Positions 1 through 64,000 of a stretch of DNA of 64,000 bases are shown here, piece after piece. Source of the stretch: a virus; the IMG/VR virus record IMGVR_UViG_3300044712_001462, positions 160,529-224,528 of that record. One strand, 5' to 3'. The notes under the pieces are model-generated. The model was not told where the DNA came from. It saw only the letters and a list, made by a program, of their open reading frames with translations, and ran no database searches. Made by a program: the position numbers and the translations under genes. Each line of letters opens with the position of its first letter. The stretch's first letter is position 1.

Positions 1-678
1 GTAGTAATCATTCTTGTCTCGAATGTGCTCTGGATCCTTACAGAACCCAAAGTGCAAACACACTGGCCCAGCTATCTGCCAAGCATCATCAGCAGAAACT
101 AACCGTCTATCGTGCACGCGCAGACCAAAATCCTGTAACGGATGCGTACCTCGCTCAGGGTAATTGTGATTCTGTCGATACCGGTCTCCCGAACGCACCC
201 GCCAGAACCGGATATGCTCGATGTCGTAATACCCGCCGGTAATGAACTGATCTGTTGTCTTCCAGAAATGGAGTGACGGAAACCGCCACGCCCACTTCGA
301 GTCGTCCTGCCTTATCTGTTTGATAATGGCAGACAGCTCATCTCGACGATAGAACTCATCAGCATCAACCGCGATCAGCAACCCAGGCGTGACATTCTCC
401 ATATACCGATTACGAAGCTCACACTTAGCCTGGGCCCCTCCAGTTGAAGTCCAACCATGCTGGATGAATCGAATCTTCTTATCTGGGTCTGGAAAATCTC
501 GGACCAGGCTAGCTGTCTCATCAGTTGACAGACCATCCGATGTCACTCGTGTAGCCGGATACAGTCTGTCTGCTCCCTCCACGACTGTAATGCTATCAGC
601 CAGCGGATAGTGCTGCTCCAGGTTACGCGCAATGTACTGAGCCTCGTTTAACACGATCATACCGATCGATACGTGCAC
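1..678 (-). CDS. Family 2-type glycosyltransferase, partial (C-terminus beyond window)
   Basis: The frame is open from a GTG at 678 to the window edge (226 codons), with AGGAG six bases upstream. The protein begins VSIGMIVLNEAQYIARNL, the usual opening of GT-A fold family 2 enzymes, and has IAVDADEFY near residue 107, where the DxD matches the metal/nucleotide-sugar binding motif. This predicts transfer of a sugar from a nucleotide sugar; the acceptor is unknown. It is the last visible gene of a run with two GT-B glycosyltransferases, a methyltransferase-like gene and a deacetylase. Alternative start: ATG 660. The fold is confident; the substrate is not inferable. Confidence 0.8.
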   Translation of the reverse strand, partial: MHVSIGMIVLNEAQYIARNLEQHYPLADSITVVEGADRLYPATRVTSDGLSTDETASLVRDFPDPDKKIRFIQHGWTSTGGAQAKCELRNRYMENVTPGLLIAVDADEFYRRDELSAIIKQIRQDDSKWAWRFPSLHFWKTTDQFITGGYYDIEHIRFWRVRSGDRYRQNHNYPERGTHPLQDFGLRVHDRRLVSADDAWQIAGPVCLHFGFCKDPEHIRDKNDYY

Positions 679-687
679 GGCAGTCTC

Positions 688-1692
688 CTAACAGATAGCA
701 TTCAACCAAGCTTCCACATGATCTTCTGGCCTGTGTTTATCCGCAGCCCCAGGCCTTACAGCAGGTAAGGGTCCGCGCATAGCTGCACTAAGCTCAGCCA
801 CACTACCCAAGGACGTTACTATCAGTCCGGGTGTGTCTGGTGCTTCCAGAGCCGCGCTACCTACATCCGAGACAATTACCGGACGTCTACGAGCCAAGGC
901 TTCGGCAATGGTTAAGTCATACCCCTGTCCATAAGCTGTCGGTACCACTAAGGCGTCCACTCCGTCATACACAGCAGGCATATCCCGACGTTTGACATTC
1001 GAGATTGTGGATAACCTCACGCCAGCCAACTGTGCTGCTTCGGCTGCTGTCTCAAATAACCGAGTTCCCTGTCCCGAAATAGAAGCGCACAGAAAAGTAT
1101 CCTGACGCTTAACAGGAGCCGTCGGAGAACGGAAAAAGTACCCAGGAATCGGGTTGTAAACCAACTTAGCCTGGGGAAGACACATGTAGTGCCTGAGCAT
1201 CTGATACTCGTGACGACTGATCCCTAGCACCGTATCAAAAGTAGCTAGAGCCTTACGTTCCCGAAGCATACCAGGCGCATCAAACCGGGGCTCCTCGCTC
1301 GTCTTACCTAGCCAGTACAGATTCCACTGGGTCAGAAACGATCCCCAGCCAAAACCGTGTAACGTACAGGCGGTTGTCGTATTCGGTAAGTCAGCCCACC
1401 AGGTCCTGTGTACATCTAGGGAGTCGCAATGCACGACGTCAGGCCTGATTCGCTCACAGAATGCGCGGCATCCTTCTGCAAACTCTGTCGAATAGACATG
1501 CGGCTCACAGTCAAGATGGTGAACAACCAGGTTAGTTACCTGTGTTACTGCCTGTAATGTTGGATGTCCGGTAGTTAAAACAAATACCGTATGTCCGGCG
1601 GCAGCCAGCGCTTCCGCTCTGTCCTGAACCACAAACGGCATCCCACCACTACGATGTGTAGGATATACCCGACAGACAAGTATGATCTTCAT
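688..1692 (-). CDS. GT-B glycosyltransferase (family 4-like)
   Basis: 334 residues. The N-terminus MKIILVCRVYPTHRSGGM has the glycine-containing loop of GT-B enzymes. The C-terminal half has ALVVPTAYGQGYDLTIAEAL followed by ARRRPVIVSDVGS, matching the family 4 nucleotide-sugar site with its E-x7-E-like spacing. It probably transfers a hexose in glycan synthesis or modification. Its ATG overlaps the stop of the upstream gene as ATGA, so the two are likely translationally coupled. Donor and acceptor cannot be read from sequence. Confidence 0.85.
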   Translation of the reverse strand: MKIILVCRVYPTHRSGGMPFVVQDRAEALAAAGHTVFVLTTGHPTLQAVTQVTNLVVHHLDCEPHVYSTEFAEGCRAFCERIRPDVVHCDSLDVHRTWWADLPNTTTACTLHGFGWGSFLTQWNLYWLGKTSEEPRFDAPGMLRERKALATFDTVLGISRHEYQMLRHYMCLPQAKLVYNPIPGYFFRSPTAPVKRQDTFLCASISGQGTRLFETAAEAAQLAGVRLSTISNVKRRDMPAVYDGVDALVVPTAYGQGYDLTIAEALARRRPVIVSDVGSAALEAPDTPGLIVTSLGSVAELSAAMRGPLPAVRPGAADKHRPEDHVEAWLNAIC

Positions 1693-2192
1693 TTACGCGT
1701 GCCCCTTAGACAAGCCACAAAATTCAGAGTCAATCTACCACTATCCAGCGAACCAGCGTCATAAGCATGGAAGTCTAGTAGCGCCGGGCCCAGCATAGAC
1801 AGATCAAATACGCCTGCTCTGGTGTCTGGTCCAAATGTATACCGCATCTTGTCGCCATCCGGACCTAAACCGTTCTCTCCGCGATGTCTGAACAACAGGT
1901 CCTGAATCCAAAAGCGTTTGCAACACCCCAGCACATTGGAGAACCACCTGCCAGGATCCGGCGAATAATGAAACACATTACAAGCCACAACCAGATCCGT
2001 TAACTCTCTGCCTTGGTTATTGAGATCCCAGTCACTTACTCGCCAACGTAGAAACTCAGCCCTTGGATATAGATTACTAACAATGCGACACTGGCGATCG
2101 TTCAACGATAACCCAATAATCTTGCTGACAGGCTCTTTGGACCACTTGAGAAAATATCTCTCGCAAGCCTCATAGTCCTGGTCTACAGCCAT
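1689..2192 (-). CDS. Methyltransferase-like Rossmann protein, N-terminally short
   Basis: 167 residues. KIIGLSLNDRQCRIVSNLYP and DLVVACNVFHYSPDPGRW resemble motifs II and IV of class I SAM-dependent methyltransferases. The usual first strand with the glycine-rich SAM loop (D/E-x-G-x-G) is not visible, so the protein is either a degenerate relative or binds SAM differently. AGAAGGTG lies upstream of ATG 2192, and the gene overlaps the preceding deacetylase-like gene by 10 bases. It sits inside the glycan cassette, where a sugar methyltransferase would fit. Function is tentative. Confidence 0.6.
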   Translation of the reverse strand: MAVDQDYEACERYFLKWSKEPVSKIIGLSLNDRQCRIVSNLYPRAEFLRWRVSDWDLNNQGRELTDLVVACNVFHYSPDPGRWFSNVLGCCKRFWIQDLLFRHRGENGLGPDGDKMRYTFGPDTRAGVFDLSMLGPALLDFHAYDAGSLDSGRLTLNFVACLRGTRK

Positions 2193-2797
2193 TCCAGCAC
2201 CTTCTCTACGGGTACTAACAGTGTTCGAATCCGTTCCACGAGATCTCGAACAGGTTTTGGATCAGTCTCCCAGGGCACATGCAGAGTAAGGACTAGCGGG
2301 TACCCAAAGGTCGCCGGGATCCTCTCTACTAACTCGGAAGCTCGTCCATATAGCTCTTTACAGGCAGGCATGTAGACCGCTGCGCCAACCCGAGAAGGTA
2401 GGCAACTAGACGAGATATTTCCCTCATAACCTCCCAAGAAGATTGAGCCACCAGCTTCTGACCAGTTAAGGACTGTCTGTCGCGTATAGGCGTTGAATGG
2501 TGGAATGTACACCCCTGTCTGAAGCTTTAACCTAGACTCGCGCATTCTGTCCGCCGAGACATCTGCTCCCCGAGTATGGTCGTAGCCATGAACCGACCAC
2601 CGCTCTGGTTCCTGCAGATCGACACGCGCCGCAGCTCCCGGCTCCAACCAAGCCGGTACTGCGCCGTAAATGGCTGGTGTGCCTATCAGACCACAAGCAC
2701 CCCTCCACCAGTCAAAATAACGCAGAGCGCCATCCGATCCCTGTTCCGGCTTGTCTCCCTCTCGTCTCCCTACGTCATCAATCCGTAAGACAATCAT
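2183..2797 (-). CDS. Polysaccharide deacetylase-like (NodB/DUF2334-type) protein
   Basis: 204 residues. It starts MIVLRIDDVG, the aspartate pair expected of the NodB-homology fold. WSVHGYDHTRG carries the H-x3-H metal-binding pattern, and LTLHVPWE near the C-terminus supplies a late histidine motif. This suggests a metal-dependent hydrolase that removes acetyl groups from amino sugars. GGAGG precedes ATG 2797, which overlaps the upstream glycosyltransferase stop as ATGA. No signal peptide is visible, so it probably acts inside the cell on precursors or nucleotide-linked sugars. It could be an inactive relative. Confidence 0.7.
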   Translation of the reverse strand: MIVLRIDDVGRREGDKPEQGSDGALRYFDWWRGACGLIGTPAIYGAVPAWLEPGAAARVDLQEPERWSVHGYDHTRGADVSADRMRESRLKLQTGVYIPPFNAYTRQTVLNWSEAGGSIFLGGYEGNISSSCLPSRVGAAVYMPACKELYGRASELVERIPATFGYPLVLTLHVPWETDPKPVRDLVERIRTLLVPVEKVLEWL

Positions 2798-3744
2798 GCT
2801 GCCTCCACAAGCGCCCTAAACGATTCCTTCTTCTGCTCCCACGAACGCTGCTCAGCCCACTGTCGCGCAGCCAGACTAGCTTCTGAAATATCCTTCCCCA
2901 GCCACTTCTGACACAACAGCAACAGGTGGTGCGCATCCGGTAGGTACCAATCTACCGATCGGCCTATCTTTTTGGTCACCGCACGCGAGTTGATCCTGTC
3001 TAGAGCTGGGTATTCGTTCCACGGATTACCGTTCGTGGAGATGACAGGCATTCCACTGGCTGCCGCCTCGAGGATCTCTAAGCCAATACCGTCCACTGAG
3101 TGGGGCACAAGAAGAACATCCCCCTCTGTGTACAGCTCTGCGTTGGACTCAGGACTCGAAGTAGACGCCCAGTCCAGTTTCTTCTGGCTATAAACTGCAA
3201 TAGGTATATCCGGCCAGTTATGCCTCAGCCGCTGCACGAGCCCGCCGCCTTTTCTCCCCAAGTACCCACCGTGCCCGTTGATAAACACAAAACGGCGACA
3301 AACAGTTCTCTGTCTGAATACAAACCTAGTCAGATCTACCGGCCAGGGAAAAAAGACACAGGGCAGCCGATCCTTAAACTGGTTGAAACAGTGTTCAGTC
3401 GGACACAGATAACGAGATACACCCCACTGTCGGGCGCTGTCTGGCAACCACTCCTGCATAGGAATGCAGATAGCAGGGCGACTGTACTCACGGCAGAGCG
3501 CAGGCAGAGTAGCAAAATAAGGGTGTTCGCAGAAAACAACCCTATCTACCTTGTCTCGCACGAAAGAGAGTCCAGCCTGCTCGTCACCGTATGTTGAGTA
3601 CTCCGCGCGATCAGGAGTTGTGGTGGGAAAATCTCGATGTTTCACCACCAGCCAATGGGCTAAATCAACGTGGGAATCAATCTGGCGATTGAGTTCACCC
3701 AATCCCGAAGCGCAGCAATACCCCGCTAATCCAATACGCGACAT
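2794..3744 (-). CDS. GT-B glycosyltransferase-like protein
   Basis: 316 residues. FVFINGHGGYLGRKG in the middle and VLLVPHSVDGIGLEILEAAA followed by SGMPVISTNGNPWNEY near the C-terminus match the donor-binding half of GT-B glycosyltransferases (family 4 type). The N-terminal half is divergent. AAGAGGAT precedes ATG 3744. It is the second gene of the left-hand minus-strand block after a small unknown gene, and it is coupled to the deacetylase-like gene. Acceptor unknown. Confidence 0.75.
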   Translation of the reverse strand: MSRIGLAGYCCASGLGELNRQIDSHVDLAHWLVVKHRDFPTTTPDRAEYSTYGDEQAGLSFVRDKVDRVVFCEHPYFATLPALCREYSRPAICIPMQEWLPDSARQWGVSRYLCPTEHCFNQFKDRLPCVFFPWPVDLTRFVFRQRTVCRRFVFINGHGGYLGRKGGGLVQRLRHNWPDIPIAVYSQKKLDWASTSSPESNAELYTEGDVLLVPHSVDGIGLEILEAAASGMPVISTNGNPWNEYPALDRINSRAVTKKIGRSVDWYLPDAHHLLLLCQKWLGKDISEASLAARQWAEQRSWEQKKESFRALVEAA

Positions 3745-3750
3745 ATCCTC

Positions 3751-3978
3751 TTAATCCAAAACAGGTGGATCGATAATGATTCCCCGAACCACGCAATTAG
3801 GGCGCAGCAGGGGTGGTAACCCTCTCAAGGCAGCTTTGGCTGCGGGGTAGTTATTGAAGACAGGCAAGGCATCCTCTAACCCGTGATGATTCTTCCGCAT
3901 AAAGTCCCACACAGTAATCCAACGATCCTCAGGCGCGAGCCAAATAGAGAACATCCCGGAATACCCGTGATCATCCAC
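3751..3978 (-). CDS. Hypothetical protein
   Basis: 75 residues, no family recognised. The protein is rich in W and P (IWLAPEDRWITVWDFMRKNHHG), soluble-looking and without Cys clusters. ATG 3978 follows GGAGGCAGATTGTGG. It ends seven bases before the glycosyltransferase gene at 3744, so it is likely co-transcribed with the glycan genes. Confidence 0.6.
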   Translation of the reverse strand: MDDHGYSGMFSIWLAPEDRWITVWDFMRKNHHGLEDALPVFNNYPAAKAALRGLPPLLRPNCVVRGIIIDPPVLD

Positions 3979-4058
3979 AATCTGCCTCCATGCTCAGCGA
4001 AGATGATTCTCCCCTGTCTGGGACCTATCTTACTACCCTTCAGCAACTTAGAGCCAGA

Positions 4059-4277
4059 TTAACCACTCAGGCCCATTCCCAGCGGTATAAACACCACACC
4101 TATCTTCGCACACTGAATCGCCATCAACGTGCACACGTAGCTCATCGGATCCTCAAAGTAGAAGAAGCTACACCCCTTCTGTCTCACCGCGTTCACGGGG
4201 TTCGTTGTTAACGCCAGCCACACGAACTGACCTTGTGTCAGCCCAATCATAGCTACGCTCGCCTGGGGAGCACTCAT
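4059..4277 (-). CDS. Small hypothetical protein with a hydrophobic C-terminal segment
   Basis: 72 residues from ATG 4277, chosen because AGGAGG lies eight bases upstream; an in-frame GTG at 4283 is only two bases from that site. The second half (YVCTLMAIQCAKIGVVFIPL) could form a membrane segment. It is the first gene of the leftmost minus-strand block, back to back with the plus-strand operon starting at 4390. Function unknown. Confidence 0.55.
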   Translation of the reverse strand: MSAPQASVAMIGLTQGQFVWLALTTNPVNAVRQKGCSFFYFEDPMSYVCTLMAIQCAKIGVVFIPLGMGLSG

Positions 4278-4389
4278 CGTCACTACCTCCTCTCGGGTTA
4301 TGTAACTGATATTGCGCTAGGGTCGCACAACCCTTCACACTGGGAAACACAGGCTGATAAATACAAGACACCCAAGCGCTGGTCACAAC
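4278..4389. promoter_or_regulatory. Divergent intergenic region
   Basis: This 112-base stretch separates the start of the leftmost minus-strand block from the only plus-strand operon. Promoters for both directions should lie here. No convincing -35/-10 pair could be picked on either strand by eye. Confidence 0.4.
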
Positions 4390-4701
4390 ATGGATGGAAT
4401 TCCTGTCACCGTCAACCAGAAACGCTGGCGACTTGTATTCCGGCAGTTGGATAAAAACGAACATGGGCGTTGTGATGCGCCTCATGTGAAAAACAAACAA
4501 ATCTCTATTTCTCCCACGGTTCTCAACGACGAGGAACTGTATCTAGCCACTGTCCTCCACGAGATCCTCCATGCAGCCTGTTGGAGCCTCGACGAGGAAT
4601 ATGTAACGGAATACGCCAAAGCAGCAGCGAAAACAGCCATTCGTCTTGGGTTTCGACTCACTGAGGAGCCCCATGGCAAAAAGCCAAAAAACACTCGTTG
4701 A
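4390..4701 (+). CDS. SprT-like putative zinc metallopeptidase
   Basis: 103 residues. VLHEILHAACW at about residues 55-65 carries HExxH, and DEEYVTEYAKAAAKTA follows with acidic residues that could give a third zinc ligand. The order (RWRLVF, then CDAPHVKNKQISI, then HExxH, then a helical DEE segment) matches small SprT-like phage and bacterial proteins. Proteolytic activity is inferred from the motif alone. ATG 4390 has no clear Shine-Dalgarno, so the message may be leaderless or the start may differ. First gene of the plus-strand operon. Confidence 0.7.
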   Translation: MDGIPVTVNQKRWRLVFRQLDKNEHGRCDAPHVKNKQISISPTVLNDEELYLATVLHEILHAACWSLDEEYVTEYAKAAAKTAIRLGFRLTEEPHGKKPKNTR

Positions 4702-4945
4702 TCTGGCTCGTTCTAAAACTCCTAAACAATCTCCCACGCAAATCAGCTTCATCGACAAACTGCCAGACGAGATTCGTCAACAGCTGCTTGATCTGCGTGA
4801 GCAATTCCTCGCCGGGAATCTAGGCAACTGGACTCCACGAGGACTCTTGGAAGAAATCGTGGAACCAGCCGGTGTGGAGATCGGCGTTTCCTTAGCAACG
4901 TTTCGACGCTGGCTTTATGAGGGACAACGGAAGAACAAGAAATGA
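4673..4945 (+). CDS. Small HTH-like protein
   Basis: 90 residues from ATG 4673, chosen because GAGGAG lies four to five bases upstream. The C-terminus VEIGVSLATFRRWLYEGQRK looks like the recognition half of a helix-turn-helix, preceded by LPDEIRQQLLDLREQFLAG and WTPRGLLEEIV helices. It could be a DNA-binding regulator or a small terminase-like protein; no large terminase lies nearby to decide. It overlaps the SprT-like gene by 29 bases and the next gene by ATGA. Confidence 0.6.
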   Translation: MAKSQKTLVDLARSKTPKQSPTQISFIDKLPDEIRQQLLDLREQFLAGNLGNWTPRGLLEEIVEPAGVEIGVSLATFRRWLYEGQRKNKK

Positions 4946-6222
4946 GAAACACCGGCAGGAAAAACTCAAAGAGCATGGTTGCCACAGCCAAAGAGCTGGG
5001 GAAAAAGAAAGTCATCGACTCACTGGCTAACGACGCCGCGGAAGATACACCTTCTGAGCAGATTAAGATCGTCCCTATCGGCAAAGACGGCCTCGAGCTG
5101 ATCATAGCCGGGCCCACTATCCGTACCGTCGAGGAGGCTCTCAAACGCGCTGAAATCGACTTAGCGATCTGGGACGTTGTTACTCAGGAAGTCAACTCCT
5201 GGGAATGTGTGGGGAAGATTAAGCAGGGCCAGGACGCCAGTGGGCGCTGGAGACGAGAGAAGTTGTGGAAACAGCCGCTCTGGCAGGTCAAAATCAAACT
5301 CCAGAGAAAAGCCCCGAAGCCTATCCAGGAGGCTATCAAAGGCCTGGTGGAGGAGTTCTCAAAGAAGCCGCCAGCACTGCCCAAAGTCAAATACAGTAAG
5401 AGCACCAAGCCCTACATGCTCGAGCTGTCGCTCTTTGATGTGCATCTCGGGAAACGGTGCTGGGGTGCTGAAGCGGGGGCGGGCGACTACGATCTCAAGA
5501 TTGCCGAGCTGGATTACCTGGCGGCTGTAGATGACCTCCTGGAGAAGATTCAGCACTACAAGATCGGCAAGATCCTGATGCCTCTCGGTTCTGACTTCTT
5601 CCAACAGAATAGCTGGATCGCGGAGACGGCTCGAGGAACTCCGGTAGACAGCGTGGATGACCGGTTCCAGAGAGTGTTCCAAGTCGGATGTCGGGCCCTG
5701 GAACATGCCATCAAGCGCTGCCGAGAGGTGGCTCCGGTGCACACCCTGCACATTGCAGGGAACCACGACCCGGCTACTTCGTGGTATATGTGCGAGTGGC
5801 TCAATGCCCGGTTCAACGGGGACAAGCATGTCAGCTTTGACAATGGCCCCTTGTTCCGGAAATATCAGCGCTGGGGTATCTCCCTGCTAGGCTTCACACA
5901 CGAGGCTCTCAAGAACCTGCCATTGATTATGGCCCGAGAGCAACAAGAGGCGTGGGCAGAAGCCAAGCACTTTGAATGGCACGTCGGCCACCTCCATAAG
6001 AAGATGGAGACAGTCTACGTAGCGGGAGATACCTACAACGGGGTGCGCGTAGCTGTGCTTCCCAGCCTATCAGGTACCGACCGCTGGCACCATGAACAAG
6101 GGTTCGTGGGCGGGCTGCGTACTGCGGAAGCCTATCTCTGGGGGACAGACGAAGGCTACGTCGGGCATTTCTCTACCATTGCCCGCACTGAAAGAGCTCG
6201 ACTAGGGTTGAAAGCGGCTTAG
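4942..6222 (+). CDS. Calcineurin-like metallophosphoesterase
   Basis: 426 residues. The metallophosphoesterase motifs occur in order: SLFDVHLG near residue 165 (D-x-H), LGSDFFQQN near 216 (G-D-x-x-x-N variant), AGNHD near 272 and GHLHKK near 349. The roughly 160-residue N-terminal part is basic and unrecognised. A two-metal phosphodiesterase or phosphatase is expected; nucleic acid is a possible substrate, but this is inference. ATG 4942 overlaps the upstream stop as ATGA. Its TAG overlaps the TAA of the convergent gene at 6219-6398, leaving no space for a terminator. Confidence 0.85.
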   Translation: MRNTGRKNSKSMVATAKELGKKKVIDSLANDAAEDTPSEQIKIVPIGKDGLELIIAGPTIRTVEEALKRAEIDLAIWDVVTQEVNSWECVGKIKQGQDASGRWRREKLWKQPLWQVKIKLQRKAPKPIQEAIKGLVEEFSKKPPALPKVKYSKSTKPYMLELSLFDVHLGKRCWGAEAGAGDYDLKIAELDYLAAVDDLLEKIQHYKIGKILMPLGSDFFQQNSWIAETARGTPVDSVDDRFQRVFQVGCRALEHAIKRCREVAPVHTLHIAGNHDPATSWYMCEWLNARFNGDKHVSFDNGPLFRKYQRWGISLLGFTHEALKNLPLIMAREQQEAWAEAKHFEWHVGHLHKKMETVYVAGDTYNGVRVAVLPSLSGTDRWHHEQGFVGGLRTAEAYLWGTDEGYVGHFSTIARTERARLGLKAA

Positions 6223-6398
6223 AAGCCGTACTTCCTCAACAGCTTCTTTGCTGTGACTTTCTGGGCTTCCGTCAGATTCTTACGCTGACGGAAGCACACG
6301 TTTTCCAGAAAGTCTGCCTCAGCCGACGTGACATCGACGTCCACAGCATTGTCTAGCTCGAGTAGCCTATCTTTAAGAGCGCGATCCTCAGCGTTCAT
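6219..6398 (-). CDS. Small hypothetical protein
   Basis: 59 residues. The product has charged helices, an acidic middle (VDVDVTSAEADFLENV) and a basic tail (FRQRKNLTEAQKVTAKKLLR). This pattern (acidic helix, then R-x-R-K and a short helix) is common in small phage proteins of unknown role. Its TAA overlaps the stop of the plus-strand phosphoesterase tail to tail. It is the last gene of a long minus-strand block. Confidence 0.6.
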   Translation of the reverse strand: MNAEDRALKDRLLELDNAVDVDVTSAEADFLENVCFRQRKNLTEAQKVTAKKLLRKYGF

Positions 6399-6415
6399 CT
6401 ACACATCCGTGTGTC

Positions 6416-6874
6416 TCAGTTGTAGTCATCAATGTAGCCGGATCCGTGATACCGAGCCTCAGACTCGAGAACCGCCCAATTCCCTACGTTGTAACCAGGA
6501 TGTTCACCAATCTCTGGCCGGTGCCCGCTGTATTTCACACGCGTCAAATAGCACCGAGAGCAGTATCCGTGTACTTCTCCTACCCCATCCGTATGGTGAT
6601 AGGCTACATGGTCACCACAGAGCTCGCACCCATAAGCAATCGCGCTTAAAGCCTTCTGCAAAGCCCTTCGTCGCAACGAAGTCGTACGCACAAGAGACTC
6701 GTCGTCAAACAGAAACTGCCAGCAAGAGATATCCTTCTCAAACTGGCAGAGTACTCGGCGTAGCAGTGACTCGTCATCTGGCAACATCATCTGCTTGACT
6801 TGTGCGTACTCGGCATAGCGAGCTTGAAGACGCCCATCCTGGCGGGCAGAGAACACAAGTGATACTGCTGTCAT
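6416..6874 (-). CDS. Hypothetical protein with zinc-ribbon-like segment
   Basis: 152 residues. CELCGDH followed by HGYCSRCY gives two CxxC pairs about 20 residues apart, suggesting a bound zinc. The N-terminal part is helical. ATG 6874 has no strong Shine-Dalgarno; an in-frame ATG pair inside (MMLPDDESLL) could be the true start. Unknown function; one of many small zinc-binding candidates in this block. Confidence 0.6.
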   Translation of the reverse strand: MTAVSLVFSARQDGRLQARYAEYAQVKQMMLPDDESLLRRVLCQFEKDISCWQFLFDDESLVRTTSLRRRALQKALSAIAYGCELCGDHVAYHHTDGVGEVHGYCSRCYLTRVKYSGHRPEIGEHPGYNVGNWAVLESEARYHGSGYIDDYN

Positions 6875-6920
6875 CGTATGTCCATAAATCTAGGGTTGGG
6901 TCCTAACTCCTCTGATAGCA

Positions 6921-7511
6921 TCATTTTATCGACATAGCGTGCGATACCAAAGAGAAACCACACGTATCGTCATAAAACTGTCCCGCCACACAGTAATGCA
7001 GCGCTTCAATTGTTGACGTGTTGTAGATAACCACATCAACACACTCGTCTGGAATCTGCTCAGAGGAATGAGCCGGAAGTCCGTTATCAAAACCCGGCCT
7101 GACGATCTTATAGATCCTCCCGCCGCGCCTGTGAATCGCCTCTGCCTCTTCTACAAACCGCACATCTTTGATCACGTAGTCATCCGGCTCACTATCCACC
7201 AGACGCTCAAAAATCTTTACCCAGCAATCATACCCGTGGATGTCGCGGCCACCCTCGGTACCATAGCGCTGCATCAGGCGTCGAACCTCTGGGTTCTTCT
7301 TCGCCTCATCCCAGCCCACTTCCGATATGAGCTGGGATAAGCGCACGATCTGACCAAGCGACACCGGCACCCACGGATCGACAGCCAGCAAGCCCTTCTT
7401 CATGGCATCCGCAAACGCAAACGGCTTAAACCCCGCCTTGAGAAACGGGATCGCTGCTGTGTCTTTACCATGCTGGGCTTCACCAGCTAGTCCGATCAAG
7501 TGGTATGTCAT
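6921..7511 (-). CDS. Deoxynucleoside monophosphate kinase-like P-loop protein
   Basis: 196 residues from ATG 7511, which overlaps the upstream TGA as ATGA and follows GGTGGA. GLAGEAQHGKDT near the N-terminus is a Walker A loop ending GKDT, typical of phage dNMP kinases. DVRFVEEAEAIHRRGG and RPGFDNGLPAHSSEQI match the LID/substrate region of that family. It would convert dNMPs to dNDPs for phage DNA synthesis. An in-frame GTG at 7523 is a less likely start. Confidence 0.8.
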   Translation of the reverse strand: MTYHLIGLAGEAQHGKDTAAIPFLKAGFKPFAFADAMKKGLLAVDPWVPVSLGQIVRLSQLISEVGWDEAKKNPEVRRLMQRYGTEGGRDIHGYDCWVKIFERLVDSEPDDYVIKDVRFVEEAEAIHRRGGRIYKIVRPGFDNGLPAHSSEQIPDECVDVVIYNTSTIEALHYCVAGQFYDDTCGFSLVSHAMSIK

Positions 7512-7618
7512 TTCGTAGTCCACCCGCCATAGTAGCCGGAGTAATGTGGAGAATTACAAATTGCATCCGTGTACGCGCGCATGAGCTCTTCCTGCGCGCG
7601 CTGCTGGTCATATTGCAT
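7508..7618 (-). CDS. Small ORF, start uncertain, coupled to dNMP kinase
   Basis: 36 residues from ATG 7618 (MQYDQQRAQEELMRAY). The same frame stays open upstream to about 7682 with protein-like content (VKRAISAISAKTTTLSYDW) but has no ATG or GTG there. Its TGA overlaps the dNMP kinase ATG as ATGA, the junction style of real genes here. Either the 36-codon form is the gene, or a longer product starts at an unusual codon or by a +1 shift from the gene ending at 7683. Confidence 0.4.
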   Translation of the reverse strand: MQYDQQRAQEELMRAYTDAICNSPHYSGYYGGWTTK

Positions 7619-7682
7619 GCTCAAAGCCGACCAGTCATACGAGAGGGTCGTGGTCTTTGCCGAAATAGCTGAGATAGCCCGC

Positions 7683-7892
7683 TTAACCGCGGCGAAAGGG
7701 AATTACCCGGACCTCAAGCCGGTCATCCATGTTCACGAATTCCTCAGGCACCAAGCGCATAGCACGAATCGTGGCATGCTTCTCGTCTTTCGCCATTACA
7801 GCGCTGGGCTGCACCACGATCGAAGTGACTCCGCCCTCTTCCTTCTGCTTTTCCGTGGGGTTCAACAATACGATTACCAGATACGGTTCCAT
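7683..7892 (-). CDS. Small conserved-type phage protein, unknown function
   Basis: 69 residues from ATG 7892, preceded by GAGGT. The product has a hydrophobic start (YLVIVLLNP), a middle SAVMAKDEKHATIRA and an end RLEVRVIPFRRG, a composition I associate with a recurrent small phage protein of unknown function. It is followed directly by the frame at 7508-7682, offset by one base. Confidence 0.6.
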   Translation of the reverse strand: MEPYLVIVLLNPTEKQKEEGGVTSIVVQPSAVMAKDEKHATIRAMRLVPEEFVNMDDRLEVRVIPFRRG

Positions 7893-7906
7893 CTTTTTCT
7901 ACCTCT

Positions 7907-8485
7907 CTACTTCACAACGTTGTTTCCGGTGGCGGCGTACACAGCCTCCACCTGACCAATAATTGATTCCTGAAAGCTGTTAAACCTCTTTGATAAGAGA
8001 CCTTGCAGCCTGATAAGCTCTTCAATCCACTTCGCACAATCATCCGTGAATTGCTTGTCTGTAGCGATACGATTACTCCACCTAGCTAGCACATCACACC
8101 TGCGTGCTTCGCTGATATCGAAATCCTTTTCAAACCGATCTCGTTCCTCTGTCATCTCCGACAGACTAAGTTCAAGCTCCTCAATCCGTTCCCGCCGTTC
8201 CCGCTCAACTGCATAAGTCTGGCGTGCGATGTCCCAGGCCTTCTGAATATCATCACGCTCTGCGGTCAGCTTGTTGACCTGATCTGCCAACATCGCGATC
8301 TCTGACTCGCGCTTCACCAGAAGATCTGACTTATCCGCACACTTGCGCACGATGGCGTTAGTCACATCGAGCTGCTTCTCAAGCTCCTTCACGACCTTGT
8401 TGTACCGGGCCTGCATCGCTATCAGATCGCCCTGGTAGTAATCCTCTCTCCGCCACCGCTTCAAAAACCGCTTGCACCAATTCAC
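7907..8485 (-). CDS. Coiled-coil protein
   Basis: 192 residues, start GTG 8485 overlapping the VWA gene stop as GTGA, with AAGGAG seven bases upstream. A basic N-terminus (CKRFLKRWRRE) is followed by a long charged helix (residues about 30-130) with heptad-like spacing, for example EIAMLADQVNKLTAERDDI. Probably a scaffold or partner protein. Its coupling to the VWA gene suggests they work together, but this is inference. Confidence 0.65.
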   Translation of the reverse strand: MNWCKRFLKRWRREDYYQGDLIAMQARYNKVVKELEKQLDVTNAIVRKCADKSDLLVKRESEIAMLADQVNKLTAERDDIQKAWDIARQTYAVERERRERIEELELSLSEMTEERDRFEKDFDISEARRCDVLARWSNRIATDKQFTDDCAKWIEELIRLQGLLSKRFNSFQESIIGQVEAVYAATGNNVVK

Positions 8486-9138
8486 TGGGCATCTCCTTCC
8501 GCGGACATCTGGGCCCGCTGCTCATCCGTATAGCTCAGCGCCGAGGTGTATACCGCTCGATCCAATCCAGAATCCTGCAGCATGCGACTGCGCAGCACAT
8601 TCCCAGAGGATGCCGCATACACGCCTTTTACGCCAGCTGAGTTGTTCACAAACGAAGCCGACATGTGTTGGCTCATTCCAAGTGCACCAGACGTAGCAAA
8701 GGCATCGATGTTCGCACCCAGGAACAGGAAGGACCAGTTATCCTTCTCCTTGTCCGCCAGCAGCTGCTTTACGCGCTCAAGAGAGAACTCGGTAGACGAG
8801 TTTTCCTCGCCATCCGTAATGATCATGCAGATCACTTCCGGCTTAGTACTCGCCTTATTAATGCGCTCCGTCACATGAGCCACGCCCAAGCCAATGGCGT
8901 CTAGGAGCGGCGTACCACCCCGAGGCACCAACGTAATGTCCTTCACCTCGTCCAGCCGAACTCCATCATAAACCACTTCCCGCGGATTCACGTTGTCGAA
9001 CTGAATCAGCGTAAACCGAACGTCTCCATCCAGCTTCTTCTGGTCTTCTACAAAGCTCCGTAGCCCACCCTCGTGATCCGACTTCGCCGACTGCATCGAA
9101 CCTGACCGATCAAGGATCACCACAATCTCAGTACTCAT
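8482..9138 (-). CDS. von Willebrand factor A domain protein
   Basis: 218 residues from ATG 9138 (AGGGAG upstream). VVILDRSGSMQ gives the DxSxS of a MIDAS at residues 10-14, RGGTPLLDAIG supplies the later Thr, and ICMIITDGEENSS supplies the Asp region. A complete VWA fold that binds a metal and a partner protein is therefore expected. No signal peptide or membrane segment is seen, so it is cytoplasmic. The C-terminus (about 50 residues) carries a S/A-rich stretch. VWA proteins often act with AAA+ ATPases; none is adjacent here. Confidence 0.85.
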   Translation of the reverse strand: MSTEIVVILDRSGSMQSAKSDHEGGLRSFVEDQKKLDGDVRFTLIQFDNVNPREVVYDGVRLDEVKDITLVPRGGTPLLDAIGLGVAHVTERINKASTKPEVICMIITDGEENSSTEFSLERVKQLLADKEKDNWSFLFLGANIDAFATSGALGMSQHMSASFVNNSAGVKGVYAASSGNVLRSRMLQDSGLDRAVYTSALSYTDEQRAQMSAEGDAQ

Positions 9139-9733
9139 ACAACAACTCCCTATAGCGCTCTGAAACCCCAAAATACGCTGCCAGACTCTCCAGAGTCGTG
9201 AACACCGGAATGTCTGCCTCGTAAGCCAGCTGAACTTCCTCGTCCGCACCTTTCGAGTCACCTGACACCCGGTATACCGCTTCCGACCCTAACACCCAAG
9301 GCTTGTCTATTTCCGTCCAGATGGCATACGGCACCTCTTCCCAGTTAGGATGAAAAACAGAGAAAGCCGGGTTCAGCGGTGCCAAACCCAGCTTCCAAAT
9401 CGCATCAAAAGCTTCTACCGAACGCTTGAGATTCGCTTCCCTAGTCTCAACGCCGCGTAAGGTATCCCCGTTGCTGATCGGGCACGCAATATAGACTCGT
9501 CGGCGCATAATCAAAGAATCCGTTCTCGTGCGAAAACTCCGAATAGCCTTCTCGGCGTCCTCTTTTGAGGCCCAACGCTGATCGGCATCACTCCGAATGC
9601 CCTCAAACCACTCGCCAACCTTATCCATGTACATGAGCCCATCAGGCTCATATACATACCACCCGCGACCGTCCGCATTACCGACCCGGGCTGATGCCAG
9701 CATCCTCTGACGGTACCCTGCGCTGACTTTCAT
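9128..9733 (-). CDS. DUF4406-like protein with an extra N-terminal domain
   Basis: 201 residues from ATG 9733 (GAGG upstream; start overlaps the previous TAA by one base). Residues about 78-201 begin RRVYIACPISNG and end with SKGADEEVQLAYEADIPVF, the pattern of the DUF4406/nucleoside 2-deoxyribosyltransferase-like fold. The first about 75 residues (GRGWYVYEPDGLMYMDKVGE) form a separate unrecognised domain. A role in nucleotide salvage or signalling is possible. It overlaps the VWA gene by 11 bases. Confidence 0.65.
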   Translation of the reverse strand: MKVSAGYRQRMLASARVGNADGRGWYVYEPDGLMYMDKVGEWFEGIRSDADQRWASKEDAEKAIRSFRTRTDSLIMRRRVYIACPISNGDTLRGVETREANLKRSVEAFDAIWKLGLAPLNPAFSVFHPNWEEVPYAIWTEIDKPWVLGSEAVYRVSGDSKGADEEVQLAYEADIPVFTTLESLAAYFGVSERYRELLYEY

Positions 9734-9993
9734 TAGGTCCTCTTCGGCGTGTGAACATAGTGCATGGCAGTCAAAAATCCCCAGAACCACAGTACCCCAG
9801 TCCCGAATCCGCACACAAGCGCAGTCAGAAAACTGTCTGAGATCTGGTGCCCTGCCACAAATCCCAACCCGGCGCTCAGACAGACATCAATCAGAGCCCG
9901 ATACGGGTAGGGTTCCGGTTCCGACGGTTTCAGCACAATTTTCGGTTCCTGGTAAATCTGGTCCCACATTTGCGGACTGATGCGTTGAATCAT
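9733..9993 (-). CDS. Small membrane protein
   Basis: 86 residues. ATG 9993 is chosen because AAGGAGAG lies five bases upstream. After a soluble proline-rich stretch there are two hydrophobic segments (LIDVCLSAGLGFVAGHQI and LTALVCGFGTGVLWFWGFL), so a two-pass membrane protein with a short basic tail is likely. Holin-like topology is possible, but no lysis gene is nearby. It overlaps a gene in another frame by 107 bases. Confidence 0.6.
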   Translation of the reverse strand: MIQRISPQMWDQIYQEPKIVLKPSEPEPYPYRALIDVCLSAGLGFVAGHQISDSFLTALVCGFGTGVLWFWGFLTAMHYVHTPKRT

Positions 9994-10216
9994 CTTTGCT
10001 CTCCTTGATTTCTTGGGATAATCGGGCGCTCGCTTCGTCATATTCGCGCAGCGCCACAACCATCTCGGTTTTCAAGACACGGGTGTACATATCTCCGCCT
10101 ATGTCTCCGTAAGATGTATAGGCTTTGAGTAAGTCATAGAATCTGCGCCGGTACTCCGATTCCAAGCCGATGGCTCGAAGTATGGAGTAGCCCCAACTCA
10201 AGTGTGGAGGCCCCAA
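9887..10216 (-). CDS. Hypothetical protein, start uncertain
   Basis: Up to 109 residues from a TTG at 10216; a second TTG follows about 18 codons later and no ATG lies near the front. The middle looks like a real helical protein (RFYDLLKAYTSYGDIGG, VVALREYDEASARLSQEI). The last about 35 residues share DNA with the membrane protein gene in another frame and are low complexity. The gene is plausible, but both its start and the need for the full tail are open. Confidence 0.45.
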   Translation of the reverse strand: MGPPHLSWGYSILRAIGLESEYRRRFYDLLKAYTSYGDIGGDMYTRVLKTEMVVALREYDEASARLSQEIKESKDDSTHQSANVGPDLPGTENCAETVGTGTLPVSGSD

Positions 10217-10839
10217 GCGCGAGAGGTATCGCCAATTCGGACTGCGAACACTTCGCCTTTACCAGGCCCGTGATAAAGAAAGCCGCCGTTAAAGCTATAG
10301 GCGTAATAGACCGGTCGGCCCTCGTTGCTCCGCAGATCCCAGATCGTTTCCTTCAGCTCAGCTCCGAACCAGGTTTGCCTCGTGATGCTCAAACGACGAT
10401 CAGTTTCTACGTCTACCTCAACGTCATACCACTCCGGATGAGCCATAATTACAGCACTCCGCGTCTCTGCGTACAGCTTGGGATGAACAGGCTCATACAA
10501 ACTGACGGATAATCCGTGAAAAGTACCATCATCGCAGGCCACTACCTTGCGCGAAGGCACCTTATAGTGCAGACCAGCGTAGTCATACTCGCAGTAGTCT
10601 CCATTGCGCACCAGGTAGTCCAAGCCCTCTCGGAGATCTCTAACAAGTTTCTCAGCCATCTCCTGCTGACCTGCGGCATACAGCCCCGTAAGCCAGCCGT
10701 GAATATGCGCCAGGCGAGTCTTTCCTTCGTTGGACAAATACAACCGTCGATACATCTCTGTGCGGTCAAGGATACGCGCTAACTTGCCATATCCCAGGTC
10801 TAAAAAATCAAGCTCAGGCGTTCGAACGTCAGTTGCCAC
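10198..10839 (-). CDS. Hypothetical protein
   Basis: 213 residues, start GTG 10839 with GAGG upstream. No family recognised. The N-terminal half is helical (RLYLSNEGKTRLAHIHGWL). The C-terminal half looks beta-rich with many aromatics (VYYAYSFNGGFLYHGPGKG) and no Cys motif. It lies in the accessory block between small unknown genes. Confidence 0.6.
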   Translation of the reverse strand: MATDVRTPELDFLDLGYGKLARILDRTEMYRRLYLSNEGKTRLAHIHGWLTGLYAAGQQEMAEKLVRDLREGLDYLVRNGDYCEYDYAGLHYKVPSRKVVACDDGTFHGLSVSLYEPVHPKLYAETRSAVIMAHPEWYDVEVDVETDRRLSITRQTWFGAELKETIWDLRSNEGRPVYYAYSFNGGFLYHGPGKGEVFAVRIGDTSRAWGLHT

Positions 10840-10850
10840 TAATTAGAGCC

Positions 10851-11042
10851 TCACTTTGACCGGTCTTTGTAATACGCAGAGTAACAAATAAACTCCCCTA
10901 TCTCATCCAAATATCCGTTGTCAATCAACGCCCCATAGAATCCCTCGCCAGTCTCTGACGAATGAATCTCGGCACGCTGCCATAAAGCAACAATAGCTGC
11001 TAGTCGTACTGACTCAGCCTCATGGTTAATCTCACGCGGCAT
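10851..11042 (-). CDS. Small hypothetical protein
   Basis: 63 residues from ATG 11042, chosen for GGGGAG five bases upstream; the frame extends further upstream without a good site. Helical start (NHEAESVRLAAIVALWQRAE), then GYLDEIGEFICYSAYY. No recognised family. Its start overlaps the end of the preceding gene by 11 bases. Confidence 0.55.
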   Translation of the reverse strand: MPREINHEAESVRLAAIVALWQRAEIHSSETGEGFYGALIDNGYLDEIGEFICYSAYYKDRSK

Positions 11043-11331
11043 TGGTTCTCCCCGCTTCCTGATGCTCCACAGCATGAAGGGCATCAAACACAAAATCAGC
11101 ATACTCCGAATCACCCAAGTGCTTTCCTGCCTCGCGCAGCACTCGTGAGATCTTGTCCACAGCTGCCTTGAATTGCTCCCGAGACATCGGATAGCTCTCA
11201 GACAAACGATCCAAAATGGCCTCCAGTTGCTCTACGGTCATCTCGGCAAGACACAGCTGGATGACCTGGGAATACCCGTTTACCGAAGGTTCAATATGCC
11301 TCCAGATATCGTCGATCAACTCATTCCTCAT
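11032..11331 (-). CDS. Helical hypothetical protein
   Basis: 99 residues, mostly predicted helix (MTVEQLEAILDRLSESYP, FKAAVDKISRVLREAGKHL). ATG 11331 overlaps the end of the upstream gene by 11 bases. No recognised domain. Confidence 0.55.
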   Translation of the reverse strand: MRNELIDDIWRHIEPSVNGYSQVIQLCLAEMTVEQLEAILDRLSESYPMSREQFKAAVDKISRVLREAGKHLGDSEYADFVFDALHAVEHQEAGRTNAA

Positions 11332-11521
11332 CTAGTAGGTACTCCAGAATCTCGGCCATTGACTCTTTCACCGGCAACGTACTTCGACCCGACATGTGGA
11401 CATAACACCCTGCCACACCGTCGGTGAGCTTAATCTCCGAGATCGCTGCAATGTGTCTGGTGAAGATCACTAGCCGCTCTGTGTCAAATGACTGCGACGT
11501 AAGATAGATGTACTCAGGCAT
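11321..11521 (-). CDS. Small hypothetical protein
   Basis: 66 residues. Short beta-rich protein (YIYLTSQSFDTERLVIF, GCYVHMSGRSTLPVKES) of a kind often met as phage gene-of-unknown-function. The ATG at 11521 lies nine bases beyond the edge of a copy of the 18-bp intergenic motif, so its expression may be controlled there. Confidence 0.6.
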   Translation of the reverse strand: MPEYIYLTSQSFDTERLVIFTRHIAAISEIKLTDGVAGCYVHMSGRSTLPVKESMAEILEYLLDEE

Positions 11522-11529
11522 AGCGTCTC

Positions 11530-11547
11530 TCTTTGTAATAGCGATAA
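11530..11547 (+). promoter_or_regulatory. 18-bp intergenic motif, diverged copy
   Basis: TTTGTAATAGCGATAACA on the plus strand differs at two positions from the four exact copies elsewhere. It lies between the stop at 11554 and ATG 11521, immediately in front of the small gene's ribosome site. Confidence 0.6.
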
Positions 11548-11553
11548 CAGAAA

Positions 11554-11820
11554 CTACACAGGCAGCCAGATGCTGTCCTCGACTTCCACAGGGTGAAGCC
11601 CCGTGTCATGTAGCCACTGCTCTACGAAGTCAGACAGGTCCAAATCTAGCTCGTCCTTACACAACACGACCTGTTTACCGTTCACAGTGTCATCCACGAA
11701 AAAACAGAATTGCAACTGCTCCACGAGAAGCTCTATCTGCTCGAGTTGCTTGACTTCTTCATCAGTCAGATTTTCAAATATCCCTGACCTGAATCTAAAT
11801 CTCGGCAAAGCTAATCCCAT
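11554..11820 (-). CDS. Hypothetical acidic protein
   Basis: 88 residues, acidic, with helix NLTDEEVKQLEQIELLVEQL and an acidic C-terminal half (DELDLDLSDFVEQW). ATG 11820 overlaps the preceding TAA by one base. No family recognised. Confidence 0.55.
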   Translation of the reverse strand: MGLALPRFRFRSGIFENLTDEEVKQLEQIELLVEQLQFCFFVDDTVNGKQVVLCKDELDLDLSDFVEQWLHDTGLHPVEVEDSIWLPV

Positions 11821-12401
11821 TACGCGCTCTTCCTTTTCTGTTCAAACCGGTCTGCAGCCCAGGCTGCCTCTCCCGTAAATTCCACTTCCTCATAGTCCAC
11901 AGGCATGTAATCCCAGACACACGCCATCATGTAATCCGGGTCGTCGTACCCACAGCATCCTTCCACGTAGAGTCCATCCTCGTCGTAGATCGAAAACTGG
12001 TAATACTCGCCGTTGACCCAGGTGTTGTAGGATCCCAGAAAATTGCGGGCATACTCCTTACGCTTCTCATAATCCTTAGGCAGGAACTTGGCGTTCTTGG
12101 AGATAATGAGCCCACCTACATCCGCAGTATCCCAGCGACATTGCATCCCCTCGCCGCGGAGACTCCAGACCGTACCGCTGTGCTGGTAGCAGCTGAGAAT
12201 GAATGCCGAACCTACATCCAGCTTTCTCCGCATCCCGATTGTGGCAGGTGTCGGATCACCAAACTCGTCTCTTGGACCCAGGTACTTGAAAGGGTCCTGG
12301 AAATTAACATGCCGATCACAGAACGAAACAATCTCCCAGTCGCCATACTTACACGGGCTTTCAGCATCTGAATCGTATTCCAGCCGCACTTCGTAATTCA
12401 T
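11820..12401 (-). CDS. Hypothetical protein rich in aromatic and acidic residues
   Basis: 193 residues from ATG 12401, which overlaps the upstream TGA as ATGA. The product begins MNYEVRLEYDSDAESPCKYG and contains many Y, W and D residues, with cysteine-containing segments such as VEGCCGYDDPDYMMACVW. The cysteines are not spaced as a classical zinc ribbon. Unknown role. Confidence 0.6.
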   Translation of the reverse strand: MNYEVRLEYDSDAESPCKYGDWEIVSFCDRHVNFQDPFKYLGPRDEFGDPTPATIGMRRKLDVGSAFILSCYQHSGTVWSLRGEGMQCRWDTADVGGLIISKNAKFLPKDYEKRKEYARNFLGSYNTWVNGEYYQFSIYDEDGLYVEGCCGYDDPDYMMACVWDYMPVDYEEVEFTGEAAWAADRFEQKRKSA

Positions 12402-12535
12402 ACTGGATCCCAGATATCCAAAGTCATGCGAACATCCGTCACGGATTGAAACTGCGCTGGGCAAATACTCACCAGGTCGCCCTCTTCGTCATAAACTCGC
12501 TCGTCTTCTTGTGAGACATCTAACACACGTAACAC
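12398..12535 (-). CDS. Very small hypothetical protein
   Basis: 45 residues from GTG 12535, chosen because AGGAGG lies six bases upstream; the longer open frame would run through a terminator hairpin. Product VLRVLDVSQEDERVYDEEGD is acidic. First gene after the terminator at 12552-12589; coupled by ATGA to the next gene. Confidence 0.55.
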   Translation of the reverse strand: MLRVLDVSQEDERVYDEEGDLVSICPAQFQSVTDVRMTLDIWDPV

Positions 12536-12551
12536 GACACACCTCCTATAA

Positions 12552-12589
12552 ATGAAAAGAGCCTCACCGGTTTCCCGATGAAGCTCTTT
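12552..12589 (-). terminator. Rho-independent terminator-like hairpin
   Basis: AAAGAGC (12556-12562) pairs with GCTCTTT (12583-12589), with a further inner stem TCACCGG/CCGATGA. On the minus strand the hairpin ends in TTTTC. It follows the gene ending at 12623 and stops just in front of the ribosome site of the gene starting at 12535. Confidence 0.65.
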
Positions 12590-12622
12590 ATCGCGCGCCA
12601 CTCTTTTCAAATGCCAGAGCAA

Positions 12623-13012
12623 CTACTCTGGCTGTTTGATCTCGGTCTTCTTGTCAATCATCTCGATATACAGAGCGATACCGTACTTGCCGCACAACCT
12701 GGCAGCTCGCACAAGGAACTGCCACTCTGTAGCAGGATCGCTCAGTAGAAGTATCACGCCCGGCTTCTTACCAGTCAGTTCAGCGTAGTGCAGAGACTGG
12801 CCAATGGATTCAGCCCATTTCTTCGGGTAATCTACCTCGATCGCGTAATCATCACTAAGGAGATCTACACGTGAGCCGTCTTCCAGCCGCACCTCTGTTT
12901 TAGCCTTGTACTTCGGAGCCAGGCGAGCGCACTCGTCAAGCTCCCCTGCAAAAGCGGAACCCAGGCACAACACACCGCACAACCAGCAGATTATCTTCGT
13001 TGCAGAATTCAT
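12623..13012 (-). CDS. Exported PD-(D/E)xK nuclease-like protein
   Basis: 129 residues. The N-terminus (ATKIICWLCGVLCLGSAFAG) is a signal peptide or anchor with a plausible AFA-G cleavage site. SRVDLLSDDYAIEVDYPKKW gives D, E-x-D and K in PD-(D/E)xK order, followed by ESIGQSLHYAELTGKKPGVILLL, typical of this fold in small exported proteins. It would act outside the cytoplasm if active. No strong Shine-Dalgarno precedes ATG 13012. Export of a nuclease-like protein by a phage is unusual; a structural, non-catalytic role is possible. Confidence 0.65.
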   Translation of the reverse strand: MNSATKIICWLCGVLCLGSAFAGELDECARLAPKYKAKTEVRLEDGSRVDLLSDDYAIEVDYPKKWAESIGQSLHYAELTGKKPGVILLLSDPATEWQFLVRAARLCGKYGIALYIEMIDKKTEIKQPE

Positions 13013-13030
13013 AGCTTAAAACTAGCGCAT

Positions 13031-13288
13031 CTACTTGTCTTTGAGCAACTGCAACTCGTCACACCAGTCCACATACCTCTCTTGGTCAACTTCGGCCCAT
13101 TCACCATTCGGTCGAAAGCAGTTATCCTCAATCGTGTTACTCATGTACTCTCGCAGTAACTCCTCATACCAGGCCGCATACTTCTCCTGGTCAACATCTG
13201 CCCATTCAGCCATCGGGCGGCAATCATTGTCCTCAATCATGTTAATCATCTGCATGTGCAGCTCGTCCTCGCGAGAAAGTGTTGTCAT
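13031..13288 (-). CDS. Small protein with an internal tandem duplication
   Basis: 85 residues built from two similar halves: IEDNDCRPMAEWADVDQEKY and IEDNCFRPNGEWAEVDQERY, each followed by a W-x-x-E/D-L helix. Acidic, no known family. ATG 13288 directly abuts the TAG of the upstream gene, whose product carries a third, diverged copy of the unit. Confidence 0.65.
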   Translation of the reverse strand: MTTLSREDELHMQMINMIEDNDCRPMAEWADVDQEKYAAWYEELLREYMSNTIEDNCFRPNGEWAEVDQERYVDWCDELQLLKDK

Positions 13289-13459
13289 CTACTTCTCCCT
13301 AGTCTTGATTAACTGTAACTGGTCATACCACTGCATGTACTGCTGGCGCGCCTCAGGCGACCAGACATATACAGGGGCGTAATCGTAGCTGGTAATCAGA
13401 TCCAGCATCTTTAGGCGGAGACAGTCGGGATCCAGATCCTCAAGTGTCGATGTGACCAC
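13289..13459 (-). CDS. Small protein carrying a diverged copy of the adjacent repeat unit
   Basis: 56 residues from GTG 13459; AGGAGG five bases upstream supports this start. Product (VTSTLEDLDPDCLRLKMLDL) ends with YVWSPEARQQYMQWYDQLQL, which parallels the W-x5-Q-x-Y-x-x-W-x-x-L pattern of both repeats in the next gene. Function unknown. Confidence 0.6.
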   Translation of the reverse strand: MVTSTLEDLDPDCLRLKMLDLITSYDYAPVYVWSPEARQQYMQWYDQLQLIKTREK

Positions 13460-13460
13460 G

Positions 13461-13655
13461 TCACCTCCTTGCTTCCGGCTCCATGAGCGCAGGGACGCTC
13501 ACCGAGACCGGGACATAAGATTCAAACCACAGCTTCTCAGCCGCGGTCAGAAGAGAAGACCCACAAATCGGGCACACTGGCAGGGCAGGGGGTGTAGCGT
13601 CTTGCCAGCTGCAATCCACTTCCACCCCGCAACACACCCTGGAGAACTTAATCAT
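13461..13655 (-). CDS. Small zinc-ribbon protein
   Basis: 64 residues from ATG 13655, overlapping the previous gene by eight bases. VCCGVEVDC and VCPICGSSLLTAAEKLWFE place Cys pairs about 20 residues apart, consistent with a zinc ribbon. Unknown partner. Confidence 0.55.
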   Translation of the reverse strand: MIKFSRVCCGVEVDCSWQDATPPALPVCPICGSSLLTAAEKLWFESYVPVSVSVPALMEPEARR

Positions 13656-13884
13656 CCGTTGCCAACGGGTTGAACCGCAGCATCTGCTTTCCATTCCACG
13701 TATGGGTAGACGTTGCAGGAGCGGCTTTCCCGGTGCGCTGGTACTTCATATAGGCCGCATGCTCGTAGCAGTCACGGCAGAAGCGATGGGGCTTTCGCTG
13801 CTGATCTTTTATGGTATACCCCCGAAAATCGGTCAGTCCGCAATTCTCGCAAGGCTCTTTTGACAGGTCCGTCGACTGCAACAT
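13648..13884 (-). CDS. Small zinc-ribbon protein
   Basis: 78 residues. PCENCG and FCRDCYEHAAYMKYQRTGK form a CxxC...CxxC zinc ribbon followed by a basic helix, a layout seen in small nucleic-acid-binding phage proteins. ATG 13884 shares its A with the previous TGA. Confidence 0.6.
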   Translation of the reverse strand: MLQSTDLSKEPCENCGLTDFRGYTIKDQQRKPHRFCRDCYEHAAYMKYQRTGKAAPATSTHTWNGKQMLRFNPLATDD

Positions 13885-14402
13885 CAGAATTCAGCCTCCT
13901 TCGGGAGATTCGTTGTGATGTTCCTGGCGACAATATCTCGCGGCGTCTCGTCGAGAGAGGTAACCGGGAAGCTACTACCTGCCTGAGTCACATAGCGCCA
14001 GTCATAGCATTCCCCAAGAGGAATATCACGCTCACCACAGAAGTCGCGTAATGGTGTTCCTACCTCGCTATGAATCGGTAAATAACGCCCGTTTTTCAGG
14101 TTGTGCCACGATCCATCAACCTTCGTCATAGAGTAGACCCGCTCAGGCTGACTTTCTTCTTCCTCTTCTTCCTCCGTCTCACCCGACGCTCTGTCTGCCG
14201 CACAGATCAATGCCTCCAACTCATCGGCCAGATCGTGAAGATCCTCAGGAGTGACCGCCCATCGATCTGTCCTCAGACAAGCGAAGTGACCACCTCCGCC
14301 GGATTCGAGACTGACCTCCAGGTGCTGGGGCATGTCATTGCAGCAATCACCTTCGTAGTCTGTGTACGAGACCCGCGACACAAACGTATTCTTCTCTGTC
14401 AT
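13884..14402 (-). CDS. Hypothetical protein with an acidic tract
   Basis: 172 residues. A beta-rich N-terminal part (EVSLESGGGGHFACLRTDRW) and helix DLHDLADELEALICAAD precede a run of glutamates (ETEEEEEEES). The C-terminal half contains YSMTKVDGSWHNLKNGRY. No family recognised. Followed by TGATG coupling. Confidence 0.55.
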   Translation of the reverse strand: MTEKNTFVSRVSYTDYEGDCCNDMPQHLEVSLESGGGGHFACLRTDRWAVTPEDLHDLADELEALICAADRASGETEEEEEEESQPERVYSMTKVDGSWHNLKNGRYLPIHSEVGTPLRDFCGERDIPLGECYDWRYVTQAGSSFPVTSLDETPRDIVARNITTNLPKEAEF

Positions 14403-14692
14403 GCGAACATCTCCAATCCACCATCTTCATAGCGCACACCGCAACGAACTAAGCTACGAATGTCCTCATCCGTGGCCACAGCTGCCAACTCCTCGACATC
14501 GGTGTCCAGGTAAATAACATCGTGTCTTGCGCCAGACACCATATCCCGCATACCCGGAACCAGCCGATCCAGAAGCAAAAAGGCATGCAGATCCATACGC
14601 TGTGATAGCCTCTCAGTTTCAGGAATGCGCTCGAACTCCAGAAACTCATCATCCAATTCCTCAAACAGATCGTGCACAGGTTTGCTGAGCAT
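14399..14692 (-). CDS. Acidic helical hypothetical protein
   Basis: 97 residues, acidic and helical (PVHDLFEELDDEFLEFERIP). Overlaps its neighbours by 4 bases (ATGA) and 32 bases. No recognised domain. Confidence 0.55.
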   Translation of the reverse strand: MLSKPVHDLFEELDDEFLEFERIPETERLSQRMDLHAFLLLDRLVPGMRDMVSGARHDVIYLDTDVEELAAVATDEDIRSLVRCGVRYEDGGLEMFA

Positions 14693-14927
14693 TCTGAACT
14701 CCTGTTTTCTCTAGTACGTCGATCATCTTCTTCCAGTCCGCCTTTTTCACCAACCCGCGTCTGAGCCAGATCTCTGCCATCTGGCTCAGATTCTTCCTAG
14801 CCAACTCAGCGTTGATATCCAGATCCTCCATAAATCTCAGCAACATCCATGATGCCTCTGTCAATATGTGTCGCTGACGCTGATCCAGCGCACACGCATG
14901 TTTCTGACTGGCTTTCTTATTACCCAT
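14661..14927 (-). CDS. Helical hypothetical protein
   Basis: 88 residues with a basic N-terminus (MGNKKASQKHACALDQRQRH) and amphipathic helices (MLLRFMEDLDINAELARKNL). No family recognised. Overlaps the next gene by 32 bases in another frame. Confidence 0.5.
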   Translation of the reverse strand: MGNKKASQKHACALDQRQRHILTEASWMLLRFMEDLDINAELARKNLSQMAEIWLRRGLVKKADWKKMIDVLEKTGVQNAQQTCARSV

Positions 14928-15153
14928 TTTCTCCCGTTCGATGCATGATGTCGTACAGTGTTCCCCACTCCTGCGCTTTAGACGTCTGGATCAAGTACAC
15001 CTCCAGCGCCTTAGCCCAATCCTGCTCCGCGCGAATGTAGTCCTCTTGCTCAAGGCTATAGACAACTGATGACAAATGCTGGCACAACAAAGCCAGCATG
15101 TTCTGTTGTCGACCTGTCAAATATACAGGCTTCCTAATTGTCACATCGGCCAT
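14920..15153 (-). CDS. Helical hypothetical protein
   Basis: 77 residues. TGRQQNMLALLCQHLSSVVY followed by AEQDWAKALEVYLIQTSKAQ suggests a helical hairpin. It resembles the neighbouring 88-residue product in beginning with a basic stretch, a Q-R/Q-Q-x-helix and a second helix, but sequence identity is too weak to call them paralogues. Confidence 0.5.
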   Translation of the reverse strand: MADVTIRKPVYLTGRQQNMLALLCQHLSSVVYSLEQEDYIRAEQDWAKALEVYLIQTSKAQEWGTLYDIMHRTGENG

Positions 15154-15511
15154 ATCTTCGCTCTACTCGTTCTAGCAGCTGTCGCGCTGCAGCAGACCAC
15201 CCAGCCATCCCTGGTGACGTACACGCCGCAATGCTTGAAATAAAACTCTCTAGCTCCTCAATCCGCTCTGGATACTTGGCCTGAATCCAACCCCGTTCCT
15301 GAGTATCCTGTACACACTCCATCAAAATCTCTGCCGCCCGAGACCGGGAGATATCCCCTGTCTCATAAGCGGCTTTCACCAGCGTCTCCATAGTCTGTAC
15401 AGGCAGGTCTGGATTGATGCTTTTAAACATCTTGTACAGGGCCTGGGCATGCTCGTGCTGCGCAATCTTGGCCTGTAACTCCTTAATGTATAGTTGCGTG
15501 TCCAGAGTCAT
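15134..15511 (-). CDS. Helical hypothetical protein
   Basis: 125 residues from ATG 15511; an in-frame GTG at 15529 gives six more. Almost entirely helical (LYIKELQAKIAQHEHAQALY, WSAAARQLLERVERRYGR). No recognised family; end overlaps the next start by 20 bases. Confidence 0.5.
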   Translation of the reverse strand: MTLDTQLYIKELQAKIAQHEHAQALYKMFKSINPDLPVQTMETLVKAAYETGDISRSRAAEILMECVQDTQERGWIQAKYPERIEELESFISSIAACTSPGMAGWSAAARQLLERVERRYGRCDN

Positions 15512-15580
15512 GATAAAACCTGCCTCCACAGCCTAAACACAGGCAGACCCAAAACCCGCCACGTCGTAACAGACCACCAG

Positions 15581-15811
15581 CTAGCGTGTTTCCGTACCCG
15601 CTCGTTTCTCGTCACTGAGATCAGACTTAGCATTTCCAGTCTCCAGTTGCTCTAAATGCCAACGAAGAACCGACGCCGCCCAGCCGTGTCCAGAAAAATA
15701 GCCACCATGACCTCCTTTGCCATCGCCGGGTGTCTTATCTGGGCGATACGTATCCTCGCCATAATCCAGAAAACACTTGATGGCGTTTCTCACTTCATGC
15801 GCATCGTACAT
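15581..15811 (-). CDS. Small hypothetical protein
   Basis: 76 residues from ATG 15811, chosen for GGAGGAG four bases upstream. HEVRNAIKCFLDYGEDTYRP is followed by a glycine/histidine-rich loop (GKGGHGGYFSGHGWAASV). Unknown. The 69 bases between it and the next gene hold nothing recognisable. Confidence 0.55.
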   Translation of the reverse strand: MYDAHEVRNAIKCFLDYGEDTYRPDKTPGDGKGGHGGYFSGHGWAASVLRWHLEQLETGNAKSDLSDEKRAGTETR

Positions 15812-16208
15812 CGCACTCCTCCTCTTCCTCCTCGAAATCACGCACTCCAAGTTCTTCCAGATACTCAGCTACGGAAATGTACCATTTCTCAGGCATAGTC
15901 ACGTAACTTGTACCATCCTCTGTCATGTACACCCCGGTACACTTCGTATCCAACAGCTCAACGCAGCGCTCATACTCCGCTACTAGCGCGTCATATTCTC
16001 CTTTCAGGACCGCAAAATCTCGGTTGTAGATCGCAAAGTAGTCATTTAACTCTTTCGCCATGCGCTTCTGTTCCTGCGCAATCTTTTTCAGCTGCCTATC
16101 TGGAGATCCAGACCCGGTGATACACCACGCAAAGATCGCCGCGCATACCGACACAGCAAGAATCATGTAATAAGGAAGCATCTGTTCAAATGTCAACTCA
16201 GCTAACAT
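15795..16208 (-). CDS. Single-pass membrane protein with coiled coil
   Basis: 137 residues from ATG 16208 (CGGAG upstream). LPYYMILAVSVCAAIFAWCI near the N-terminus is a membrane span. It is followed by a charged helical region (RQLKKIAQEQKRMAKELNDY) and an acidic C-terminus (DFEEEEEECD). Topology resembles spanin or inner-membrane anchor proteins, but there are no lysis genes beside it. Confidence 0.55.
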   Translation of the reverse strand: MLAELTFEQMLPYYMILAVSVCAAIFAWCITGSGSPDRQLKKIAQEQKRMAKELNDYFAIYNRDFAVLKGEYDALVAEYERCVELLDTKCTGVYMTEDGTSYVTMPEKWYISVAEYLEELGVRDFEEEEEECDVRCA

Positions 16209-16608
16209 TGCGTTTCTCCGCGCCAAGCCTAACAGCTCTCGTATCGATATGGTACGTATTTTTCTGATACCGGGCGGAAGCCATAGCAGCTTTACGACTC
16301 CGGTAGACGAGCATGCCTTCGTCCTCGTCCGTATTCCCGTCCACAGGTAGTACAGGTTCAAACGTATCGGCCATCACAACTACCCAGTACCCCTGCTCAC
16401 ACTCCTGAAGCAAACAATCCTTACCCATCGCATCATGTAGATAGTCCGCAACAGCATCCAGCAGGTCTGATAATCCTGCTGCCTCATCGCCAGCCTGCTC
16501 CAGTAACCACTGGCGTTGTCGACGAAAAAGCGGACCATCTACCGCCCGCAAAGCATTTCGAAACTTCTTAACACGGTCAACACTTAACTCTTTATCCCGA
16601 GTATTCAC
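16198..16608 (-). CDS. Hypothetical protein
   Basis: 136 residues, start GTG 16608 directly after the upstream TAG, GAGGA eight bases before. Helical first half (VKKFRNALRAVDGPLFRRQR), then a beta segment (GYWVVVMADTFEPVLPVDGN) and an acidic loop. No family recognised. Confidence 0.55.
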   Translation of the reverse strand: MNTRDKELSVDRVKKFRNALRAVDGPLFRRQRQWLLEQAGDEAAGLSDLLDAVADYLHDAMGKDCLLQECEQGYWVVVMADTFEPVLPVDGNTDEDEGMLVYRSRKAAMASARYQKNTYHIDTRAVRLGAEKRNVS

Positions 16609-16980
16609 CTACAGATCCTCCTCACTTTCTTGGGACAGCCACTCAGTTGTTCTGGCGTCTAAAGCATGTTGGTTCTTCCTATCCGTCTTCGAACGAGAAT
16701 TACTACTCGTACCCGCGTGATAATGGTCGTCATAAAAATCAACACCTCCCCCTGACTCTACCAGTTTCTCGAAGCTCTTCTGAAAAGCCTCGTGAATTCT
16801 CTGCAACTCCGATTCCGACTCCACACACCGCACACCCGCCATCGCCGTCTTAGCATCGCGGTACAGCAGGTATAAGGCTTCCTGCGATCGCTGGAGCGCA
16901 CCACGTAACGACTCCAGCTTGCAGCCGTCTCTGTACAAGAGGTCGTACACGTCGTCTAATTCATCAAACAGGCGGCTCAT
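16609..16980 (-). CDS. Helical hypothetical protein
   Basis: 123 residues: long helix (LFDELDDVYDLLYRDGCKLE, SELQRIHEAFQKSFEKLVES), then a polar tail with SSNSRSKTDRK. ATG 16980 lies 15 bases after the T-run of the terminator at 16995-17024, preceded by AAGAGGG. First gene of its block. Confidence 0.55.
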   Translation of the reverse strand: MSRLFDELDDVYDLLYRDGCKLESLRGALQRSQEALYLLYRDAKTAMAGVRCVESESELQRIHEAFQKSFEKLVESGGGVDFYDDHYHAGTSSNSRSKTDRKNQHALDARTTEWLSQESEEDL

Positions 16981-16994
16981 AAACCCTCTTAAAT

Positions 16995-17024
16995 AAAAAA
17001 CCCACCAGATGGAAAACTGGTGGG
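16995..17024 (-). terminator. Rho-independent terminator
   Basis: CCCACCAG (17001-17008) pairs perfectly with CTGGTGGG (17017-17024) across an eight-base loop. Read on the minus strand it is followed by six T. It ends the block finishing at 17057 and sits directly in front of the gene starting at 16980. Confidence 0.85.
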
Positions 17025-17056
17025 ATTATGAACTACGTCGGAGACGGGCGACTAGA

Positions 17057-17263
17057 TCAAGCGTCTTCTTCCTCGAGCACTCGGTACTGACGACGACACT
17101 CCGTAGCCAAATCTCTCAGATTCGACGAGAACTCTTCTACACTGTACCGACCAAACAGCAGCACATGGGCCAATTGAACTAGTTTGTCCTCGACCTCTGG
17201 ACGGTGAGCTGTGAAATGCTGATTGTCGCATACTGTCAACAACTCATACAAAGCATGAAGCAT
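17057..17263 (-). CDS. Helical hypothetical protein
   Basis: 68 residues from ATG 17263; a GTG at 17290 is in frame but lies inside the 18-bp motif. GAGAGG, the downstream end of that motif, serves as the ribosome site. Product is helical (LHALYELLTVCDNQHFTAHR, SNLRDLATECRRQYRVLEEE). Unknown. Confidence 0.55.
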   Translation of the reverse strand: MLHALYELLTVCDNQHFTAHRPEVEDKLVQLAHVLLFGRYSVEEFSSNLRDLATECRRQYRVLEEEDA

Positions 17264-17271
17264 GTGATCCC

Positions 17272-17289
17272 TCTCTAATAGCGATAACA
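17272..17289 (+). promoter_or_regulatory. 18-bp intergenic motif (exact copy)
   Basis: TCTCTAATAGCGATAACA on the plus strand lies between the stop at 17298 and ATG 17263. Read in the gene's direction it ends in TAGAGA, and the next bases complete the GAGAGG ribosome site. Confidence 0.7.
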
Positions 17290-17297
17290 CAAAGTCC

Positions 17298-17705
17298 TTA
17301 GTGCTCAGACGGGAGCATCACCACAAAGCCCATTCGCCCCGGCGAAAGCTCCTGTGCCCCCACAAACAGTCTAAACGGCTCATCTCCGTCAAACTGGAAA
17401 TCCGTGTACTCAATATCCTGCGTGATCAGAGCAGGCTCACTGGAATCCGTGCGGGCAGTAATGACCGCTCCATCCCCATCGGCCTTTGTCAGCGTCCAGA
17501 CATGAAAAGAAGCAAAGTTGGGCCCATACAGGGCCTCACATGACTTAAAATTCATCAGGTAGCTGGCAATAAGGTCTGCCAGCCAATAACACTTACCTTC
17601 TTTCAACAGGTGAGCTACCCCATCCGTGCACACAACGTTTCGGTTAAGTGTGACAATGTGGTAATTCTCGGTCCCAATAAACTGTCGCAATTCTTCGTGT
17701 AGCAT
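17298..17705 (-). CDS. DUF6876-like protein
   Basis: 135 residues from ATG 17705 (AAAGGG upstream). TENYHIVTLNRNVVCTDGVA, then CYWLADLIASYL, then FHVWTLTKADGDGAV and ITQDIEYTDFQFD, matches the order I know from the DUF6876 family of small phage and bacterial proteins. Function of that family is unknown. An upstream in-frame ATG at 17741 lacks a good ribosome site. Confidence 0.65.
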   Translation of the reverse strand: MLHEELRQFIGTENYHIVTLNRNVVCTDGVAHLLKEGKCYWLADLIASYLMNFKSCEALYGPNFASFHVWTLTKADGDGAVITARTDSSEPALITQDIEYTDFQFDGDEPFRLFVGAQELSPGRMGFVVMLPSEH

Positions 17706-17725
17706 ATGAAAACCCTTTTGTTTAC

Positions 17726-18046
17726 TTATTCGCCCCGGCATTCTTTTTGAAACGCGTCAATAATCGCGCCAATCTTGTCGTCATACTCCTGGGTCACACG
17801 CTTGGCCTCTTCGGAGTACCGCAGCACTATCTTGTTGCACTCGTGACAGATCATCTCCATGCTGTCTCCGTAATCATCCCCCGTTAGCGGGTCCCTCCAG
17901 AGCACAACACCACAGTGCATTGTCTCGCAAATGTCCTTGCCACAGCCGTAACACGCATGGAGGCTCGGTGTCTTTTTTCCGCACACGTCGCAAAAATAGA
18001 CTGTCCTAGTTTGCTCAACAGTCGTTGTTTCTGTCCTACGGCCCAT
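17726..18046 (-). CDS. Multi-cysteine zinc-binding protein
   Basis: 106 residues with CDVCGKK, CYGCGKDICE and ICHECNK: three CxxC pairs plus extra Cys/His, enough for two zinc sites (RING/B-box-like or treble-clef spacing). A helical C-terminus follows (RVTQEYDDKIGAIIDAFQKE). Probably a protein- or nucleic-acid-binding adaptor. Confidence 0.6.
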   Translation of the reverse strand: MGRRTETTTVEQTRTVYFCDVCGKKTPSLHACYGCGKDICETMHCGVVLWRDPLTGDDYGDSMEMICHECNKIVLRYSEEAKRVTQEYDDKIGAIIDAFQKECRGE

Positions 18047-18413
18047 TAGGTGCCTCCGCTGAAACTGGTGGCTCAGATAGCTCTGTCAAAGAAGCCAGCC
18101 ACCCTGTACTGCCGATCTTAATCTCGTATTTATGCCCCTTCTTGATCTGAATGGCATGCATGCAGGCAACAGTCGTCACAATCTCTACACTTTTGTCATC
18201 CTGCAGAGTAAGCGCCAACCAGTAACAGCAATTGGAGCTGCCGCCTCCGCCAATCTGGACGTCTGTGACACGTCCGGTAACGACTTTCCCCTCCACCTGG
18301 TATTCCTTGGGTGTGGCACAGCCAACGATCAGAGCGCTCCCTCCGATAGCCAGCCCAAACAAAATGACCACAGCTAGAACACTGCCCAGAAGATTACTAA
18401 TCCGCAATAGCAT
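18036..18413 (-). CDS. Putative lipoprotein
   Basis: 125 residues from ATG 18413 (a GTG at 18425 is also possible). A long hydrophobic stretch (VLAVVILFGLAIGGSALIVG) ends in LIVGCAT, a lipobox-like sequence, so the mature protein may be lipid-anchored from that Cys. The remainder is beta-rich with two Cys pairs (SNCCYWLAL, TTVACMHAI). Could modify the host envelope; unknown function. Confidence 0.55.
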   Translation of the reverse strand: MLLRISNLLGSVLAVVILFGLAIGGSALIVGCATPKEYQVEGKVVTGRVTDVQIGGGGSSNCCYWLALTLQDDKSVEIVTTVACMHAIQIKKGHKYEIKIGSTGWLASLTELSEPPVSAEAPNGP

Positions 18414-18615
18414 CTGTAGACTCACTCCTTGTTACGTCACTGGAATACGGAACACTCCTATAAGAGTAAGGCGAAACATACCCACCATCTTCCGCCTTAC
18501 GCTGTAGCTGGATGACTTCATTCACTAGCCTGGCCGCATCTAAAGACCCAGCCGGTCGCCGATAACGAACCTCTTCTCGACCACTGGGCCAGGTATACAC
18601 AATCTCAATGATCAC
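18397..18615 (-). CDS. Small hypothetical protein
   Basis: 72 residues, GTG 18615 overlapping the upstream TGA as GTGA, GGAG seven bases before. Beta strand (IIEIVYTWPSGREEVRYRRP) followed by a helix (LDAARLVNEVIQLQRKAEDG). No family recognised. Confidence 0.5.
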   Translation of the reverse strand: MIIEIVYTWPSGREEVRYRRPAGSLDAARLVNEVIQLQRKAEDGGYVSPYSYRSVPYSSDVTRSESTDAIAD

Positions 18616-18845
18616 TCCGAATGCTCCGTATCAACTAGGAACGGCCATTGTTCCGATGCCTTCCTTCCTTCAATCAAATCATGTACAGACACAACATGAA
18701 ACAAATATTGAGCCGCGGCCATGGCTGTAGCCTCTTGCAGACTCAGCTCCGCGACGGTGTTAATAAGCCTCTCGTTCTCCCGAGTCAGCCTGCGCACTTG
18801 GTCTCGCAGAGTGGTTGAGGAGAACGACTTACTTGGTTTCTTCAT
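18612..18845 (-). CDS. Coiled-coil hypothetical protein
   Basis: 77 residues from ATG 18845. Basic start (KKPSKSFSSTTLRDQ), then coiled-coil-like helix (VRRLTRENERLINTVAELSL). Overlaps the upstream gene by 17 bases. Unknown. Confidence 0.5.
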   Translation of the reverse strand: MKKPSKSFSSTTLRDQVRRLTRENERLINTVAELSLQEATAMAAAQYLFHVVSVHDLIEGRKASEQWPFLVDTEHSE

Positions 18846-19359
18846 CGGCGCTCTTTTCTGTCTTAAGGCATCGAATCTCCCAGGCTCTCGCCGCGGCTCG
18901 TGTGCCAAGATAAGCCTGCTCAATGGCCCACAACTGCTCCCAGGCAGTGGAGTTTCCGACGTTCGGATAGTCGGGTGCCACGGTACGGGCAATATCAGCA
19001 ATGCGCTGGAAAAGCTGGGTCACCGTAAACTTCGCTGCGTTACACACGCGGACTGGTTGAAGTTCATCCCGATTTTCCGGAAGAACATCAGAGATACTGC
19101 GTTGCACGCAGTCCACTGTATCCTCGATACACTGTCGATACTCTTTGGCGTAATGGGCAGAATCACGGATGCGGTCTATGTTCCGGTACACCCACCGAAG
19201 CTTCTCTTCGAGTTCCAGCTCTCGCTCTCGAGACTCAGTCAGCCGAGCGTCTAACTCTCGAAATCGCTCCTCATTCCGTTGGTCGAGCTGGTTCCACTGC
19301 TGGACTGACGCTGCCAGTTCCTGCGTCAGGTCTTTTATCTTTTGGTCTTTGCTGTCCAT
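18829..19359 (-). CDS. Coiled-coil hypothetical protein
   Basis: 176 residues. Residues 1-65 are a charged coiled coil (DQKIKDLTQELAASVQQW, ERFRELDARLTESREREL), then a mixed helical region with CIEDTVDCVQR. GGTGAGGAC precedes ATG 19359. Overlaps the preceding gene by 89 bases in another frame. Confidence 0.55.
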   Translation of the reverse strand: MDSKDQKIKDLTQELAASVQQWNQLDQRNEERFRELDARLTESRERELELEEKLRWVYRNIDRIRDSAHYAKEYRQCIEDTVDCVQRSISDVLPENRDELQPVRVCNAAKFTVTQLFQRIADIARTVAPDYPNVGNSTAWEQLWAIEQAYLGTRAAARAWEIRCLKTEKSADEETK

Positions 19360-19630
19360 CAGTCCTCACCTTGTAACGGTTAAGCCAACGCATCCAGAAA
19401 CCGGCTTCAATCTGGTATTTCAAAACCTGCGCCTCGTAGAACGCACGCTCACAATCATTAAGCTGGCGATAATGCGTTTCCCAGGTCAACGACGAACACG
19501 AGTATCTGACCCGCGGTACCAGTTTGGTTAGCAGACACTTACGGTAGTGCTGTTGTTGTTTTTGACTGTTTCGGTACCGCTCTTTAGCCTCCCGGCGCAT
19601 AGCCTGGTACATGGCTGCTTCGCTAGTCAT
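19271..19630 (-). CDS. Hypothetical protein with basic helical N-terminus
   Basis: 119 residues. GGAGAAACGACA precedes ATG 19630, which overlaps the upstream TGA as ATGA. Basic helix (MYQAMRREAKERYRNSQKQQ), aromatic middle (NDCERAFYEAQVLKYQIEAG), and a proline-rich tail that overlaps the next gene. The tail may be dispensable. Confidence 0.5.
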   Translation of the reverse strand: MTSEAAMYQAMRREAKERYRNSQKQQQHYRKCLLTKLVPRVRYSCSSLTWETHYRQLNDCERAFYEAQVLKYQIEAGFWMRWLNRYKVRTDGQQRPKDKRPDAGTGSVSPAVEPARPTE

Positions 19631-20061
19631 TGTCGTTTCTCCAGTTCATCCAGCCGACGTCGCAAAAATCCAACCTCATCCACTAGGTCAGCAATCCGCT
19701 GATCTTTGGAGTCCAGTTGCGATAAGAGATTCTCCTCGCACTCTTGCATCGCAGCCAACATCCGCTCCAGGCGCTGCACAGGAGTCTCTGCAGGTTTTGA
19801 TCTACCACGACACATATGGACTGTGCCGTCCCCGTGGAACAAACGCCAACCACGCTCTGTCTGGCCCCACACAAAAGGGCCCTGACCACAGTACTTACAA
19901 GAGATGGCTCGTTTGTATCCAGGAGAGTAATACGCGCCATTCTCATCCAGTACGCCTTTGTCCTGGGCCTCTTCAACAGACAAGTGACCCGAAAAGTGCG
20001 CGGAGACATCTTCCTCGAAATCAAGGCACTGATCTGTTAAATCGTCAGCATGTATGCCCAT
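19627..20061 (-). CDS. Zinc-binding hypothetical protein with coiled-coil tail
   Basis: 144 residues. CKYCGQGPFVWGQTERGWRL leads to HGDGTVHMCRGRS, a CxxC...HxC zinc module with the W-x-x-T-x-x-G-W-R-L signature I have seen in small phage proteins. A C-terminal coiled coil follows (QRIADLVDEVGFLRRRLDEL). Unknown function. Confidence 0.6.
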   Translation of the reverse strand: MGIHADDLTDQCLDFEEDVSAHFSGHLSVEEAQDKGVLDENGAYYSPGYKRAISCKYCGQGPFVWGQTERGWRLFHGDGTVHMCRGRSKPAETPVQRLERMLAAMQECEENLLSQLDSKDQRIADLVDEVGFLRRRLDELEKRQ

Positions 20062-20227
20062 CGGCTAACACCTCGAACTCATGATCATAGAGACACAGAT
20101 CTAAGTCATGCCCGTCTGTAGTCTGAATGCGTACGACCGTGTAATCCCAGTCCGGAATCTCATCGATCACGCGCCCAATAAATCCCTGCCAATGCTCTGA
20201 AAGCAATCTAACTGTTGTCACAATCAC
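20045..20227 (-). CDS. Very small hypothetical protein
   Basis: 60 residues from GTG 20227. Short beta-rich product (TVVRIQTTDGHDLDLCLYDH). Overlaps both neighbours by about 20 bases. Unknown. Confidence 0.45.
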   Translation of the reverse strand: MIVTTVRLLSEHWQGFIGRVIDEIPDWDYTVVRIQTTDGHDLDLCLYDHEFEVLADGHTC

Positions 20228-20450
20228 AACTCGCTAGCAACCGACTAGACAGAACAAGACAGGCTTTCTGCAAACTCTGGATCGTATGAGCAGCATCCAA
20301 GTCCAGCTCTGATCCGCTTTCTTCTTCTAATTCGCGCAGCAATTCACCGTCAAACCCACACTCATCAAATAGACCAGTCATGTCCTCGTCATACCACGAT
20401 TGTGGCGGAGGATACTTCTTAACCAAATCCCGCAGATCATTATTATTCAT
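20208..20450 (-). CDS. Acidic hypothetical protein
   Basis: 80 residues, acidic: KKYPPPQSWYDEDMTGLFDE then GELLRELEEESGSELDLDAA. The P-P-P-x-x-W-x-E/D pattern is common in short phage and bacterial proteins of unknown role. ATG 20450 follows GGGAATAACGG. Confidence 0.5.
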   Translation of the reverse strand: MNNNDLRDLVKKYPPPQSWYDEDMTGLFDECGFDGELLRELEEESGSELDLDAAHTIQSLQKACLVLSSRLLASCDCDNS

Positions 20451-20700
20451 CCGTTATTCCCAGAAACAATTTGGTAACTGAGTCGTGCCCAAACTGACAC
20501 TCACTTTCAGACAACCCTCCCTGACAGCCTCCATAATGCAGCAGTTTAATAGCCTCTACAGCCGCCTCTTGCATATCTCGACAACAATATTCACAAGGTC
20601 GAGACGGATAACCCTTAAACCACTTCTCAGCACCCTTGCACCAGTGATAGCCGTACTTACACACGACACGGCCTCCACCAATGCTTATAGTCCTGCGCAT
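20443..20700 (-). CDS. Cysteine-rich hypothetical protein
   Basis: 85 residues with six Cys in two clusters (VVCKYGYHWC, PCEYCCRDM) and later GGCQGG and SECQFGH, likely a zinc site. Overlaps the next upstream gene by 44 bases. Unknown. Confidence 0.5.
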   Translation of the reverse strand: MRRTISIGGGRVVCKYGYHWCKGAEKWFKGYPSRPCEYCCRDMQEAAVEAIKLLHYGGCQGGLSESECQFGHDSVTKLFLGITDE

Positions 20701-20968
20701 TCTCGTAATCTAACTCGATCTGCTTCCACACCTCCTTGAGCGACTTCCCCTCCACACACTCCTTGTGCAGGAAACAATTAGGCATATCGGATCCACTTGG
20801 GATCACAATAATCACAGACGACGTCAGAGCAGGCACAAACTGCTTATGACACAACGGACACCCGTCATACTTTCCGTAATGATTTCGGGCCTTAATGAAA
20901 TCCTTTCCATGAGATACCTCTCCAAACTGGATCCGCTTGCCTTCAACAATAATCGTCTGAGAATTCAC
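20657..20968 (-). CDS. Zinc-binding hypothetical protein
   Basis: 103 residues from GTG 20968, chosen because AGGAGG lies six bases upstream. YDGCPLCHKQF and CFLHKECVEG provide CxxC and HxxxC ligands. C-terminal part is helical and ends in HWWRPCRV. Unknown. Confidence 0.5.
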   Translation of the reverse strand: MNSQTIIVEGKRIQFGEVSHGKDFIKARNHYGKYDGCPLCHKQFVPALTSSVIIVIPSGSDMPNCFLHKECVEGKSLKEVWKQIELDYENAQDYKHWWRPCRV

Positions 20969-21176
20969 CAATCACCTCCTCGGCCCGTACTCTAATCAGC
21001 TTCGGATCCACTCCTGACGCGCTGTATCTGACTAATTGCTTGACACAACGCTCAAGCTTCTCAATGCGACATGCCAGACACGTCTTGCCTGTCTGCTTGT
21101 CCCTGTGGTCCGGGCACAGGGGAAGCATCCTGCTTAGCGCCCTGAGTTGGCCCTGCAACACTGTTTCTAGTGACAT
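20943..21176 (-). CDS. Helical protein with a Cys cluster
   Basis: 77 residues from ATG 21176 (GGAGAAATCAG upstream). LPLCPDHRDKQTGKTCLACR could hold one zinc; RIEKLERCVKQLVRYSASG is helical. Overlaps a second gene in another frame by 116 bases, so one of the two frames may be shorter than listed. Confidence 0.5.
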   Translation of the reverse strand: MSLETVLQGQLRALSRMLPLCPDHRDKQTGKTCLACRIEKLERCVKQLVRYSASGVDPKLIRVRAEEVIGEFSDDYC

Positions 21177-21294
21177 CTGATTTCTCCGACTTAACAGATA
21201 GCTCCAACCGGCACGTACCCTGTGTAATCAGGGCAATCAGCACCGCGGCAATCGCAATCGCGCCCCAGTCGCTGCACTTCGTACTCTTTTCCAC
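21061..21294 (-). CDS. Small N-terminally anchored membrane protein
   Basis: 77 residues from GTG 21294 (AAGGAAC seven bases upstream). GAIAIAAVLIALITQGTC is a membrane span or uncleaved signal; the rest is polar and G/P/Q-rich (AGPTQGAKQDASPVPGPQGQ). More than half of it overlaps the next gene in another frame, which lowers confidence. Its shape resembles small spanin-type proteins. Confidence 0.45.
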   Translation of the reverse strand: MEKSTKCSDWGAIAIAAVLIALITQGTCRLELSVKSEKSDVTRNSVAGPTQGAKQDASPVPGPQGQADRQDVSGMSH

Positions 21295-21600
21295 TTATAG
21301 TTCCTTTCCACAGAGATCACACGAGGTATATGCCGCACTACCGCCCGCCGGATCTCCATGATGTGTAGTTTCCCAGTGCATACAGCTGTTCTGGATTCCA
21401 CACAACCTGTAGTGCAACTCCTCGTTCTCTTGCATATGTCGCTTCGTTGTCTCCAGGCGGTCTCGGGAGAGATCAACAAGCCTCTGCTTAATAGTTCTCT
21501 CTCCATCAAGCACCGTTGCCAGGTGTTCACCTAGCGCACTTTCGCGACCATCTTGACCAAGGTAATGATCAATAACTCTCTGCAACGTTTCGGCTTTCAT
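21295..21600 (-). CDS. Hypothetical protein with C-terminal zinc-like ligands
   Basis: 101 residues from ATG 21600. N-terminal helices (AETLQRVIDHYLGQDGRESA, ETTKRHMQENEELHYRLC) precede CGIQNSCMHWETTHHG and SCDLCGKEL, which provide Cys/His ligands. Overlaps nothing upstream except two bases at the stop. Confidence 0.5.
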   Translation of the reverse strand: MKAETLQRVIDHYLGQDGRESALGEHLATVLDGERTIKQRLVDLSRDRLETTKRHMQENEELHYRLCGIQNSCMHWETTHHGDPAGGSAAYTSCDLCGKEL

Positions 21601-21602
21601 GT

Positions 21603-21932
21603 TTAGTTCCACAGCGCTGTAAAGTACTCTCCGAACAACCCGTGTCCACGCTGAACTCTCTCCTCATCTACTTCGTTGTCATACCACAACTCGTCGTTTG
21701 CCGAGTATTCCATGGCGTAGATCATGTCATCCAGAATCGCTGCCCACTGCTCCTCTGTGAGCGGATCGGGAATACCCGAAATATCTCTGCGAAATGCTTT
21801 GAGCCGCGGCAACACAAACTTGGCTATCGTACTATCCAAGCTCCACAACTCACTGTCGTCCCACCCTCGGGTCCATCGCTGCCACAAATGCCGACACGAT
21901 CGTCCAATTCTCCACCACGACAAACGACGCAT
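21603..21932 (-). CDS. Conserved-type phage protein, unknown function
   Basis: 109 residues. WQRWTRGWDDSELWSLDSTI continues into AKFVLPRLKAFRRDISGIP and LTEEQWAAILDDMIYAMEY; this RGW-D-D/S-x-x-W-x-L-D-x-x-I-A-K-F-x-x-P-R-L signature recurs in unrelated phages, but its role is not known to me. AAGGAG precedes ATG 21932, just after the terminator at 21953-21990. Confidence 0.7.
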   Translation of the reverse strand: MRRLSWWRIGRSCRHLWQRWTRGWDDSELWSLDSTIAKFVLPRLKAFRRDISGIPDPLTEEQWAAILDDMIYAMEYSANDELWYDNEVDEERVQRGHGLFGEYFTALWN

Positions 21933-21952
21933 ATCTCACTCCTTGCCCATAA

Positions 21953-21990
21953 AAAGGAAACAGCCCCAAGCTAGAGGCTCAGGGCTGTTT
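21953..21990. terminator. Terminator hairpin, possibly bidirectional
   Basis: AAACAGCCC (21958-21966) pairs with GGGCTGTTT (21982-21990), nine perfect base pairs. On the minus strand the stem is followed by TTTCCTTTTT, on the plus strand by TTTTT. It ends the block finishing at 22021 and precedes the gene starting at 21932. Confidence 0.8.
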
Positions 21991-22020
21991 TTCGCAACGA
22001 CAATCAGACACTACGCGGAC

Positions 22021-22956
22021 TTATTCCGCTGGCGGTTCGTCAACCGGAGGCTCATCCACCGGAGGCTCATCCACCGGAGGCTCATCAACCGGCGGCTCTT
22101 CGTCGGGAATCTCGACATCGACTTCACCCAACGCCACCAAGCCAACTTCGCCCGGAGCCACTGGAGGAACCGTGTCCTTGACTTCGACAACAAATTCGGT
22201 CTTCTGGCTGACATTGCCAGAGTCGTCGATGTACGCGAACGTACCGACCACAGTCGTGTCTTGGAGCACAACGAACTCATCACCAGTAACCTGACGCTCG
22301 GCCGTCAGCTGTTGATCCTTCGTGGTCTCAACCGTGATCGCCTTGTCACCGATCACCAGTTCCAACACGCCCTTCTGGATTTCATTCCATTCGGCTTCAT
22401 CGGCCGGGGGCGCTGGCAACACTGCCGCGAACTGAATACCTTTCACTTTCGCCATACTAACTTCTCCTACGGAAACTAAAGAAACTTGACCTGGACGACT
22501 TAACAAAAACTTAATACGCCGCAACATGCAGCGCACTTGTATCAATTCCTCACAAGGAGGAGCTGAAATGATTGACTGCAGCTTAGACTCAACACTCGCT
22601 AACGCACCGGCCAGATACTCAGCCAGATCCGCGACTTGCTGTCTAGACTCACCATACAGCTCTTGCATGTTCTGGCGCAAGCTGTGAATGTCACCTCGAA
22701 TCTCTGACACATCAGAACGCAGAGAGGAAATGTCAAGGCGAGCCCCGTATACTGAGGATCTCAGCGCAGTCATGTCACTGCTGAGACCCCGGATTTCCGT
22801 ACGTAGTGCAGCGATGTCACTACGTGAACCTGCAATATCCGTACGCAAGGCCGCAACGCTCTTTTGAAGCTCAAGCAATACAGTCAACGACATGCTTACT
22901 CCAGTATCTGGCTGAGAGCCTCCGCTCCACCACTCACGCAATCGGCGAAACAACAT
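22021..22956 (-). CDS. Coiled-coil protein fused to a beta-rich domain with a PPVDE repeat tail
   Basis: 311 residues from ATG 22956 (GAGG upstream). Residues about 20-110 carry repeated 7-residue units (AALRTDIAGSRSDIAALRTE). After a Cys-containing linker, MAKVKGIQFAAVLPAPP opens a second part resembling small phage structural proteins (TVVGTFAYIDDSGNVSQKTE, VKDTVPPVAPGEVGL). It ends in five PPVDE-type repeats. A second ATG at 22455 with its own GTAGGAG site may yield the 144-residue C-terminal part separately. Confidence 0.65.
   Translation of the reverse strand: MLFRRLREWWSGGSQPDTGVSMSLTVLLELQKSVAALRTDIAGSRSDIAALRTEIRGLSSDMTALRSSVYGARLDISSLRSDVSEIRGDIHSLRQNMQELYGESRQQVADLAEYLAGALASVESKLQSIISAPPCEELIQVRCMLRRIKFLLSRPGQVSLVSVGEVSMAKVKGIQFAAVLPAPPADEAEWNEIQKGVLELVIGDKAITVETTKDQQLTAERQVTGDEFVVLQDTTVVGTFAYIDDSGNVSQKTEFVVEVKDTVPPVAPGEVGLVALGEVDVEIPDEEPPVDEPPVDEPPVDEPPVDEPPAE
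22026..22098 (-). repeat. 15-bp tandem repeat coding for PPVDE
   Basis: Units of the form CCGGAGGCTCATCCA repeat about four to five times with small changes at the 3' end of the coiled-coil gene, coding for (E)PPVD. Such in-frame repeats can change length by slippage without breaking the frame. Confidence 0.7.
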
Positions 22957-22972
22957 GTGCGCCTCTGTGCTC

Positions 22973-22990
22973 AACAGTTGATTAACTGTT
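22973..22990. promoter_or_regulatory. 18-bp dyad, operator-like
   Basis: AACAGTTGATTAACTGTT is a perfect seven-base inverted repeat around a four-base spacer. It lies 17 bases upstream of ATG 22956. It could be an operator or a short mRNA hairpin; nothing else in the 88-base gap is recognisable. Confidence 0.35.
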
Positions 22991-23044
22991 CCCAGGCTAG
23001 CGCAGAAAGGATTTCGCCGTCAACAGAAGATTGAGATAGCGGTA

Positions 23045-23401
23045 TTAGGGACCACCGCTGAAACAACTGAGGTCGCGCCAGTCATCGACTCCCCAGGGGG
23101 CCTCGGAGTCGTAATATCGGCCGTTGTAGCGAACAAAGCAGTGATAGGCATAATCATCCGTATCTTCGTTCACCCCGGTCAGCTCGTCTCCCCAGAACGC
23201 CTCCGCCCCGGGTACCAAGCCACAAACCTCCTCAGCAAACCACTCGCAGTCTCCAAAGTTGACACCTGCCGCAGAGCTGTCAAACAGCTCTTTCCAGAGC
23301 TTCACTAAAACATCGATCGCCTCGGTTATCGTCCACGACCTCTCTTTTAAAGCATCAATGCGCTGACGAAATGTCAGATAATCGTCGGACACAGTAGTCA
23401 T
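23045..23401 (-). CDS. Cysteine-hydrolase-like protein
   Basis: 118 residues. GVNFGDCEWFAEEVCGLVPG places a Cys before a helix, and DYAYHCFVRYNGRYYDSEAP places a His on a strand followed by Y-x-x-D, the Cys...His...Asp order of NlpC/papain-like folds. A related small phage family has the same N/D-C-x-x-F-A and H-x-F-V-x-Y-x-G-x-Y-Y-D pattern. Activity is inferred from this order only. Coupled by ATGA to the HAD gene. Confidence 0.55.
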   Translation of the reverse strand: MTTVSDDYLTFRQRIDALKERSWTITEAIDVLVKLWKELFDSSAAGVNFGDCEWFAEEVCGLVPGAEAFWGDELTGVNEDTDDYAYHCFVRYNGRYYDSEAPWGVDDWRDLSCFSGGP

Positions 23402-23970
23402 GCTGCTAATTTCCCTGTCAGACGTCCTAGCTCTCGCTTGACATAGGACATTGGGTCATCAGCTAATCGCTCAAGACTATTCCAGGGTCGAGGAAACAGA
23501 ATTGCCTCACCGCCCGCGGAATAAAACTCTTTCACATTCTGCTCATAGTCATCGATTAGCACGGCATCCCGGTGCGCCAGAAAATGCTTAGGTGGACTGC
23601 CGCCCTTCTTGGACCGGGTCATAATCGTCGGGATGTACGAGAAGTGCTTCTCAACCCAATCAATCTTCCCCTCAACACAGCCCGCAGTGTGCGCTGGTGA
23701 AGTAACAAACGCCACGTTCGACTGCCCAACAGACTGGATAGCCAGCTCAATTAGCTGGAACGCCCATGAGTAGGGCTCCAACGTAGCCCAGAACGTGCGG
23801 TCCATTCCGTGCCAGAACTCAGCGGGCGTCATATTCCACAACTTATAGACATCCCACCCTGCAGTCCCTCGGTTAGCCGGGTTATCATACGGCCACGGTT
23901 TTCCATGCAGCTTCATCGCCCCTTGGTTAAAATCCACGATCGTTCCATCCAAATCGACTAGCGCCTTCAC
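23398..23970 (-). CDS. HAD-family 5'(3')-deoxyribonucleotidase-like protein
   Basis: 190 residues. ALVDLDGTIVDF gives the DxD nucleophile/acid pair, VAFVTSP the second motif Thr/Ser, a Lys lies in MTRSKKGGSPPKH, and AVLIDDYEQN is the acidic motif IV. This set matches the NT5C-type nucleotidase branch of the HAD superfamily, which dephosphorylates (deoxy)nucleoside monophosphates. GTG 23970 overlaps the radical SAM stop as GTGA with GAGG seven bases upstream. Confidence 0.75.
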   Translation of the reverse strand: MKALVDLDGTIVDFNQGAMKLHGKPWPYDNPANRGTAGWDVYKLWNMTPAEFWHGMDRTFWATLEPYSWAFQLIELAIQSVGQSNVAFVTSPAHTAGCVEGKIDWVEKHFSYIPTIMTRSKKGGSPPKHFLAHRDAVLIDDYEQNVKEFYSAGGEAILFPRPWNSLERLADDPMSYVKRELGRLTGKLAA

Positions 23971-24656
23971 TCAACAACCTCCTCACAGGCCTCTTCTTCG
24001 GCCCTTGTAAATTCAGGACTCCACCAACACTCGCCCGGACACGCGGCGATACTAATTCCCGTGTCAACACTCCCTATCTCAGGAGAATCATCACAACCGC
24101 ACTGTGTGATCGATCCGTTTGTGCGCACAACCCATTCCGTACAGGCGCACATCCAAGACTCGCGGTCAGCAGGCTCATCCAATAAGACGTAACCTCTCCC
24201 AGCCGGTAGTGGCTCTTGTGTGCCACCCTTAGTAACATCACGGATCGCATCGATCTTTGTAAAGGCATCCACCACATCCAGATCGATCGGGTCGTGATAC
24301 TGATCTTGAGACAGATAGCCGTCGATTACCTTCGCTTTAGTCAGCTGAGCGATCAGAAGAGCCCTGCGCTTGATAGAGCCGTTTGTCACGATAAACACAG
24401 GATTACCCGTATCCGCAGCGGCAGCCATAGCCTCCACCAGCATCAACTCAAACTGCGGATGTAGCGTAGGCTCCCCGCCTCCTAGGCAGATGAAGCTGTC
24501 GTACTCCGTGGCAATCTCCAGACCTTTTCGGAAAACATCAAGCGACATGTCACTGCCATTGGCTGTTGCAGACATACAGCAGTGGGCACAAGACATGTTG
24601 CAGCGAGTTGTGAGTTCTAGGTACGTGGGTCGTCCTCCGGACCTGTTACTATCCAC
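23967..24656 (-). CDS. Radical SAM protein
   Basis: 229 residues. TRCNMSCAHCC gives the CxxxCxxC cluster near residues 18-26, followed by FICLGGGEPTLHPQF, the GGEP SAM-binding motif. The C-terminus has CACTEWVVRTNGSITQCGCD and ACPGECW, a compact SPASM-like set of cysteines that may bind a second cluster. The cysteine spacing is not that of QueE. Substrate unknown. GTG 24656 overlaps the upstream gene by 40 bases. The following HAD nucleotidase and cysteine-hydrolase-like genes are coupled to it. Confidence 0.8.
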   Translation of the reverse strand: MDSNRSGGRPTYLELTTRCNMSCAHCCMSATANGSDMSLDVFRKGLEIATEYDSFICLGGGEPTLHPQFELMLVEAMAAAADTGNPVFIVTNGSIKRRALLIAQLTKAKVIDGYLSQDQYHDPIDLDVVDAFTKIDAIRDVTKGGTQEPLPAGRGYVLLDEPADRESWMCACTEWVVRTNGSITQCGCDDSPEIGSVDTGISIAACPGECWWSPEFTRAEEEACEEVVE

Positions 24657-24928
24657 GTTCCACCGTCGTGACGGATCATTTGTGGATACGGCAACAGCGT
24701 CTCTAGGAATCTCTCAAACTGACCTGTCAGCCATTTGTCGTTAGGCCATTCGTCTAACTCACCATCATGCCTGTGTCCTGCAATACCCGCCACAAACCGA
24801 CGCAGGTCACCCTTACCAATGTCTAAATAAACACACGCATCATCCGCAGCATACAGATATTCCAAGTACATATTTATCGCTACTCGTAAAGCCATAACAG
24901 CCTTGTCGGTGACTTTATCCCGCGTCAT
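24617..24928 (-). CDS. Hypothetical protein
   Basis: 103 residues from ATG 24928, chosen for GAGGAGG upstream. Helical start (VTDKAVMALRVAINMYLEYL), then GHRHDGELDEWPNDKWLTGQ. No family recognised. Precedes the radical SAM gene and overlaps it. Confidence 0.55.
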   Translation of the reverse strand: MTRDKVTDKAVMALRVAINMYLEYLYAADDACVYLDIGKGDLRRFVAGIAGHRHDGELDEWPNDKWLTGQFERFLETLLPYPQMIRHDGGTWIVTGPEDDPRT

Positions 24929-25220
24929 AATCATCCTCCTCGTCATCCTCAATGCCCAGATCGTCGTTGTAGAGCCATAGCCAGGCTTGGACCCAGGTGC
25001 CATCGTCCGCCTCACTAGTACCGGCATCATCATCGACTTCAATCTCGTTTCCATCCCGATAATGACCGTACACCTCTTGGGCCGTCTTAACCTCGTGAGG
25101 TGTAGCTTGCTGGAACGGTCTGACCTCACGGACTTTCACACCTGGAAATGTTTTAATCATGTCAGCAATGGCATCCGCTTCCTGCTGGGTACAACCCTCG
25201 ATCCAGATCTTATGGCTCAC
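24915..25220 (-). CDS. Paralogue A of a tandem pair, unknown function
   Basis: 101 residues beginning SHKIWIEGCTQQEADAIADM; ends with an acidic tail (IEDDEEDDYD). It is clearly related to the next gene upstream (KIWIEGCT..., ATP...KAA/KTA, DDAGT...WVQAW-W). GTG 25220 overlaps that gene's TGA as GTGA. Function unknown. Confidence 0.65.
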   Translation of the reverse strand: MSHKIWIEGCTQQEADAIADMIKTFPGVKVREVRPFQQATPHEVKTAQEVYGHYRDGNEIEVDDDAGTSEADDGTWVQAWLWLYNDDLGIEDDEEDDYDAG

Positions 25221-25510
25221 AGGCTTTCATCCTCCTCCGCATATTCAAGACCCATCTCTTCATTGCTCACCCAGGTCCAGGCCTGCACCCAAACGCCTTC
25301 GTCGGATTGGATGGTTCCCGCATCGTCTTCAATCTTCAGATCATAAGCGTCGGCAGCTTCACTCTCGCGGGCTGCCTTTATATACCGTGGTGTAGCCAGC
25401 TGAAACTCTACCGGGTCGTGTACTATGACCCCCGGCATGGACCTCATCGCACTTACAATCCCGTGCGCATCCTCTTTCGTGCAACCTTCAATCCAGATCT
25501 TGTAACTCAC
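25217..25510 (-). CDS. Paralogue B of a tandem pair, unknown function
   Basis: 97 residues beginning SYKIWIEGCTKEDAHGIVSA, with DDAGTIQSDEGVWVQAWTWV near the end and an acidic tail. Same architecture as its downstream neighbour, so the pair arose by tandem duplication. GTG 25510 follows GGAGGGATACCT and overlaps the upstream TGA. Confidence 0.65.
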   Translation of the reverse strand: MSYKIWIEGCTKEDAHGIVSAMRSMPGVIVHDPVEFQLATPRYIKAARESEAADAYDLKIEDDAGTIQSDEGVWVQAWTWVSNEEMGLEYAEEDESL

Positions 25511-25905
25511 AGGTATCCCTCCACTAACTTTGTCTTACCCAGAACCTTGTCCTGCTGCACTAAGACATCGCATAGAGACAATTGACCGGCCAACCAATCC
25601 CGGCCAGGCATCTCCGCCGCTGTCACTGCCACATGTCGCAACTCCTCATACAGCGCCTTGTAATCAGGCGGAGGAACTGGTTTCGCCTGTCTCTCCTCCT
25701 CGACGTACTCCATAAACTCCTCAAAAGCTTCGTCCTCATCCCAGTCGTGCTCACTAAAGGGAAAAATCCGCTGAATAAAGTCTCGCAGATTCGGCAGGGC
25801 ACAGTTTACCCCGTTTCGCAAATCATCCAGGTCGTCCTGGAAATCCAGGAGATCAGCAACAGCCTGCTCCAACAATTTCTTTAACTGAGCTTCAGACAAC
25901 GCCAT
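25507..25905 (-). CDS. Helical hypothetical protein
   Basis: 132 residues from ATG 25905. Helices (EAQLKKLLEQAVADLLDFQD) lead to NGVNCALPNLRDFIQRIFPF, an acidic linker, and DYKALYEELRHVAVTAAEMP. Possible scaffold; no family recognised. Confidence 0.5.
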   Translation of the reverse strand: MALSEAQLKKLLEQAVADLLDFQDDLDDLRNGVNCALPNLRDFIQRIFPFSEHDWDEDEAFEEFMEYVEEERQAKPVPPPDYKALYEELRHVAVTAAEMPGRDWLAGQLSLCDVLVQQDKVLGKTKLVEGYL

Positions 25906-25909
25906 TCTA

Positions 25910-26215
25910 TTACGCCCTTTCTTTATGCCCACACAACTGACACTGGATATATGCATTGGTTCCATTAAACACCACCAGAGGCATGTCATTTCGGCCTAGT
26001 CGCCAAACATGCTTACATGGCGGCCCCTTTGACTCTTGTCCAAGATCAATACCACGAGCCATAGCCAGTCGGTACTGCTCCGTCAGCCACTCGGCAAACT
26101 CTCTCGATCGAATGTCCGTAGGTACCGGACAGCCCTGCTCGTTCAAATACCTGAAAACCGCATCCACCTTATACCAGTCCGTGACAAACTCCCAAGTGTT
26201 CTTACCGTCGATCAT
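25910..26215 (-). CDS. Hypothetical protein with zinc-like C-terminus
   Basis: 101 residues from ATG 26215 (GTGAGGTGG upstream). First half helical (TWEFVTDWYKVDAVFRYLNE); second half has GPPCKHVW and YIQCQLCGHKERA, a Cys/His set for one zinc. Confidence 0.55.
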   Translation of the reverse strand: MIDGKNTWEFVTDWYKVDAVFRYLNEQGCPVPTDIRSREFAEWLTEQYRLAMARGIDLGQESKGPPCKHVWRLGRNDMPLVVFNGTNAYIQCQLCGHKERA

Positions 26216-26222
26216 TTCCACC

Positions 26223-26423
26223 TCACTTCTCTGCCAGGCAATCACCATTAGTGTTATACGGGTCAAAAGCACACGAGCACTTACAGACAATCGCGCAATC
26301 AAAACAAGTAATGCGAAGGTCACATTCCGCGTTTCAATGCTTCAAGGCCTGTTCTGCCCGGTTAGCCCGTGCGATTAAGCTCTTAATTCTGTCATCCACG
26401 GTAGCCGCTGCTTCGTTGGCCAT
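26223..26423 (-). pseudogene. Small Cys-rich gene interrupted by an in-frame TGA
   Basis: From ATG 26423 the frame codes for MANEAAATVDDRIKSLIARA and nine more residues, then TGA at 26336-26334. The same frame then stays open for 36 more codons (NAECDLRITCFDCAIVCKC...GDCLAEK) to a second TGA at 26225-26223. The second part has seven Cys in zinc-like spacing but no start codon of its own. This looks like one 66-codon gene split by a nonsense codon, or a read-through product. Confidence 0.5.
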
Positions 26424-26601
26424 TTTTCGTTATTACCCTTTCGTGAACAGTCATCTTCCCGGTCTTCGTGACATAGACCTGAACCTCTCCGCGGGGTGAT
26501 TTCAAGCGAATCACCACCCAGCCCTTCTTCTCGTCGGAGCACATGCGAGATACGTCGACAGCGCCGTACTCAAAGCCGTACTGAGTCTCTTGGTAGTGCA
26601 T
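26392..26601 (-). CDS. Small conserved-type phage protein
   Basis: 69 residues from ATG 26601. HYQETQYGFEYGAVDVSRMC, then EKKGWVVIRLKSPRGEVQVY and VTKTGKMTVHER; the Y-G-F-E-x-G...G-W-V...T-x-x-G-x-x-Q-V/I-Y-V-T-K-T-G-K pattern recurs in phages of many hosts, function unknown. It overlaps the interrupted gene by 32 bases. Confidence 0.6.
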   Translation of the reverse strand: MHYQETQYGFEYGAVDVSRMCSDEKKGWVVIRLKSPRGEVQVYVTKTGKMTVHERVITKNGQRSSGYRG

Positions 26602-26603
26602 GC

Positions 26604-26870
26604 TCAAGTCTCACTCGCCTGCTCATAGCCTCGCGAATACAACTCTTCTTTTCCACGGTGATGGCATTCCGCCCACAGAATATCCACATGCGTGTGATAG
26701 TCGCTTCTTGGGTTGTTTGCCGCAAAAGCACTCAGCCAGATCTTCTGTTCGCACTCCTCAACAATCTGCTCGTCAGTCATCTGAGCCACCTTTTCAATGT
26801 ACTCTGCCCACGGCTTACCGTAATTGTCTTTGCCCTCAAACCGACTGGCATACTCTCTCGTCTCTACCAT
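26604..26870 (-). CDS. Small conserved-type phage protein
   Basis: 88 residues. MTDEQIVEECEQKIWLSAFA, then NNPRSDYHTHVDILWAECHH and RGKEELYSRGYEQA match a recurrent small phage protein with the A-N-N-x-R-S-D-Y-H core; role unknown. GGGAGC precedes ATG 26870. First gene of a long minus-strand block, downstream of the terminator at 26964-26994. Confidence 0.65.
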   Translation of the reverse strand: MVETREYASRFEGKDNYGKPWAEYIEKVAQMTDEQIVEECEQKIWLSAFAANNPRSDYHTHVDILWAECHHRGKEELYSRGYEQASET

Positions 26871-26920
26871 TGGTTAGCTCCCGTAAAAAAAAAACGAACA
26901 CTAAACCTGCCTCGTCAAAG

Positions 26921-26929
26921 ATTATGACA
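26921..26929 (-). promoter_or_regulatory. Candidate extended -10 promoter
   Basis: On the minus strand TGTCATAAT fits the extended -10 form (TGn then a TATAAT-like hexamer), about 50 bases before ATG 26870 and after the terminator. No good -35 box is present. This is the roomiest gap between blocks, and it also holds a run of ten T (26885-26894). Confidence 0.35.
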
Positions 26930-26957
26930 CGAAAAGTGCCAAAATTGAGTTAGCGAA

Positions 26958-26994
26958 AACAGAAAGGGCCAGTAAGCAAAAGCTCCTGGCCCTT
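26958..26994 (-). terminator. Rho-independent terminator
   Basis: AAGGGCCAG (26964-26972) pairs perfectly with CTGGCCCTT (26986-26994). On the minus strand it continues TCTGTTTT. It follows the stop of the 1590-residue gene by about 29 bases. Confidence 0.75.
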
Positions 26995-27022
26995 ACGTCG
27001 TCCACAGGTAAGTATCTCGTCG

Positions 27023-30000
27023 TTACGCCATCGAGGCTCTCGACAGCTCTCCACCTCCGCCACCTTGCGGATAAAACTGTCCCCAGAAGTTCTTCATCGT
27101 ATCATCGTCTTTGTCCTGGTTTTGAGCCAAGAGCTGCCCCAACATTGCACTGGTAGCGTTAGGCTCTCCTCCGTCCCGCGCAATCGACGGAGGAACCGGA
27201 TCACGGTAACGCGGACTCAAACCAATCTGCGGAGCGAGTCGGTTATAGTCACTCAGCACATTACTTTTACCGTTCTGCCACAGACCCTTTATCAGATCCG
27301 TAAGACCTCCACCCTGCAGCATCGTGCCTAGACCCTGCATGACTGGGGACTGCGACATGGCATAAGCACCCGGAAATGCGCCTCGTATGCCTTCTTGAAC
27401 ACTATTCTGTACCTGACCTGGCAACTCTTTCATACGCTCATCAACATACTGCTTGCCCTGGTCCATCATCTGCTGACCTCGATCCAGGAACGACTCACCC
27501 ATGGCCTGTCCCTGATCCATAAACTTATTACCCATCGCGTCAGCACGACTTAATGTGTCATTGCGCATGTTGTTGGCCATATAGAGACCCGTGCCCATCA
27601 TGCCCGCACTAGCCGCCACAGGACCGTAGGGAGCCATTGCCTTAGCCGCGGGAGCCGCATTACGAATAACCGTACCAGCACCTTGCCTCAAAGCACCGCC
27701 AGCGCGCCCCACTCCTGAGCGGAAATAACCAGACGCCTGCGCCGCACCCGGAATAGCCTTAGGTAGAGCCTGAGTCGTCATTGACGATGTTCCTGCCGCA
27801 CGTGCAGCATTCAAGCCCGCAAGTGCCTCGGGACTACCGGCAGGGCCATGTGGAACAACCGACCCGCGATAACCACTGGGAACCTGAGGAGATGCAAGAG
27901 GTCGAGCTGCACCCGCATTATTTGCAGCCGCCCTAGCGGCATCATCCGCTGTGTTCATGACACCTTTGGCAACGTCGTCTGTCATCCCAGCCGCACCACG
28001 AGCCACGTCGTCTGCTGAACCTGCTACACCTTTTGCCACATCATCAACACTGCTGACACCCTGTCTAAGCAGACGCGGTGCGAGCGATTTCACACCAGTC
28101 CAGAGACCCTTACCGATCGTTATTGGATTAATCGCTTGTTTCTCCGAAGACAACTTTGTCTGGAACGGACTTTTCGGAGCGGCTAAAGCCGGAGACTTTG
28201 GAACAGCACCGACAGGATTAGCCATCTGGTTGCCACCGGATCCCGGAGGCGAGAACGTGCCATGTGTCTGTTGTATGTTCTTAGGCATTGCCATCTGATT
28301 CATGCTAGGATTGAGTGAAGCGCCCGTAGCAGGGCTGGGTTGAGCCATACTCTTATTCCAGGCTTGAGAGTATTCAGGTGTCATCGCTAACCGCGCATCT
28401 TGTTCAGGTAGACCGGCTTTACGGCGCATTTGACTATCCTGCATGTACGCGGCAACCGGTTCCATAATACGACCATCAGGCCCGTATCCGTACCGATAAG
28501 GTTTACCGTCAGGCTGCGACAACGTGCCACTGGTTTGTTGCATCATCTTACCTCTTGGATCACTGGATCCTGAGCCAGCCATCTGGGGAGCCTGCTGCGG
28601 AGTCATACCCGGTGTTCGTATAACCGGACCAGGATTAGTTCCACCCAGCATATTGCCACCCGCTACATCCTGAGACGGATCAGGCTTACGCACACCTGCC
28701 GTCTGCGGCGCTTGCAACGCGGGATTGTTAGCCATCAGCTCCTGAGATTGCTGCATCTGAGGAGCCTGACCCGGGCTCGCCGGTTGTCCACCCGCTGAAT
28801 AAGTAGGGCTTCCACTTCGACGCATCGCCTCTGCCCGCTCATACTTCTGACGCATCGCTTCGCGCATGCTGATCTGAGCCGGGCTGAGACTGTACTGGGG
28901 CTCTGGTTTTTGCGCTGCCGCGATCATCGGACTGCCGTCAGGCCGCAATACAGGCCTTCCATCCCGACCAAGAACGGGATTTAGTTGTCGGCCCGAGCCA
29001 CCTGCCCTGTTTGGCAAATATCCACCACCAGGTGCGGTCATGGGCATCCCATTCGGACCCATCAGCCGTGTTCCACCGCCAGAAAGCTGATTGTCCACAG
29101 CCTCTCTATTAGCGCGATTACGATTCATGCGTTGCTGAGCACCCCAAGCTTCCTGACCTTGCTGGCTCATGCCGCCGGGCATCACCGGAGCATTAAGGGA
29201 TGCCTCAGTCTCCGCTCTCGCCTTCGCAGAAACTTCATCAGCAGAAAGCCCTTCATAGCCGGGATTAGATGGTGCCGGTCGAGGAATAGGCGCAGCAGGC
29301 GACTCACCAGGTGCTGCACTACCTTGAGCCGGAGCATTCTGTCCAGAGGGCTGTAATTGGTTCGCCTGCCCCATCGCCTGAGGTGCTTGCATCGCAGGAG
29401 CAGGCGGAGCTGTCATCTGCTGAGGCTGACCGCCCACTGTCTGGGTCTGACCGCTATTCGCAAACGAGGGGTTATTCCACTTCGTGTAATCAGGACGCTG
29501 ATCGGGCTGTACACTCTCAGGAGCCTGCGCCTGCATTCGCTCAAGCCTTCGAACTTCACTTCTATTCCCAGCTCGCCGAGCCCGATCAAGCTGAGGCTGG
29601 AAGCGACTCGCCCACTCCGGAGGACCGGCTGGTTGTTGTGGGGCTTGAGGAGTTTGAGCCAAAACAGGCGTCACAGGAGCTTGCAGAGCCGGATTAGCTG
29701 GCGGCTTCGGACCCGCTTGCATCGCATAATCGTTGATCATACCCTCGCCAGACTGCGGAGCGCCTTGCATTGCATAATCGTTTATCATCTCTGTGCCACT
29801 CGGTAAGTCCTTACGCTCACCGACTGGTGAATTCGGATCCCAAGGACCTTGGCCAGCCATCTGATTGGCCAAAGCACCGGCTGACCAGGGCTTCGTAGAG
29901 CGACCTGTCTCATAGTCCTTCGCGCTAACGGGATTGGTGTTATTCGCAATGTCATGCACGACCTGCGGAATCACACCCTGTTGCTGCTCACGATCAAAGG

Positions 30001-31795
30001 CAGGCCCTGGGTGGTATCCTCCAGATCTACCCTGCATAGCACCACCGACAGCATTGAGGCCTAACATATTTTTATTAGCACCGGTCCACCAATTTAGCTT
30101 GTTTCCTAATTCGCTCATTACTGTACCGATTGGTCCGCCCATCCGAGCTAGACCACCACCCAGCAGCGCATACGGAGCCGTATTTAGAGCCTGTTGTGCT
30201 CCACCCATAGCCATGTTTGCACCAGTCCGCAATGCAGTATTCACCGCATCTTGTTTGAACGGCTCAGCCTCTTGCCGAATCTTGTTATATTCGTCACCAG
30301 TAGCAAGCGTCTGTGTGTTGTAGGCATGCTCTGGCCGTTGGGTATAATCCGCATTCATACGCGGATCCACAGAGTGACCCACATCTTTTAAACCCGACCG
30401 CACAGTCCGCAGACCCCACTCCCTGGCTTTATCCGCAAACTCATCCAAGCCAGCTACTGTTTCCGAATTAGGAGCCATCCATTTTAAAGGCTCAGTGACC
30501 AGCTGACCGGCCAAACCGCCTACATTTGCGAGAGCACCCGCGCCAGTAAAGGCCTCACCTTGAAAAGCCCTCCAGGCGTTTTCAGGTCCGCGAGTGTACG
30601 GACCCAGATAGTAATCCCAGCTACGCTGAGCCTGATGATCGTCTATAGCGCTTCGAGCAACACTCTGCCTATTCTGTTGGTCTTCGTAGTCCTGCTGGTA
30701 ATTATTCGCGTTGATACCTCTGGCTAGCCGCTCGTTTTGAGCAAGACCTGACTCTTGTACCTTAGCCCGTAACGCGTCCAGTCCAGGAATCGGAGGAGAT
30801 GCTGCCGCTTGACTTCCCATCGCACTCACCCTCGAGGGAGGAGGCGCTTGCTGGGGCATATCTCTGCGCAACGACTGCGTGAGTTGATCCGCAGCAGACA
30901 GTTGATTACCAGGAGCCGGTTGGCGAATCTGCAGGTCTTTTTCACCGCTCGGCGGCACATAACTGCCGCCAGTAGGATTCGGAACAGGGGCACCTTGAGT
31001 CGGCATGGGTGCTTGCAAAGCGGGATTAGCCGGAGGCACAGAAGGAGCTACAGGCGATGCCGGTGGCTGCTCGGGCGATGGGAGACCAGCTGGGTACTTA
31101 TCCCGTTGAGCCCAGGCAGAATCCACACCACGACCGTAAGAATCATTCTCATACCGAGCAAACGGATTCACCGCGGGATTACCCTGCGGGATATCTTGCT
31201 CCGACACTGGGACCAGCTCCACTGAGCTCTTAAACAAAAACCCACTCTTACCTACCGGTGGCATAATGCTATCCACCTTCTTGTTCCGAGCCACGTCCTC
31301 CAGGCTCACCTCGGGCCCGCGAGCATCTGGAGCGATCTTCCACTTCGGACGAACCTGACCAGAGGCCGCAACGCGCAAAGTACTCGCTAACTTCGTAGGT
31401 AACATCGGGGGAGCCATTCCGTGAGTTGTAACAGAGCCGGGAGTCTGTATTCCCTCTCTGTTCGCAGGTTGAGGATACTGAGGACTTGCTTTCAGAACGG
31501 TACGAGGTGGAACCTTTGAAGTAACAGGACCTTCACCAGGCATATAGATGGCCCCAGCTTTGTTCAGAAGCCCGGGCCCGCCAGGTATAGACGGTTTGTC
31601 CTGTTGGGTCTGCGGCTGCAGATGAGGAAACATCTTGGCTAAGAAAGGATGCACAGGACGACGCTGAACAGCGTTTTGACTCCCCATGCCCAAGACAGAA
31701 GCTGGACTAATCGTTGTCCTGGCCAACTGATCGTTAGAACCGACCGTCGGCATCCGCATGGGATCTTTAGCAAATCCAGCCATTGTGACTTCCAT
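27023..31795 (-). CDS. Giant low-complexity protein, probable virion component
   Basis: 1590 residues, the largest product here, rich in P, Q, A, G and M. It repeats NPALQAP at least three times, MINDYAMQ twice and QQT(S/H)GT(L/F)S twice. Toward the C-terminus is a run of VDDVAKGVAG/ADDVARGAAG units, then a hydrophobic stretch (AAPAAKAMAPYGPVAASAGM) and a polar helix (RADAMGNKFMDQGQAMGESF). The C-terminus is glycine-rich. Nothing identifies an enzyme. The position after portal-linked genes suggests an internal virion or ejected protein. ATG 31795 or 31783 may be the start. Confidence 0.7.
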   Translation of the reverse strand: MEVTMAGFAKDPMRMPTVGSNDQLARTTISPASVLGMGSQNAVQRRPVHPFLAKMFPHLQPQTQQDKPSIPGGPGLLNKAGAIYMPGEGPVTSKVPPRTVLKASPQYPQPANREGIQTPGSVTTHGMAPPMLPTKLASTLRVAASGQVRPKWKIAPDARGPEVSLEDVARNKKVDSIMPPVGKSGFLFKSSVELVPVSEQDIPQGNPAVNPFARYENDSYGRGVDSAWAQRDKYPAGLPSPEQPPASPVAPSVPPANPALQAPMPTQGAPVPNPTGGSYVPPSGEKDLQIRQPAPGNQLSAADQLTQSLRRDMPQQAPPPSRVSAMGSQAAASPPIPGLDALRAKVQESGLAQNERLARGINANNYQQDYEDQQNRQSVARSAIDDHQAQRSWDYYLGPYTRGPENAWRAFQGEAFTGAGALANVGGLAGQLVTEPLKWMAPNSETVAGLDEFADKAREWGLRTVRSGLKDVGHSVDPRMNADYTQRPEHAYNTQTLATGDEYNKIRQEAEPFKQDAVNTALRTGANMAMGGAQQALNTAPYALLGGGLARMGGPIGTVMSELGNKLNWWTGANKNMLGLNAVGGAMQGRSGGYHPGPAFDREQQQGVIPQVVHDIANNTNPVSAKDYETGRSTKPWSAGALANQMAGQGPWDPNSPVGERKDLPSGTEMINDYAMQGAPQSGEGMINDYAMQAGPKPPANPALQAPVTPVLAQTPQAPQQPAGPPEWASRFQPQLDRARRAGNRSEVRRLERMQAQAPESVQPDQRPDYTKWNNPSFANSGQTQTVGGQPQQMTAPPAPAMQAPQAMGQANQLQPSGQNAPAQGSAAPGESPAAPIPRPAPSNPGYEGLSADEVSAKARAETEASLNAPVMPGGMSQQGQEAWGAQQRMNRNRANREAVDNQLSGGGTRLMGPNGMPMTAPGGGYLPNRAGGSGRQLNPVLGRDGRPVLRPDGSPMIAAAQKPEPQYSLSPAQISMREAMRQKYERAEAMRRSGSPTYSAGGQPASPGQAPQMQQSQELMANNPALQAPQTAGVRKPDPSQDVAGGNMLGGTNPGPVIRTPGMTPQQAPQMAGSGSSDPRGKMMQQTSGTLSQPDGKPYRYGYGPDGRIMEPVAAYMQDSQMRRKAGLPEQDARLAMTPEYSQAWNKSMAQPSPATGASLNPSMNQMAMPKNIQQTHGTFSPPGSGGNQMANPVGAVPKSPALAAPKSPFQTKLSSEKQAINPITIGKGLWTGVKSLAPRLLRQGVSSVDDVAKGVAGSADDVARGAAGMTDDVAKGVMNTADDAARAAANNAGAARPLASPQVPSGYRGSVVPHGPAGSPEALAGLNAARAAGTSSMTTQALPKAIPGAAQASGYFRSGVGRAGGALRQGAGTVIRNAAPAAKAMAPYGPVAASAGMMGTGLYMANNMRNDTLSRADAMGNKFMDQGQAMGESFLDRGQQMMDQGKQYVDERMKELPGQVQNSVQEGIRGAFPGAYAMSQSPVMQGLGTMLQGGGLTDLIKGLWQNGKSNVLSDYNRLAPQIGLSPRYRDPVPPSIARDGGEPNATSAMLGQLLAQNQDKDDDTMKNFWGQFYPQGGGGGELSRASMA

Positions 31796-31810
31796 GTCCT
31801 CGAGGCTTGG

Positions 31811-31852
31811 AAAAAGAGCGGACCCAACTGTGAGGAGGAGTTGAGTCCGCTC
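31811..31852 (-). terminator. Rho-independent terminator
   Basis: GAGCGGAC (31816-31823) pairs with GTCCGCTC (31845-31852), with an inner CAACT/AGTTG stem; the minus strand continues TTTTTCC. It separates the gene ending at 31880 from the 1590-residue gene and ends about 15 bases before its start. Confidence 0.8.
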
Positions 31853-31879
31853 CAGGGCCAGTAGGCGGGGAGCAAGCGC

Positions 31880-32254
31880 CTACTTAATGAACTCTTGACC
31901 AGCTTTCGTCAGAGAATAATAGCCGTAGCCTTCTCTCCAATCCCGATTAACCAGACCGTCTGCCACATACCCAGCCAGAACTGCTACAGCCTCTCGCCCA
32001 CAACCGGCTACACTCCGAAAAGTGGGAACGTTGATCGAGCGATACTCGTGGATAATCTTCAGGTGATCTGCCACGGTCATGTCGCCCGAATCCTGCACCG
32101 GCTCGGGTTCAGGCTCGGGCTTCTTCTCTACTGCGGATACCGGCTCTGGCGGTTTAACAACAGGTGCCTCCACCACAGGCTCAGAAACAGCATCTACACG
32201 CGTCTCACCAGGCAGAGGCTCGACAGCAAACGGTCTTTCAGGCTTCTTAGCCAT
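31880..32254 (-). CDS. Proline-rich protein with a winged-helix-like C-terminus
   Basis: 124 residues. An N-terminal P/E/V-rich linker (KKPEPEPEPVQDSGD) is followed by MTVADHLKIIHEYRSINVPT and ...GYGYYSLTKAGQEFIK, which reads like a small winged helix with wing and C-terminal helix. It may bind DNA or another virion protein. ATG 32254 overlaps the upstream TAA by one base. Confidence 0.55.
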   Translation of the reverse strand: MAKKPERPFAVEPLPGETRVDAVSEPVVEAPVVKPPEPVSAVEKKPEPEPEPVQDSGDMTVADHLKIIHEYRSINVPTFRSVAGCGREAVAVLAGYVADGLVNRDWREGYGYYSLTKAGQEFIK

Positions 32255-33153
32255 TATTTCCCCTTCTTAGACTTCTTTTTCTTCTTACCACCACAGCCAG
32301 CTGTTTTGAGTTCTGGCTCGGCTCGATCTACTGCTTTACCCAGCAGGAGATTCGATACACCCTTACCCAATCCTTTACCTGCCATCATTCCACCAGCTGC
32401 ACCAACTCCGGTGCCAGCCAGTGCGCTGCCAATACCCGCAGCAGCAGCAAGACCTGGTTTATCTTTCAGCTTTTCAGCCAGTAAAGCACCGAGCACACTT
32501 CCTGCACCCAGACCACCTACCGCACCAACTCCCAAGCCTGCTCCAGCTCCTGCGCCAGGAAGCACACCTTGAGCCGCTCCGCGGATCTTCTGTTTATCAG
32601 GAGCCTGCCCAGCACCATAGGCTGCGCCCAGAACGGCACCGGTAGGCGCAAGGCTCGCGCCAGCACCTAGTGCACCTAAGCCTAAAGCTGCTCCACCGCC
32701 AGCCAACGCCGCACTCGCACCGTTTGAGCCCAGATACTTTTTGATCTTCTCGATAGTGGCCTGCAACTGACTAGGATCCGCAGCTTGCTTAACCGGAGAC
32801 TCTTCTGACATCTGTGGCTTCTTCTGCTTAGGCACTTTGACCTTACCCAGAGCACCCACCACGCTCTCGAAACGAGCATCATCCCAAGACCGACGTGTAA
32901 CTGCTTTCTTTTCGCCTTCCATGGCTTCTTTTCTCTCAGGTAAACCGGTGTGTTTGGTACTCGCAAAATGCTTGGCGTCAGTCTTACTGATCGACTGAGC
33001 GATGTCTGCAATATGTCCGGATGGTGCTTTGGCCTTACCCTGTTGGATAGCATGTACCCAACCGAATAGGCGCTGCTGGCTTCGACTGTGGGCTGGAATA
33101 GTTACACCCTCCATGACCTGTCTACGGGGTCGTATCACTATAGTATGACCCAT
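32254..33153 (-). CDS. DUF3008-like domain fused to glycine-zipper-type hydrophobic region
   Basis: 299 residues from ATG 33153; ATG 33114 is an alternative. SRSQQRLFGWVHAIQQG...IADIAQSISKTDAKHFASTK and HTGLPER match DUF3008, usually a free-standing protein of about 60 residues. After a basic linker, residues about 150-280 are extremely G/A-rich (AALAGGGAALGLGALGAGAS), resembling glycine-zipper membrane segments. The tail is KKKKKSKKGK. Possibly a virion protein that inserts into membranes; that is inference. Confidence 0.65.
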   Translation of the reverse strand: MGHTIVIRPRRQVMEGVTIPAHSRSQQRLFGWVHAIQQGKAKAPSGHIADIAQSISKTDAKHFASTKHTGLPERKEAMEGEKKAVTRRSWDDARFESVVGALGKVKVPKQKKPQMSEESPVKQAADPSQLQATIEKIKKYLGSNGASAALAGGGAALGLGALGAGASLAPTGAVLGAAYGAGQAPDKQKIRGAAQGVLPGAGAGAGLGVGAVGGLGAGSVLGALLAEKLKDKPGLAAAAGIGSALAGTGVGAAGGMMAGKGLGKGVSNLLLGKAVDRAEPELKTAGCGGKKKKKSKKGK

Positions 33154-33176
33154 CTTAGACACAGCGCGCAAGCCGT

Positions 33177-33785
33177 TTAGATGTCCTCAAGCTCGCTGTC
33201 GTAGTAGTCGTCATCCTCGTCAGACAGCTCATCCAGAGACATTGCTGCTACATCGTCTACGTCTGACTCGCTCAACTTATCGCTCAGCAGATAAAGCCCA
33301 TCCGTCATCCCGTACTGGACAAAGAACTCCGCGATATCCCGTCCCATCTTTCTCCACATGGCCAGCAGGAAGCCGTCGATCGGAACACCCTCGCCTACCT
33401 CTACAGTACTAGGAAACGAGGTCGTCCTATCCTCCCAGCTAATATGAGCCGTCAATCCAACCGCCAGAGGTTTATGCTCTGGAGTCGGAAGCAGCGACAG
33501 AGAGATCATAGGCCAGTACGAATACAGCAGCGAAATGAAGGTAAAAGGATCCTTCAGCGCGGTTTCAAACTCATCGATCTCCTCAGAGTTGAGATCGTAG
33601 GTCGCCATCAGCTCTTCACGGTCTGGAAAGATCTCGTCCCGCTTCTGCAAATACTTGTAGAAGTCCTGCATCGAAACCGTCTTCGCATCGTCCGTGGTTT
33701 TGTCTGTATCTACCAGAAGCTGCCGAAACAGATGGAGAGACAAAGTGTAAGCTGGACTACTGCAGCGCAGATGCTCACGACCCAT
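33177..33785 (-). CDS. Hypothetical protein, likely virion-associated
   Basis: 202 residues from ATG 33785 (GAGAGG upstream). Helical N-terminus with MQDFYKYLQKRDEIFPDREE, a middle LKDPFTFISLLYSYWPMISL, and an acidic tail (DELSDEDDDYYDSELEDI). No family recognised. Lies in the block with the portal, next to the DUF3008-like gene. Confidence 0.55.
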   Translation of the reverse strand: MGREHLRCSSPAYTLSLHLFRQLLVDTDKTTDDAKTVSMQDFYKYLQKRDEIFPDREELMATYDLNSEEIDEFETALKDPFTFISLLYSYWPMISLSLLPTPEHKPLAVGLTAHISWEDRTTSFPSTVEVGEGVPIDGFLLAMWRKMGRDIAEFFVQYGMTDGLYLLSDKLSESDVDDVAAMSLDELSDEDDDYYDSELEDI

Positions 33786-34089
33786 TGTGGACCTCTCGAT
33801 AATGCGCCTCATACCTCTTCAGGGCGGTATGTATTCCATCTAGCGCAGACTGCAGAGAGCTTGTCATGGAGATAAGCTGATCCAGCTTCTGCTCAAAACC
33901 ATACGGATCCACGGTGGGCAGAAAACAGCGATCAAGGAAATCCTCTTCTCGGAACAGCTGCTCTCGAATACGAGCAGTTGCCTGGAGCGGCTCTAAGAGC
34001 TGCTGACAGAACTGACAGAGACCTCCCTGGTCATCCGCTAATCCAGAGGAGATGACTGATCCGCATCCCATGCAAATCGCTGTGTCCAT
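33775..34089 (-). CDS. Zinc-ribbon protein with helical tail
   Basis: 104 residues. CMGCGSVISSGLADDQGGLC then QFCQQLLE makes a CxxC...CxxC ribbon, followed by a helical region (FEQKLDQLISMTSSLQSALD). ATG 34089; end overlaps the next start by 11 bases. Confidence 0.55.
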   Translation of the reverse strand: MDTAICMGCGSVISSGLADDQGGLCQFCQQLLEPLQATARIREQLFREEDFLDRCFLPTVDPYGFEQKLDQLISMTSSLQSALDGIHTALKRYEAHYREVHNGS

Positions 34090-34092
34090 CTT

Positions 34093-34254
34093 TTACGCCT
34101 CGTCTTTAATCTCTGTAGCCGGAAACAGCACACGCATAGGATCGTTACGTGAGTACCACTCCACCATTTCCTGCTTTATTGCCCACAGAACCCGCTCAAA
34201 GCAATCAGCACAGATGTTGTCTGTCCCGCACTCCGGACAAGGCACACTAGCCAT
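34093..34254 (-). CDS. Very small zinc-binding protein
   Basis: 53 residues from ATG 34254. VPCPECGTDNICADCFERVL is a CxxC...CxxC zinc knuckle of the simplest kind, followed by a helix and a short tail. Its start overlaps the end of the neighbouring DnaJ-type zinc gene by eight bases. Confidence 0.6.
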   Translation of the reverse strand: MASVPCPECGTDNICADCFERVLWAIKQEMVEWYSRNDPMRVLFPATEIKDEA

Positions 34255-34546
34255 CTTGCACCTTGCTTACTTCACCAGTTCCAGAGCAGGCAAGACACGA
34301 CAAAGGATGCATCAGCCCCCAATCGTAATCCTCACCCCACTGACCCGTCCCACCACAAGACTTGCATTTAAACATCTCAGGCAGCTCACCCAATTCTCGG
34401 AGAGCCGCATGAATCTCCGGCGACTCCAGACAGTCGTCAAAGCACAGCTTGACCAAACTATTCCACATCCAACGCTGGTCCTGAACCGTAGCCTGGTAGC
34501 CAAAGGACAAGCTGTTGTAGATGTGCCTCAGCTCATTCGCGTCCAT
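34247..34546 (-). CDS. Protein with DnaJ-type CxxCxGxG zinc repeats
   Basis: 99 residues. CKSCGGTGQW and CLACSGTGEV are two CxxCxGxG repeats as in the DnaJ zinc centre, separated by 20 residues, enough for one zinc. The first 60 residues are helical (NSLVKLCFDDCLESPEIHAA). Probably a protein-binding adaptor; no J domain is present. Confidence 0.65.
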   Translation of the reverse strand: MDANELRHIYNSLSFGYQATVQDQRWMWNSLVKLCFDDCLESPEIHAALRELGELPEMFKCKSCGGTGQWGEDYDWGLMHPLSCLACSGTGEVSKVQDG

Positions 34547-34547
34547 G

Positions 34548-34844
34548 TCATACCTTCATTGTGCCCGAGGTATCGATGTTGTTAATCGCATCGTACGCCG
34601 AAGCGCTTCCACCAGGCAGAACCAGGACGCGCACACCGTTCGTCAGAATCAGGCCATAGTTATCGTCAGCCGGATAAACACCTTGAATCCGGTTCTCTTC
34701 CAGGTGCTTCTTAGCAAAACGCAGGAACATCTCCGCCTTCTCGGCTTCTTTCTTACCCACATCTTCAATGCCTGGATTCAGCTCAGCCAGGTTGTCTACA
34801 AAAGCCCCTACCAAGTACTGCAGCAGATCTTGTTCTTCAGACAT
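34548..34844 (-). CDS. Hypothetical protein
   Basis: 98 residues: helical first half (DLLQYLVGAFVDNLAELNPG, AEMFLRFAKKHLEENRIQGV) and a beta end (YGLILTNGVRVLVLPGGSAS). ATG 34844 lies 15 bases beyond an 18-bp intergenic motif and follows AGGGGTGATCGA. Unknown. Confidence 0.55.
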   Translation of the reverse strand: MSEEQDLLQYLVGAFVDNLAELNPGIEDVGKKEAEKAEMFLRFAKKHLEENRIQGVYPADDNYGLILTNGVRVLVLPGGSASAYDAINNIDTSGTMKV

Positions 34845-34859
34845 TCGATCACCCCTAAC

Positions 34860-34877
34860 TCTCTAATAGCGATAACA
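34860..34877 (+). promoter_or_regulatory. 18-bp intergenic motif (exact copy)
   Basis: TCTCTAATAGCGATAACA on the plus strand lies between the stop at 34882 and ATG 34844. Same orientation relative to the downstream gene as the copies at 11530 and 17272. Confidence 0.7.
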
Positions 34878-34881
34878 CAGA

Positions 34882-35283
34882 CTAACTGTAAACTTTGAAC
34901 TCGGTGTGCCCAGAAGGATGCATGATCTCGTTGATCTGAGCCTTCTTAGCGCTGCGACGGTCATTCAGGTACGGCACCAGCAGTGTCTGGAAAGTAAATG
35001 CCGCAGACTCGGGGCCCGCCCAAGTGCCATTGCGGATCATCCTCCGGATCGCATCCTCGACATCCCAGAGTTGGCTGTTGAGCTGCGACAATTCCCCATA
35101 CCAGCTCACCAATAACGTCTCTCCGTCAACCCTCAGCGCCATAGCCTTTTTCAGCTGGGTGGTCAGTTCATGAGATTCTTGAAGCAGCGCTTCTAACTTC
35201 TCTACGGGTAGCGACCCGGCATGACGCCTCTTCAGATCCATGATCGTCAGCCGATCAAGCATCTCCGCGAAGCTCGTCGGCAT
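34882..35283 (-). CDS. DUF6165-like protein
   Basis: 133 residues from ATG 35283; the open frame extends upstream but overlaps another gene. FAEMLDRLTIMDLKRRHAGS, then the helical middle and LSQLNSQLWDVEDAIRRM, match the E-x-x-D-x-x-T-I-x-x-L-K and L-x-x-x-N-x-x-L-W-x-x-E-D-x-I-R pattern of the DUF6165 family. Its function is unknown. ATG 35262 is an alternative start. Confidence 0.55.
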   Translation of the reverse strand: MPTSFAEMLDRLTIMDLKRRHAGSLPVEKLEALLQESHELTTQLKKAMALRVDGETLLVSWYGELSQLNSQLWDVEDAIRRMIRNGTWAGPESAAFTFQTLLVPYLNDRRSAKKAQINEIMHPSGHTEFKVYS

Positions 35284-35488
35284 CCTCAACGACACTGGGC
35301 TCGGCGGCGGGCTTGGGCTTTTGTTTAAGCTTTCGTCCATACTCACCTGGGGACTGTCGGTTGTTGGGTCGAGTGCTGTAGAGGAGTCTGTTGATGTACT
35401 CACGATCCTTGTCCTTATCCAGTTTGAGATTAGCCCGACGACCGTACATAGCCGCCGCCTTTTCACCCAGCCATCTGATGACATCCAT
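35255..35488 (-). CDS. Small basic hypothetical protein
   Basis: 77 residues: basic, helical N-terminus (VIRWLGEKAAAMYGRRANLK, DKDKDREYINRLLYSTRPNN), then an acidic end (SVVEDADELRGDA). First gene after the portal terminator. GAGAGAACTGTAGAA precedes ATG 35488. Confidence 0.5.
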   Translation of the reverse strand: MDVIRWLGEKAAAMYGRRANLKLDKDKDREYINRLLYSTRPNNRQSPGEYGRKLKQKPKPAAEPSVVEDADELRGDA

Positions 35489-35529
35489 TTCTACAGTTCT
35501 CTCTTCTTGAGCGCGAGATTAACTCGCAA

Positions 35530-35590
35530 TAGCTAAAAAAAAAGAAGGGCCAACCGTGTCCCAGGAATGGATCGCGGTCAGCCCCCTTTC
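35530..35590 (-). terminator. Terminator-like hairpin with long T-run
   Basis: AAGGGCC near 35546 can pair with the GCCCCCTT near 35581-35588, with a partial inner stem CCG/CGG. On the minus strand it is followed by a run of eight or nine T. It lies downstream of the portal stop. Confidence 0.6.
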
Positions 35591-35602
35591 TCGGTTTAGT
35601 TA

Positions 35603-35635
35603 GTTTGTGGATGCAAAAACATCTCATCCACAAAC
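35603..35635. repeat. Perfect 11-bp inverted repeat between portal stop and terminator
   Basis: GTTTGTGGATG (35603-35613) and CATCCACAAAC (35625-35635) form an 11-bp stem with an 11-base loop. There is no T-run after it on the minus strand, unlike the terminator 15 bases further on. It may stabilise the portal mRNA or bind a protein. Confidence 0.6.
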
Positions 35636-35676
35636 GTTCGTAGAATCATGTATTATGCCGCAAAAAGGTCAGAAAT

Positions 35677-38586
35677 TTAGGCCGCAGCGGTAGCTGGTGA
35701 CGAGGCATTTGTGGGCCCGCCAAACTGCTGCTGCATGAGCATCGCGCCACCTTGCATTTTTGCTTGATTGCGAATCTGATTCATCTTGGCCTTAACGAGT
35801 GAGTGAAGTACCTCATTCTTCTTGGCCAATGCACGAAGCTCACTATCCTTGACCGGTTCCGGTAAGCCAAGGAGTTCTTGAGCCAGCGACTCAGCTGTCT
35901 GCAACATCTGCTCAGGAGTCTGAGGCATATTGCCACTCGCCATCAGTCCCGTCACTGGCGGAGGCGTCATAGGCATACCCGTCGCCGGATCAACTTGACC
36001 CTGACCGCCAGCCGCAGCAGGATCCGCAGGTTGACCAGCAGGCATACCAGGCTGAGCTGGCATCCCTTGAGCTACTTGCGCACCCATTGCGGACTGATCC
36101 ATCTGTTCTTGCATCTCTTGCTGAGCAGTCTGCTCGGCCATGGCTTCTTCCGATTGCGCCTTAAGCTCGTCTCTGTACTCCAGGCCCAGCGAACGCAGAC
36201 CAGTCGTACGACTTACCAATCCGGTTGTCATCAGTTCCAGCAGAGCCATGTGACGCTGCAGATCGTCTGCGTGAGTAACCCGCTTATGGACTGCTTTGAT
36301 CGACTCCCAGGAAAGAACTCGAGAGATGCGTTCGACGAGCCAATTTAGGAATCGGTTGTTATCGTGAACCAGGTGATGCCATGTCGCCTCAAACAAACGC
36401 AACGAAACCGGGGCCGTCTGCAACTGAAGCGTGCCTTTGTACAACTCTACCGGCGTACCAGCACCGTTGAGCAGAGTCTCCAAGCCCTGATCCAGCAACT
36501 CGCGGGGTGCTAAAGCAGCTGCATCACCGCCCAAAGCCTGATACTGAACAGGGAAGGGGAGTGTGGACCACGAGGCGGGATCTCTGCGGCGCTTACGGAT
36601 CATTGATCGAACTTGGCCCATAAAATCGCCGCCGTTCATCGATAGCAGGGGATCACTAGCCATCCCTCCACTACCTCCCTTTACCGCGGGAGTGATTAGA
36701 CGGAATGGAATTACATAATCCAGAGCAATCGCTTCGTTATACCGGTGGAGAACCTGAACATACCAAGCTTGCCGGAAGTTCGTGAGTAACCGGGTAATAC
36801 CCCAGCCTCGATTCTGTCGACCACCCAGAGTGGCTTCTTTCATGTGATGGATAACACCGGGATGGAACCGGAAAAGCTGATTCTTCTTAATCGCTTCCAT
36901 CACCTGCTGAGGACACCGCTCTAAATGAAACAGCGTTCCTTCCCGTACTTGGCGCTTGTAGTCCTCGGGGATCTTCCAGAGATATGCCACGTCATCCGTG
37001 AACTGGTCATGAAGGATCTCGATGTCGTGTGGCGACCAGTACTTGAGCTTCAAGGCATCTGGGCGATTATCAGGCTCATCCTTCAACTTCCAGGGTCCGC
37101 GGTAGCCTGAACCGGTTTTGCACTTGGGGCACGTCGCCGTAAAGCTGAAGTCATTGCTAAATTTGAATTTGAAGTCTGGGTTCTCGTAGACATTCTTCAG
37201 GACAACCTGAAGACCGCATTTCGGACAACACATAAACCGACGGAAAGGAACCTGCAACGACGTGAACGCATTACCATAGCAGTTGCCGGTTATCACAGCC
37301 TGCTCAACGACAAACGAGTGCGTTTCCATCTCCACACAGCAGAAAACGTCATCTGTTATGCCTGTGGGACGCGCTCCCTTAACGCGGATAAACTGGCCAT
37401 ACGAAGTTGGCTCGAAATTTCTCTCAAACTTCTCTCTATGTTTCTCCAGCAGGAAATCTTGAGGCAACATGAACCGCTTCAATAACGTCACATAGTACAT
37501 AGGGCCTGTATACGACTCCACAGACCCATCCGACCTAACAAAAGACGAGGTTCGCGTATGTTCTCGTACGGGTCCAGTACACATTCCTATTCTCGGCAGT
37601 TGCTCAACTATACGCTCGAGCGTTATGCGAGCACTCTGGGTCAAAAGTGCACAACCGTAAGTATCAACCGACCCATCGGCAGCCAGAAATCCGCAAACGA
37701 ACCCGTACCAGTAACTGGCACTTTTATCATTCTCTGGTAGATCCTTATACCTGGCCGGTAGGCCGTTCTTAACAGCCATCTCCTCCCGGGACGGTGGCCG
37801 AGTCACTTCAGAACCATACCCGTCGAAGTAGGGTAGTACCTCAATTTTATCCCCAAAGAAACAGGCCGCTGACTGACACCCTTCGTTATACCGAGTACCA
37901 TCTCCAAACACGAAACCGTGGCGTACACCTTCCCGGAATTCCTCATTCTGTTCGGGACGCGGCGCTACCGTGCGCTCAATCCGATGGCCATCAATCAGCT
38001 TTGTAGTGGGAATACGCACTAATTTGTTAGTACTATTCTTAACGATCCACTCATGCTCTGGTGTAGCCAGCACCGTTCTGCCGTCGCTAAACTCGACCTC
38101 CCACAGCGGCTGGCGTCCAAATGCCTTGAACGTTGCCGGACGATAAACTCCACCTTCGGAAAGCACATCAACTGTCTGACCCTCCAGATCGCGCAGTTTG
38201 AACACCCCGTTGCGTGTAACTGCCTTCACGTCACCGTGAAAGCACATACGATCCATGCCGCGTTCGAACAAAAACGGCATGACACCAATATTGGTAAACA
38301 GGTTCTGCCACTTCTCTTTCTCGTCGTCCCCCAGCGTATCTCGAGAGTCCGTGGCTCCGAAATCTACGTCTGTCAGGAAGTAGGCCACGATGCGCTGCAT
38401 GGCCATCTTGTAAGTCGACTGAGCCTCGAACACATACTCAGCCATCTTCAAAACGCTGCGGATATCCTCCGGCATCGAGAGACTGGCCATATCCAGCCAC
38501 GGGCTCGGAAACGCATCGGACCCCCTCGCGCTACTAGCCCAACCACCAGCCGGATCCATCTGCGAGCGCATTGTAAACAGACTCAT
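35677..38586 (-). CDS. Portal protein with an internal intein
   Basis: 969 residues from ATG 38586 (AGGG seven bases upstream; ATG 38592 is next to it). Removing the 321-residue intein leaves about 648 residues. PEDIRSVLKMAEYVFEAQ and AYGN-type CYGNAFTSLQVPFRRF, a zinc-ribbon-like CCPKCGLQVV...CPKCKTG, then LRLFEATWHHLVHDNNRFLN and a P/Q/M-rich tail are typical of a large myovirus/siphovirus-type portal family with a Cys ribbon. It would form the dodecameric vertex that admits DNA. The splice joins RGMDRM to CYGNAF. Confidence 0.8.
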   Translation of the reverse strand: MSLFTMRSQMDPAGGWASSARGSDAFPSPWLDMASLSMPEDIRSVLKMAEYVFEAQSTYKMAMQRIVAYFLTDVDFGATDSRDTLGDDEKEKWQNLFTNIGVMPFLFERGMDRMCFHGDVKAVTRNGVFKLRDLEGQTVDVLSEGGVYRPATFKAFGRQPLWEVEFSDGRTVLATPEHEWIVKNSTNKLVRIPTTKLIDGHRIERTVAPRPEQNEEFREGVRHGFVFGDGTRYNEGCQSAACFFGDKIEVLPYFDGYGSEVTRPPSREEMAVKNGLPARYKDLPENDKSASYWYGFVCGFLAADGSVDTYGCALLTQSARITLERIVEQLPRIGMCTGPVREHTRTSSFVRSDGSVESYTGPMYYVTLLKRFMLPQDFLLEKHREKFERNFEPTSYGQFIRVKGARPTGITDDVFCCVEMETHSFVVEQAVITGNCYGNAFTSLQVPFRRFMCCPKCGLQVVLKNVYENPDFKFKFSNDFSFTATCPKCKTGSGYRGPWKLKDEPDNRPDALKLKYWSPHDIEILHDQFTDDVAYLWKIPEDYKRQVREGTLFHLERCPQQVMEAIKKNQLFRFHPGVIHHMKEATLGGRQNRGWGITRLLTNFRQAWYVQVLHRYNEAIALDYVIPFRLITPAVKGGSGGMASDPLLSMNGGDFMGQVRSMIRKRRRDPASWSTLPFPVQYQALGGDAAALAPRELLDQGLETLLNGAGTPVELYKGTLQLQTAPVSLRLFEATWHHLVHDNNRFLNWLVERISRVLSWESIKAVHKRVTHADDLQRHMALLELMTTGLVSRTTGLRSLGLEYRDELKAQSEEAMAEQTAQQEMQEQMDQSAMGAQVAQGMPAQPGMPAGQPADPAAAGGQGQVDPATGMPMTPPPVTGLMASGNMPQTPEQMLQTAESLAQELLGLPEPVKDSELRALAKKNEVLHSLVKAKMNQIRNQAKMQGGAMLMQQQFGGPTNASSPATAAA
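37282..38244 (-). mobile_element. Intein with LAGLIDADG homing endonuclease
   Basis: 321 residues inside the portal frame. It starts with Cys (CFHGDVKAVTRNGVFKLRDL, splicing block A) and has block B at VEFSDGRTVLATPEHEWIV with TxxH. It ends FCCVEMETHSFVVEQAVITGN, block F/G ending in Asn, followed by extein Cys+1. The residue before Asn is Gly, not the usual His. Two dodecapeptide-like motifs (VRHGFVFGDGT and YGFVCGFLAADGS) mark a compact DOD endonuclease, so it may still home. The reading frame is intact, so splicing is expected. Confidence 0.85.
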
Positions 38587-38603
38587 ATTCATCCCTGACG
38601 CAT

Positions 38604-38631
38604 AAAAAAAGGCGATACCAGAGGCACCGCC
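38604..38631 (-). terminator. Terminator-like hairpin
   Basis: GGCGATACC (38611-38619) pairs with GGCACCGCC (38623-38631), seven of nine pairs plus wobble, followed on the minus strand by a run of seven T. It sits 18 bases before the portal ribosome site. Confidence 0.7.
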
Positions 38632-38663
38632 ATTATCCTGGAGAGGAGCTGCTCAGCGCAAAG

Positions 38664-38858
38664 TCAATTACGGCAGCAACCGCCGTCCCTGAAAGCTTTT
38701 AAAGCTTCTGCATTGTCCGATCGGCAGCAACAAGCAGCTTTATCCGCCAGCCGCTTACAAACATGCTCCTCCAGCTGGTCCGCCGAAGCGCACTTTGTTT
38801 CATCCTCGGGAGGGGTCACACCCTGTTCGATCGCACCTGTTTTTACCATTTCATCCAT
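38664..38858 (-). CDS. Small Cys-rich protein
   Basis: 64 residues from ATG 38858; GGAGG lies nine bases upstream. Acidic first half (GVTPPEDETKCASADQLEEH), then CKRLADKAACCCRSDNAE and GGCCRN with seven Cys in the second half. Possibly a zinc- or disulphide-stabilised capsid-associated protein. Overlaps the upstream stop by eight bases. Confidence 0.55.
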   Translation of the reverse strand: MDEMVKTGAIEQGVTPPEDETKCASADQLEEHVCKRLADKAACCCRSDNAEALKAFRDGGCCRN

Positions 38859-39630
38859 ATGCGTATTCCTCCGCCGCAGAAATCATGGCATCCGCTTTCT
38901 CCTCATCCGCAATAATCAGATTGATCTGGGAGAAGATGCCGAAGTTGTGAACAAACCCCAGACTAAACACATTCCAGGTCCGATTCGTTGCCGAATGCGA
39001 GACCTTAATCGTCCTGTCCTTACCAAAACTCGGAGGCTCGAAAAACGTTCCGAACTCAAACCGTGAATCATAAACCAGGAACAGACCACCATCCTGCTCA
39101 GACACCCAGTGATACGAGCTGGTGATCTTTCCCCCAGCACCCATATCAAACGTCACCTTGTGTTTTGGCTTCTCGGGCTCCGGGCCCAATCCCGGAATCC
39201 CCAGAGACTCAAAAACCCTGTCCAGAATGTCGGCTACCGCGGACTTAGCGATCCGATCATCGTCTGCAGCCACAGGCTCTTCTCGATCGCTCAGCTGAGC
39301 CTCCAGAGCCTCGATCTTCGCTACTAGCGCCGACACGTCCACAGTCTGAGGTGCACTCGTCTGAGACGCTTTGGTCACCTTCTTCTTCGCCGCGGGCGTC
39401 ACCTTCTTCGCCATAGTCTCTTCATCCTGTTCTACGATGTCTTGCATGTCCTGCATCATCTGGGCCATATAGTGATAAGCCAATACCGTGCGATCCTCCA
39501 CGGAGCTGGTTTCCCGGGCTGCGCGCTCAAAAGCCGCTTTCGCCTGTTCTGGACTAATCTGTGCCAAATCCAGCGGCATCCCGCCTTCAGCTAAGACGTC
39601 GGCACTGGTCTTAATCGTTGTGATTGTCAT
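38851..39630 (-). CDS. Hypothetical protein, possible virion component
   Basis: 259 residues from ATG 39630, right after a strong terminator; AGGTGA lies five bases upstream. N-terminal helix (QISPEQAKAAFERAARETSS), a lysine/alanine linker (AKKVTPAAKKKVTKASQTSA), coiled-coil segment (VSALVAKIEALEAQLSDREE), and a beta-rich C-terminal domain (KVTFDMGAGGKITSSYHWVS). No family recognised. Lies immediately before the portal gene. Confidence 0.6.
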   Translation of the reverse strand: MTITTIKTSADVLAEGGMPLDLAQISPEQAKAAFERAARETSSVEDRTVLAYHYMAQMMQDMQDIVEQDEETMAKKVTPAAKKKVTKASQTSAPQTVDVSALVAKIEALEAQLSDREEPVAADDDRIAKSAVADILDRVFESLGIPGLGPEPEKPKHKVTFDMGAGGKITSSYHWVSEQDGGLFLVYDSRFEFGTFFEPPSFGKDRTIKVSHSATNRTWNVFSLGFVHNFGIFSQINLIIADEEKADAMISAAEEYAYG

Positions 39631-39645
39631 GTTCACCTGATAAGT

Positions 39646-39685
39646 AAAAAAAAAAGGGCAGTGCTGACAAATGTCAGCACCACCC
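39646..39685 (-). terminator. Strong rho-independent terminator
   Basis: GTGCTGACA (39661-39669) pairs perfectly with TGTCAGCAC (39672-39680), extended by GGGC/CACCC; the minus strand continues with a run of ten T. It lies just after the 478-residue gene and 16 bases before the next start codon. Confidence 0.9.
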
Positions 39686-39716
39686 TCCCCCAACCGTCCA
39701 CCCAGACAGTAAATCA

Positions 39717-41153
39717 CTAGGCGGCGACCATATCTCGCTGAGTCTTCTGTTGCTGACGCTTGTGCGTGATTCGGCGCGTGTCAGGAATTCCTACTCGGAA
39801 CATGACGTCGCCAATCTGCACCTCACGTTCCCCACGATAGCGCATCGGCGGGAGCATGAAAACCTCAGCTGCCTCGTCCAGACCGAAAGCCCGACGGAAA
39901 TCCCAATACCAAGACACTCCACCACGTTCGCGGCGAGCCTGATCCAGAACCGACGTTACGTAGCTCATCTTCAACAAGGGACCCGACACCGTCGGGACAC
40001 GCACGACACGGGACTGGAGGAACTTATCCACCAACCACATGAAGTGCTCCCCGGTCTTTTCACGGAGCTGGGCCTCGGTATAGAAACCGCTCGGGACATC
40101 AACCGGGAAACTCGCCGGAAGCACAAACTCACCGGTCTTGAGATCTTTGAGTATGTCCAGCACCAACGTGTCAGAAACCTGGAAGTTTCGCAGCATGGTC
40201 AAATGCTCGAGCGTGTCGCTGGAGAACTCCACGAGCACATCCGGAGCCCACACACTGGGATCCTGAATCACTTCCGGAGTTCCACCGGGGGTGATATTTT
40301 TCTTGTCACAACCCAACACTGCATTGTTCATGATCTCCTGCATTTCATTGCAGACATCAAACAAAAAGCAGTGATGCTCGTCATCAAGATTCCACGATGA
40401 CGACGGAATACCACGCATCAACCGAAATCTACCCTTCTCCATCTGGGCTCGCGTATATCGGCAAGTCTTACGAAGAGTGACTACCACGGTCTTCGGATCT
40501 ACCTCGCCTACTACCTCCACACAATTGGGCTCCGGCATGGTGCCTACAGCCAGAACCGCCCTGGGATCCTTGCCTAAGAAGTCAGCTACATCAAACCGGT
40601 ACAACGCAGCCCAGTCGCCATTCGGCAACTCGCCAAGACAGACATCCAGATAATCTGACTTGGCGCGAGTCTGCCGGACCAACCGCAGCACACCCGGTTC
40701 CCCGGTTAAATCAGCCTTCAACGGACCAATGTCCGGACACTCCAGCTTCATCTGATGCATACGGTGCATAGGTTTCGCGAAGTCCACGTAGCAGAAGTGA
40801 TCCGGATCGCTATTCACAACCACGCTGTCTCGAACCAGTCGACCGTCCTGCAAAATCGCCGGAGTTTCTATTTGTCTTCCACGCACTGATGCATTCTTGT
40901 ACGGCTGATCCCACATCATCAGGAACTGAGCATCGTTGTGATGCACGACCGGCCCTAATGGGCGGTGCGAATAAATTCGCTTACCCCCCAAATGAATGTA
41001 ATTCCAGCGTGGAACTACTGCGATCTGTAACAGATCACGCCGGATTTCGCCCAGCAAAATTGCCTTACCGCCAACTCGTTGATACTCCAACCGGTAAACT
41101 TCCTGAGCCTTGTTGTTGCCTTCGCCCGTCTCTGGATTTTCAATACGGAACAT
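39717..41153 (-). CDS. Unknown 478-residue protein, probable virion or packaging protein
   Basis: 478 residues from ATG 41153 with AGGGGGG upstream. No family recognised. Beta-rich, with DVCLGELPNGDWAALYRFDV and SVLDQARRERGGVSWYWDFR as its most distinctive stretches, ending MAA-like after a basic KRQQQKTQRDM. It is not obviously a HK97-type capsid protein. Position between DNA-metabolism genes and the portal, and flanking terminators, suggest high or special expression. Confidence 0.6.
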   Translation of the reverse strand: MFRIENPETGEGNNKAQEVYRLEYQRVGGKAILLGEIRRDLLQIAVVPRWNYIHLGGKRIYSHRPLGPVVHHNDAQFLMMWDQPYKNASVRGRQIETPAILQDGRLVRDSVVVNSDPDHFCYVDFAKPMHRMHQMKLECPDIGPLKADLTGEPGVLRLVRQTRAKSDYLDVCLGELPNGDWAALYRFDVADFLGKDPRAVLAVGTMPEPNCVEVVGEVDPKTVVVTLRKTCRYTRAQMEKGRFRLMRGIPSSSWNLDDEHHCFLFDVCNEMQEIMNNAVLGCDKKNITPGGTPEVIQDPSVWAPDVLVEFSSDTLEHLTMLRNFQVSDTLVLDILKDLKTGEFVLPASFPVDVPSGFYTEAQLREKTGEHFMWLVDKFLQSRVVRVPTVSGPLLKMSYVTSVLDQARRERGGVSWYWDFRRAFGLDEAAEVFMLPPMRYRGEREVQIGDVMFRVGIPDTRRITHKRQQQKTQRDMVAA

Positions 41154-41164
41154 AATGTTCCCCC

Positions 41165-41350
41165 TTATTGATTTTTGGCGTAATGTCTATCTCGTAGGTA
41201 TTCCTTCACCGGAATCACCACGTGCCGCACTCTTCCCGTGCGACAGTCCTCAAGCTTCAACCTCACGTGCCCCGACGGTATGTCGCGTCCTACTCGGCGC
41301 GTCCGTCGAATCATTTCCCCCGTACTGCTCAAGCAGTAAACTCTTGTCAT
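41165..41350 (-). CDS. Small basic hypothetical protein
   Basis: 61 residues from ATG 41350: basic and beta-like (RRTRRVGRDIPSGHVRLKLE). No strong Shine-Dalgarno. Lies in a 200-base gap before the 478-residue gene; an overlapping alternative frame (41250-41438) looks less protein-like. Confidence 0.4.
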   Translation of the reverse strand: MTRVYCLSSTGEMIRRTRRVGRDIPSGHVRLKLEDCRTGRVRHVVIPVKEYLRDRHYAKNQ

Positions 41351-41510
41351 ACAACCACTTATGTAATACCCATGACAGCACTCCCTGATGTGACGTTGAG
41401 ATACAAAAGCTAACGATCACCCAGGTATTGTGCCTCAAAAGTGGGGGAAATTTAGGTGTGGAAACAGGCAGGCTCTATAAGGTTGATCGTAAAAATCAAG
41501 AAAAAGCGGG
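41351..41510. other. Intergenic region with no clear gene
   Basis: About 160 bases between the terminator at 41511-41545 and the small gene at 41350. AT-rich parts and the dyad TTGAT...ATCAA near 41481 are visible on the minus strand, followed by TTATAGAG. A promoter for the 478-residue gene may lie here but could not be defined. Confidence 0.35.
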
Positions 41511-41545
41511 TCGGAAAAATAGGAAAAATGTGAAGATTTTTCCGA
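41511..41545 (-). terminator. AT-rich terminator-like hairpin
   Basis: TCGGAAAAAT (41511-41520) pairs perfectly with ATTTTTCCGA (41536-41545); a second shorter pairing (41522-41529 with 41536-41543) competes. It lies 11 bases after the stop at 41556. Confidence 0.6.
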
Positions 41546-41555
41546 TTAGGGGGTT

Positions 41556-41960
41556 CTACTCGACTCTGTCATCGTCATCGTAGTAGTACTCGCCGTCCTC
41601 CGAATCCCCAGGAGAGGTATCCGGCAGTTCATCTAGCGCCAAAATCTCAGAGTCACTCTCGGGCCCAGGCTCATCGACCTCGGGCTCCTCTTCTTCCATG
41701 TCGTCAGGCTCCCAGTCAGTACTGATCCGACTCAGAACCCCTCCGATTGGAGGAGAGTCAAGCAACCCGGTAACATCCGGTAGCTGGAACAAAGGAAAAG
41801 GCTCCAGACCAGGCAAACACAGATAAGGGAATGAGCCAGTACTGATGCCACCAGCCCAACCTTGAAACACAAATACCAACACTGTGTCATAAAGCTCTGA
41901 CAACTCACGTACACGTTGCTGAAGTAACGGTGCCGTCTCAAACTGCTCCAGCGTCACCAT
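41556..41960 (-). CDS. Hypothetical protein with acidic tail
   Basis: 134 residues from ATG 41960; homologous-looking sequence continues upstream in frame to a TTG at 42011 (LWYLVFQVEG). Helix LEQFETAPLLQQRVRELSEL, aromatic middle (FVFQGWAGGISTGSFPYL) and a very acidic end (DMEEEEPEVDEPGPESDS). Last gene before the terminator. Confidence 0.55.
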   Translation of the reverse strand: MVTLEQFETAPLLQQRVRELSELYDTVLVFVFQGWAGGISTGSFPYLCLPGLEPFPLFQLPDVTGLLDSPPIGGVLSRISTDWEPDDMEEEEPEVDEPGPESDSEILALDELPDTSPGDSEDGEYYYDDDDRVE

Positions 41961-41997
41961 GTGCCCTTCCACCTGGAATACCAAATACCAGAGGGGA

Positions 41998-42375
41998 TCA
42001 CTTGCGGGCAAACTGGGCCCAGTCTTTGACTTTCTTGACGGCTTCTTCGGCTGCTGACTGGGCTGCGGCTTCGAGCTGGGATTTGTTTTCTTCGACAAAG
42101 GAGTCCTCACCACTCTTAATGATCTCGTTGGGCCGAAAGATCAGAGACACCGTATTGCGCTGCACCTGCTCCGTCTCTGACTTACTAATAACAACCACCT
42201 GCGGAGCTGACATGGAAACAGGCTGAGCCTTTGTTTCCTCCAGAAAGCCGTTCACCATCTCTGTTAACGACGGTTGAGACTTCCCGTCATTCCGCACCCA
42301 CTCACCTAACACACAGTCGTAGTACTCAATCGCGGAGAAGCAGGCCACACGCAGATAATCATTCGTCAATGTCAT
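41998..42375 (-). CDS. Hypothetical protein
   Basis: 125 residues from ATG 42375; GAGGAAGTGG upstream. TNDYLRVACFSAIEYYDCVL, a middle VVVISKSETEQVQRNTVSLI, and an A/K-rich helix (EAAAQSAAEEAVKKVKDWAQ). Unknown; overlaps its neighbours. Confidence 0.55.
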   Translation of the reverse strand: MTLTNDYLRVACFSAIEYYDCVLGEWVRNDGKSQPSLTEMVNGFLEETKAQPVSMSAPQVVVISKSETEQVQRNTVSLIFRPNEIIKSGEDSFVEENKSQLEAAAQSAAEEAVKKVKDWAQFARK

Positions 42376-42730
42376 CCACTTCCTCCTCGTCCTCATCCTC
42401 GTCTTTAGCGCTATTGCCGGTGTTACAGATCGGCTCTGCCAAACCCTTGTAGACGAGCTCGAAGTGAGGCATGACCGGCTGCTTGCGATCCTCCAGCTTC
42501 AACTTGCCTGTACGACCTGCCTGCATCAGCGCATAGCGCGCCATAATCTCACCGTCGTCTGCATACACAGTCAGATAGGCCACCGGGATCTTAACCTGCG
42601 TGGAGTAGAAGTGAGGGGCAATCGTAATCCCCTCAGGCCGCTTATCCAGCTTGTCCCCTTTTTTGAGCCAGCCGTCTTTAACCAGCACCCCGGATTCCAT
42701 CTCACCTGTAAAATTCAATTCAATGTGCAT
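42359..42730 (-). CDS. Hypothetical beta-rich protein
   Basis: 123 residues from ATG 42730 (GGGAGC upstream). IELNFTGEMESGVLVKDGWL, then FYSTQVKIPVAYLTVYADDG, suggests a beta barrel; acidic C-terminus (DEDEDEEEVDDIDE). No family recognised. Confidence 0.55.
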   Translation of the reverse strand: MHIELNFTGEMESGVLVKDGWLKKGDKLDKRPEGITIAPHFYSTQVKIPVAYLTVYADDGEIMARYALMQAGRTGKLKLEDRKQPVMPHFELVYKGLAEPICNTGNSAKDEDEDEEEVDDIDE

Positions 42731-43376
42731 CGTTGCTCCCATAAGGATTGTTAGCCGCTTTCAGCGCGTCCCGAAAATGCAGCGTATCACCAAATATCAT
42801 TTCTTCGTTGTACACATACCTAGGAGACATCCCCCCGGTAATGCACATCTTCTGAATGAAGTAATGAGAACCCATCGTGCTTTCAACAACCGAAGCATGC
42901 ACTTTTGCGTACTTAAAGCCGTCCACACAATGTGGCTCTTGAACCTCAATCTCCTGCGCTCGTACGCGGTACAACACATTCTGCTTACTATCATTCAACG
43001 CCAACGTCCCAAAGTACTGCAGAGCAGTCTCTCCCCATTCCCTGGGTAGGAGCTGAATATGGTGAGCCCAGAAAGGTGGCACATTGAGTAGCAGAGGACG
43101 GTTGTGAACAAGCAGCGTAGGCGGCTCATCAATCCCCATCTCCGCCATAAAGACCACCCAAGGATCCACCGGCCAACTCAATACCGTATACACCAGCGCC
43201 GGAGTAAACAGCACGTAGTCTTTGGCATAGCTGGCCAGCGGAGTATGCGGAGCCAGCTCAACGACTTTCGGCTGCACAGACAGAGTGTGACCGACGTCGA
43301 CCGAAGGAGAAAAACCTGTCGGAAACAACTTGGGTAACTGATCTACGACGCCGGTCATCACTCCGTCCGAACTCAT
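42720..43376 (-). CDS. Hypothetical protein
   Basis: 218 residues. HTLSVQPKVVELAPHTPLAS, YAKDYVLFTPALVYTVLSWP and DSKQNVLYRVRAQEIEVQEP are typical stretches; no known domain. ATG 43376 overlaps the upstream TGA as ATGA. Lies in the DNA-metabolism block. Confidence 0.55.
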   Translation of the reverse strand: MSSDGVMTGVVDQLPKLFPTGFSPSVDVGHTLSVQPKVVELAPHTPLASYAKDYVLFTPALVYTVLSWPVDPWVVFMAEMGIDEPPTLLVHNRPLLLNVPPFWAHHIQLLPREWGETALQYFGTLALNDSKQNVLYRVRAQEIEVQEPHCVDGFKYAKVHASVVESTMGSHYFIQKMCITGGMSPRYVYNEEMIFGDTLHFRDALKAANNPYGSNDAH

Positions 43377-44122
43377 GCACTCACCTTCAACTTCGTCTTT
43401 TTCGCGGGTAAGGTCTTCACCAAGTCGACTCCATTCGCAATCGATTCACGCAGCGCAGGAGCCAGGTTCAAAGCGTTCGCAACTTCTAAGCAGACTCGTA
43501 AGTCATCTTTCGAGTTCACACCTGGTTTACCGTTCTCAAAGTCAGCAATCTCCAATCGTGATAGCGATAACTGAATTGCCACCTTTTTCGCCCAGCGCCC
43601 CGGTCGCAACAAACCATCCAGATCGCGATAACCGTGATTTAACCACAGTCGCTGCGGTAGATCGTTACAGCCGGATTCGGCGGATTCCGCTGCCGCCAAC
43701 TTGGCGAACGTGGCGATATCAAACCCTACCAAATACACACTATCCGATGCAAATACACCCGTTTCCACGTCAGTGTCCGAGAACTCTTCATCCTCGTCTT
43801 CATCCTCCACATACCCGCCATCGTACTGAGACAACTGAGGATGAATCTCGTTGATGAAGCGCGCAACCTCCTGACCGATATTCTTATCAAAGTGCACACC
43901 GGTACCCGCCTCGGCGCTATACATCCACACGTCATCCAGCTTCCCGAAGTAAGGAATCTTCAGACCCTGAATCAGGAACTCCTCCCGCTTCTCCGCCACT
44001 TGCGCCGCTGCCGTCTCCGCTTTCGTCACATTCTTGTTCGGCTGGAACTCCGGCACCCATTGCCCGAAGTCGCTCCGCAATGACGTCTTGAATCCGACAA
44101 AAATCAAGTCTTTGACTGCCAT
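43373..44122 (-). CDS. Hypothetical protein overlapping its upstream neighbour by 191 bases
   Basis: 249 residues. KDLIFVGFKTSLRSDFGQWV, REEFLIQGLKIPYFGKLDDV, an acidic middle (VEDEDEDEEFSDTDVETG) and GKPGVNSKDDLRVCLEVANA. Not recognised. ATG 44122 follows GGTGG. The first 64 codons share DNA with the end of the upstream gene in another frame; the protein sequence there looks genuine. Confidence 0.55.
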   Translation of the reverse strand: MAVKDLIFVGFKTSLRSDFGQWVPEFQPNKNVTKAETAAAQVAEKREEFLIQGLKIPYFGKLDDVWMYSAEAGTGVHFDKNIGQEVARFINEIHPQLSQYDGGYVEDEDEDEEFSDTDVETGVFASDSVYLVGFDIATFAKLAAAESAESGCNDLPQRLWLNHGYRDLDGLLRPGRWAKKVAIQLSLSRLEIADFENGKPGVNSKDDLRVCLEVANALNLAPALRESIANGVDLVKTLPAKKTKLKVSA

Positions 44123-45023
44123 CTAGCTTTACCACCTTATAGTATTTGCCCAGCGTTTCGGCCTCTTCCGCTAACTCCAGCGGAATCCCCACAATCAACG
44201 CTGCTTTTTGTTCATCACACCAATAACGCAACCGTTTTACCGCCGCCTGCAACTCACCCACTGCTCCGAGTTCCGCGGCGTTGTCTACCAGAACGAGATC
44301 GCAACGATTCCCCTTGAGGAACCGACGCTGGATCTCCAGGCTCTTTGTCATTTTGGCTTTACTGCGAGCCAGACCTTGCCAGAACGACATCGGCTTCTTA
44401 AGCACATTCACGGTATTCCTGGCACTCACGAGAAACTGCTTATCTTCTGGGTAGTTCTCCAGGTAGATCGCGCTGTATGTGACGCCGGTATCCCGATCGA
44501 GATACGACAGCCCAGCTGCAATACTGGTCAGCTCTAGCTCGATCTGAGCTAGTGTGCCTACCAGAACCAGCGTGTCCGCTCGCTCCAGCGGATAGCACTC
44601 ATCCTTCCCTGTATCAATGAACGTGCAAGGTACCGCAGACTTACCCGCTATCCGCTCTCTCCGAGCTTCTTCCCGCTGCTCCTGAACTTTCTCGTTCGCC
44701 AGTTCCTTAGCACAGTCCTTAGCCAGGTACGGTAGCACCACCATCTCATACATCTTCAAGAGATCATCGCGCCGAAACGCTTGATCCGCCTTCGATGTCG
44801 TGGAACCTACCAGCCACTCCTCCACCAGATCTGTGTGTTCAGGAGCCTTAACCAGCAGTTCCTGGTGGAGGTTATAGCGCCCCAGCGCATACAGCTGTCG
44901 TGAGGCGATGAGCGCCGCACAGGTGTGGTTGATGTCCACATCCTTTGTTACCAGCTCCACAGCCTTCTGTTTAACTTCCGCCGCCGCTTCCTCACTCAGA
45001 GCCTGCAATCCTTCGTCACTCAT
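43932..45023 (-). CDS. Possible RecA-fold or helicase-associated protein without a P-loop
   Basis: 363 residues from ATG 45023 (GGGAGGG upstream). N-terminal helical region, then QREEARRERIAGKSAVPCTF and strands such as DTLVLVGTLAQIELELTSIA and RCDLVLVDNAAELGAVGEL, where VLVDN could be a Walker B-like strand. GDPxL-like IVGIPLELAEEAET follows. No Walker A is visible, so ATP binding is doubtful. The last about 60 residues lie over the next gene and are low complexity. Confidence 0.5.
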   Translation of the reverse strand: MSDEGLQALSEEAAAEVKQKAVELVTKDVDINHTCAALIASRQLYALGRYNLHQELLVKAPEHTDLVEEWLVGSTTSKADQAFRRDDLLKMYEMVVLPYLAKDCAKELANEKVQEQREEARRERIAGKSAVPCTFIDTGKDECYPLERADTLVLVGTLAQIELELTSIAAGLSYLDRDTGVTYSAIYLENYPEDKQFLVSARNTVNVLKKPMSFWQGLARSKAKMTKSLEIQRRFLKGNRCDLVLVDNAAELGAVGELQAAVKRLRYWCDEQKAALIVGIPLELAEEAETLGKYYKVVKLDGSQRLDFCRIQDVIAERLRAMGAGVPAEQECDESGDGSGASGGEAGGVPDSGSEDSLLREAG

Positions 45024-45225
45024 CACGCCCTCCCGGCAGCTCTACACAAATCGATCCTCGATCTTCCAACATACGAACTATGTCACGCAGGGCCGCGTCC
45101 ACTTTTTCACCATCAGACTCTGTAAAGCCGCTGTTGTCACAACACGTCCAACCTCCGGCCAATACATTCTTCAACATAAGTGAGGCTGCAAAATACGCCT
45201 CTTTCTTAGCCTGCCGCTTATTCAT
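45016..45225 (-). CDS. Small helical hypothetical protein
   Basis: 69 residues from ATG 45225, which overlaps the upstream TGA as ATGA. NKRQAKKEAYFAASLMLKNV, a Cys-containing turn (GGWTCCDNSGFTESDGEK) and VDAALRDIVRMLEDRG. Typical of small phage proteins with a TCCDN-like turn; unknown function. Confidence 0.55.
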   Translation of the reverse strand: MNKRQAKKEAYFAASLMLKNVLAGGWTCCDNSGFTESDGEKVDAALRDIVRMLEDRGSICVELPGGRDE

Positions 45226-45740
45226 CCCGCACGCCTCTTTGGAAAATTCAACTGACGCTCAGTCCTCATCAAATAATCAGCAATCAAAATGGCTTCCGCT
45301 CGCGCTTCGTCCTTCTTTAGCGGTAACGTATCCGCGACAGCTGGGTAAATAGCAACTGCGGCCACAATCGACTCCGCCTTCTGTGCCCCCTTCTTCACAT
45401 ACTTGGGCTTCCAAGCCAGAGGACTAATCAGCTGAAACGACAACTTGTTCGCCGCACACGCCATCTCCCAGTAAGCCTGAGCCATCCCCACCATCTTGAT
45501 TGTGTGGTAGCGATCCGTCGGTCTGGGGTTTTGCTCCTCAATACCCACGACGACCCGCACGCCTTCTTTCTGCAACTTCTGGAAGCGACAGATCAGACGC
45601 AGCATGCCATGCAGGTCGTAGTGTTTACCCACTTTGGGCACATGCCAGGACTCCACACTTTGACCTTCGTTGTAGATCACTGCCACCGCCCCTTCCTTAC
45701 CTGGGTCAATGCCCACGTAAGCCACCGTTACATCAGGCAT
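45222..45740 (-). CDS. RuvC-like Holliday junction resolvase
   Basis: 172 residues. VAYVGIDPGKEGAVAVIYNE places the first acidic residue, VVVGIEEQNPRP the second, and LPLKKDEARAEAILIADYLM the last pair, in the order of RuvC/RNase H-fold resolvases. It would cut four-way junctions before packaging or during recombination. GGGAGGG precedes ATG 45740. Confidence 0.8.
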   Translation of the reverse strand: MPDVTVAYVGIDPGKEGAVAVIYNEGQSVESWHVPKVGKHYDLHGMLRLICRFQKLQKEGVRVVVGIEEQNPRPTDRYHTIKMVGMAQAYWEMACAANKLSFQLISPLAWKPKYVKKGAQKAESIVAAVAIYPAVADTLPLKKDEARAEAILIADYLMRTERQLNFPKRRAG

Positions 45741-46554
45741 TACGCCCTCCCGGACTATAAATCTCTTTGAATTCTTCTAATAACAAATGACAAATCATCG
45801 AATCGTAACCCGCACTGTGCCGCTGCTCATCGGTTAGTCCATACTTCTCGTTGAGCTGATACACCTGGCAACAATGATCACTACTCCAGCGCACACCCTT
45901 AGCCGGGATATTCCGGACGCGCGTCAAATACCCCGCAAAGCTCTCGTCGCCCTTGGGATACATCTTGAGTTGACGTGCCTTCTCGATAATCCCAATGTCC
46001 ACGATCTGATCCGGGGGAATTTCAAACCGCTGTCCCAGCCACTCCTGTGTCGCATCCGCAAAGACACGCCGGTCAAAGCCCAGCACATTCAGACCCACAA
46101 TCTTCTTGCCGTCGTCTAAGGCTTGGGAGAGGAGATCTACGTACATTTCCAGCGTCTCCAGCGGATGCGCCGGACTGGTATGCATGACTGCATACGGGAC
46201 ATGAAAGACACTCCCTTTCTCCTGCATCGACTCCGCCACAAAACGCAACTTGTCTTTCAACCAGTTGGGGTCGATGTACTCGGGGAGCAGAGTCCAGTTC
46301 AGAATCGTGGACTCAAAGACATCCGCCGTGGAGTCAGTCACATCGCAATGACCGATCTCCACGATAATGTCGTCACCACATTCTTTTTCAAACTTGCCGC
46401 GTTCAGAGTAAGAGAAGCTGAACCCGGTTGTCTCCAAGTCGAAACAGAAGTAGTTGTCAGGAACGTGTTGACCAAAGTGATCAAAGATCTCGTACAGCAC
46501 AGTGAGGTCCACCTCTCTTGAGAGAGGCACCTCACCGATCACTTCGCTGACCAC
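45733..46554 (-). CDS. DEDDh 3'-5' exonuclease
   Basis: 273 residues. YFCFDLETTGF (Asp39, Glu41) is exo motif I, KKIVGLNVLGFDRRVF is motif II with the Asp, and RHSAGYDSMI gives the H-x4-D of motif III. This is a complete DEDDh active site, like proofreading or RNase T-type exonucleases. Starts at GTG 46554 close after GGAGAA; GTG 46542 is possible. The family A polymerase also has its own exo motifs, so this enzyme has a separate role. Confidence 0.8.
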   Translation of the reverse strand: MVSEVIGEVPLSREVDLTVLYEIFDHFGQHVPDNYFCFDLETTGFSFSYSERGKFEKECGDDIIVEIGHCDVTDSTADVFESTILNWTLLPEYIDPNWLKDKLRFVAESMQEKGSVFHVPYAVMHTSPAHPLETLEMYVDLLSQALDDGKKIVGLNVLGFDRRVFADATQEWLGQRFEIPPDQIVDIGIIEKARQLKMYPKGDESFAGYLTRVRNIPAKGVRWSSDHCCQVYQLNEKYGLTDEQRHSAGYDSMICHLLLEEFKEIYSPGGRNA

Positions 46555-47147
46555 TTCTCCGGATCGAGGGCCCTCTCTCGGTTAATGATTCTGTCAATAA
46601 CCGACCAAGGAACGTCCTCATTACGCAGTAAGCGCACTATCGTGGCAAGATCAACCTTCAAATCATCACCCGGCGTCATGTTATTAAGCAGGCCGCGGAT
46701 GCGTACACCTGTTTTTGTATACTGCTCCAGTAGCTTCACACAATCCGGAGTCTGACCTAAAGCAGTCACATCTCGCAGGCCATCAAACAGATGACCTGTG
46801 AAGAGACTGGACAGCATAGCCAGATAACCCATCTGGGCCGCCGGATGTACGTCTAAGAAACCCGACTCACGAAGTACATCCTCGGCGGTCTGTTTTGGAT
46901 CCTGTGTACAGGTGTTGAGAAATTTGAAGTAGGCATCGTGCGCGGCTGTCAGAGCCTTGCCTGTTTCCACCCCCTCGGTATCATCCATCGCTGCGGCAAC
47001 AGTGTCGTAAAGCTCAGGCCACGCATCGTTCCGAAACAGGGCGGCTACTCGCTTAATAATCACTGGCATGCAATTCACCCAGTCACGCTGAGGTGAATAG
47101 ACAGGCCCTCCCTCTTTGGGACGAATCGAAATATTATGCTCTGACAT
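46539..47147 (-). CDS. Helical hypothetical protein
   Basis: 202 residues from ATG 47147 (GGGGGAGTG directly upstream). VNCMPVIIKRVAALFRNDAW, KALTAAHDAYFKFLNTCTQD and KLLEQYTKTGVRIRGLLNNM are helical. No family recognised. Next to exonuclease and resolvase genes. Confidence 0.55.
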   Translation of the reverse strand: MSEHNISIRPKEGGPVYSPQRDWVNCMPVIIKRVAALFRNDAWPELYDTVAAAMDDTEGVETGKALTAAHDAYFKFLNTCTQDPKQTAEDVLRESGFLDVHPAAQMGYLAMLSSLFTGHLFDGLRDVTALGQTPDCVKLLEQYTKTGVRIRGLLNNMTPGDDLKVDLATIVRLLRNEDVPWSVIDRIINRERALDPEKWSAK

Positions 47148-47156
47148 CACTCCCCC

Positions 47157-47351
47157 TTACTCGTAGGTGTTGCAAATCAACGACACCCAGCGGGACACCT
47201 TCTCGTGCTCCACGCAGGCATCAATCTTGGTATGTGTCCCGTCAGTCCAAAAAATAGTTACTCGATGATGGTTGTGAGACAGATCTCCCACAACTCGCTC
47301 AACCGTCTTTCCCACCAGCCCGTCACAGTAGTCCTGCGTGAAATACGGCAT
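47157..47351 (-). CDS. Small hypothetical protein
   Basis: 64 residues from ATG 47351 (GGGGAAGTA upstream; start overlaps the previous TAA). FTQDYCDGLVGKTVERVVGD, then HHRVTIFWTDGTHTKIDACV. Beta-rich, unknown. Confidence 0.55.
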   Translation of the reverse strand: MPYFTQDYCDGLVGKTVERVVGDLSHNHHRVTIFWTDGTHTKIDACVEHEKVSRWVSLICNTYE

Positions 47352-47650
47352 TACTTCCCCATTCCTGCTTTCTCTGCCTTTAACGACCACTCATACCAAG
47401 CAGTACAGGTTGAGCATCCGCATGATCTGTGGTTTCCACGTAGGTCGTGCGCCTGACGCAGTTTAGCGCCCTCTAACAACAGCTCCTGCATCTCACTAAT
47501 TTGCTGTCGAAGAGCCTCTACGCAATCCCGCTCATGTAGATGCTGATATCCTCCCTCCTCGCACAAATAATACTGAGCATCCTCTGCGATATCAGCTCCG
47601 CACGTATTACATCTGATTTTAATCTCAAGCACATACTCGTTTACCGTCAC
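47351..47650 (-). CDS. Zinc-binding protein
   Basis: 99 residues from GTG 47650. RCNTCGADIAEDAQYYLCEE and HERDCVEALRQQISEMQELL, then SCGCSTCTAWYEWSLKAEKA: four Cys plus His, zinc likely, with a helical middle. Unknown. Confidence 0.55.
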   Translation of the reverse strand: MTVNEYVLEIKIRCNTCGADIAEDAQYYLCEEGGYQHLHERDCVEALRQQISEMQELLLEGAKLRQAHDLRGNHRSCGCSTCTAWYEWSLKAEKAGMGK

Positions 47651-48032
47651 TACGCCCCTCCTCTGTGGCTTCGTCTAGCCACGGGTGTCTGTTAATCAAC
47701 TCCACGCGCAACAATGCGACAGTCATATTTGCTAAGGCGTCATTTTGTGTAACGATGTCGAAACACTCCAAAGCCTCTTTTGCTGCCGCCTGCGCCTCCG
47801 CGAGCTGCTGCCTACAGCGTTCAACGCCATCGCTACTCCAGCCAATCCAGTCCAGGTGTCCTTCCAGTGTTGCAATGCGAGCCCGAGACTCCGCGAGCTG
47901 CTGGCGGGCCTCATCCCGTTCCCGCATCGCATCCGACCAGGAACATTTCACTACCTCAAGATCTCCAGTACCTGTAATGCGTGACACGTCATAGGTATCT
48001 GGGACCTCATACACCACTGTCAGTCGCTTCAC
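47625..48032 (-). CDS. Coiled-coil hypothetical protein
   Basis: 135 residues from GTG 48032. Beta start (LTVVYEVPDTYDVSRI), then coiled coil with two QQLAE units (ARQQLAESRARIATLEGHL, CRQQLAEAQAAAKEALECF). Shares this unit with the next two upstream genes. Confidence 0.55.
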   Translation of the reverse strand: MKRLTVVYEVPDTYDVSRITGTGDLEVVKCSWSDAMRERDEARQQLAESRARIATLEGHLDWIGWSSDGVERCRQQLAEAQAAAKEALECFDIVTQNDALANMTVALLRVELINRHPWLDEATEEGRSDGKRVCA

Positions 48033-48480
48033 GATCCCCTCCCGCCGCTGCGGCTAGTCCCGCCTTCTCTACGCGCTTGAACACTGCATGAAAACCACAG
48101 TCGCAATCACCGTCTGTCAGCATTCCGTCGCATCCGTCTTGGTGCTCTCCGTACTGATCCAGTAGTCGATACTTCGCCGCCAGCGCCGCCGCGAGCTGCT
48201 GGCGAAGCTCCTGAATCCACAACTTGTACTCAGACTCGCACTGCTCGTAATCAGCCCGCGCCTCCGCGAGCTGCTTATCACACTCTGCAACGTCGAGGCG
48301 AGCTGCATCGCGTTCTGCTTGCGTGGTGCCAATATCTCGGCAGGCTTCCGTGAATGCGTTGAACCACCGCAGTTTTTCTGCATTTGCCTCGGCAAGCTGC
48401 CGCTCCAGCTCATCAAGCCTATCAGCGAATTGTCCTTGTCCACCGCTGCGCAATATTTCCTGCATTGAAAACTCGCTCAT
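48007..48480 (-). CDS. Coiled-coil protein with C-terminal Cys cluster
   Basis: 157 residues from ATG 48480 (GGGAGG upstream). Coiled coil with ERQLAEANAEKLRWFNAF, CDKQLAEARADYEQCESEY and LRQQLAAALAAKYRLLDQY. The end GEHQDGCDGMLTDGDCDCGF may bind zinc. Unknown role. Confidence 0.6.
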   Translation of the reverse strand: MSEFSMQEILRSGGQGQFADRLDELERQLAEANAEKLRWFNAFTEACRDIGTTQAERDAARLDVAECDKQLAEARADYEQCESEYKLWIQELRQQLAAALAAKYRLLDQYGEHQDGCDGMLTDGDCDCGFHAVFKRVEKAGLAAAAGGDREATDSGV

Positions 48481-48775
48481 CCTGACCTCCCTTCTCGTCA
48501 TCAAGAGACGTAGCTATCGTAACACCATTCGTCCAATCAATACTCGTGTCGATAGTCCCAGTGACCCCGCACCCGCAGACCTTCGTGTCCAACGTAAACG
48601 TCAGCCCTCCGCACTTCTCGCAATGGTATTTCGCGAGCTGCTGCTCTGTCTCCCAAACCTTCTTAGCCACTAACAGCACCAGAGTCAGATCGCCCATAAA
48701 GGCACGCGGACCTGCGTTCTCATGCCTCTGCAACCAATCCGTCAGGCGCTCCACTGCAATTTCAAAATCACTCAC
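48422..48775 (-). CDS. Hypothetical zinc-binding protein
   Basis: 117 residues, GTG 48775. FEIAVERLTDWLQRHENAGP, a helix with TEQQLAKYHCEKCGGLTFTL and then VCGCGVTG, giving two Cys pairs for one zinc. Its end overlaps the next gene by 59 bases. Confidence 0.55.
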   Translation of the reverse strand: MSDFEIAVERLTDWLQRHENAGPRAFMGDLTLVLLVAKKVWETEQQLAKYHCEKCGGLTFTLDTKVCGCGVTGTIDTSIDWTNGVTIATSLDDEKGGQDERVFNAGNIAQRWTRTIR

Positions 48776-49154
48776 CGTCCGACCCCTTCATAGGCAGCTC
48801 CTCAATATCAACACTCTCCGAGTAGTAGCCATTCGACTCGCCAATCCAACGACTGATGATAGTTGCTCCGTCTACCTTAAACGTCAGTGTTGTCTCTGTC
48901 ACATGGTCGCTGTACTGTCTTTCCGGTCCCTCCTCCTCTTCATGAGTGGCAATTTCAATCACTTTTCCAATCAGCGCATCCCAGTCGCCCTCAGTCGATT
49001 CCATCCTGACTACCTCACAACAGTCCTGGTAGTGGTGGATCATAAACTGACGTCCAGACTCCGTGGTCAGCATGATCTTTCCCTCGTCGTCATCAATATC
49101 AATGTACGTCAACGTTTCTCCCACCAATGATTCTATCCCAACAGGTCTTCTCAT
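48768..49154 (-). CDS. DUF7448-like protein
   Basis: 128 residues. GETLTYIDIDDDEGKIMLTT, then FMIHHYQDCCEVVRMESTEG and the end WIGESNGYYSESVDIEELP match the H-x-Q-D-C-C-E...S-N-G-Y-Y-S-E-x-V order of the DUF7448 family, common in phages, function unknown. ATG 49154 overlaps the previous TAA by one base. Confidence 0.65.
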   Translation of the reverse strand: MRRPVGIESLVGETLTYIDIDDDEGKIMLTTESGRQFMIHHYQDCCEVVRMESTEGDWDALIGKVIEIATHEEEEGPERQYSDHVTETTLTFKVDGATIISRWIGESNGYYSESVDIEELPMKGSDGE

Positions 49155-50032
49155 TATTTCCCCTTACAGTTCTCGCTCTTCCACTTCAGATCACAATCCA
49201 GGCACCGCTGCTTCTGCAAAAACTTCGGATCGTGCAGAGCATTTGGATTCCCGCACATTGGGCACAGCGCCTCCACATACGTCCTCAGATGCGTAGCCTG
49301 AGCACACCTGTCCTTACCGATCGGACACTGGTGACACGGAATCTTGTACTGACACGAATACTTAGGCTGCCCAGGGAACCGGGCCCGAATACGCTCTTTG
49401 TTGTACGAAACAAACGAAGAGGGCACCCTCACCTGATCGAACTTTGGCAGGTTCTCCCTTGCGCACAGCTCTGGCGTGAAATACCCCCACAGTCGCAAAC
49501 CCACGAGTTGATCTTCCGTTGCAAACGGATAGTCACCATACGCCGCAGAAAACCCAAGATCGTGGGCCATGTACTTACAAAAACGGCGCGTCCAAAATCG
49601 ATGGGTCACCAACCCTGCTGCGGAACCAGCCAGGATACGGAAGCAAAAGATCGCTCCCCGTTGACGTGGTTTATAGAAGTGAGGCGTAGTCTCTACTACT
49701 TGGAGAGGCATCCACTCGGAAACTGTCTGGCCTATCCACGGTAACACCGGCTCGAACTCCAGCAGCTTCGACTCATTCGCTGCCAGACGCCACGCTGCTT
49801 GCTGTAGATCAGCTGCCAGCAGCTTGGTGTTTGCTAACCCCAGTAACGACAACTCCACCGTACGCTGATAATGCGAGGCTGGAAAAGCATCAGTAATATC
49901 CCGGCAAAAATCACCGAAAACGGATCCAGCCAAGACGCGATTAACATACGGGGTTCCTGCTTTTGCTAACTCAGCCTTCGTGCTCAAAATCTTCTTGACC
50001 GAATACCGCGGTAAATCAACGGATACAGCCAT
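49154..50032 (-). CDS. Hypothetical protein with C-terminal zinc clusters
   Basis: 292 residues. Mixed helical N-terminal region, a core with RFWTRRFCKYMAHDLGFS and TPELCARENLPKFDQVRVPS, then CQYKIPCHQCPIGKDRCAQA and CPMCGNPNALHDPKF...CLDCDLKW, two Cys clusters that could hold two zincs or one iron-sulphur cluster. No recognised family. The next gene toward the left follows by TAATG coupling. Confidence 0.6.
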   Translation of the reverse strand: MAVSVDLPRYSVKKILSTKAELAKAGTPYVNRVLAGSVFGDFCRDITDAFPASHYQRTVELSLLGLANTKLLAADLQQAAWRLAANESKLLEFEPVLPWIGQTVSEWMPLQVVETTPHFYKPRQRGAIFCFRILAGSAAGLVTHRFWTRRFCKYMAHDLGFSAAYGDYPFATEDQLVGLRLWGYFTPELCARENLPKFDQVRVPSSFVSYNKERIRARFPGQPKYSCQYKIPCHQCPIGKDRCAQATHLRTYVEALCPMCGNPNALHDPKFLQKQRCLDCDLKWKSENCKGK

Positions 50033-50035
50033 ACG

Positions 50036-50482
50036 TTACTTTCTATGCCAAGACGCGATCAGATCTTCTCCCCCCATTTCCTCGCAGTAGCAATCCTCTT
50101 CCACAACCAGATAAGTATCAGTCACGTCGTTGTGAAAAAACGTTTGAAACTCATCACAACCAGAGTACCCAACGCATTGCCATTCAGGCGGGAACTCCAG
50201 TGTATACTCGTTCACATACCGAGAGAAATCCGAACCTTCCTCCAGCAGCATCTGTACATCCCAAGGAGTACCCCCCATCTGAAAATACCGACAAACAGCT
50301 GTCAGTAAGAACGTATCACGAGTCAGCTGCGCATCGCTTTCTGGGCCCGGAGGATAGTCTTGAACACATCGTGGAGGTATCACAAGCTCACCACCCACGC
50401 GTAACGTCACAAACAACCGATGACCCAGCGATGATTGCGTTGAAAAAATCCGGTAACCGTCATACGGATTGATCTGCGTCAT
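50036..50482 (-). CDS. Hypothetical protein
   Basis: 148 residues, beta-rich, rich in Y/F and acidic residues (EEGSDFSRYVNEYTLEFPPE, DTYLVVEEDCYCEEMGGEDL). ATG 50482 lies ten bases after an 18-bp motif. Unknown. Confidence 0.55.
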   Translation of the reverse strand: MTQINPYDGYRIFSTQSSLGHRLFVTLRVGGELVIPPRCVQDYPPGPESDAQLTRDTFLLTAVCRYFQMGGTPWDVQMLLEEGSDFSRYVNEYTLEFPPEWQCVGYSGCDEFQTFFHNDVTDTYLVVEEDCYCEEMGGEDLIASWHRK

Positions 50483-50492
50483 ACTTACTTTC

Positions 50493-50510
50493 TGTTATCG
50501 CTATTAGAGA
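50493..50510 (-). promoter_or_regulatory. 18-bp intergenic motif (exact copy, opposite orientation)
   Basis: The minus strand reads TCTCTAATAGCGATAACA, so relative to the downstream gene this copy is flipped compared with those at 11530, 17272 and 34860. It overlaps the upstream gene's stop codon (TAA at 50506-50504). Confidence 0.7.
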
Positions 50511-50893
50511 CGACACAGAGCCGCCAGACCCAGCCACATGCGCGTATTAAGTGGGTCGTCCACAACCTCGGCGTCACCCACCGCGATAATCAATCTCTCG
50601 GCTGCCTTGGTCTGCTCCTCTGAGAGCGTATACCCCATCGCTACCCCGGCTGCAAAACAGGCTTCGAGCTTTTCCCGCATGACATAACTGTATAGCGGAA
50701 TACGGATTAGTTCAGAATTTGCTGTAACAATCGTCCAATCAATGGGGTTCCGAAGAGCATTACCATTTACCGGACCATTCGCCACATACCAGGCCGAAAC
50801 ACCAGCTGGGTATTGTGATTCACGTAGCACCGCAACCGGATTAACACCCTCGGCAACACCGGAACAATCCACTTTTACGACATCCACCAACAT
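50504..50893 (-). CDS. Hypothetical protein
   Basis: 129 residues from ATG 50893 (GGGAGATGAGTTG upstream; TGATG coupling). Strands (LVDVVKVDCSGVAEGVNPVA), then a helical C-terminal half (LSEEQTKAAERLIIAVGDAE). Unknown. Confidence 0.55.
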   Translation of the reverse strand: MLVDVVKVDCSGVAEGVNPVAVLRESQYPAGVSAWYVANGPVNGNALRNPIDWTIVTANSELIRIPLYSYVMREKLEACFAAGVAMGYTLSEEQTKAAERLIIAVGDAEVVDDPLNTRMWLGLAALCRL

Positions 50894-51696
50894 CAACTCA
50901 TCTCCCTTGCGTACCAATGGTCTTCCAACACTTCAAAATCATGATGATCTGTGGGCAGAGGAACTCCTGAGTAATTACGGGCTAGATCCTGCTCCGGCCC
51001 TCGATCCGCTGACAAACCCCTCCGCTCAGCCGCGGAATGCTTCCCATTGGCGTCCGCGTTAATCCGGACACCTTTATCAAACGTACTCACCTTCCATCCA
51101 TTCACACTCATTAACCACCCGAGCAGCATGTCGCCGCCCTTGTGGCGCAACTCCGGAATCGGCCAGTTGTATTGCCTAAGCACTGACGACAAAATCGTCC
51201 ACCAGCCACCCGTGAAGAACTGAATATTTTTGTCTGGAGCCTGACGCCGAGACCACTCCTGCGTCTTCAGCCATTCCTTCTGCGGACCTGACACTGCTTT
51301 GTACCAGCGCTGTCCTACCATGGCACAATCTTGCATCTTGTCGTACACGTCCTGCCAGAACTGAGGATTACCCGCCAGATAAGAGTCGTCATCAAACCAC
51401 ATGGTCATCTGGGCCAGCGGATACTCCGAAGAAAAGAACATCTTGCGCATCAAGGGATACTTCAGTGCATTCCCGGGAGCATCAAAAACAAGACATGGAA
51501 TGTCCCAGCTATCCGAGACACGTCGGGCCCACTGGTGTACGTACTTCCGAGTCTCCTCGCATACCGAATTCAAACCCAAACGAAAATCATGAATCTTATC
51601 TCGGCCACCTTCTGCGGTTAACAAAGACGCCAAACAGCGATCCGCCAGACTCGTGTGATCTCCGTAAAACAACGCACATGCCGAGATGTAACTCAT
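50893..51696 (-). CDS. GT-A glycosyltransferase-like protein
   Basis: 267 residues from ATG 51696 (GGGAGGA upstream). SYISACALFYGDHTSLADRC at the N-terminus, MTMWFDDDSYLAG with a DDD/DxD metal motif, and GGWWTILSSVL followed by HKGGDMLLGWLMSVNGWK (acceptor-site-like D residues) fit a family 2-type fold. It is distant from the left-hand glycosyltransferase cassette. Directly preceded by a terminator. Confidence 0.65.
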   Translation of the reverse strand: MSYISACALFYGDHTSLADRCLASLLTAEGGRDKIHDFRLGLNSVCEETRKYVHQWARRVSDSWDIPCLVFDAPGNALKYPLMRKMFFSSEYPLAQMTMWFDDDSYLAGNPQFWQDVYDKMQDCAMVGQRWYKAVSGPQKEWLKTQEWSRRQAPDKNIQFFTGGWWTILSSVLRQYNWPIPELRHKGGDMLLGWLMSVNGWKVSTFDKGVRINADANGKHSAAERRGLSADRGPEQDLARNYSGVPLPTDHHDFEVLEDHWYAREMS

Positions 51697-51706
51697 GATT
51701 CCTCCC

Positions 51707-51759
51707 ATAAAAAAGCTCCGCGCACGTGACCGGCTAAAAACAGCCAACATGCGCGGAGC
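51707..51759 (-). terminator. Strong rho-independent terminator
   Basis: GCTCCGCGCA (51715-51724) pairs perfectly with TGCGCGGAGC (51750-51759), enclosing a second hairpin GGCT/AGCC; the minus strand continues with six T (51709-51714). The next gene's ribosome site begins two or three bases later. Confidence 0.9.
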
Positions 51760-51787
51760 CCGCTTCACCGCCACCATCGTCGTATAA

Positions 51788-52714
51788 TTAAGCCGCCCCG
51801 ACCTTCTTACTCTTCAGGCGGGCCACAGCAGCCGCTGCACGAGCCTTAGGGGAGTCTTCTGTTGCCGCTTTTTTCCTTTTGGGCAGAAACTCATCTCCGA
51901 CGGTCTCCGACACCGGCAGCACATCCGCTACCTCGTCTTCCTCGTCAGACTCGTCCGCATAGCTCATGGCCTTCTCGACAGCTTCCAGCGCCGCCTGCAG
52001 CTTCAGACGATTCGTCTTGGCCACAGCCTCCAGTCGCTCCTGATCCTCCTGGGCCTCACGCAGCTGCTCCAGAATCGAATCATTCGCGAACTCGCTGGGG
52101 TCCTCCACCAGTCGATCAAACACCGCCTCGTCGAACACGTCCTGGGCGTTTACCAAGCTGTTTGTAAGCTTACGTAACTGACTGAGACCAGCCGACGGCG
52201 ACTTGGGTGCCGATCGCGGACGACCTTTGGGATTGTTACTCCGAGCCCCAGACTCGCCGACCACCAGAGCGCGAATCTCCCGCGACGTCAGCTTGTCTTC
52301 AAAGCAGCACTCGATCAATTCATCCCGCTTCTGCAAGCTGGTCAGAGGCGTAAGCGCGCAGATATGCGTCCAGTCCAGGTGATAACCAGTTGCCTCGTCC
52401 ACTCGATCAGCCAGGTCCCGCAACTCCTGTCTCTTCCAGGAAACCGCCACTTGCTGGTGGGTATAGAGTACCGCTTTGGTGATTCCGAGCGCGTCCGCCA
52501 GCTTATCCGCGGCACCGGCTCCATACTTCGACTCGTTCTGCATTACCGACGCAACTACGGTTCCCACCTCGAACCGAGCCAACACGTCATTGGCGGCAGC
52601 TTTCCGCAACCGATCACAAATCTTGTCATAGGCAGCTCGCAGCTCTTCATTCATCTCTGCCACTACCCGACTCGAACTCTGCAGCGCTAAGCTGCCTTCC
52701 GTCTCTTTAGTCAT
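51788..52714 (-). CDS. Possible DNA-binding or partition-like protein
   Basis: 308 residues from ATG 52714 (AGGGG upstream). Residues about 25-90 (RAAYDKICDRLRKAAANDVL, GVGTVV-like VGTVVASVMQNESKYGAG, LADALGITKAVLYTHQQVAV) resemble the N-terminal region of DUF1016/ParB-like proteins, including an HTH-like stretch. Later a basic linker, helical region, and a KKRK...RAAAAVARLKSKK end. DNA binding is plausible but unproved. Confidence 0.5.
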   Translation of the reverse strand: MTKETEGSLALQSSSRVVAEMNEELRAAYDKICDRLRKAAANDVLARFEVGTVVASVMQNESKYGAGAADKLADALGITKAVLYTHQQVAVSWKRQELRDLADRVDEATGYHLDWTHICALTPLTSLQKRDELIECCFEDKLTSREIRALVVGESGARSNNPKGRPRSAPKSPSAGLSQLRKLTNSLVNAQDVFDEAVFDRLVEDPSEFANDSILEQLREAQEDQERLEAVAKTNRLKLQAALEAVEKAMSYADESDEEDEVADVLPVSETVGDEFLPKRKKAATEDSPKARAAAAVARLKSKKVGAA

Positions 52715-52751
52715 ACGAAAACCCCTACGTAACCCGTTACCAGTAAAATAT

Positions 52752-53942
52752 TTACGTAAATGTGGCGAGAGGTACTTTGCCACTTAATAGATCGAACGCG
52801 ACCTGCTCCAGCAGTTCACGTCGTTTGATGCGCTGATCTTTAGCTTCCGTTGTCAGCGCCAAAAAAATGTCATAACACGTGCGATCTTCTTCGAGATCGA
52901 GTGTCGCCAGGTTGCTCTTGGTTGTACTGGTGTTTTGTTCACCAACCAGACAGCGAGCTGAAGCTCCTGGAAAAAGGATCGTGCGCGCCATTACAGCATC
53001 TGCCATCTCTCGAGTCAATCCGCGGCGCTGAAGTTGGCTGGCCAGGACATCTTTACGGTCATCCCGCACCGACCGGTTCACCACCAGACCCAGCTTTGTA
53101 CTCGCCAAACTAGTCAACCAAGCTCGCATCTCGTCATATTGACGCACACGCTTCGCGGCGCGCAAGAACAGTTTTTGCAACTGCTCGAAAAAATTCTTAT
53201 CCGTCTGATGCGTCATCTTTCCGCCGTTTACAAACGGACTAATTGCGGTGGCGTTGGTCCTGGCATGGGTGATTGTGCTGGCTACCCGGAGCGAATAACC
53301 ACCTACCTCCGCGTTACTGAAGTGGAACCCAGTAAAAAACTCTTCTCGCCCGTAGCCGGGGAGATCCACAATCAGCGGATCCGGATCAAACAGATTGAAA
53401 AGGAGACGCCTCCCAGCCAGAGTCGCTCCACCTAGCTGGATGTCGGAATACTGCGAGCGCACAAAGTCAAAAGCCGCCTGGTAGAGATCCCGGTTGGAAA
53501 AGAACGCATAGCTGCGCCCTACTAAACCATCCACCGTCTTCGTCTGATGGTTCAGCACCAACCGATGGCCCTTGATATTCCCAAACCGCAGTTGGATCAG
53601 CCGGTTGAGAATGCTGGCAGCGGCTTCGTCACTGAACGTGACTGCCCGGTCCACTGCACGCTTTACAGGGCGTAAGCCGGAAACATGGGCAACAGCCTGA
53701 AACACCCCAGGAGCTAATCGAATACACAAAGTCTCCAGCGCCGATAACGACAACTGGAACACCCCGCGTACCTTGCAGTTCTTAAAGAGCAGGATGTCCT
53801 GCTCTTTCGCTACCAAGCTCATCTGGGTGTGCTTAACACAGTCGTCCAGCATAGCCAGCAAGCGTTCTTCCGCCTTCGGATCCTCCTCGGGTCGAAACTC
53901 AATCACTCTGGGCAACACAGCTAACTGACTCTTATGCGCCAT
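52752..53942 (-). CDS. DUF932-like protein (tentative)
   Basis: 396 residues. EEFFTGFHFSNAEVGGYSLR followed by ASTITHARTNATAIS and the surrounding beta-rich core recall phage/plasmid DUF932 proteins (F-S-N-S/A-E-x-G-x-x-x-L-R-V), function unknown. The C-terminal third is helical (KRVRQYDEMRAWLTSLASTK). ATG 53942 follows AGGTGGTTT. Lies next to the RecA-like gene, so a role in DNA metabolism is plausible. Confidence 0.5.
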   Translation of the reverse strand: MAHKSQLAVLPRVIEFRPEEDPKAEERLLAMLDDCVKHTQMSLVAKEQDILLFKNCKVRGVFQLSLSALETLCIRLAPGVFQAVAHVSGLRPVKRAVDRAVTFSDEAAASILNRLIQLRFGNIKGHRLVLNHQTKTVDGLVGRSYAFFSNRDLYQAAFDFVRSQYSDIQLGGATLAGRRLLFNLFDPDPLIVDLPGYGREEFFTGFHFSNAEVGGYSLRVASTITHARTNATAISPFVNGGKMTHQTDKNFFEQLQKLFLRAAKRVRQYDEMRAWLTSLASTKLGLVVNRSVRDDRKDVLASQLQRRGLTREMADAVMARTILFPGASARCLVGEQNTSTTKSNLATLDLEEDRTCYDIFLALTTEAKDQRIKRRELLEQVAFDLLSGKVPLATFT

Positions 53943-53952
53943 AAACCACCTA

Positions 53953-54486
53953 CTAACTAGGCTCGGAAAAGTTGCTCTCTAAGAAGCTGTCAAACGATTC
54001 CAGCACCAGCACCCGTGTTTCGCTGCACACCAACAGACGAGTCCCTGTTCCGTGCGCGGAAATGCCCATGTCGTGCAGGATGAAACCGTTCTTCACATAA
54101 GGCCACTTGATTACCAAGCCATAAGCTTTGGAATCCCCAATGTCGTCGGGGATGTAATCCACAAACTCGTCATACACCTTAGCCAGACGTGTCTTCTCAA
54201 ACTTTGTCATCAACCTGGCTACCGACACATCCTCTTCCACTTTGTACAGGGCATGTGCCACCAGGTAGAACGGCAACTCAGGAAACACAGTGTGGAAAGC
54301 CTCTAGCGTTAACCGCGGCTCACCATACCTCTCTTCTGAGTACTCAATCAGTTCCCGTTTGCGCCACGCTGAGGAGAAAAACGTCAACAGCCGGGACACC
54401 ACGCGATGTTCCCAGCTGTCGTCATTCCGTTTCTTCAACTCATTCAGGCTGCTCAGGAAACGCGGTTTAGGCGTCTCATCGGTCAT
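53953..54486 (-). CDS. Hypothetical protein
   Basis: 177 residues. Helical start (ELKKRNDDSWEHRVVSRLLT), then FHTVFPELPFYLVAHALYKV and WPYVKNGFILHDMGISAHGT. No family recognised. ATG 54486 overlaps the RecA-like gene's stop as ATGA, so it is coupled to it. Confidence 0.55.
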   Translation of the reverse strand: MTDETPKPRFLSSLNELKKRNDDSWEHRVVSRLLTFFSSAWRKRELIEYSEERYGEPRLTLEAFHTVFPELPFYLVAHALYKVEEDVSVARLMTKFEKTRLAKVYDEFVDYIPDDIGDSKAYGLVIKWPYVKNGFILHDMGISAHGTGTRLLVCSETRVLVLESFDSFLESNFSEPS

Positions 54487-55994
54487 AGAGAATTCATCCT
54501 TCGTTCATTTTCCTGTCGCACTGCCTCCAACTGTTCTTGGAAATCCCGCCCTGGCTCAAACTCTGTCCGAGTCTTAATAGCCAGAAGCTGCTGCAATCCC
54601 TTAACGATCGCCGGATCGGCCTCAATCAACTTACCGGCCTCCGTTTTGGACACAGGATCCGACTTGGGAATACTCAGCGCCTTCGACCACACCCGACCTC
54701 CTGTTACCAGCGTCAGATCACACACCTCCGCAATTTTCTTTGCTCGACCCTCCTTGTAGCTGAGCAAAAGATCCACAATGGCCATCGGCCAGTTCCACTT
54801 CGTACGCTGCCGGACATCTCCAGTTGGCAGCACACAGTAATCCCACTCGATCGTGACATGCAGCGGTGTTCGCAGCGTTTCACCCATCGAGTTCTTATAG
54901 CAGTCGATCGTCAGCTTTCTTCCTCGAGTCTCCAAAATGGAGTCGTCATTTGAGGTACGCGAGAAATTCTGCGCCTTATCCGCAGACATCTGTATCTCAA
55001 ATGACTCTTGGAACAGAATCGTACGACCTCCACCGATCACCCTCTCGGTGTGAAAACCACCCTCCGCCTTCTTCGGCTTCATATGATTCACACCCACTAC
55101 GGCCATCGGCCACTCCGCAATGTCCTGAGGGATCTTCTTCAAGAACTGCGTAATCTGCAGCGCCTCATGGGGATGGGCCCGGTCAGCAAACCCAGCCTTC
55201 TCAATTCGCTCCTGACTCTCTTTCGAGAGCTTGCCAGTCAGCGAATCCACAGCGAACATCACCGGGAAGGTGATACCCGTCGCTGGGATCTTGTGCTTTG
55301 CATCCCCTGTAAGCATCAACTTCTTAGCCAGACCGATCTCCTCTTGGAGAATCGCCTGCCAGTCATCGGTACTCTTAGCGCGCCGCACCTTCATGACCTG
55401 CACACCCGTCTCGTCCGGGTAGCCCATAATCGATTCGAACCAGTCTGGTGAGAGCTTCGACTCGTTCTCAATGAGGCACAGGTAACCACCGGCCTCTGCA
55501 AACCAGCGCCCTACCTCCGCTACCAGACCACTCTTCATCGTTCCATGCGTACCCACCAGCTGATAAATCAGGCCCAAGGGGAAGTGCGAATGCTGGGTCA
55601 GATACTGGAAAGCCAGCGGACATTTGATACCCAGCATCATCTGTCCGGCTTCGCCACCTACTGAGGCGGAAGTAATCCCTTCTTTGGCCTGCTGCTCCTG
55701 CACCGTCGCCATAAGAAAGCGACTGATAGATTTCTTGGCTGTCACGCGCGGCTTGGGCTCAGCCTCTGCCTTCTTTTTCCCCCGTTTGACAGGAGCTACC
55801 TCCGCAGCGGGCTCAGGCTCTTCAACAGGCGGAGATGCAGGCTCGATAGCCACCGGTTCCTCTTTTGGCTCCTCGCCAGGACGGACTGGGCGTTTCCCAG
55901 CGTGCAACTTCCGCTTAAACGACTTGAACTCGGGTTCACCCGCGGTCTGCAAACGATCGCGAATCCGCTTAAATACATCACTTCTGATATCCAT
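54483..55994 (-). CDS. RecA-like recombination ATPase
   Basis: 503 residues. After a P/E-rich linker (about residues 38-85), IYQLVGTHGTMKSGLVAEVG carries a P-loop in which Met replaces the Gly before Lys154. FPVMFAVDSLTGKL is a Walker B strand ending in Asp, and AVVGVNHMKPKK may be the sensor region. The size and fold suit a RecA/Sak4-type single-strand annealing or strand-exchange protein or AAA_25-like ATPase. Next to two coupled genes of unknown role. No stronger assignment is justified. Confidence 0.7.
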   Translation of the reverse strand: MDIRSDVFKRIRDRLQTAGEPEFKSFKRKLHAGKRPVRPGEEPKEEPVAIEPASPPVEEPEPAAEVAPVKRGKKKAEAEPKPRVTAKKSISRFLMATVQEQQAKEGITSASVGGEAGQMMLGIKCPLAFQYLTQHSHFPLGLIYQLVGTHGTMKSGLVAEVGRWFAEAGGYLCLIENESKLSPDWFESIMGYPDETGVQVMKVRRAKSTDDWQAILQEEIGLAKKLMLTGDAKHKIPATGITFPVMFAVDSLTGKLSKESQERIEKAGFADRAHPHEALQITQFLKKIPQDIAEWPMAVVGVNHMKPKKAEGGFHTERVIGGGRTILFQESFEIQMSADKAQNFSRTSNDDSILETRGRKLTIDCYKNSMGETLRTPLHVTIEWDYCVLPTGDVRQRTKWNWPMAIVDLLLSYKEGRAKKIAEVCDLTLVTGGRVWSKALSIPKSDPVSKTEAGKLIEADPAIVKGLQQLLAIKTRTEFEPGRDFQEQLEAVRQENERRMNSL

Positions 55995-56022
55995 AAGTCT
56001 CTATCACTCTTTGATTTAGCGC

Positions 56023-56067
56023 AAAAAAGTGGGCGGCGGCACCCGTTACTTAAGTACCACCGCCCAC
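56023..56067 (-). terminator. Strong rho-independent terminator
   Basis: GTGGGCGG (56029-56036) pairs with CCGCCCAC (56060-56067), with further inner pairing; the minus strand continues TTTTTT. It sits between the 503-residue gene and the RecA-like gene starting at 55994. Confidence 0.9.
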
Positions 56068-56090
56068 CGGCTTCAGGAGAAAACTGTTAC

Positions 56091-57602
56091 TTAGCTGGCT
56101 TTCTTCTTCTTGAGACCCTTCAAGGTAGCCAACAGCTTTTGAGGAACCGGCTTCACAGTCGCCTTCGGTGTTTCAACCACAGGCTCCTCATCATCGACTT
56201 CCGACTCTTCCACCTCCACGTCATCAACATCAGCGTAAGACGAGGGCTTAGGAACCGTAGCCGAGGTTCGCGTCGGCCGAGCTGACGGCGGCACAAACGC
56301 GCTCTCCTCAATGTCCGAAGCATTCTCATCCAGAGTCGTGTCGTATTGGACGCCTTCTTGTGCGTCCGAGTCATCCATGAGCTCTGCCTGAGGGGCTGCG
56401 TGATAAGTACGGCTCTTCAGCACACCTCTTACCGCATCCGTAAAGAACTCGGGGTGATCTAACCAGCCGAATTCCAACAAATTAGGTTCCTCCAGATAGG
56501 CATGCGCCATCATGACGCAGATCTCTTCCTGATCAGGGAAGTGCAACAGATCATCCCACCACATTACGTTCCGATACACTGCCTCCTCGATCTCCGGCTT
56601 CTCCGTCAAGCTCGGGCGGAACAGCTTCTTACGCCCGCCCAGCTCATACGGGAACGTGTCGAGAATCGCAGCACCCCAACCATCACCCTTGAAGTCGTCG
56701 GCCATCGGCTTGGTACCGTGACTAGTGTGTCGGTTCAAGAAGTCGCTCACCAGCGAGTCGCAATCCTCGTCAGTAGCATCTTGCGGAATCTGCAAGTTGC
56801 CGAGCTTGATGATCAGATCCATGCACGTCGACGGATCGAAGAACGAGACAAACTTACCCCGCTCAAGATCCACGATATCCCCGTGGACAAACGCGGTGTG
56901 CTGGTCATCCGGGTTATCCTCGTATTCCGGGGCCCGGGCATTCACCAGACCCAGGAACGACGACTCCGCGGTATTCGAGACCTGCAGAATCTGCGGCAGA
57001 TCCTTCTCGTTTGCTCCGAGCGGAATCCCGTTCTTCGCAAACACGTCGTCACCGTTCTGGTACATCAGCACCTGGGCAAACCCGATGGACTGTGGATAAC
57101 GGATCAGGCGCTTATCCACATAGGAGCCCCATTTCGCTGTCATCACGTCCTTGCCCCGAACGATCGCCTCAGCCATCTTCTTGGCCTTCGTAATGGCCCG
57201 GCTGAACACGATATACGGATTCGAGTTGACGTCGTAATCGCCCGACAACACCTGGCGAGGATCATAGAGCAGGAAGGTGAACTGCTGGCTCAGGCCCACC
57301 TGGCGAGCCGCCGGGACCGAGCGCCACCAGTCCGAGAACGATCCTTCCTCATTCACATCCAACCGGGTCGGATCAAACGGCCCATCCGGATTATCGTAGT
57401 TGAAGTTCGGGAGAATCCGGACCACACACGGGAACTTGCCCTTCCAATTCGGGCGACGGAGATCGCACTGCGGAGCTGACCGTTTAATCGTGCGATCATC
57501 CTTGGGAGCAAATCGGTTGCGTTGACTTGTTTCTTTGTGCGTCCAAGTACGAGGACGCGGAGCACCGGCATTGGCCGGACGTCGAATCTGATTCTTAGCC
57601 AT
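56091..57602 (-). CDS. Replication-associated protein, possibly single-strand DNA-binding
   Basis: 503 residues. Basic N-terminus (MAKNQIRRPANAGAPRPRTW), a central part with PCVVRILPNFNYDNPDGPFD and FTFLLYDPRQVLSGDY, then a long acidic/PS-rich linker and a basic end (KGLKKKKAS). Position between polymerase and RecA-like ATPase, and RILPxF...SDW...F-LLYDP pattern, recall phage replication accessory or SSB-like proteins. The usual acidic C-terminal tip of SSB is absent. Assignment is by context only. Confidence 0.5.
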   Translation of the reverse strand: MAKNQIRRPANAGAPRPRTWTHKETSQRNRFAPKDDRTIKRSAPQCDLRRPNWKGKFPCVVRILPNFNYDNPDGPFDPTRLDVNEEGSFSDWWRSVPAARQVGLSQQFTFLLYDPRQVLSGDYDVNSNPYIVFSRAITKAKKMAEAIVRGKDVMTAKWGSYVDKRLIRYPQSIGFAQVLMYQNGDDVFAKNGIPLGANEKDLPQILQVSNTAESSFLGLVNARAPEYEDNPDDQHTAFVHGDIVDLERGKFVSFFDPSTCMDLIIKLGNLQIPQDATDEDCDSLVSDFLNRHTSHGTKPMADDFKGDGWGAAILDTFPYELGGRKKLFRPSLTEKPEIEEAVYRNVMWWDDLLHFPDQEEICVMMAHAYLEEPNLLEFGWLDHPEFFTDAVRGVLKSRTYHAAPQAELMDDSDAQEGVQYDTTLDENASDIEESAFVPPSARPTRTSATVPKPSSYADVDDVEVEESEVDDEEPVVETPKATVKPVPQKLLATLKGLKKKKAS

Positions 57603-57611
57603 AGTTCTTTC

Positions 57612-57629
57612 TGTTATCGCTATTAGAGA
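57612..57629 (-). promoter_or_regulatory. 18-bp intergenic motif (exact copy)
   Basis: The minus strand reads TCTCTAATAGCGATAACA, followed by GAAAG. It lies between the polymerase stop at 57634 and ATG 57602, same relative orientation as the copy at 50493. Confidence 0.7.
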
Positions 57630-57633
57630 TTAG

Positions 57634-60600
57634 TTAGGCGACTTTGATATATCCGCGGTGCGGAATCCAGATTTTCTTGGTGTCACCACCCTTGATAAAT
57701 CCATCTTCATACTGTGTCCAACCCGCATACTTCGGGTCTAGATCAATTGCAAAACAATCATCCGGGGTCATCGAAACACCCCAGGACTGCACAACTTTCG
57801 TATCCACGCCGAAGTGATACGGCCCAGTTCCGAGCGGAACACCATCCATAGACGTGGGATATAGTGGCACTCGCTCACACATGCACAGCGGCAATATTTC
57901 TGTGAGCACTTTCGGCACATGTTTAGCCGGAGCCATGACCATCAAAGCATCATGCACCTGTAGACAGATGCGGTAATCAATATCATCAGCGGTTGCGCCT
58001 GCGGCCCAGGCGTTCTCGCGGTAGTCATAGAGTTCCGCCACAGCCAGACTGATGGCATCTGCCACCATTCCCTGAATGGGAAAATTCATCGACTGGCGCT
58101 CAAACTCACCCCGCTGTTTGGCCAACCTGATAGCCGGAAACCGTCGGTAACGACCAAATGGGCTACACAACCAACGGGGTACCACATCCGGGTTGCTGTC
58201 CGGATGCGCTGCCAGGAACTTTTCTCGCGACCAGTGGTCAGGTCCTACCGCTCTCCAGCGACACTCATCAAACAACGTTGACAGACTGGGGTAAAGCGCA
58301 TCGAGCGCAGCAACGATTCGCTCGGCATCCGAGACCGAAACAAACACACCCTCTTCTTGAGCACCCAGCGCAATCGCCTTAGGACCTCGACCGTAAGCTC
58401 GGCCGAATATCACGGCCTTGGCTACAATCCGCATGTGTGCTTTATCGATAGAAGCCAGACCGGCTTTTGTAGGCGGGCAATCGAACCCGAACGCTAACAC
58501 CGCCACATTCGAATGAATGTCGTAGTAATTCGGATGATCTTCTGGCAGCTGATTGCGTAACGCATGATCCAACATCACCGGATCGCCTGACAAAATCGCC
58601 ATTACAAACAGCTCAGCACCAACATAGTCGGCCTCTACCAGGCACCAGCCAGGCGGAGCGCAAAGAACACTGCGCAGGGGAGACACATACTGATCACCCA
58701 GAATCCGCTTATAATCGGGTTCACGGCGTGCGCTGAGATTCTGCAGAGGCGGCCGAGCTGACGACCACCGGCCGGTTTCCTTGGTCTGGTAGATCGTGGT
58801 ACGAACTCTGCCATCACCACATACCCAGCTGGGCAACCCTTTGTCATACATCAGGTTCCCGTCATCATCATGCTGATAGGACACACCCCCGCTTTCGTCA
58901 TCTTCAGACATCGGAGGCCGGAGCACTGACTTCAAAACCTGACTGATAAAGCGGTAATCCCGGATCCAGCCGATCGGCTTTCTCAGATTCCGAACTACCC
59001 ATTCACCCTTCCGCCACACCTTCAGCTTATCCGAGCCATGCCACAGAATACCGAGCGTCATCTTATCGGTACCGGGTGTGGCTTCATCTTCCTTCTTTGC
59101 TTCAACCACCTCACTCCATTGCTTCACAGGTTTACCGGTTGCCACCAGTGGCTCTGTGGCAATCGACTTTGCACCCTTGGGTCTTAGCCTGGGGCGCTTT
59201 CCTTTCACCTTCTCCTTCCCGTTGTACTTTCTTCCAAACAACAACTCGCGAACTTCAAACGGAGAGTTCAAGTTGAGATTAGGCCAACAAGCCCAAGTCT
59301 TAATCTTCCTCTCCAGCTCGTTCTTCGCATGCATGTACCGCTCAGTCAGGGTCGCAACTCGTTCGCGATCCAAGACCAAACCAGTACGGGTGATCTCCAA
59401 TACTGCCAGCGTAGCCTTCTGGCTAATCCAGTACGGCTTCCAACAGTTATTACCAAACTCATCCGCATACAACGCTTTCATGTGCCGCATACATAGGCGA
59501 TACGTCACATCCGCGTCATAAGCGCCGTAAGGTACCAGGATCTCGTCAGGGCAGTCTCCGTAGCCTTCCAGAGCCGCCTTCTCGATACCTTGCTGCCGAC
59601 AGTAATCCGATTTCCACTGATTCAATATCGCGTCGTAGCGAGGCGCTGTCGTGTAAGTGAGAACTTGTCCTGTTAACGAGAAGTCGCCTGTCTCATCCAG
59701 GGCATGCGCCATTAAGGCAGTATCCAAACCGCCTTTCTCTGGCATCTCTTCCCAGGTAGCTGGAGCTGCGAACTGCTTTCTCAGATCCAGGCCCGCCGGA
59801 ACGAGCCATTCCAAGTCAGCCACGAAGTAGTGTCCACAAGGACGCTTGTCCTCCATGAACTTCGACAGGATCTTCATCGCCCGAGCCTGTCCACCATCCG
59901 TCGTAAACTGTTTCTTCCAAACCTTTCCGTCCTTGCGCACAAACTGCTTGAATGCAGGGGCACCCCCAGCATGATTCAGTTTGATGACCGCGGCTTTCTT
60001 CTCTGCCCAGCTCAGCTGAACCGTTCTCAGATAGGCTCCAGGGTTTTCCGGATGGTCACCGTGCCACTCGGCATCCATGGCGATGATGCGGTTGGTGGTG
60101 GTCTGGTTAATCTCTTCACAGAGAGCCAGTAATTGTGCCTCATCTTCAATCAGCCGGTGATCCAGACCTTCCTCAGAGACACAACCATTACCGCCTGCCA
60201 CCAGATCAGAGAATCTGCGTAAAGCCTCCGTGAACTGAGGAGCCGCATCCGGCTTATGCACAATGGCTGACGGGTGCATACAAGCCATCGCTTTGACCTT
60301 GAGCGGTGGAGTGTCATCCTCCTCGCTCGTCGCCATTGAGAACTCAAGATCGATTACCTGGCCCGCAATACCAGTCAAAGTAGCCTGCTTACCGCAGAAC
60401 ACCTTTACCGCTTCCGAGCCCAACATCAGGATGAACTTCGGCTTTACCAGCCTGATTTCCTGCTGCAAGAGAAAAGCCTGGTCCGCAATCCAACGAGGCT
60501 TAATCGCCCCTTCCCCATTTATGAGGTGCTGCGTCTTCAAAACACCCGTTACATACCAGCGCCGGTAATCCGCCACACCCAGCTTCGCGAGAGTCTTCAG

Positions 60601-60990
60601 TAGTTCATTACCCGACTCGTCAGAGAACCACCGACACTTCTGCGCATCGTCCGTGGTCAACGTCTTACCTACTACCATTACGTCACAGGGCTCAGGACCA
60701 CGGGAGCGCCAATCATTGTTCTCTCCACAGTTCCAGCGATGCCCTGAGACGACGTTAAACATCTCTGATCGGCCTGCCTTCGTCTTCAGTGCCAGATGTA
60801 ACTGACCCCTCCCATACAAGGCATTCTCGATCAAGGCTTCCAGCTTCTTACCCACTGTCTGTAGGCGCTGGACCCGTCCCTTCTTATCCGCCACAACCTC
60901 TGTGTCATCACCCAGAGCCGTGGCAGCCAACAAAAACTCTTCACCAGGAATAGGCATCCCTGGCGCTGTAATCGGAAACAACGCAGCCAC
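57634..60990 (-). CDS. Family A DNA polymerase with uracil-glycosylase-like N-terminal domain
   Basis: 1118 residues from GTG 60990, with AGGAG four bases upstream; an upstream TTG gives eight more residues. Residues about 102-264 (DVMVVGKTLTTDDAQ, KFILMLGSEAVKVFCG, MHPSAIVHKPDAAPQ) resemble a family 4 UDG fold without the catalytic motif. Exo motifs follow: MDAEWHG (Asp306), HYFVADLEWL and YGAYDADV. Palm motifs: A at EADYVGAELFVMA (Asp788), B at RIVAKAVIFGRAYG, and C at LQVHDALMV (Asp1014), where Ala replaces the common Glu. Replicative polymerase with proofreading. Confidence 0.9.
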   Translation of the reverse strand: MAALFPITAPGMPIPGEEFLLAATALGDDTEVVADKKGRVQRLQTVGKKLEALIENALYGRGQLHLALKTKAGRSEMFNVVSGHRWNCGENNDWRSRGPEPCDVMVVGKTLTTDDAQKCRWFSDESGNELLKTLAKLGVADYRRWYVTGVLKTQHLINGEGAIKPRWIADQAFLLQQEIRLVKPKFILMLGSEAVKVFCGKQATLTGIAGQVIDLEFSMATSEEDDTPPLKVKAMACMHPSAIVHKPDAAPQFTEALRRFSDLVAGGNGCVSEEGLDHRLIEDEAQLLALCEEINQTTTNRIIAMDAEWHGDHPENPGAYLRTVQLSWAEKKAAVIKLNHAGGAPAFKQFVRKDGKVWKKQFTTDGGQARAMKILSKFMEDKRPCGHYFVADLEWLVPAGLDLRKQFAAPATWEEMPEKGGLDTALMAHALDETGDFSLTGQVLTYTTAPRYDAILNQWKSDYCRQQGIEKAALEGYGDCPDEILVPYGAYDADVTYRLCMRHMKALYADEFGNNCWKPYWISQKATLAVLEITRTGLVLDRERVATLTERYMHAKNELERKIKTWACWPNLNLNSPFEVRELLFGRKYNGKEKVKGKRPRLRPKGAKSIATEPLVATGKPVKQWSEVVEAKKEDEATPGTDKMTLGILWHGSDKLKVWRKGEWVVRNLRKPIGWIRDYRFISQVLKSVLRPPMSEDDESGGVSYQHDDDGNLMYDKGLPSWVCGDGRVRTTIYQTKETGRWSSARPPLQNLSARREPDYKRILGDQYVSPLRSVLCAPPGWCLVEADYVGAELFVMAILSGDPVMLDHALRNQLPEDHPNYYDIHSNVAVLAFGFDCPPTKAGLASIDKAHMRIVAKAVIFGRAYGRGPKAIALGAQEEGVFVSVSDAERIVAALDALYPSLSTLFDECRWRAVGPDHWSREKFLAAHPDSNPDVVPRWLCSPFGRYRRFPAIRLAKQRGEFERQSMNFPIQGMVADAISLAVAELYDYRENAWAAGATADDIDYRICLQVHDALMVMAPAKHVPKVLTEILPLCMCERVPLYPTSMDGVPLGTGPYHFGVDTKVVQSWGVSMTPDDCFAIDLDPKYAGWTQYEDGFIKGGDTKKIWIPHRGYIKVA

Positions 60991-60991
60991 T

Positions 60992-62101
60992 CTACTCCTG
61001 CTTTCGTCTAGCAAAACTCACTTTTAACTTCCTCCGTGCCGCCTCCGCCTGGATGAGTTTGCGCATGTAGATGCGATCCATCATTCCAGGATCTGTTCCA
61101 GGCGGCAGATAGATGGGAACAACTTTCCCGGCCAACCTGGGCTGAGCGCTCAGAGCCTCGAACGCTTTCGCGATATGATGCGGCTGCCCTTCTTTGTGAT
61201 CCGGAGGTAAATCCGGATCCAACATCAGCACAACTACATCCTCTTTCTCCACCATTTCCACAATCAAACGAATCTGAGCCGGGGCCACGCTCTTACCCAG
61301 TAGCCCCATCGCCTGCGCACCGAAGTTCCACACATCCGACGGGCCTTCCACAATCACTTTTGTGCTGTACCGAATAGCATTGTCGTAGTTGTACAACACC
61401 TCGCCTTTGCGAATCCCCGGCGTGGTAAACCACTTTGGGCCCATGTTGTCATCATCCAGCACCCGACGACACTGCCAGCCCATCAGCTGATTCTTCATAA
61501 TGATCGGGGCATACAGCCGATTACGACACAGTGCATAATGCGACTCAATGATGTAGCCCACCCCGAACGTTTCAGCGACATACCGTGGATCAATCAGACG
61601 ATCCCACAAATACTTCAGAGCCGGGTGATTAGGATTCGTCTTGCAGATGTCTTTGAGCGACCAGGGTGGGCCCGGAGCCACTATCGCTTCACCCCGAGGC
61701 AATCTCTTCTTCTGTGTTTTAATAGAAGACAAATCCACCGATCCGCTGCGGCAATCTTTGAGCCATTCCCACAGCTTCAACCCACCACCGCTGGCTAAAC
61801 ACTGCTCGTTGTAGCACTGTGCCAGCCAAAGGTTGCGATTACACGTGTGCCTATCCGGCTTCCCCCAGCGATGATTGATGTACAGTCGCTTCCGCGTATC
61901 CCCACAAAACGGACAAGAGATGCGATATTCCTCCCCAGATACAACAGGGTCAAGCTTCTCGTAGGACTGCTTGACCCCATTTGCTCTCCGGGTGAATTGC
62001 TGATACGAGGCTTCCATCTCCAGGCCCTCGTTTACGATCGTCACATGCTCTTCTCCTCCTAATCGATTCACCAACTGTCGATACAACTTCCGATTTAGCA
62101 T
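60992..62101 (-). CDS. DnaG-like primase with zinc finger and Toprim domain
   Basis: 369 residues. CPFCGDTRK and CYNEQCLASG give the four-Cys zinc site (residues 63, 66, 96, 101) of CHC2-type primases. KVIVEGPSDVWNFG and VVLMLDPDLPPDHKEG are the Toprim Glu and DxD motifs. It would prime lagging-strand synthesis. Directly in front of the polymerase gene; ATG 62101 overlaps the helicase stop (TAATG). Confidence 0.85.
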   Translation of the reverse strand: MLNRKLYRQLVNRLGGEEHVTIVNEGLEMEASYQQFTRRANGVKQSYEKLDPVVSGEEYRISCPFCGDTRKRLYINHRWGKPDRHTCNRNLWLAQCYNEQCLASGGGLKLWEWLKDCRSGSVDLSSIKTQKKRLPRGEAIVAPGPPWSLKDICKTNPNHPALKYLWDRLIDPRYVAETFGVGYIIESHYALCRNRLYAPIIMKNQLMGWQCRRVLDDDNMGPKWFTTPGIRKGEVLYNYDNAIRYSTKVIVEGPSDVWNFGAQAMGLLGKSVAPAQIRLIVEMVEKEDVVVLMLDPDLPPDHKEGQPHHIAKAFEALSAQPRLAGKVVPIYLPPGTDPGMMDRIYMRKLIQAEAARRKLKVSFARRKQE

Positions 62102-63744
62102 TACACACCCATATCATCCGCGAACAACGCCCGTGAATTGTCGTCAATCAGGCCTTGTCGATTACTCGTTACCACTCTTCTCGCCTCACCCGCTGATACA
62201 ATCGTTCCGCTTTCCAGCTCATACTGATGACTGACATCCGATAACGACTGCATAGCCCCATCAATACGCAGAATACGAGTGGGTGAAACACCCGACCGAC
62301 GGTGCTTGACATGCCCAAACGCAATCAGACTCTCGCTTGTAGGAGTACCGGCTACAAAAGCGTTACTGATAAACTCCACGAAGCTCTTAGACTCTGAGCA
62401 ATCAGTCATCGAAGGCAGAGAACCCGGCTTCTTCGAGGCCGCTGCCGGACTCAGCTGATGCATGACCCAGACCGGACAATTGAACTGCTGCGCAACGCGC
62501 AACCGCAGTTCTCGGGGGAATGTGTTTAACAGTAACCGAAGTTCCCGGCCTAGATCTTTGTTGTGTTTTGAACAATACGCCTTTGCAGCAGCACTGGCAT
62601 GGTCAATGATGATGCGATCAATACGTCGGCCATCGTACTGGGAGACCAGTTTTCGCAAAACAAGCTCCAGACCGTAGTGCATATCCCCAGAATAACCTCG
62701 AAATGCCTCTGTTCCTCCCTCCATGTCAATGATGCAAATGTTCTTAATGAGCTGCTCGTAAGCGTTATCCACACGCTGCTCTTCACACCGGATGGTGGCT
62801 TCAGGGTTCTGTCTCATCATCTGCTGCAACTGACGCAGCTCATACGGCTTCAAGTTATCCGGCGTACTGAAGTCACGTCTCGCAATATCCGACCACGCTA
62901 CTCCTGCGCAACGAGCCAGACAGCGATGGAAAATATCTTCCTTTTGATCCTCCCAGGTCACTATCACCGTGATGGGAGCACCTTCTTCACTTCCCGTCTG
63001 AGCTACATGCTCCTCTAAACCGCGCAATGCCGACTGCACCGTAATCATGCACGCCAAGGTGGTCTTGCACGTACCATACGGAGCCATGAAGGCATTCACC
63101 TCTCCCGCTTTATCTCCACCGCCTAAACACCGATCCAGGAAATCAATCCCAATCGGGCGCAGCGGTTCACTCACTTGCTCTTTCCAATTTGGTGCTGCCA
63201 ACTTGAAATCCATCTCATCTAGGCCGAAGGTAGCTGCAGCGCAGAGACGATTCTCTGTCTCTCGCAGCACTGAAAGCAGACTTTCGTTGTAAGCTCCCTT
63301 TGTCTGCTCTGCCAACTCACGCTGGTGATACTCCAGCAACATGCGACGACAGTCATTGAGTGCCACTTGCACCATATCTGTCGTGGGAGCGGGACCGTCA
63401 AATATCGTATCCACAATATCATCGACTTCGACTTCATCCACGTCATGCACAAGGAAGAAGCCGTTGTCATCACGCATTCCAGATAGTTCTGCGTGCATGA
63501 ACTGTTTGCTAGGAATAAGACGACCGTTATAAGCTTCAGCGAAAGCCAGCGCAGCTTCCCAGATTACGGCCGCAGCAGAATCCTCCGCCTCCTCAAAATG
63601 CTCCGGAAGTAGCTGAGCCCGAGCCTGATCAAACGCAGCCTGATGTCGCATGAACACACTGAGAAACCGCTTACGCATCTCGGGTGTCGTCGAGCTGCGA
63701 CGAATGCTGAAGTCGTCATTTCCATTTCGATCTTTTGCCATCAT
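62101..63744 (-). CDS. DnaB-like replicative helicase
   Basis: 547 residues. GEVNAFMAPYGTCKTTLACM (Lys227) is a Walker A with Cys at the usual Gly position. GRRIDRIIIDHASAAA is Walker B, and CPVWVMHQLSPAA matches motif H3 with Gln. N-terminal region is helical. A RecA-fold hexameric helicase is expected. ATG 63744 follows GGAGTA. Coupled to the primase. Confidence 0.8.
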   Translation of the reverse strand: MMAKDRNGNDDFSIRRSSTTPEMRKRFLSVFMRHQAAFDQARAQLLPEHFEEAEDSAAAVIWEAALAFAEAYNGRLIPSKQFMHAELSGMRDDNGFFLVHDVDEVEVDDIVDTIFDGPAPTTDMVQVALNDCRRMLLEYHQRELAEQTKGAYNESLLSVLRETENRLCAAATFGLDEMDFKLAAPNWKEQVSEPLRPIGIDFLDRCLGGGDKAGEVNAFMAPYGTCKTTLACMITVQSALRGLEEHVAQTGSEEGAPITVIVTWEDQKEDIFHRCLARCAGVAWSDIARRDFSTPDNLKPYELRQLQQMMRQNPEATIRCEEQRVDNAYEQLIKNICIIDMEGGTEAFRGYSGDMHYGLELVLRKLVSQYDGRRIDRIIIDHASAAAKAYCSKHNKDLGRELRLLLNTFPRELRLRVAQQFNCPVWVMHQLSPAAASKKPGSLPSMTDCSESKSFVEFISNAFVAGTPTSESLIAFGHVKHRRSGVSPTRILRIDGAMQSLSDVSHQYELESGTIVSAGEARRVVTSNRQGLIDDNSRALFADDMGV

Positions 63745-63989
63745 TACTCCATTACTCGTCGCTGGTCGTACGCTTTCTGTACGATGTCGACAATCTCAGG
63801 CGGCACAAACGATCCCCAGTGCCGCAAATAAATTTCCTCTAAGCCAATAATCTGTGTTACCGCAGCCGGAGCGTAGTCCTGCGCCAGCGTATGAAACCCT
63901 TTGTGATAAGCCGCGCAGTACCGAAACAAGTCTGAAATATCAGACTGGGGATTCGTCACAATCTCCAAAGCCGCGTCAGCTTCACTCAT
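63744..63989 (-). CDS. Small helical protein preceding the helicase
   Basis: 81 residues from ATG 63989. ALEIVTNPQSDISDLFRYCA, then QIIGLEEIYLRHWGSFVPPE. No family recognised. Its stop overlaps the helicase ATG by one base. Could be a helicase loader or simply a coupled small gene. Confidence 0.5.
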   Translation of the reverse strand: MSEADAALEIVTNPQSDISDLFRYCAAYHKGFHTLAQDYAPAAVTQIIGLEEIYLRHWGSFVPPEIVDIVQKAYDQRRVME

Positions 63990-64000
63990 CCCGAAACCAC

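Follow-up and report, generated by a model that had tools for sequence, protein, structure and literature searches.

The locus raises the question of whether a long open reading frame of a virus genome encodes a phage portal protein with an intein inside it and, if so, how such an element would splice and spread. The window analysed is a 64,000-nucleotide stretch (positions 160,529 to 224,528) of the IMG/VR record IMGVR_UViG_3300044712_001462, which comprises 224,528 bases and belongs to a large uncultivated phage (224 kb). The host ORF, a putative portal protein precursor, occupies positions 35677–38592 on the reverse strand, as do all other features of the window given below, and forms an uninterrupted frame of 971 aa. 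It consists of an N-extein of 116 aa with the C-terminal end ...RGMDRM (38245–38592), an in-frame insert of exactly 963 nt, or 321 aa (37282–38244, ORF residues 117–437, CFHGD...VITGN), and a C-extein of 534 aa (35680–37281). The last base of RGMDRM is 38245 and the first base of CYGNAF is 37281, which confirms the placement of the insert exactly between these motifs in the initial annotation. Without the insert, the exteins meet at M|C (116 + 534 aa), matching intein-free homologues. The GC-content of the insert is 51.4% versus 53–54% in the exteins, and the composition is uninformative.

The block A (Cys1), block B, terminal Asn and two dodecapeptides recognised earlier in the insert were all located. 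Cys1, the class 1 nucleophile, is encoded at 38242–38244. Block B reads ATPEHEW, and its TPEHEW part (38047–38064) includes T61 (B:7), H64 (B:10) and W66 (B:12). Block F (37306–37353), with the sequence VFCCVEMETHSFV, contains C302 (F:4; 37339–37341) and H309. Block G, AVITGN (37282–37299), comprises T319 (G:5), the penultimate G320 and the terminal N321, the latter being Gln in some members of the family. The second nucleophile, the +1 Cys (37279–37281), belongs to the C-extein, where it starts the CYGN motif. The LAGLIDADG motifs HGFVFGDGT (37894–37920) and CGFLAADGS (37669–37695) carry Asp115 and Asp190, respectively, both intact in the window copy.

In the proposed profile search, the insert alone matched the Pfam model Intein_splicing (E = 1.7e-4), at 21.9 bits, under the curated cut-off of 35.8 bits; the match to the NCBIfam model intein_Nterm (E = 0.07) was also under the curated cut-off. 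In alignment A1 of the family, Intein_splicing matched 11/11 members (best E = 4.1e-8), intein_Nterm 10/11 and LAGLIDADG_3 9/11 (best E = 5.2e-5). The structure of the insert, predicted from the 11-member alignment, reached a mean pLDDT of 93.6 and a pTM of 0.90. The best PDB matches found with Foldseek were complete inteins with LAGLIDADG endonucleases (E from 6.7e-15 to about 1e-11), including TliVMA (6.7e-15), PI-PfuI (2.5e-13), PI-SceI (1.8e-11) and PhoVMA, followed by free LAGLIDADG proteins (e.g., I-Tsp061I) and mini-inteins. The insert thus combines a predicted Hint fold and blocks A, B, F and G with nucleophiles at C1 and C+1, and its endonuclease part joins two dodecapeptides with acidic residues to an alpha/beta fold match. 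Given the Intein_splicing match, the matches of alignment A1 and the Foldseek E values, the intein reading goes beyond chance; chance motif matches are ruled out by the fold and the conserved family. The insert is very probably a mobile intein of full length, in which a LAGLIDADG homing endonuclease with two motifs is placed within the Hint splicing domain; splicing, its class and endonuclease cleavage are inferred.

Portal genes are single-copy and essential in tailed phages. The exteins have matches in Salmonella phage Arash, to a gene with the annotation portal protein, and in Vibrio phages D69, D148 and D181, to a hypothetical protein. The window portal had no match among curated portal families, and some homologues gave weak matches to PHROG portal families. 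The model of an intein-free homologue (L062) is of moderate confidence (pLDDT 65.7), and 50/50 listed PDB matches of it are portal, connector, neck or unique-vertex structures of phages or tailed viruses. Since this homologue is predicted to fold like phage portals, the host gene is taken to be a portal gene. The insertion point falls at a helix–strand boundary, directly before YGN(A/S)F, which is near-invariant in the portal family. Not far behind the junction, the portal has a putative zinc ribbon, CCPKCG...CPKC (37120–37230; CCPKCG at 37213–37230 and CPKC at 37120–37131), which also occurs in intein-free portals, among them those of Arash and D69, where Pfam zinc-ribbon matches are weak; CCPKCG begins at residue 18 of the C-extein and not ten residues after the junction, as had been thought. 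Of the neighbouring genes, only the upstream one (38851–39717) is recognisably common to the window and four relatives, unlike the large gene downstream. Positions 27023–31795, three genes downstream from the portal, encode a 1590-aa protein with no Pfam or PHROG match; Arash and D69 have a gene of about 4.6 kb closely after the portal, without detectable tblastn similarity to it. The window also encodes a family A DNA polymerase (57634–61014; Pfam DNA_pol_A, E = 2.5e-35) whose N-terminal domain resembles uracil-DNA glycosylase (Pfam UDG, E = 1.6e-10).

When IMG/VR was scanned with the intein and with its alignment, about 30 loci were detected. Near-duplicates and one ribonucleotide-reductase case were set aside, which left 24 complete and distinct portal inteins for comparison, the window copy among them. 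Other uncultivated phages in IMG/VR thus contribute at least 23 distinct copies, 41–64% identical to the window intein, and the 24 range from 295 to 336 aa in length. All the portal inteins found begin with Cys and precede a +1 Cys, and all share one portal site, before CYGN or CFGN, even where the portals are only 25% identical. Five (L006, L045, L056, L057 and L058) end with Gln instead of Asn (LTKQ, LTSQ or LSHQ), L058 having a His-Gln end and Ser at G:5. Scanning with the portal alignment gave 518 related stretches; among the best 80 of these, one (L066) contains the intein and 79 are uninterrupted. Intein-free portals align across the exact junction with no residue lost, as the initial annotation had proposed to check, and empty sites with the same junction include RDRM|CYGN (L062 and L064) and DYL|CYGN. 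The +1 residue is Cys in 25/25 occupied sites versus 20/65 empty ones (Fisher p = 5.5e-10, relatedness ignored), the empty sites having T, C, A, S, V or I. The portals of L050 and L063 are 80% identical, one with and one without the intein. The intein fold, the portal fold and the intein-free homologues together bear out the earlier claim of a LAGLIDADG intein in a portal gene. In genomes of 84,980 species of bacteria and archaea, a scan with alignment A1 found no relatives, and none of the cultivated phage records contained this intein in a portal.

The nearest inteins by sequence are those of phage ribonucleotide reductases (Thermobifida phage P318 orf7, Vibrio phage ICP1 NrdA, certreviruses, Barbavirus and others), which align over all 321 aa, with 34.6% identity for P318 and 21–26% for the others. 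They share two LAGLIDADG motifs, Cys1, Cys F:4, mostly a penultimate Gly and the +1 Cys, and the P318 intein is the sister of the portal intein clade (support of the portal clade 90). They differ in host gene and insertion site. The members P318, L060, L035 and L037 have the Trp and Thr as well as Cys1 and Cys F:4, whereas ICP1-type inteins have Phe or Tyr at B:12, hence an incomplete Trp-Cys-Thr (WCT) triad, and mostly end with Gln; a Gly-Gln end is also known from the ribonucleotide-reductase intein of phage phiCbK (PMC3556154). Portals had been considered to be outside the usual intein hosts of phages, yet Kelley et al. (2016) listed six portal (PORT) inteins in mycobacteriophage cluster C1 (PMC5050341). 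The likeness known from that listing is one of host gene type. The search of the window intein against Mycobacterium phages gave four records only (E up to 10), the one listed being a partial match (65%) with 29% identity. A phrase search for an intein in a portal matched no paper in the literature covered, outside which most subscription journals lie. The portal inteins are of a known kind and form a new family of alleles, which is widespread and lies in a rarely reported host gene.

The penultimate Gly had been pointed out as odd in place of His. The Gly itself was confirmed, and it is ordinary: the portal intein family has G, K or S at this position, with H once, and Gly, Lys and Ser are likewise found there in phage inteins (PMC5050341). 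The class 1 Bethlehem RDF intein is not impaired by its penultimate Gly, the replacement of which by His (G316H) led to precursor accumulation; it differs in host gene, and no WCT signature is stated for it (PMC5050341). The notion that the penultimate Gly marks a dead intein was rejected, as G, K or S are usual in the family and documented in other phage inteins.

The intein appears, from sequence comparison, to have moved between distant phages. In carrier pairs, the mean identity is 54.5% for the intein versus 33.3% for the C-extein, and the intein is the more similar of the two in 256/276 pairs; the window and L010 have inteins 59% identical in portals 25% identical. The ratio of intein to extein divergence is 1.59 in close pairs and 0.48 in distant ones. 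A ratio above 1 in close pairs and below 1 in distant pairs is not explained by an intein that evolves slowly throughout; the drop is expected of transfer, and saturation could contribute in part. Independently of this caveat, AU tests on maximum-likelihood trees of intein and portal rejected each tree with the data of the other (p = 1.3e-4 and 6.5e-59), and this conflict supports homing. The recent clades common to both trees show that inheritance was vertical once the intein had arrived. The LAGLIDADG aspartates were lost in three copies, L016 (both Asn), L055 (Ala, Glu) and L045 (second Ala), which retain every splicing residue. Such a pattern would be expected if splicing is selected while the endonuclease decays after fixation. 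In close pairs, dN of the intein is well below dS, a qualitative observation only, with dS near saturation.

The reading of the insert as an ordinary domain of the portal family has next to no probability. It could appeal to the occurrence of the relatives searched in portals and ribonucleotide reductases only, yet relatives are inserted in unrelated genes, the insert has an intein fold and a history differing from that of the portal, and the empty sites, in 79 of the best 80 portal stretches and with complete junction residues, led to the rejection of this reading. It is also improbable that the insert is a degenerate intein that retained the fold and lost splicing, or whose endonuclease is dead. 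The weak scores against curated models and the loss of LAGLIDADG aspartates in some family members speak for degeneration. Against it, the window copy has all the splicing residues, both LAGLIDADG aspartates and an open frame, and a portal burdened with 321 residues beside the conserved GN(A/S)(F/Y) motif would probably be unable to assemble.

A more serious alternative concerns the mechanism of the same intein. Alignment to DnaE inteins places W66, C302 and T319 at B:12, F:4 and G:5. Class 3 inteins are characterised by Trp B:12, Cys F:4 and Thr G:5, with Cys F:4 as the first nucleophile and the nucleophile at position 1 generally absent (PMC3196547, PMC7891396, PMC5050341). As the portal intein has this WCT signature, C302 instead of C1 could act as first nucleophile, and the intein might work like class 3: C302 would attack the N-terminal junction and Cys1 would be dispensable. 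This route seems possible, if rather unlikely. In its favour, the Trp and Cys are kept in 24/24 portal inteins and the Thr in 23/24 (one Ser), and the same residues occur in the class 3 inteins MP-Be DnaB, M. smegmatis and M. chimaera DnaB1 and Dra Snf2. The DnaB1 inteins have the highest identity (22–25%) among the PDB matches with a splicing domain only; the splicing-domain profile also matches a WCT-engineered gp41-1 mutant (6riz, E = 0.012), with unmodified gp41-1 absent among the matches listed. Class 3 inteins differ in the penultimate residue, which is His in them and Gly in the window intein, and, above all, in position 1. Cys1 is present in 24/24 portal inteins and 11/11 ribonucleotide-reductase relatives (35/35 in total), whereas a dispensable residue should drift; the class 3 absence of Ser, Cys or Thr at position 1 is accordingly not found here, and the window intein was not filed as class 3. 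Cys F:4 also occurs in class 1 inteins, which are polyphyletic in this respect (PMC3196547). That Cys1 does not vary speaks for a first step of class 1, and the preserved triad leaves room for class 3 or both.

The combination of the two sets of residues has parallels. Tori and Perler reportedly described inteins with WCT and Ser1 or Cys1 in 2011, namely Catera Gp206, Nocardioides TOPRIM and T. fusca Tfu2914, and these share the class 1 and class 3 residue mix of the portal inteins; in Catera Gp206, a nucleophile presumably occupies position 1. Catera Gp206 is a class 3 intein (PMC3196547), which speaks for the class 3 route. As mixed-signature inteins were already described, the portal intein belongs to a known class of element. 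The three earlier examples are single cases in other host genes, whereas the portal inteins form a whole clade. Every copy in it unites the class 1 Cys1 with the class 3 Trp-Cys-Thr, the state expected of the proposed phage ancestor of class 3, and the clade has the residues that such an ancestor would need.

By the favoured class 1 mechanism, Cys1 would attack the upstream peptide bond after translation, the acyl group would be transferred to the +1 Cys, and cyclisation of Asn321 with ligation of the exteins would follow. Excision of the intein would join residue 116 to the following Cys and yield a portal subunit of 650 aa. The endonuclease would cut intein-free portal genes at the DNA encoding D-x-x|C-Y-G-N, and the gap would be repaired with a copy of the intein. 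A coupling of portal assembly to splicing by an active intein, as suggested in the initial annotation, is plausible.

Other inteins were also observed. A second, unrelated family of portal inteins (L005, L051 and L134; ORF residues ~50–460) lies at a different site, (L)RW|CEY/CEF, where it precedes the Cys, and a single portal gene contains both families in L005 as well as in L051. At +1 of this second site, the window portal has Ala (MAEYV) and no insert. In the same phage genome as the window, an AAA+ ATPase gene (G000:C1:143234-144541, reverse strand, equal to L033:12790-14760; host Pfam match AAA_lid_3 under cut-off) contains an intein with the canonical end VVVHN|C and LAGLIDADG_3. A third intein (CFHPD...MLVSN|S) lies at G000:C1:116.5-122.3 kb (reverse strand, L032) in an open frame of 1933 aa, which looks like a fusion of the beta and beta-prime chains of RNA polymerase and has the motif NADFDGDQM. 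With the portal intein, this single phage thus has at least three inteins, which belong to different families and lie in three genes.

The same insertion site for an intein, in a gene for a structural protein of the virion, recurs across deeply diverged large phages, which means that homing targets extend past the genes of nucleotide and DNA metabolism. Gene-finders and family models that overlook the insert will misread the portal genes of this phage group.
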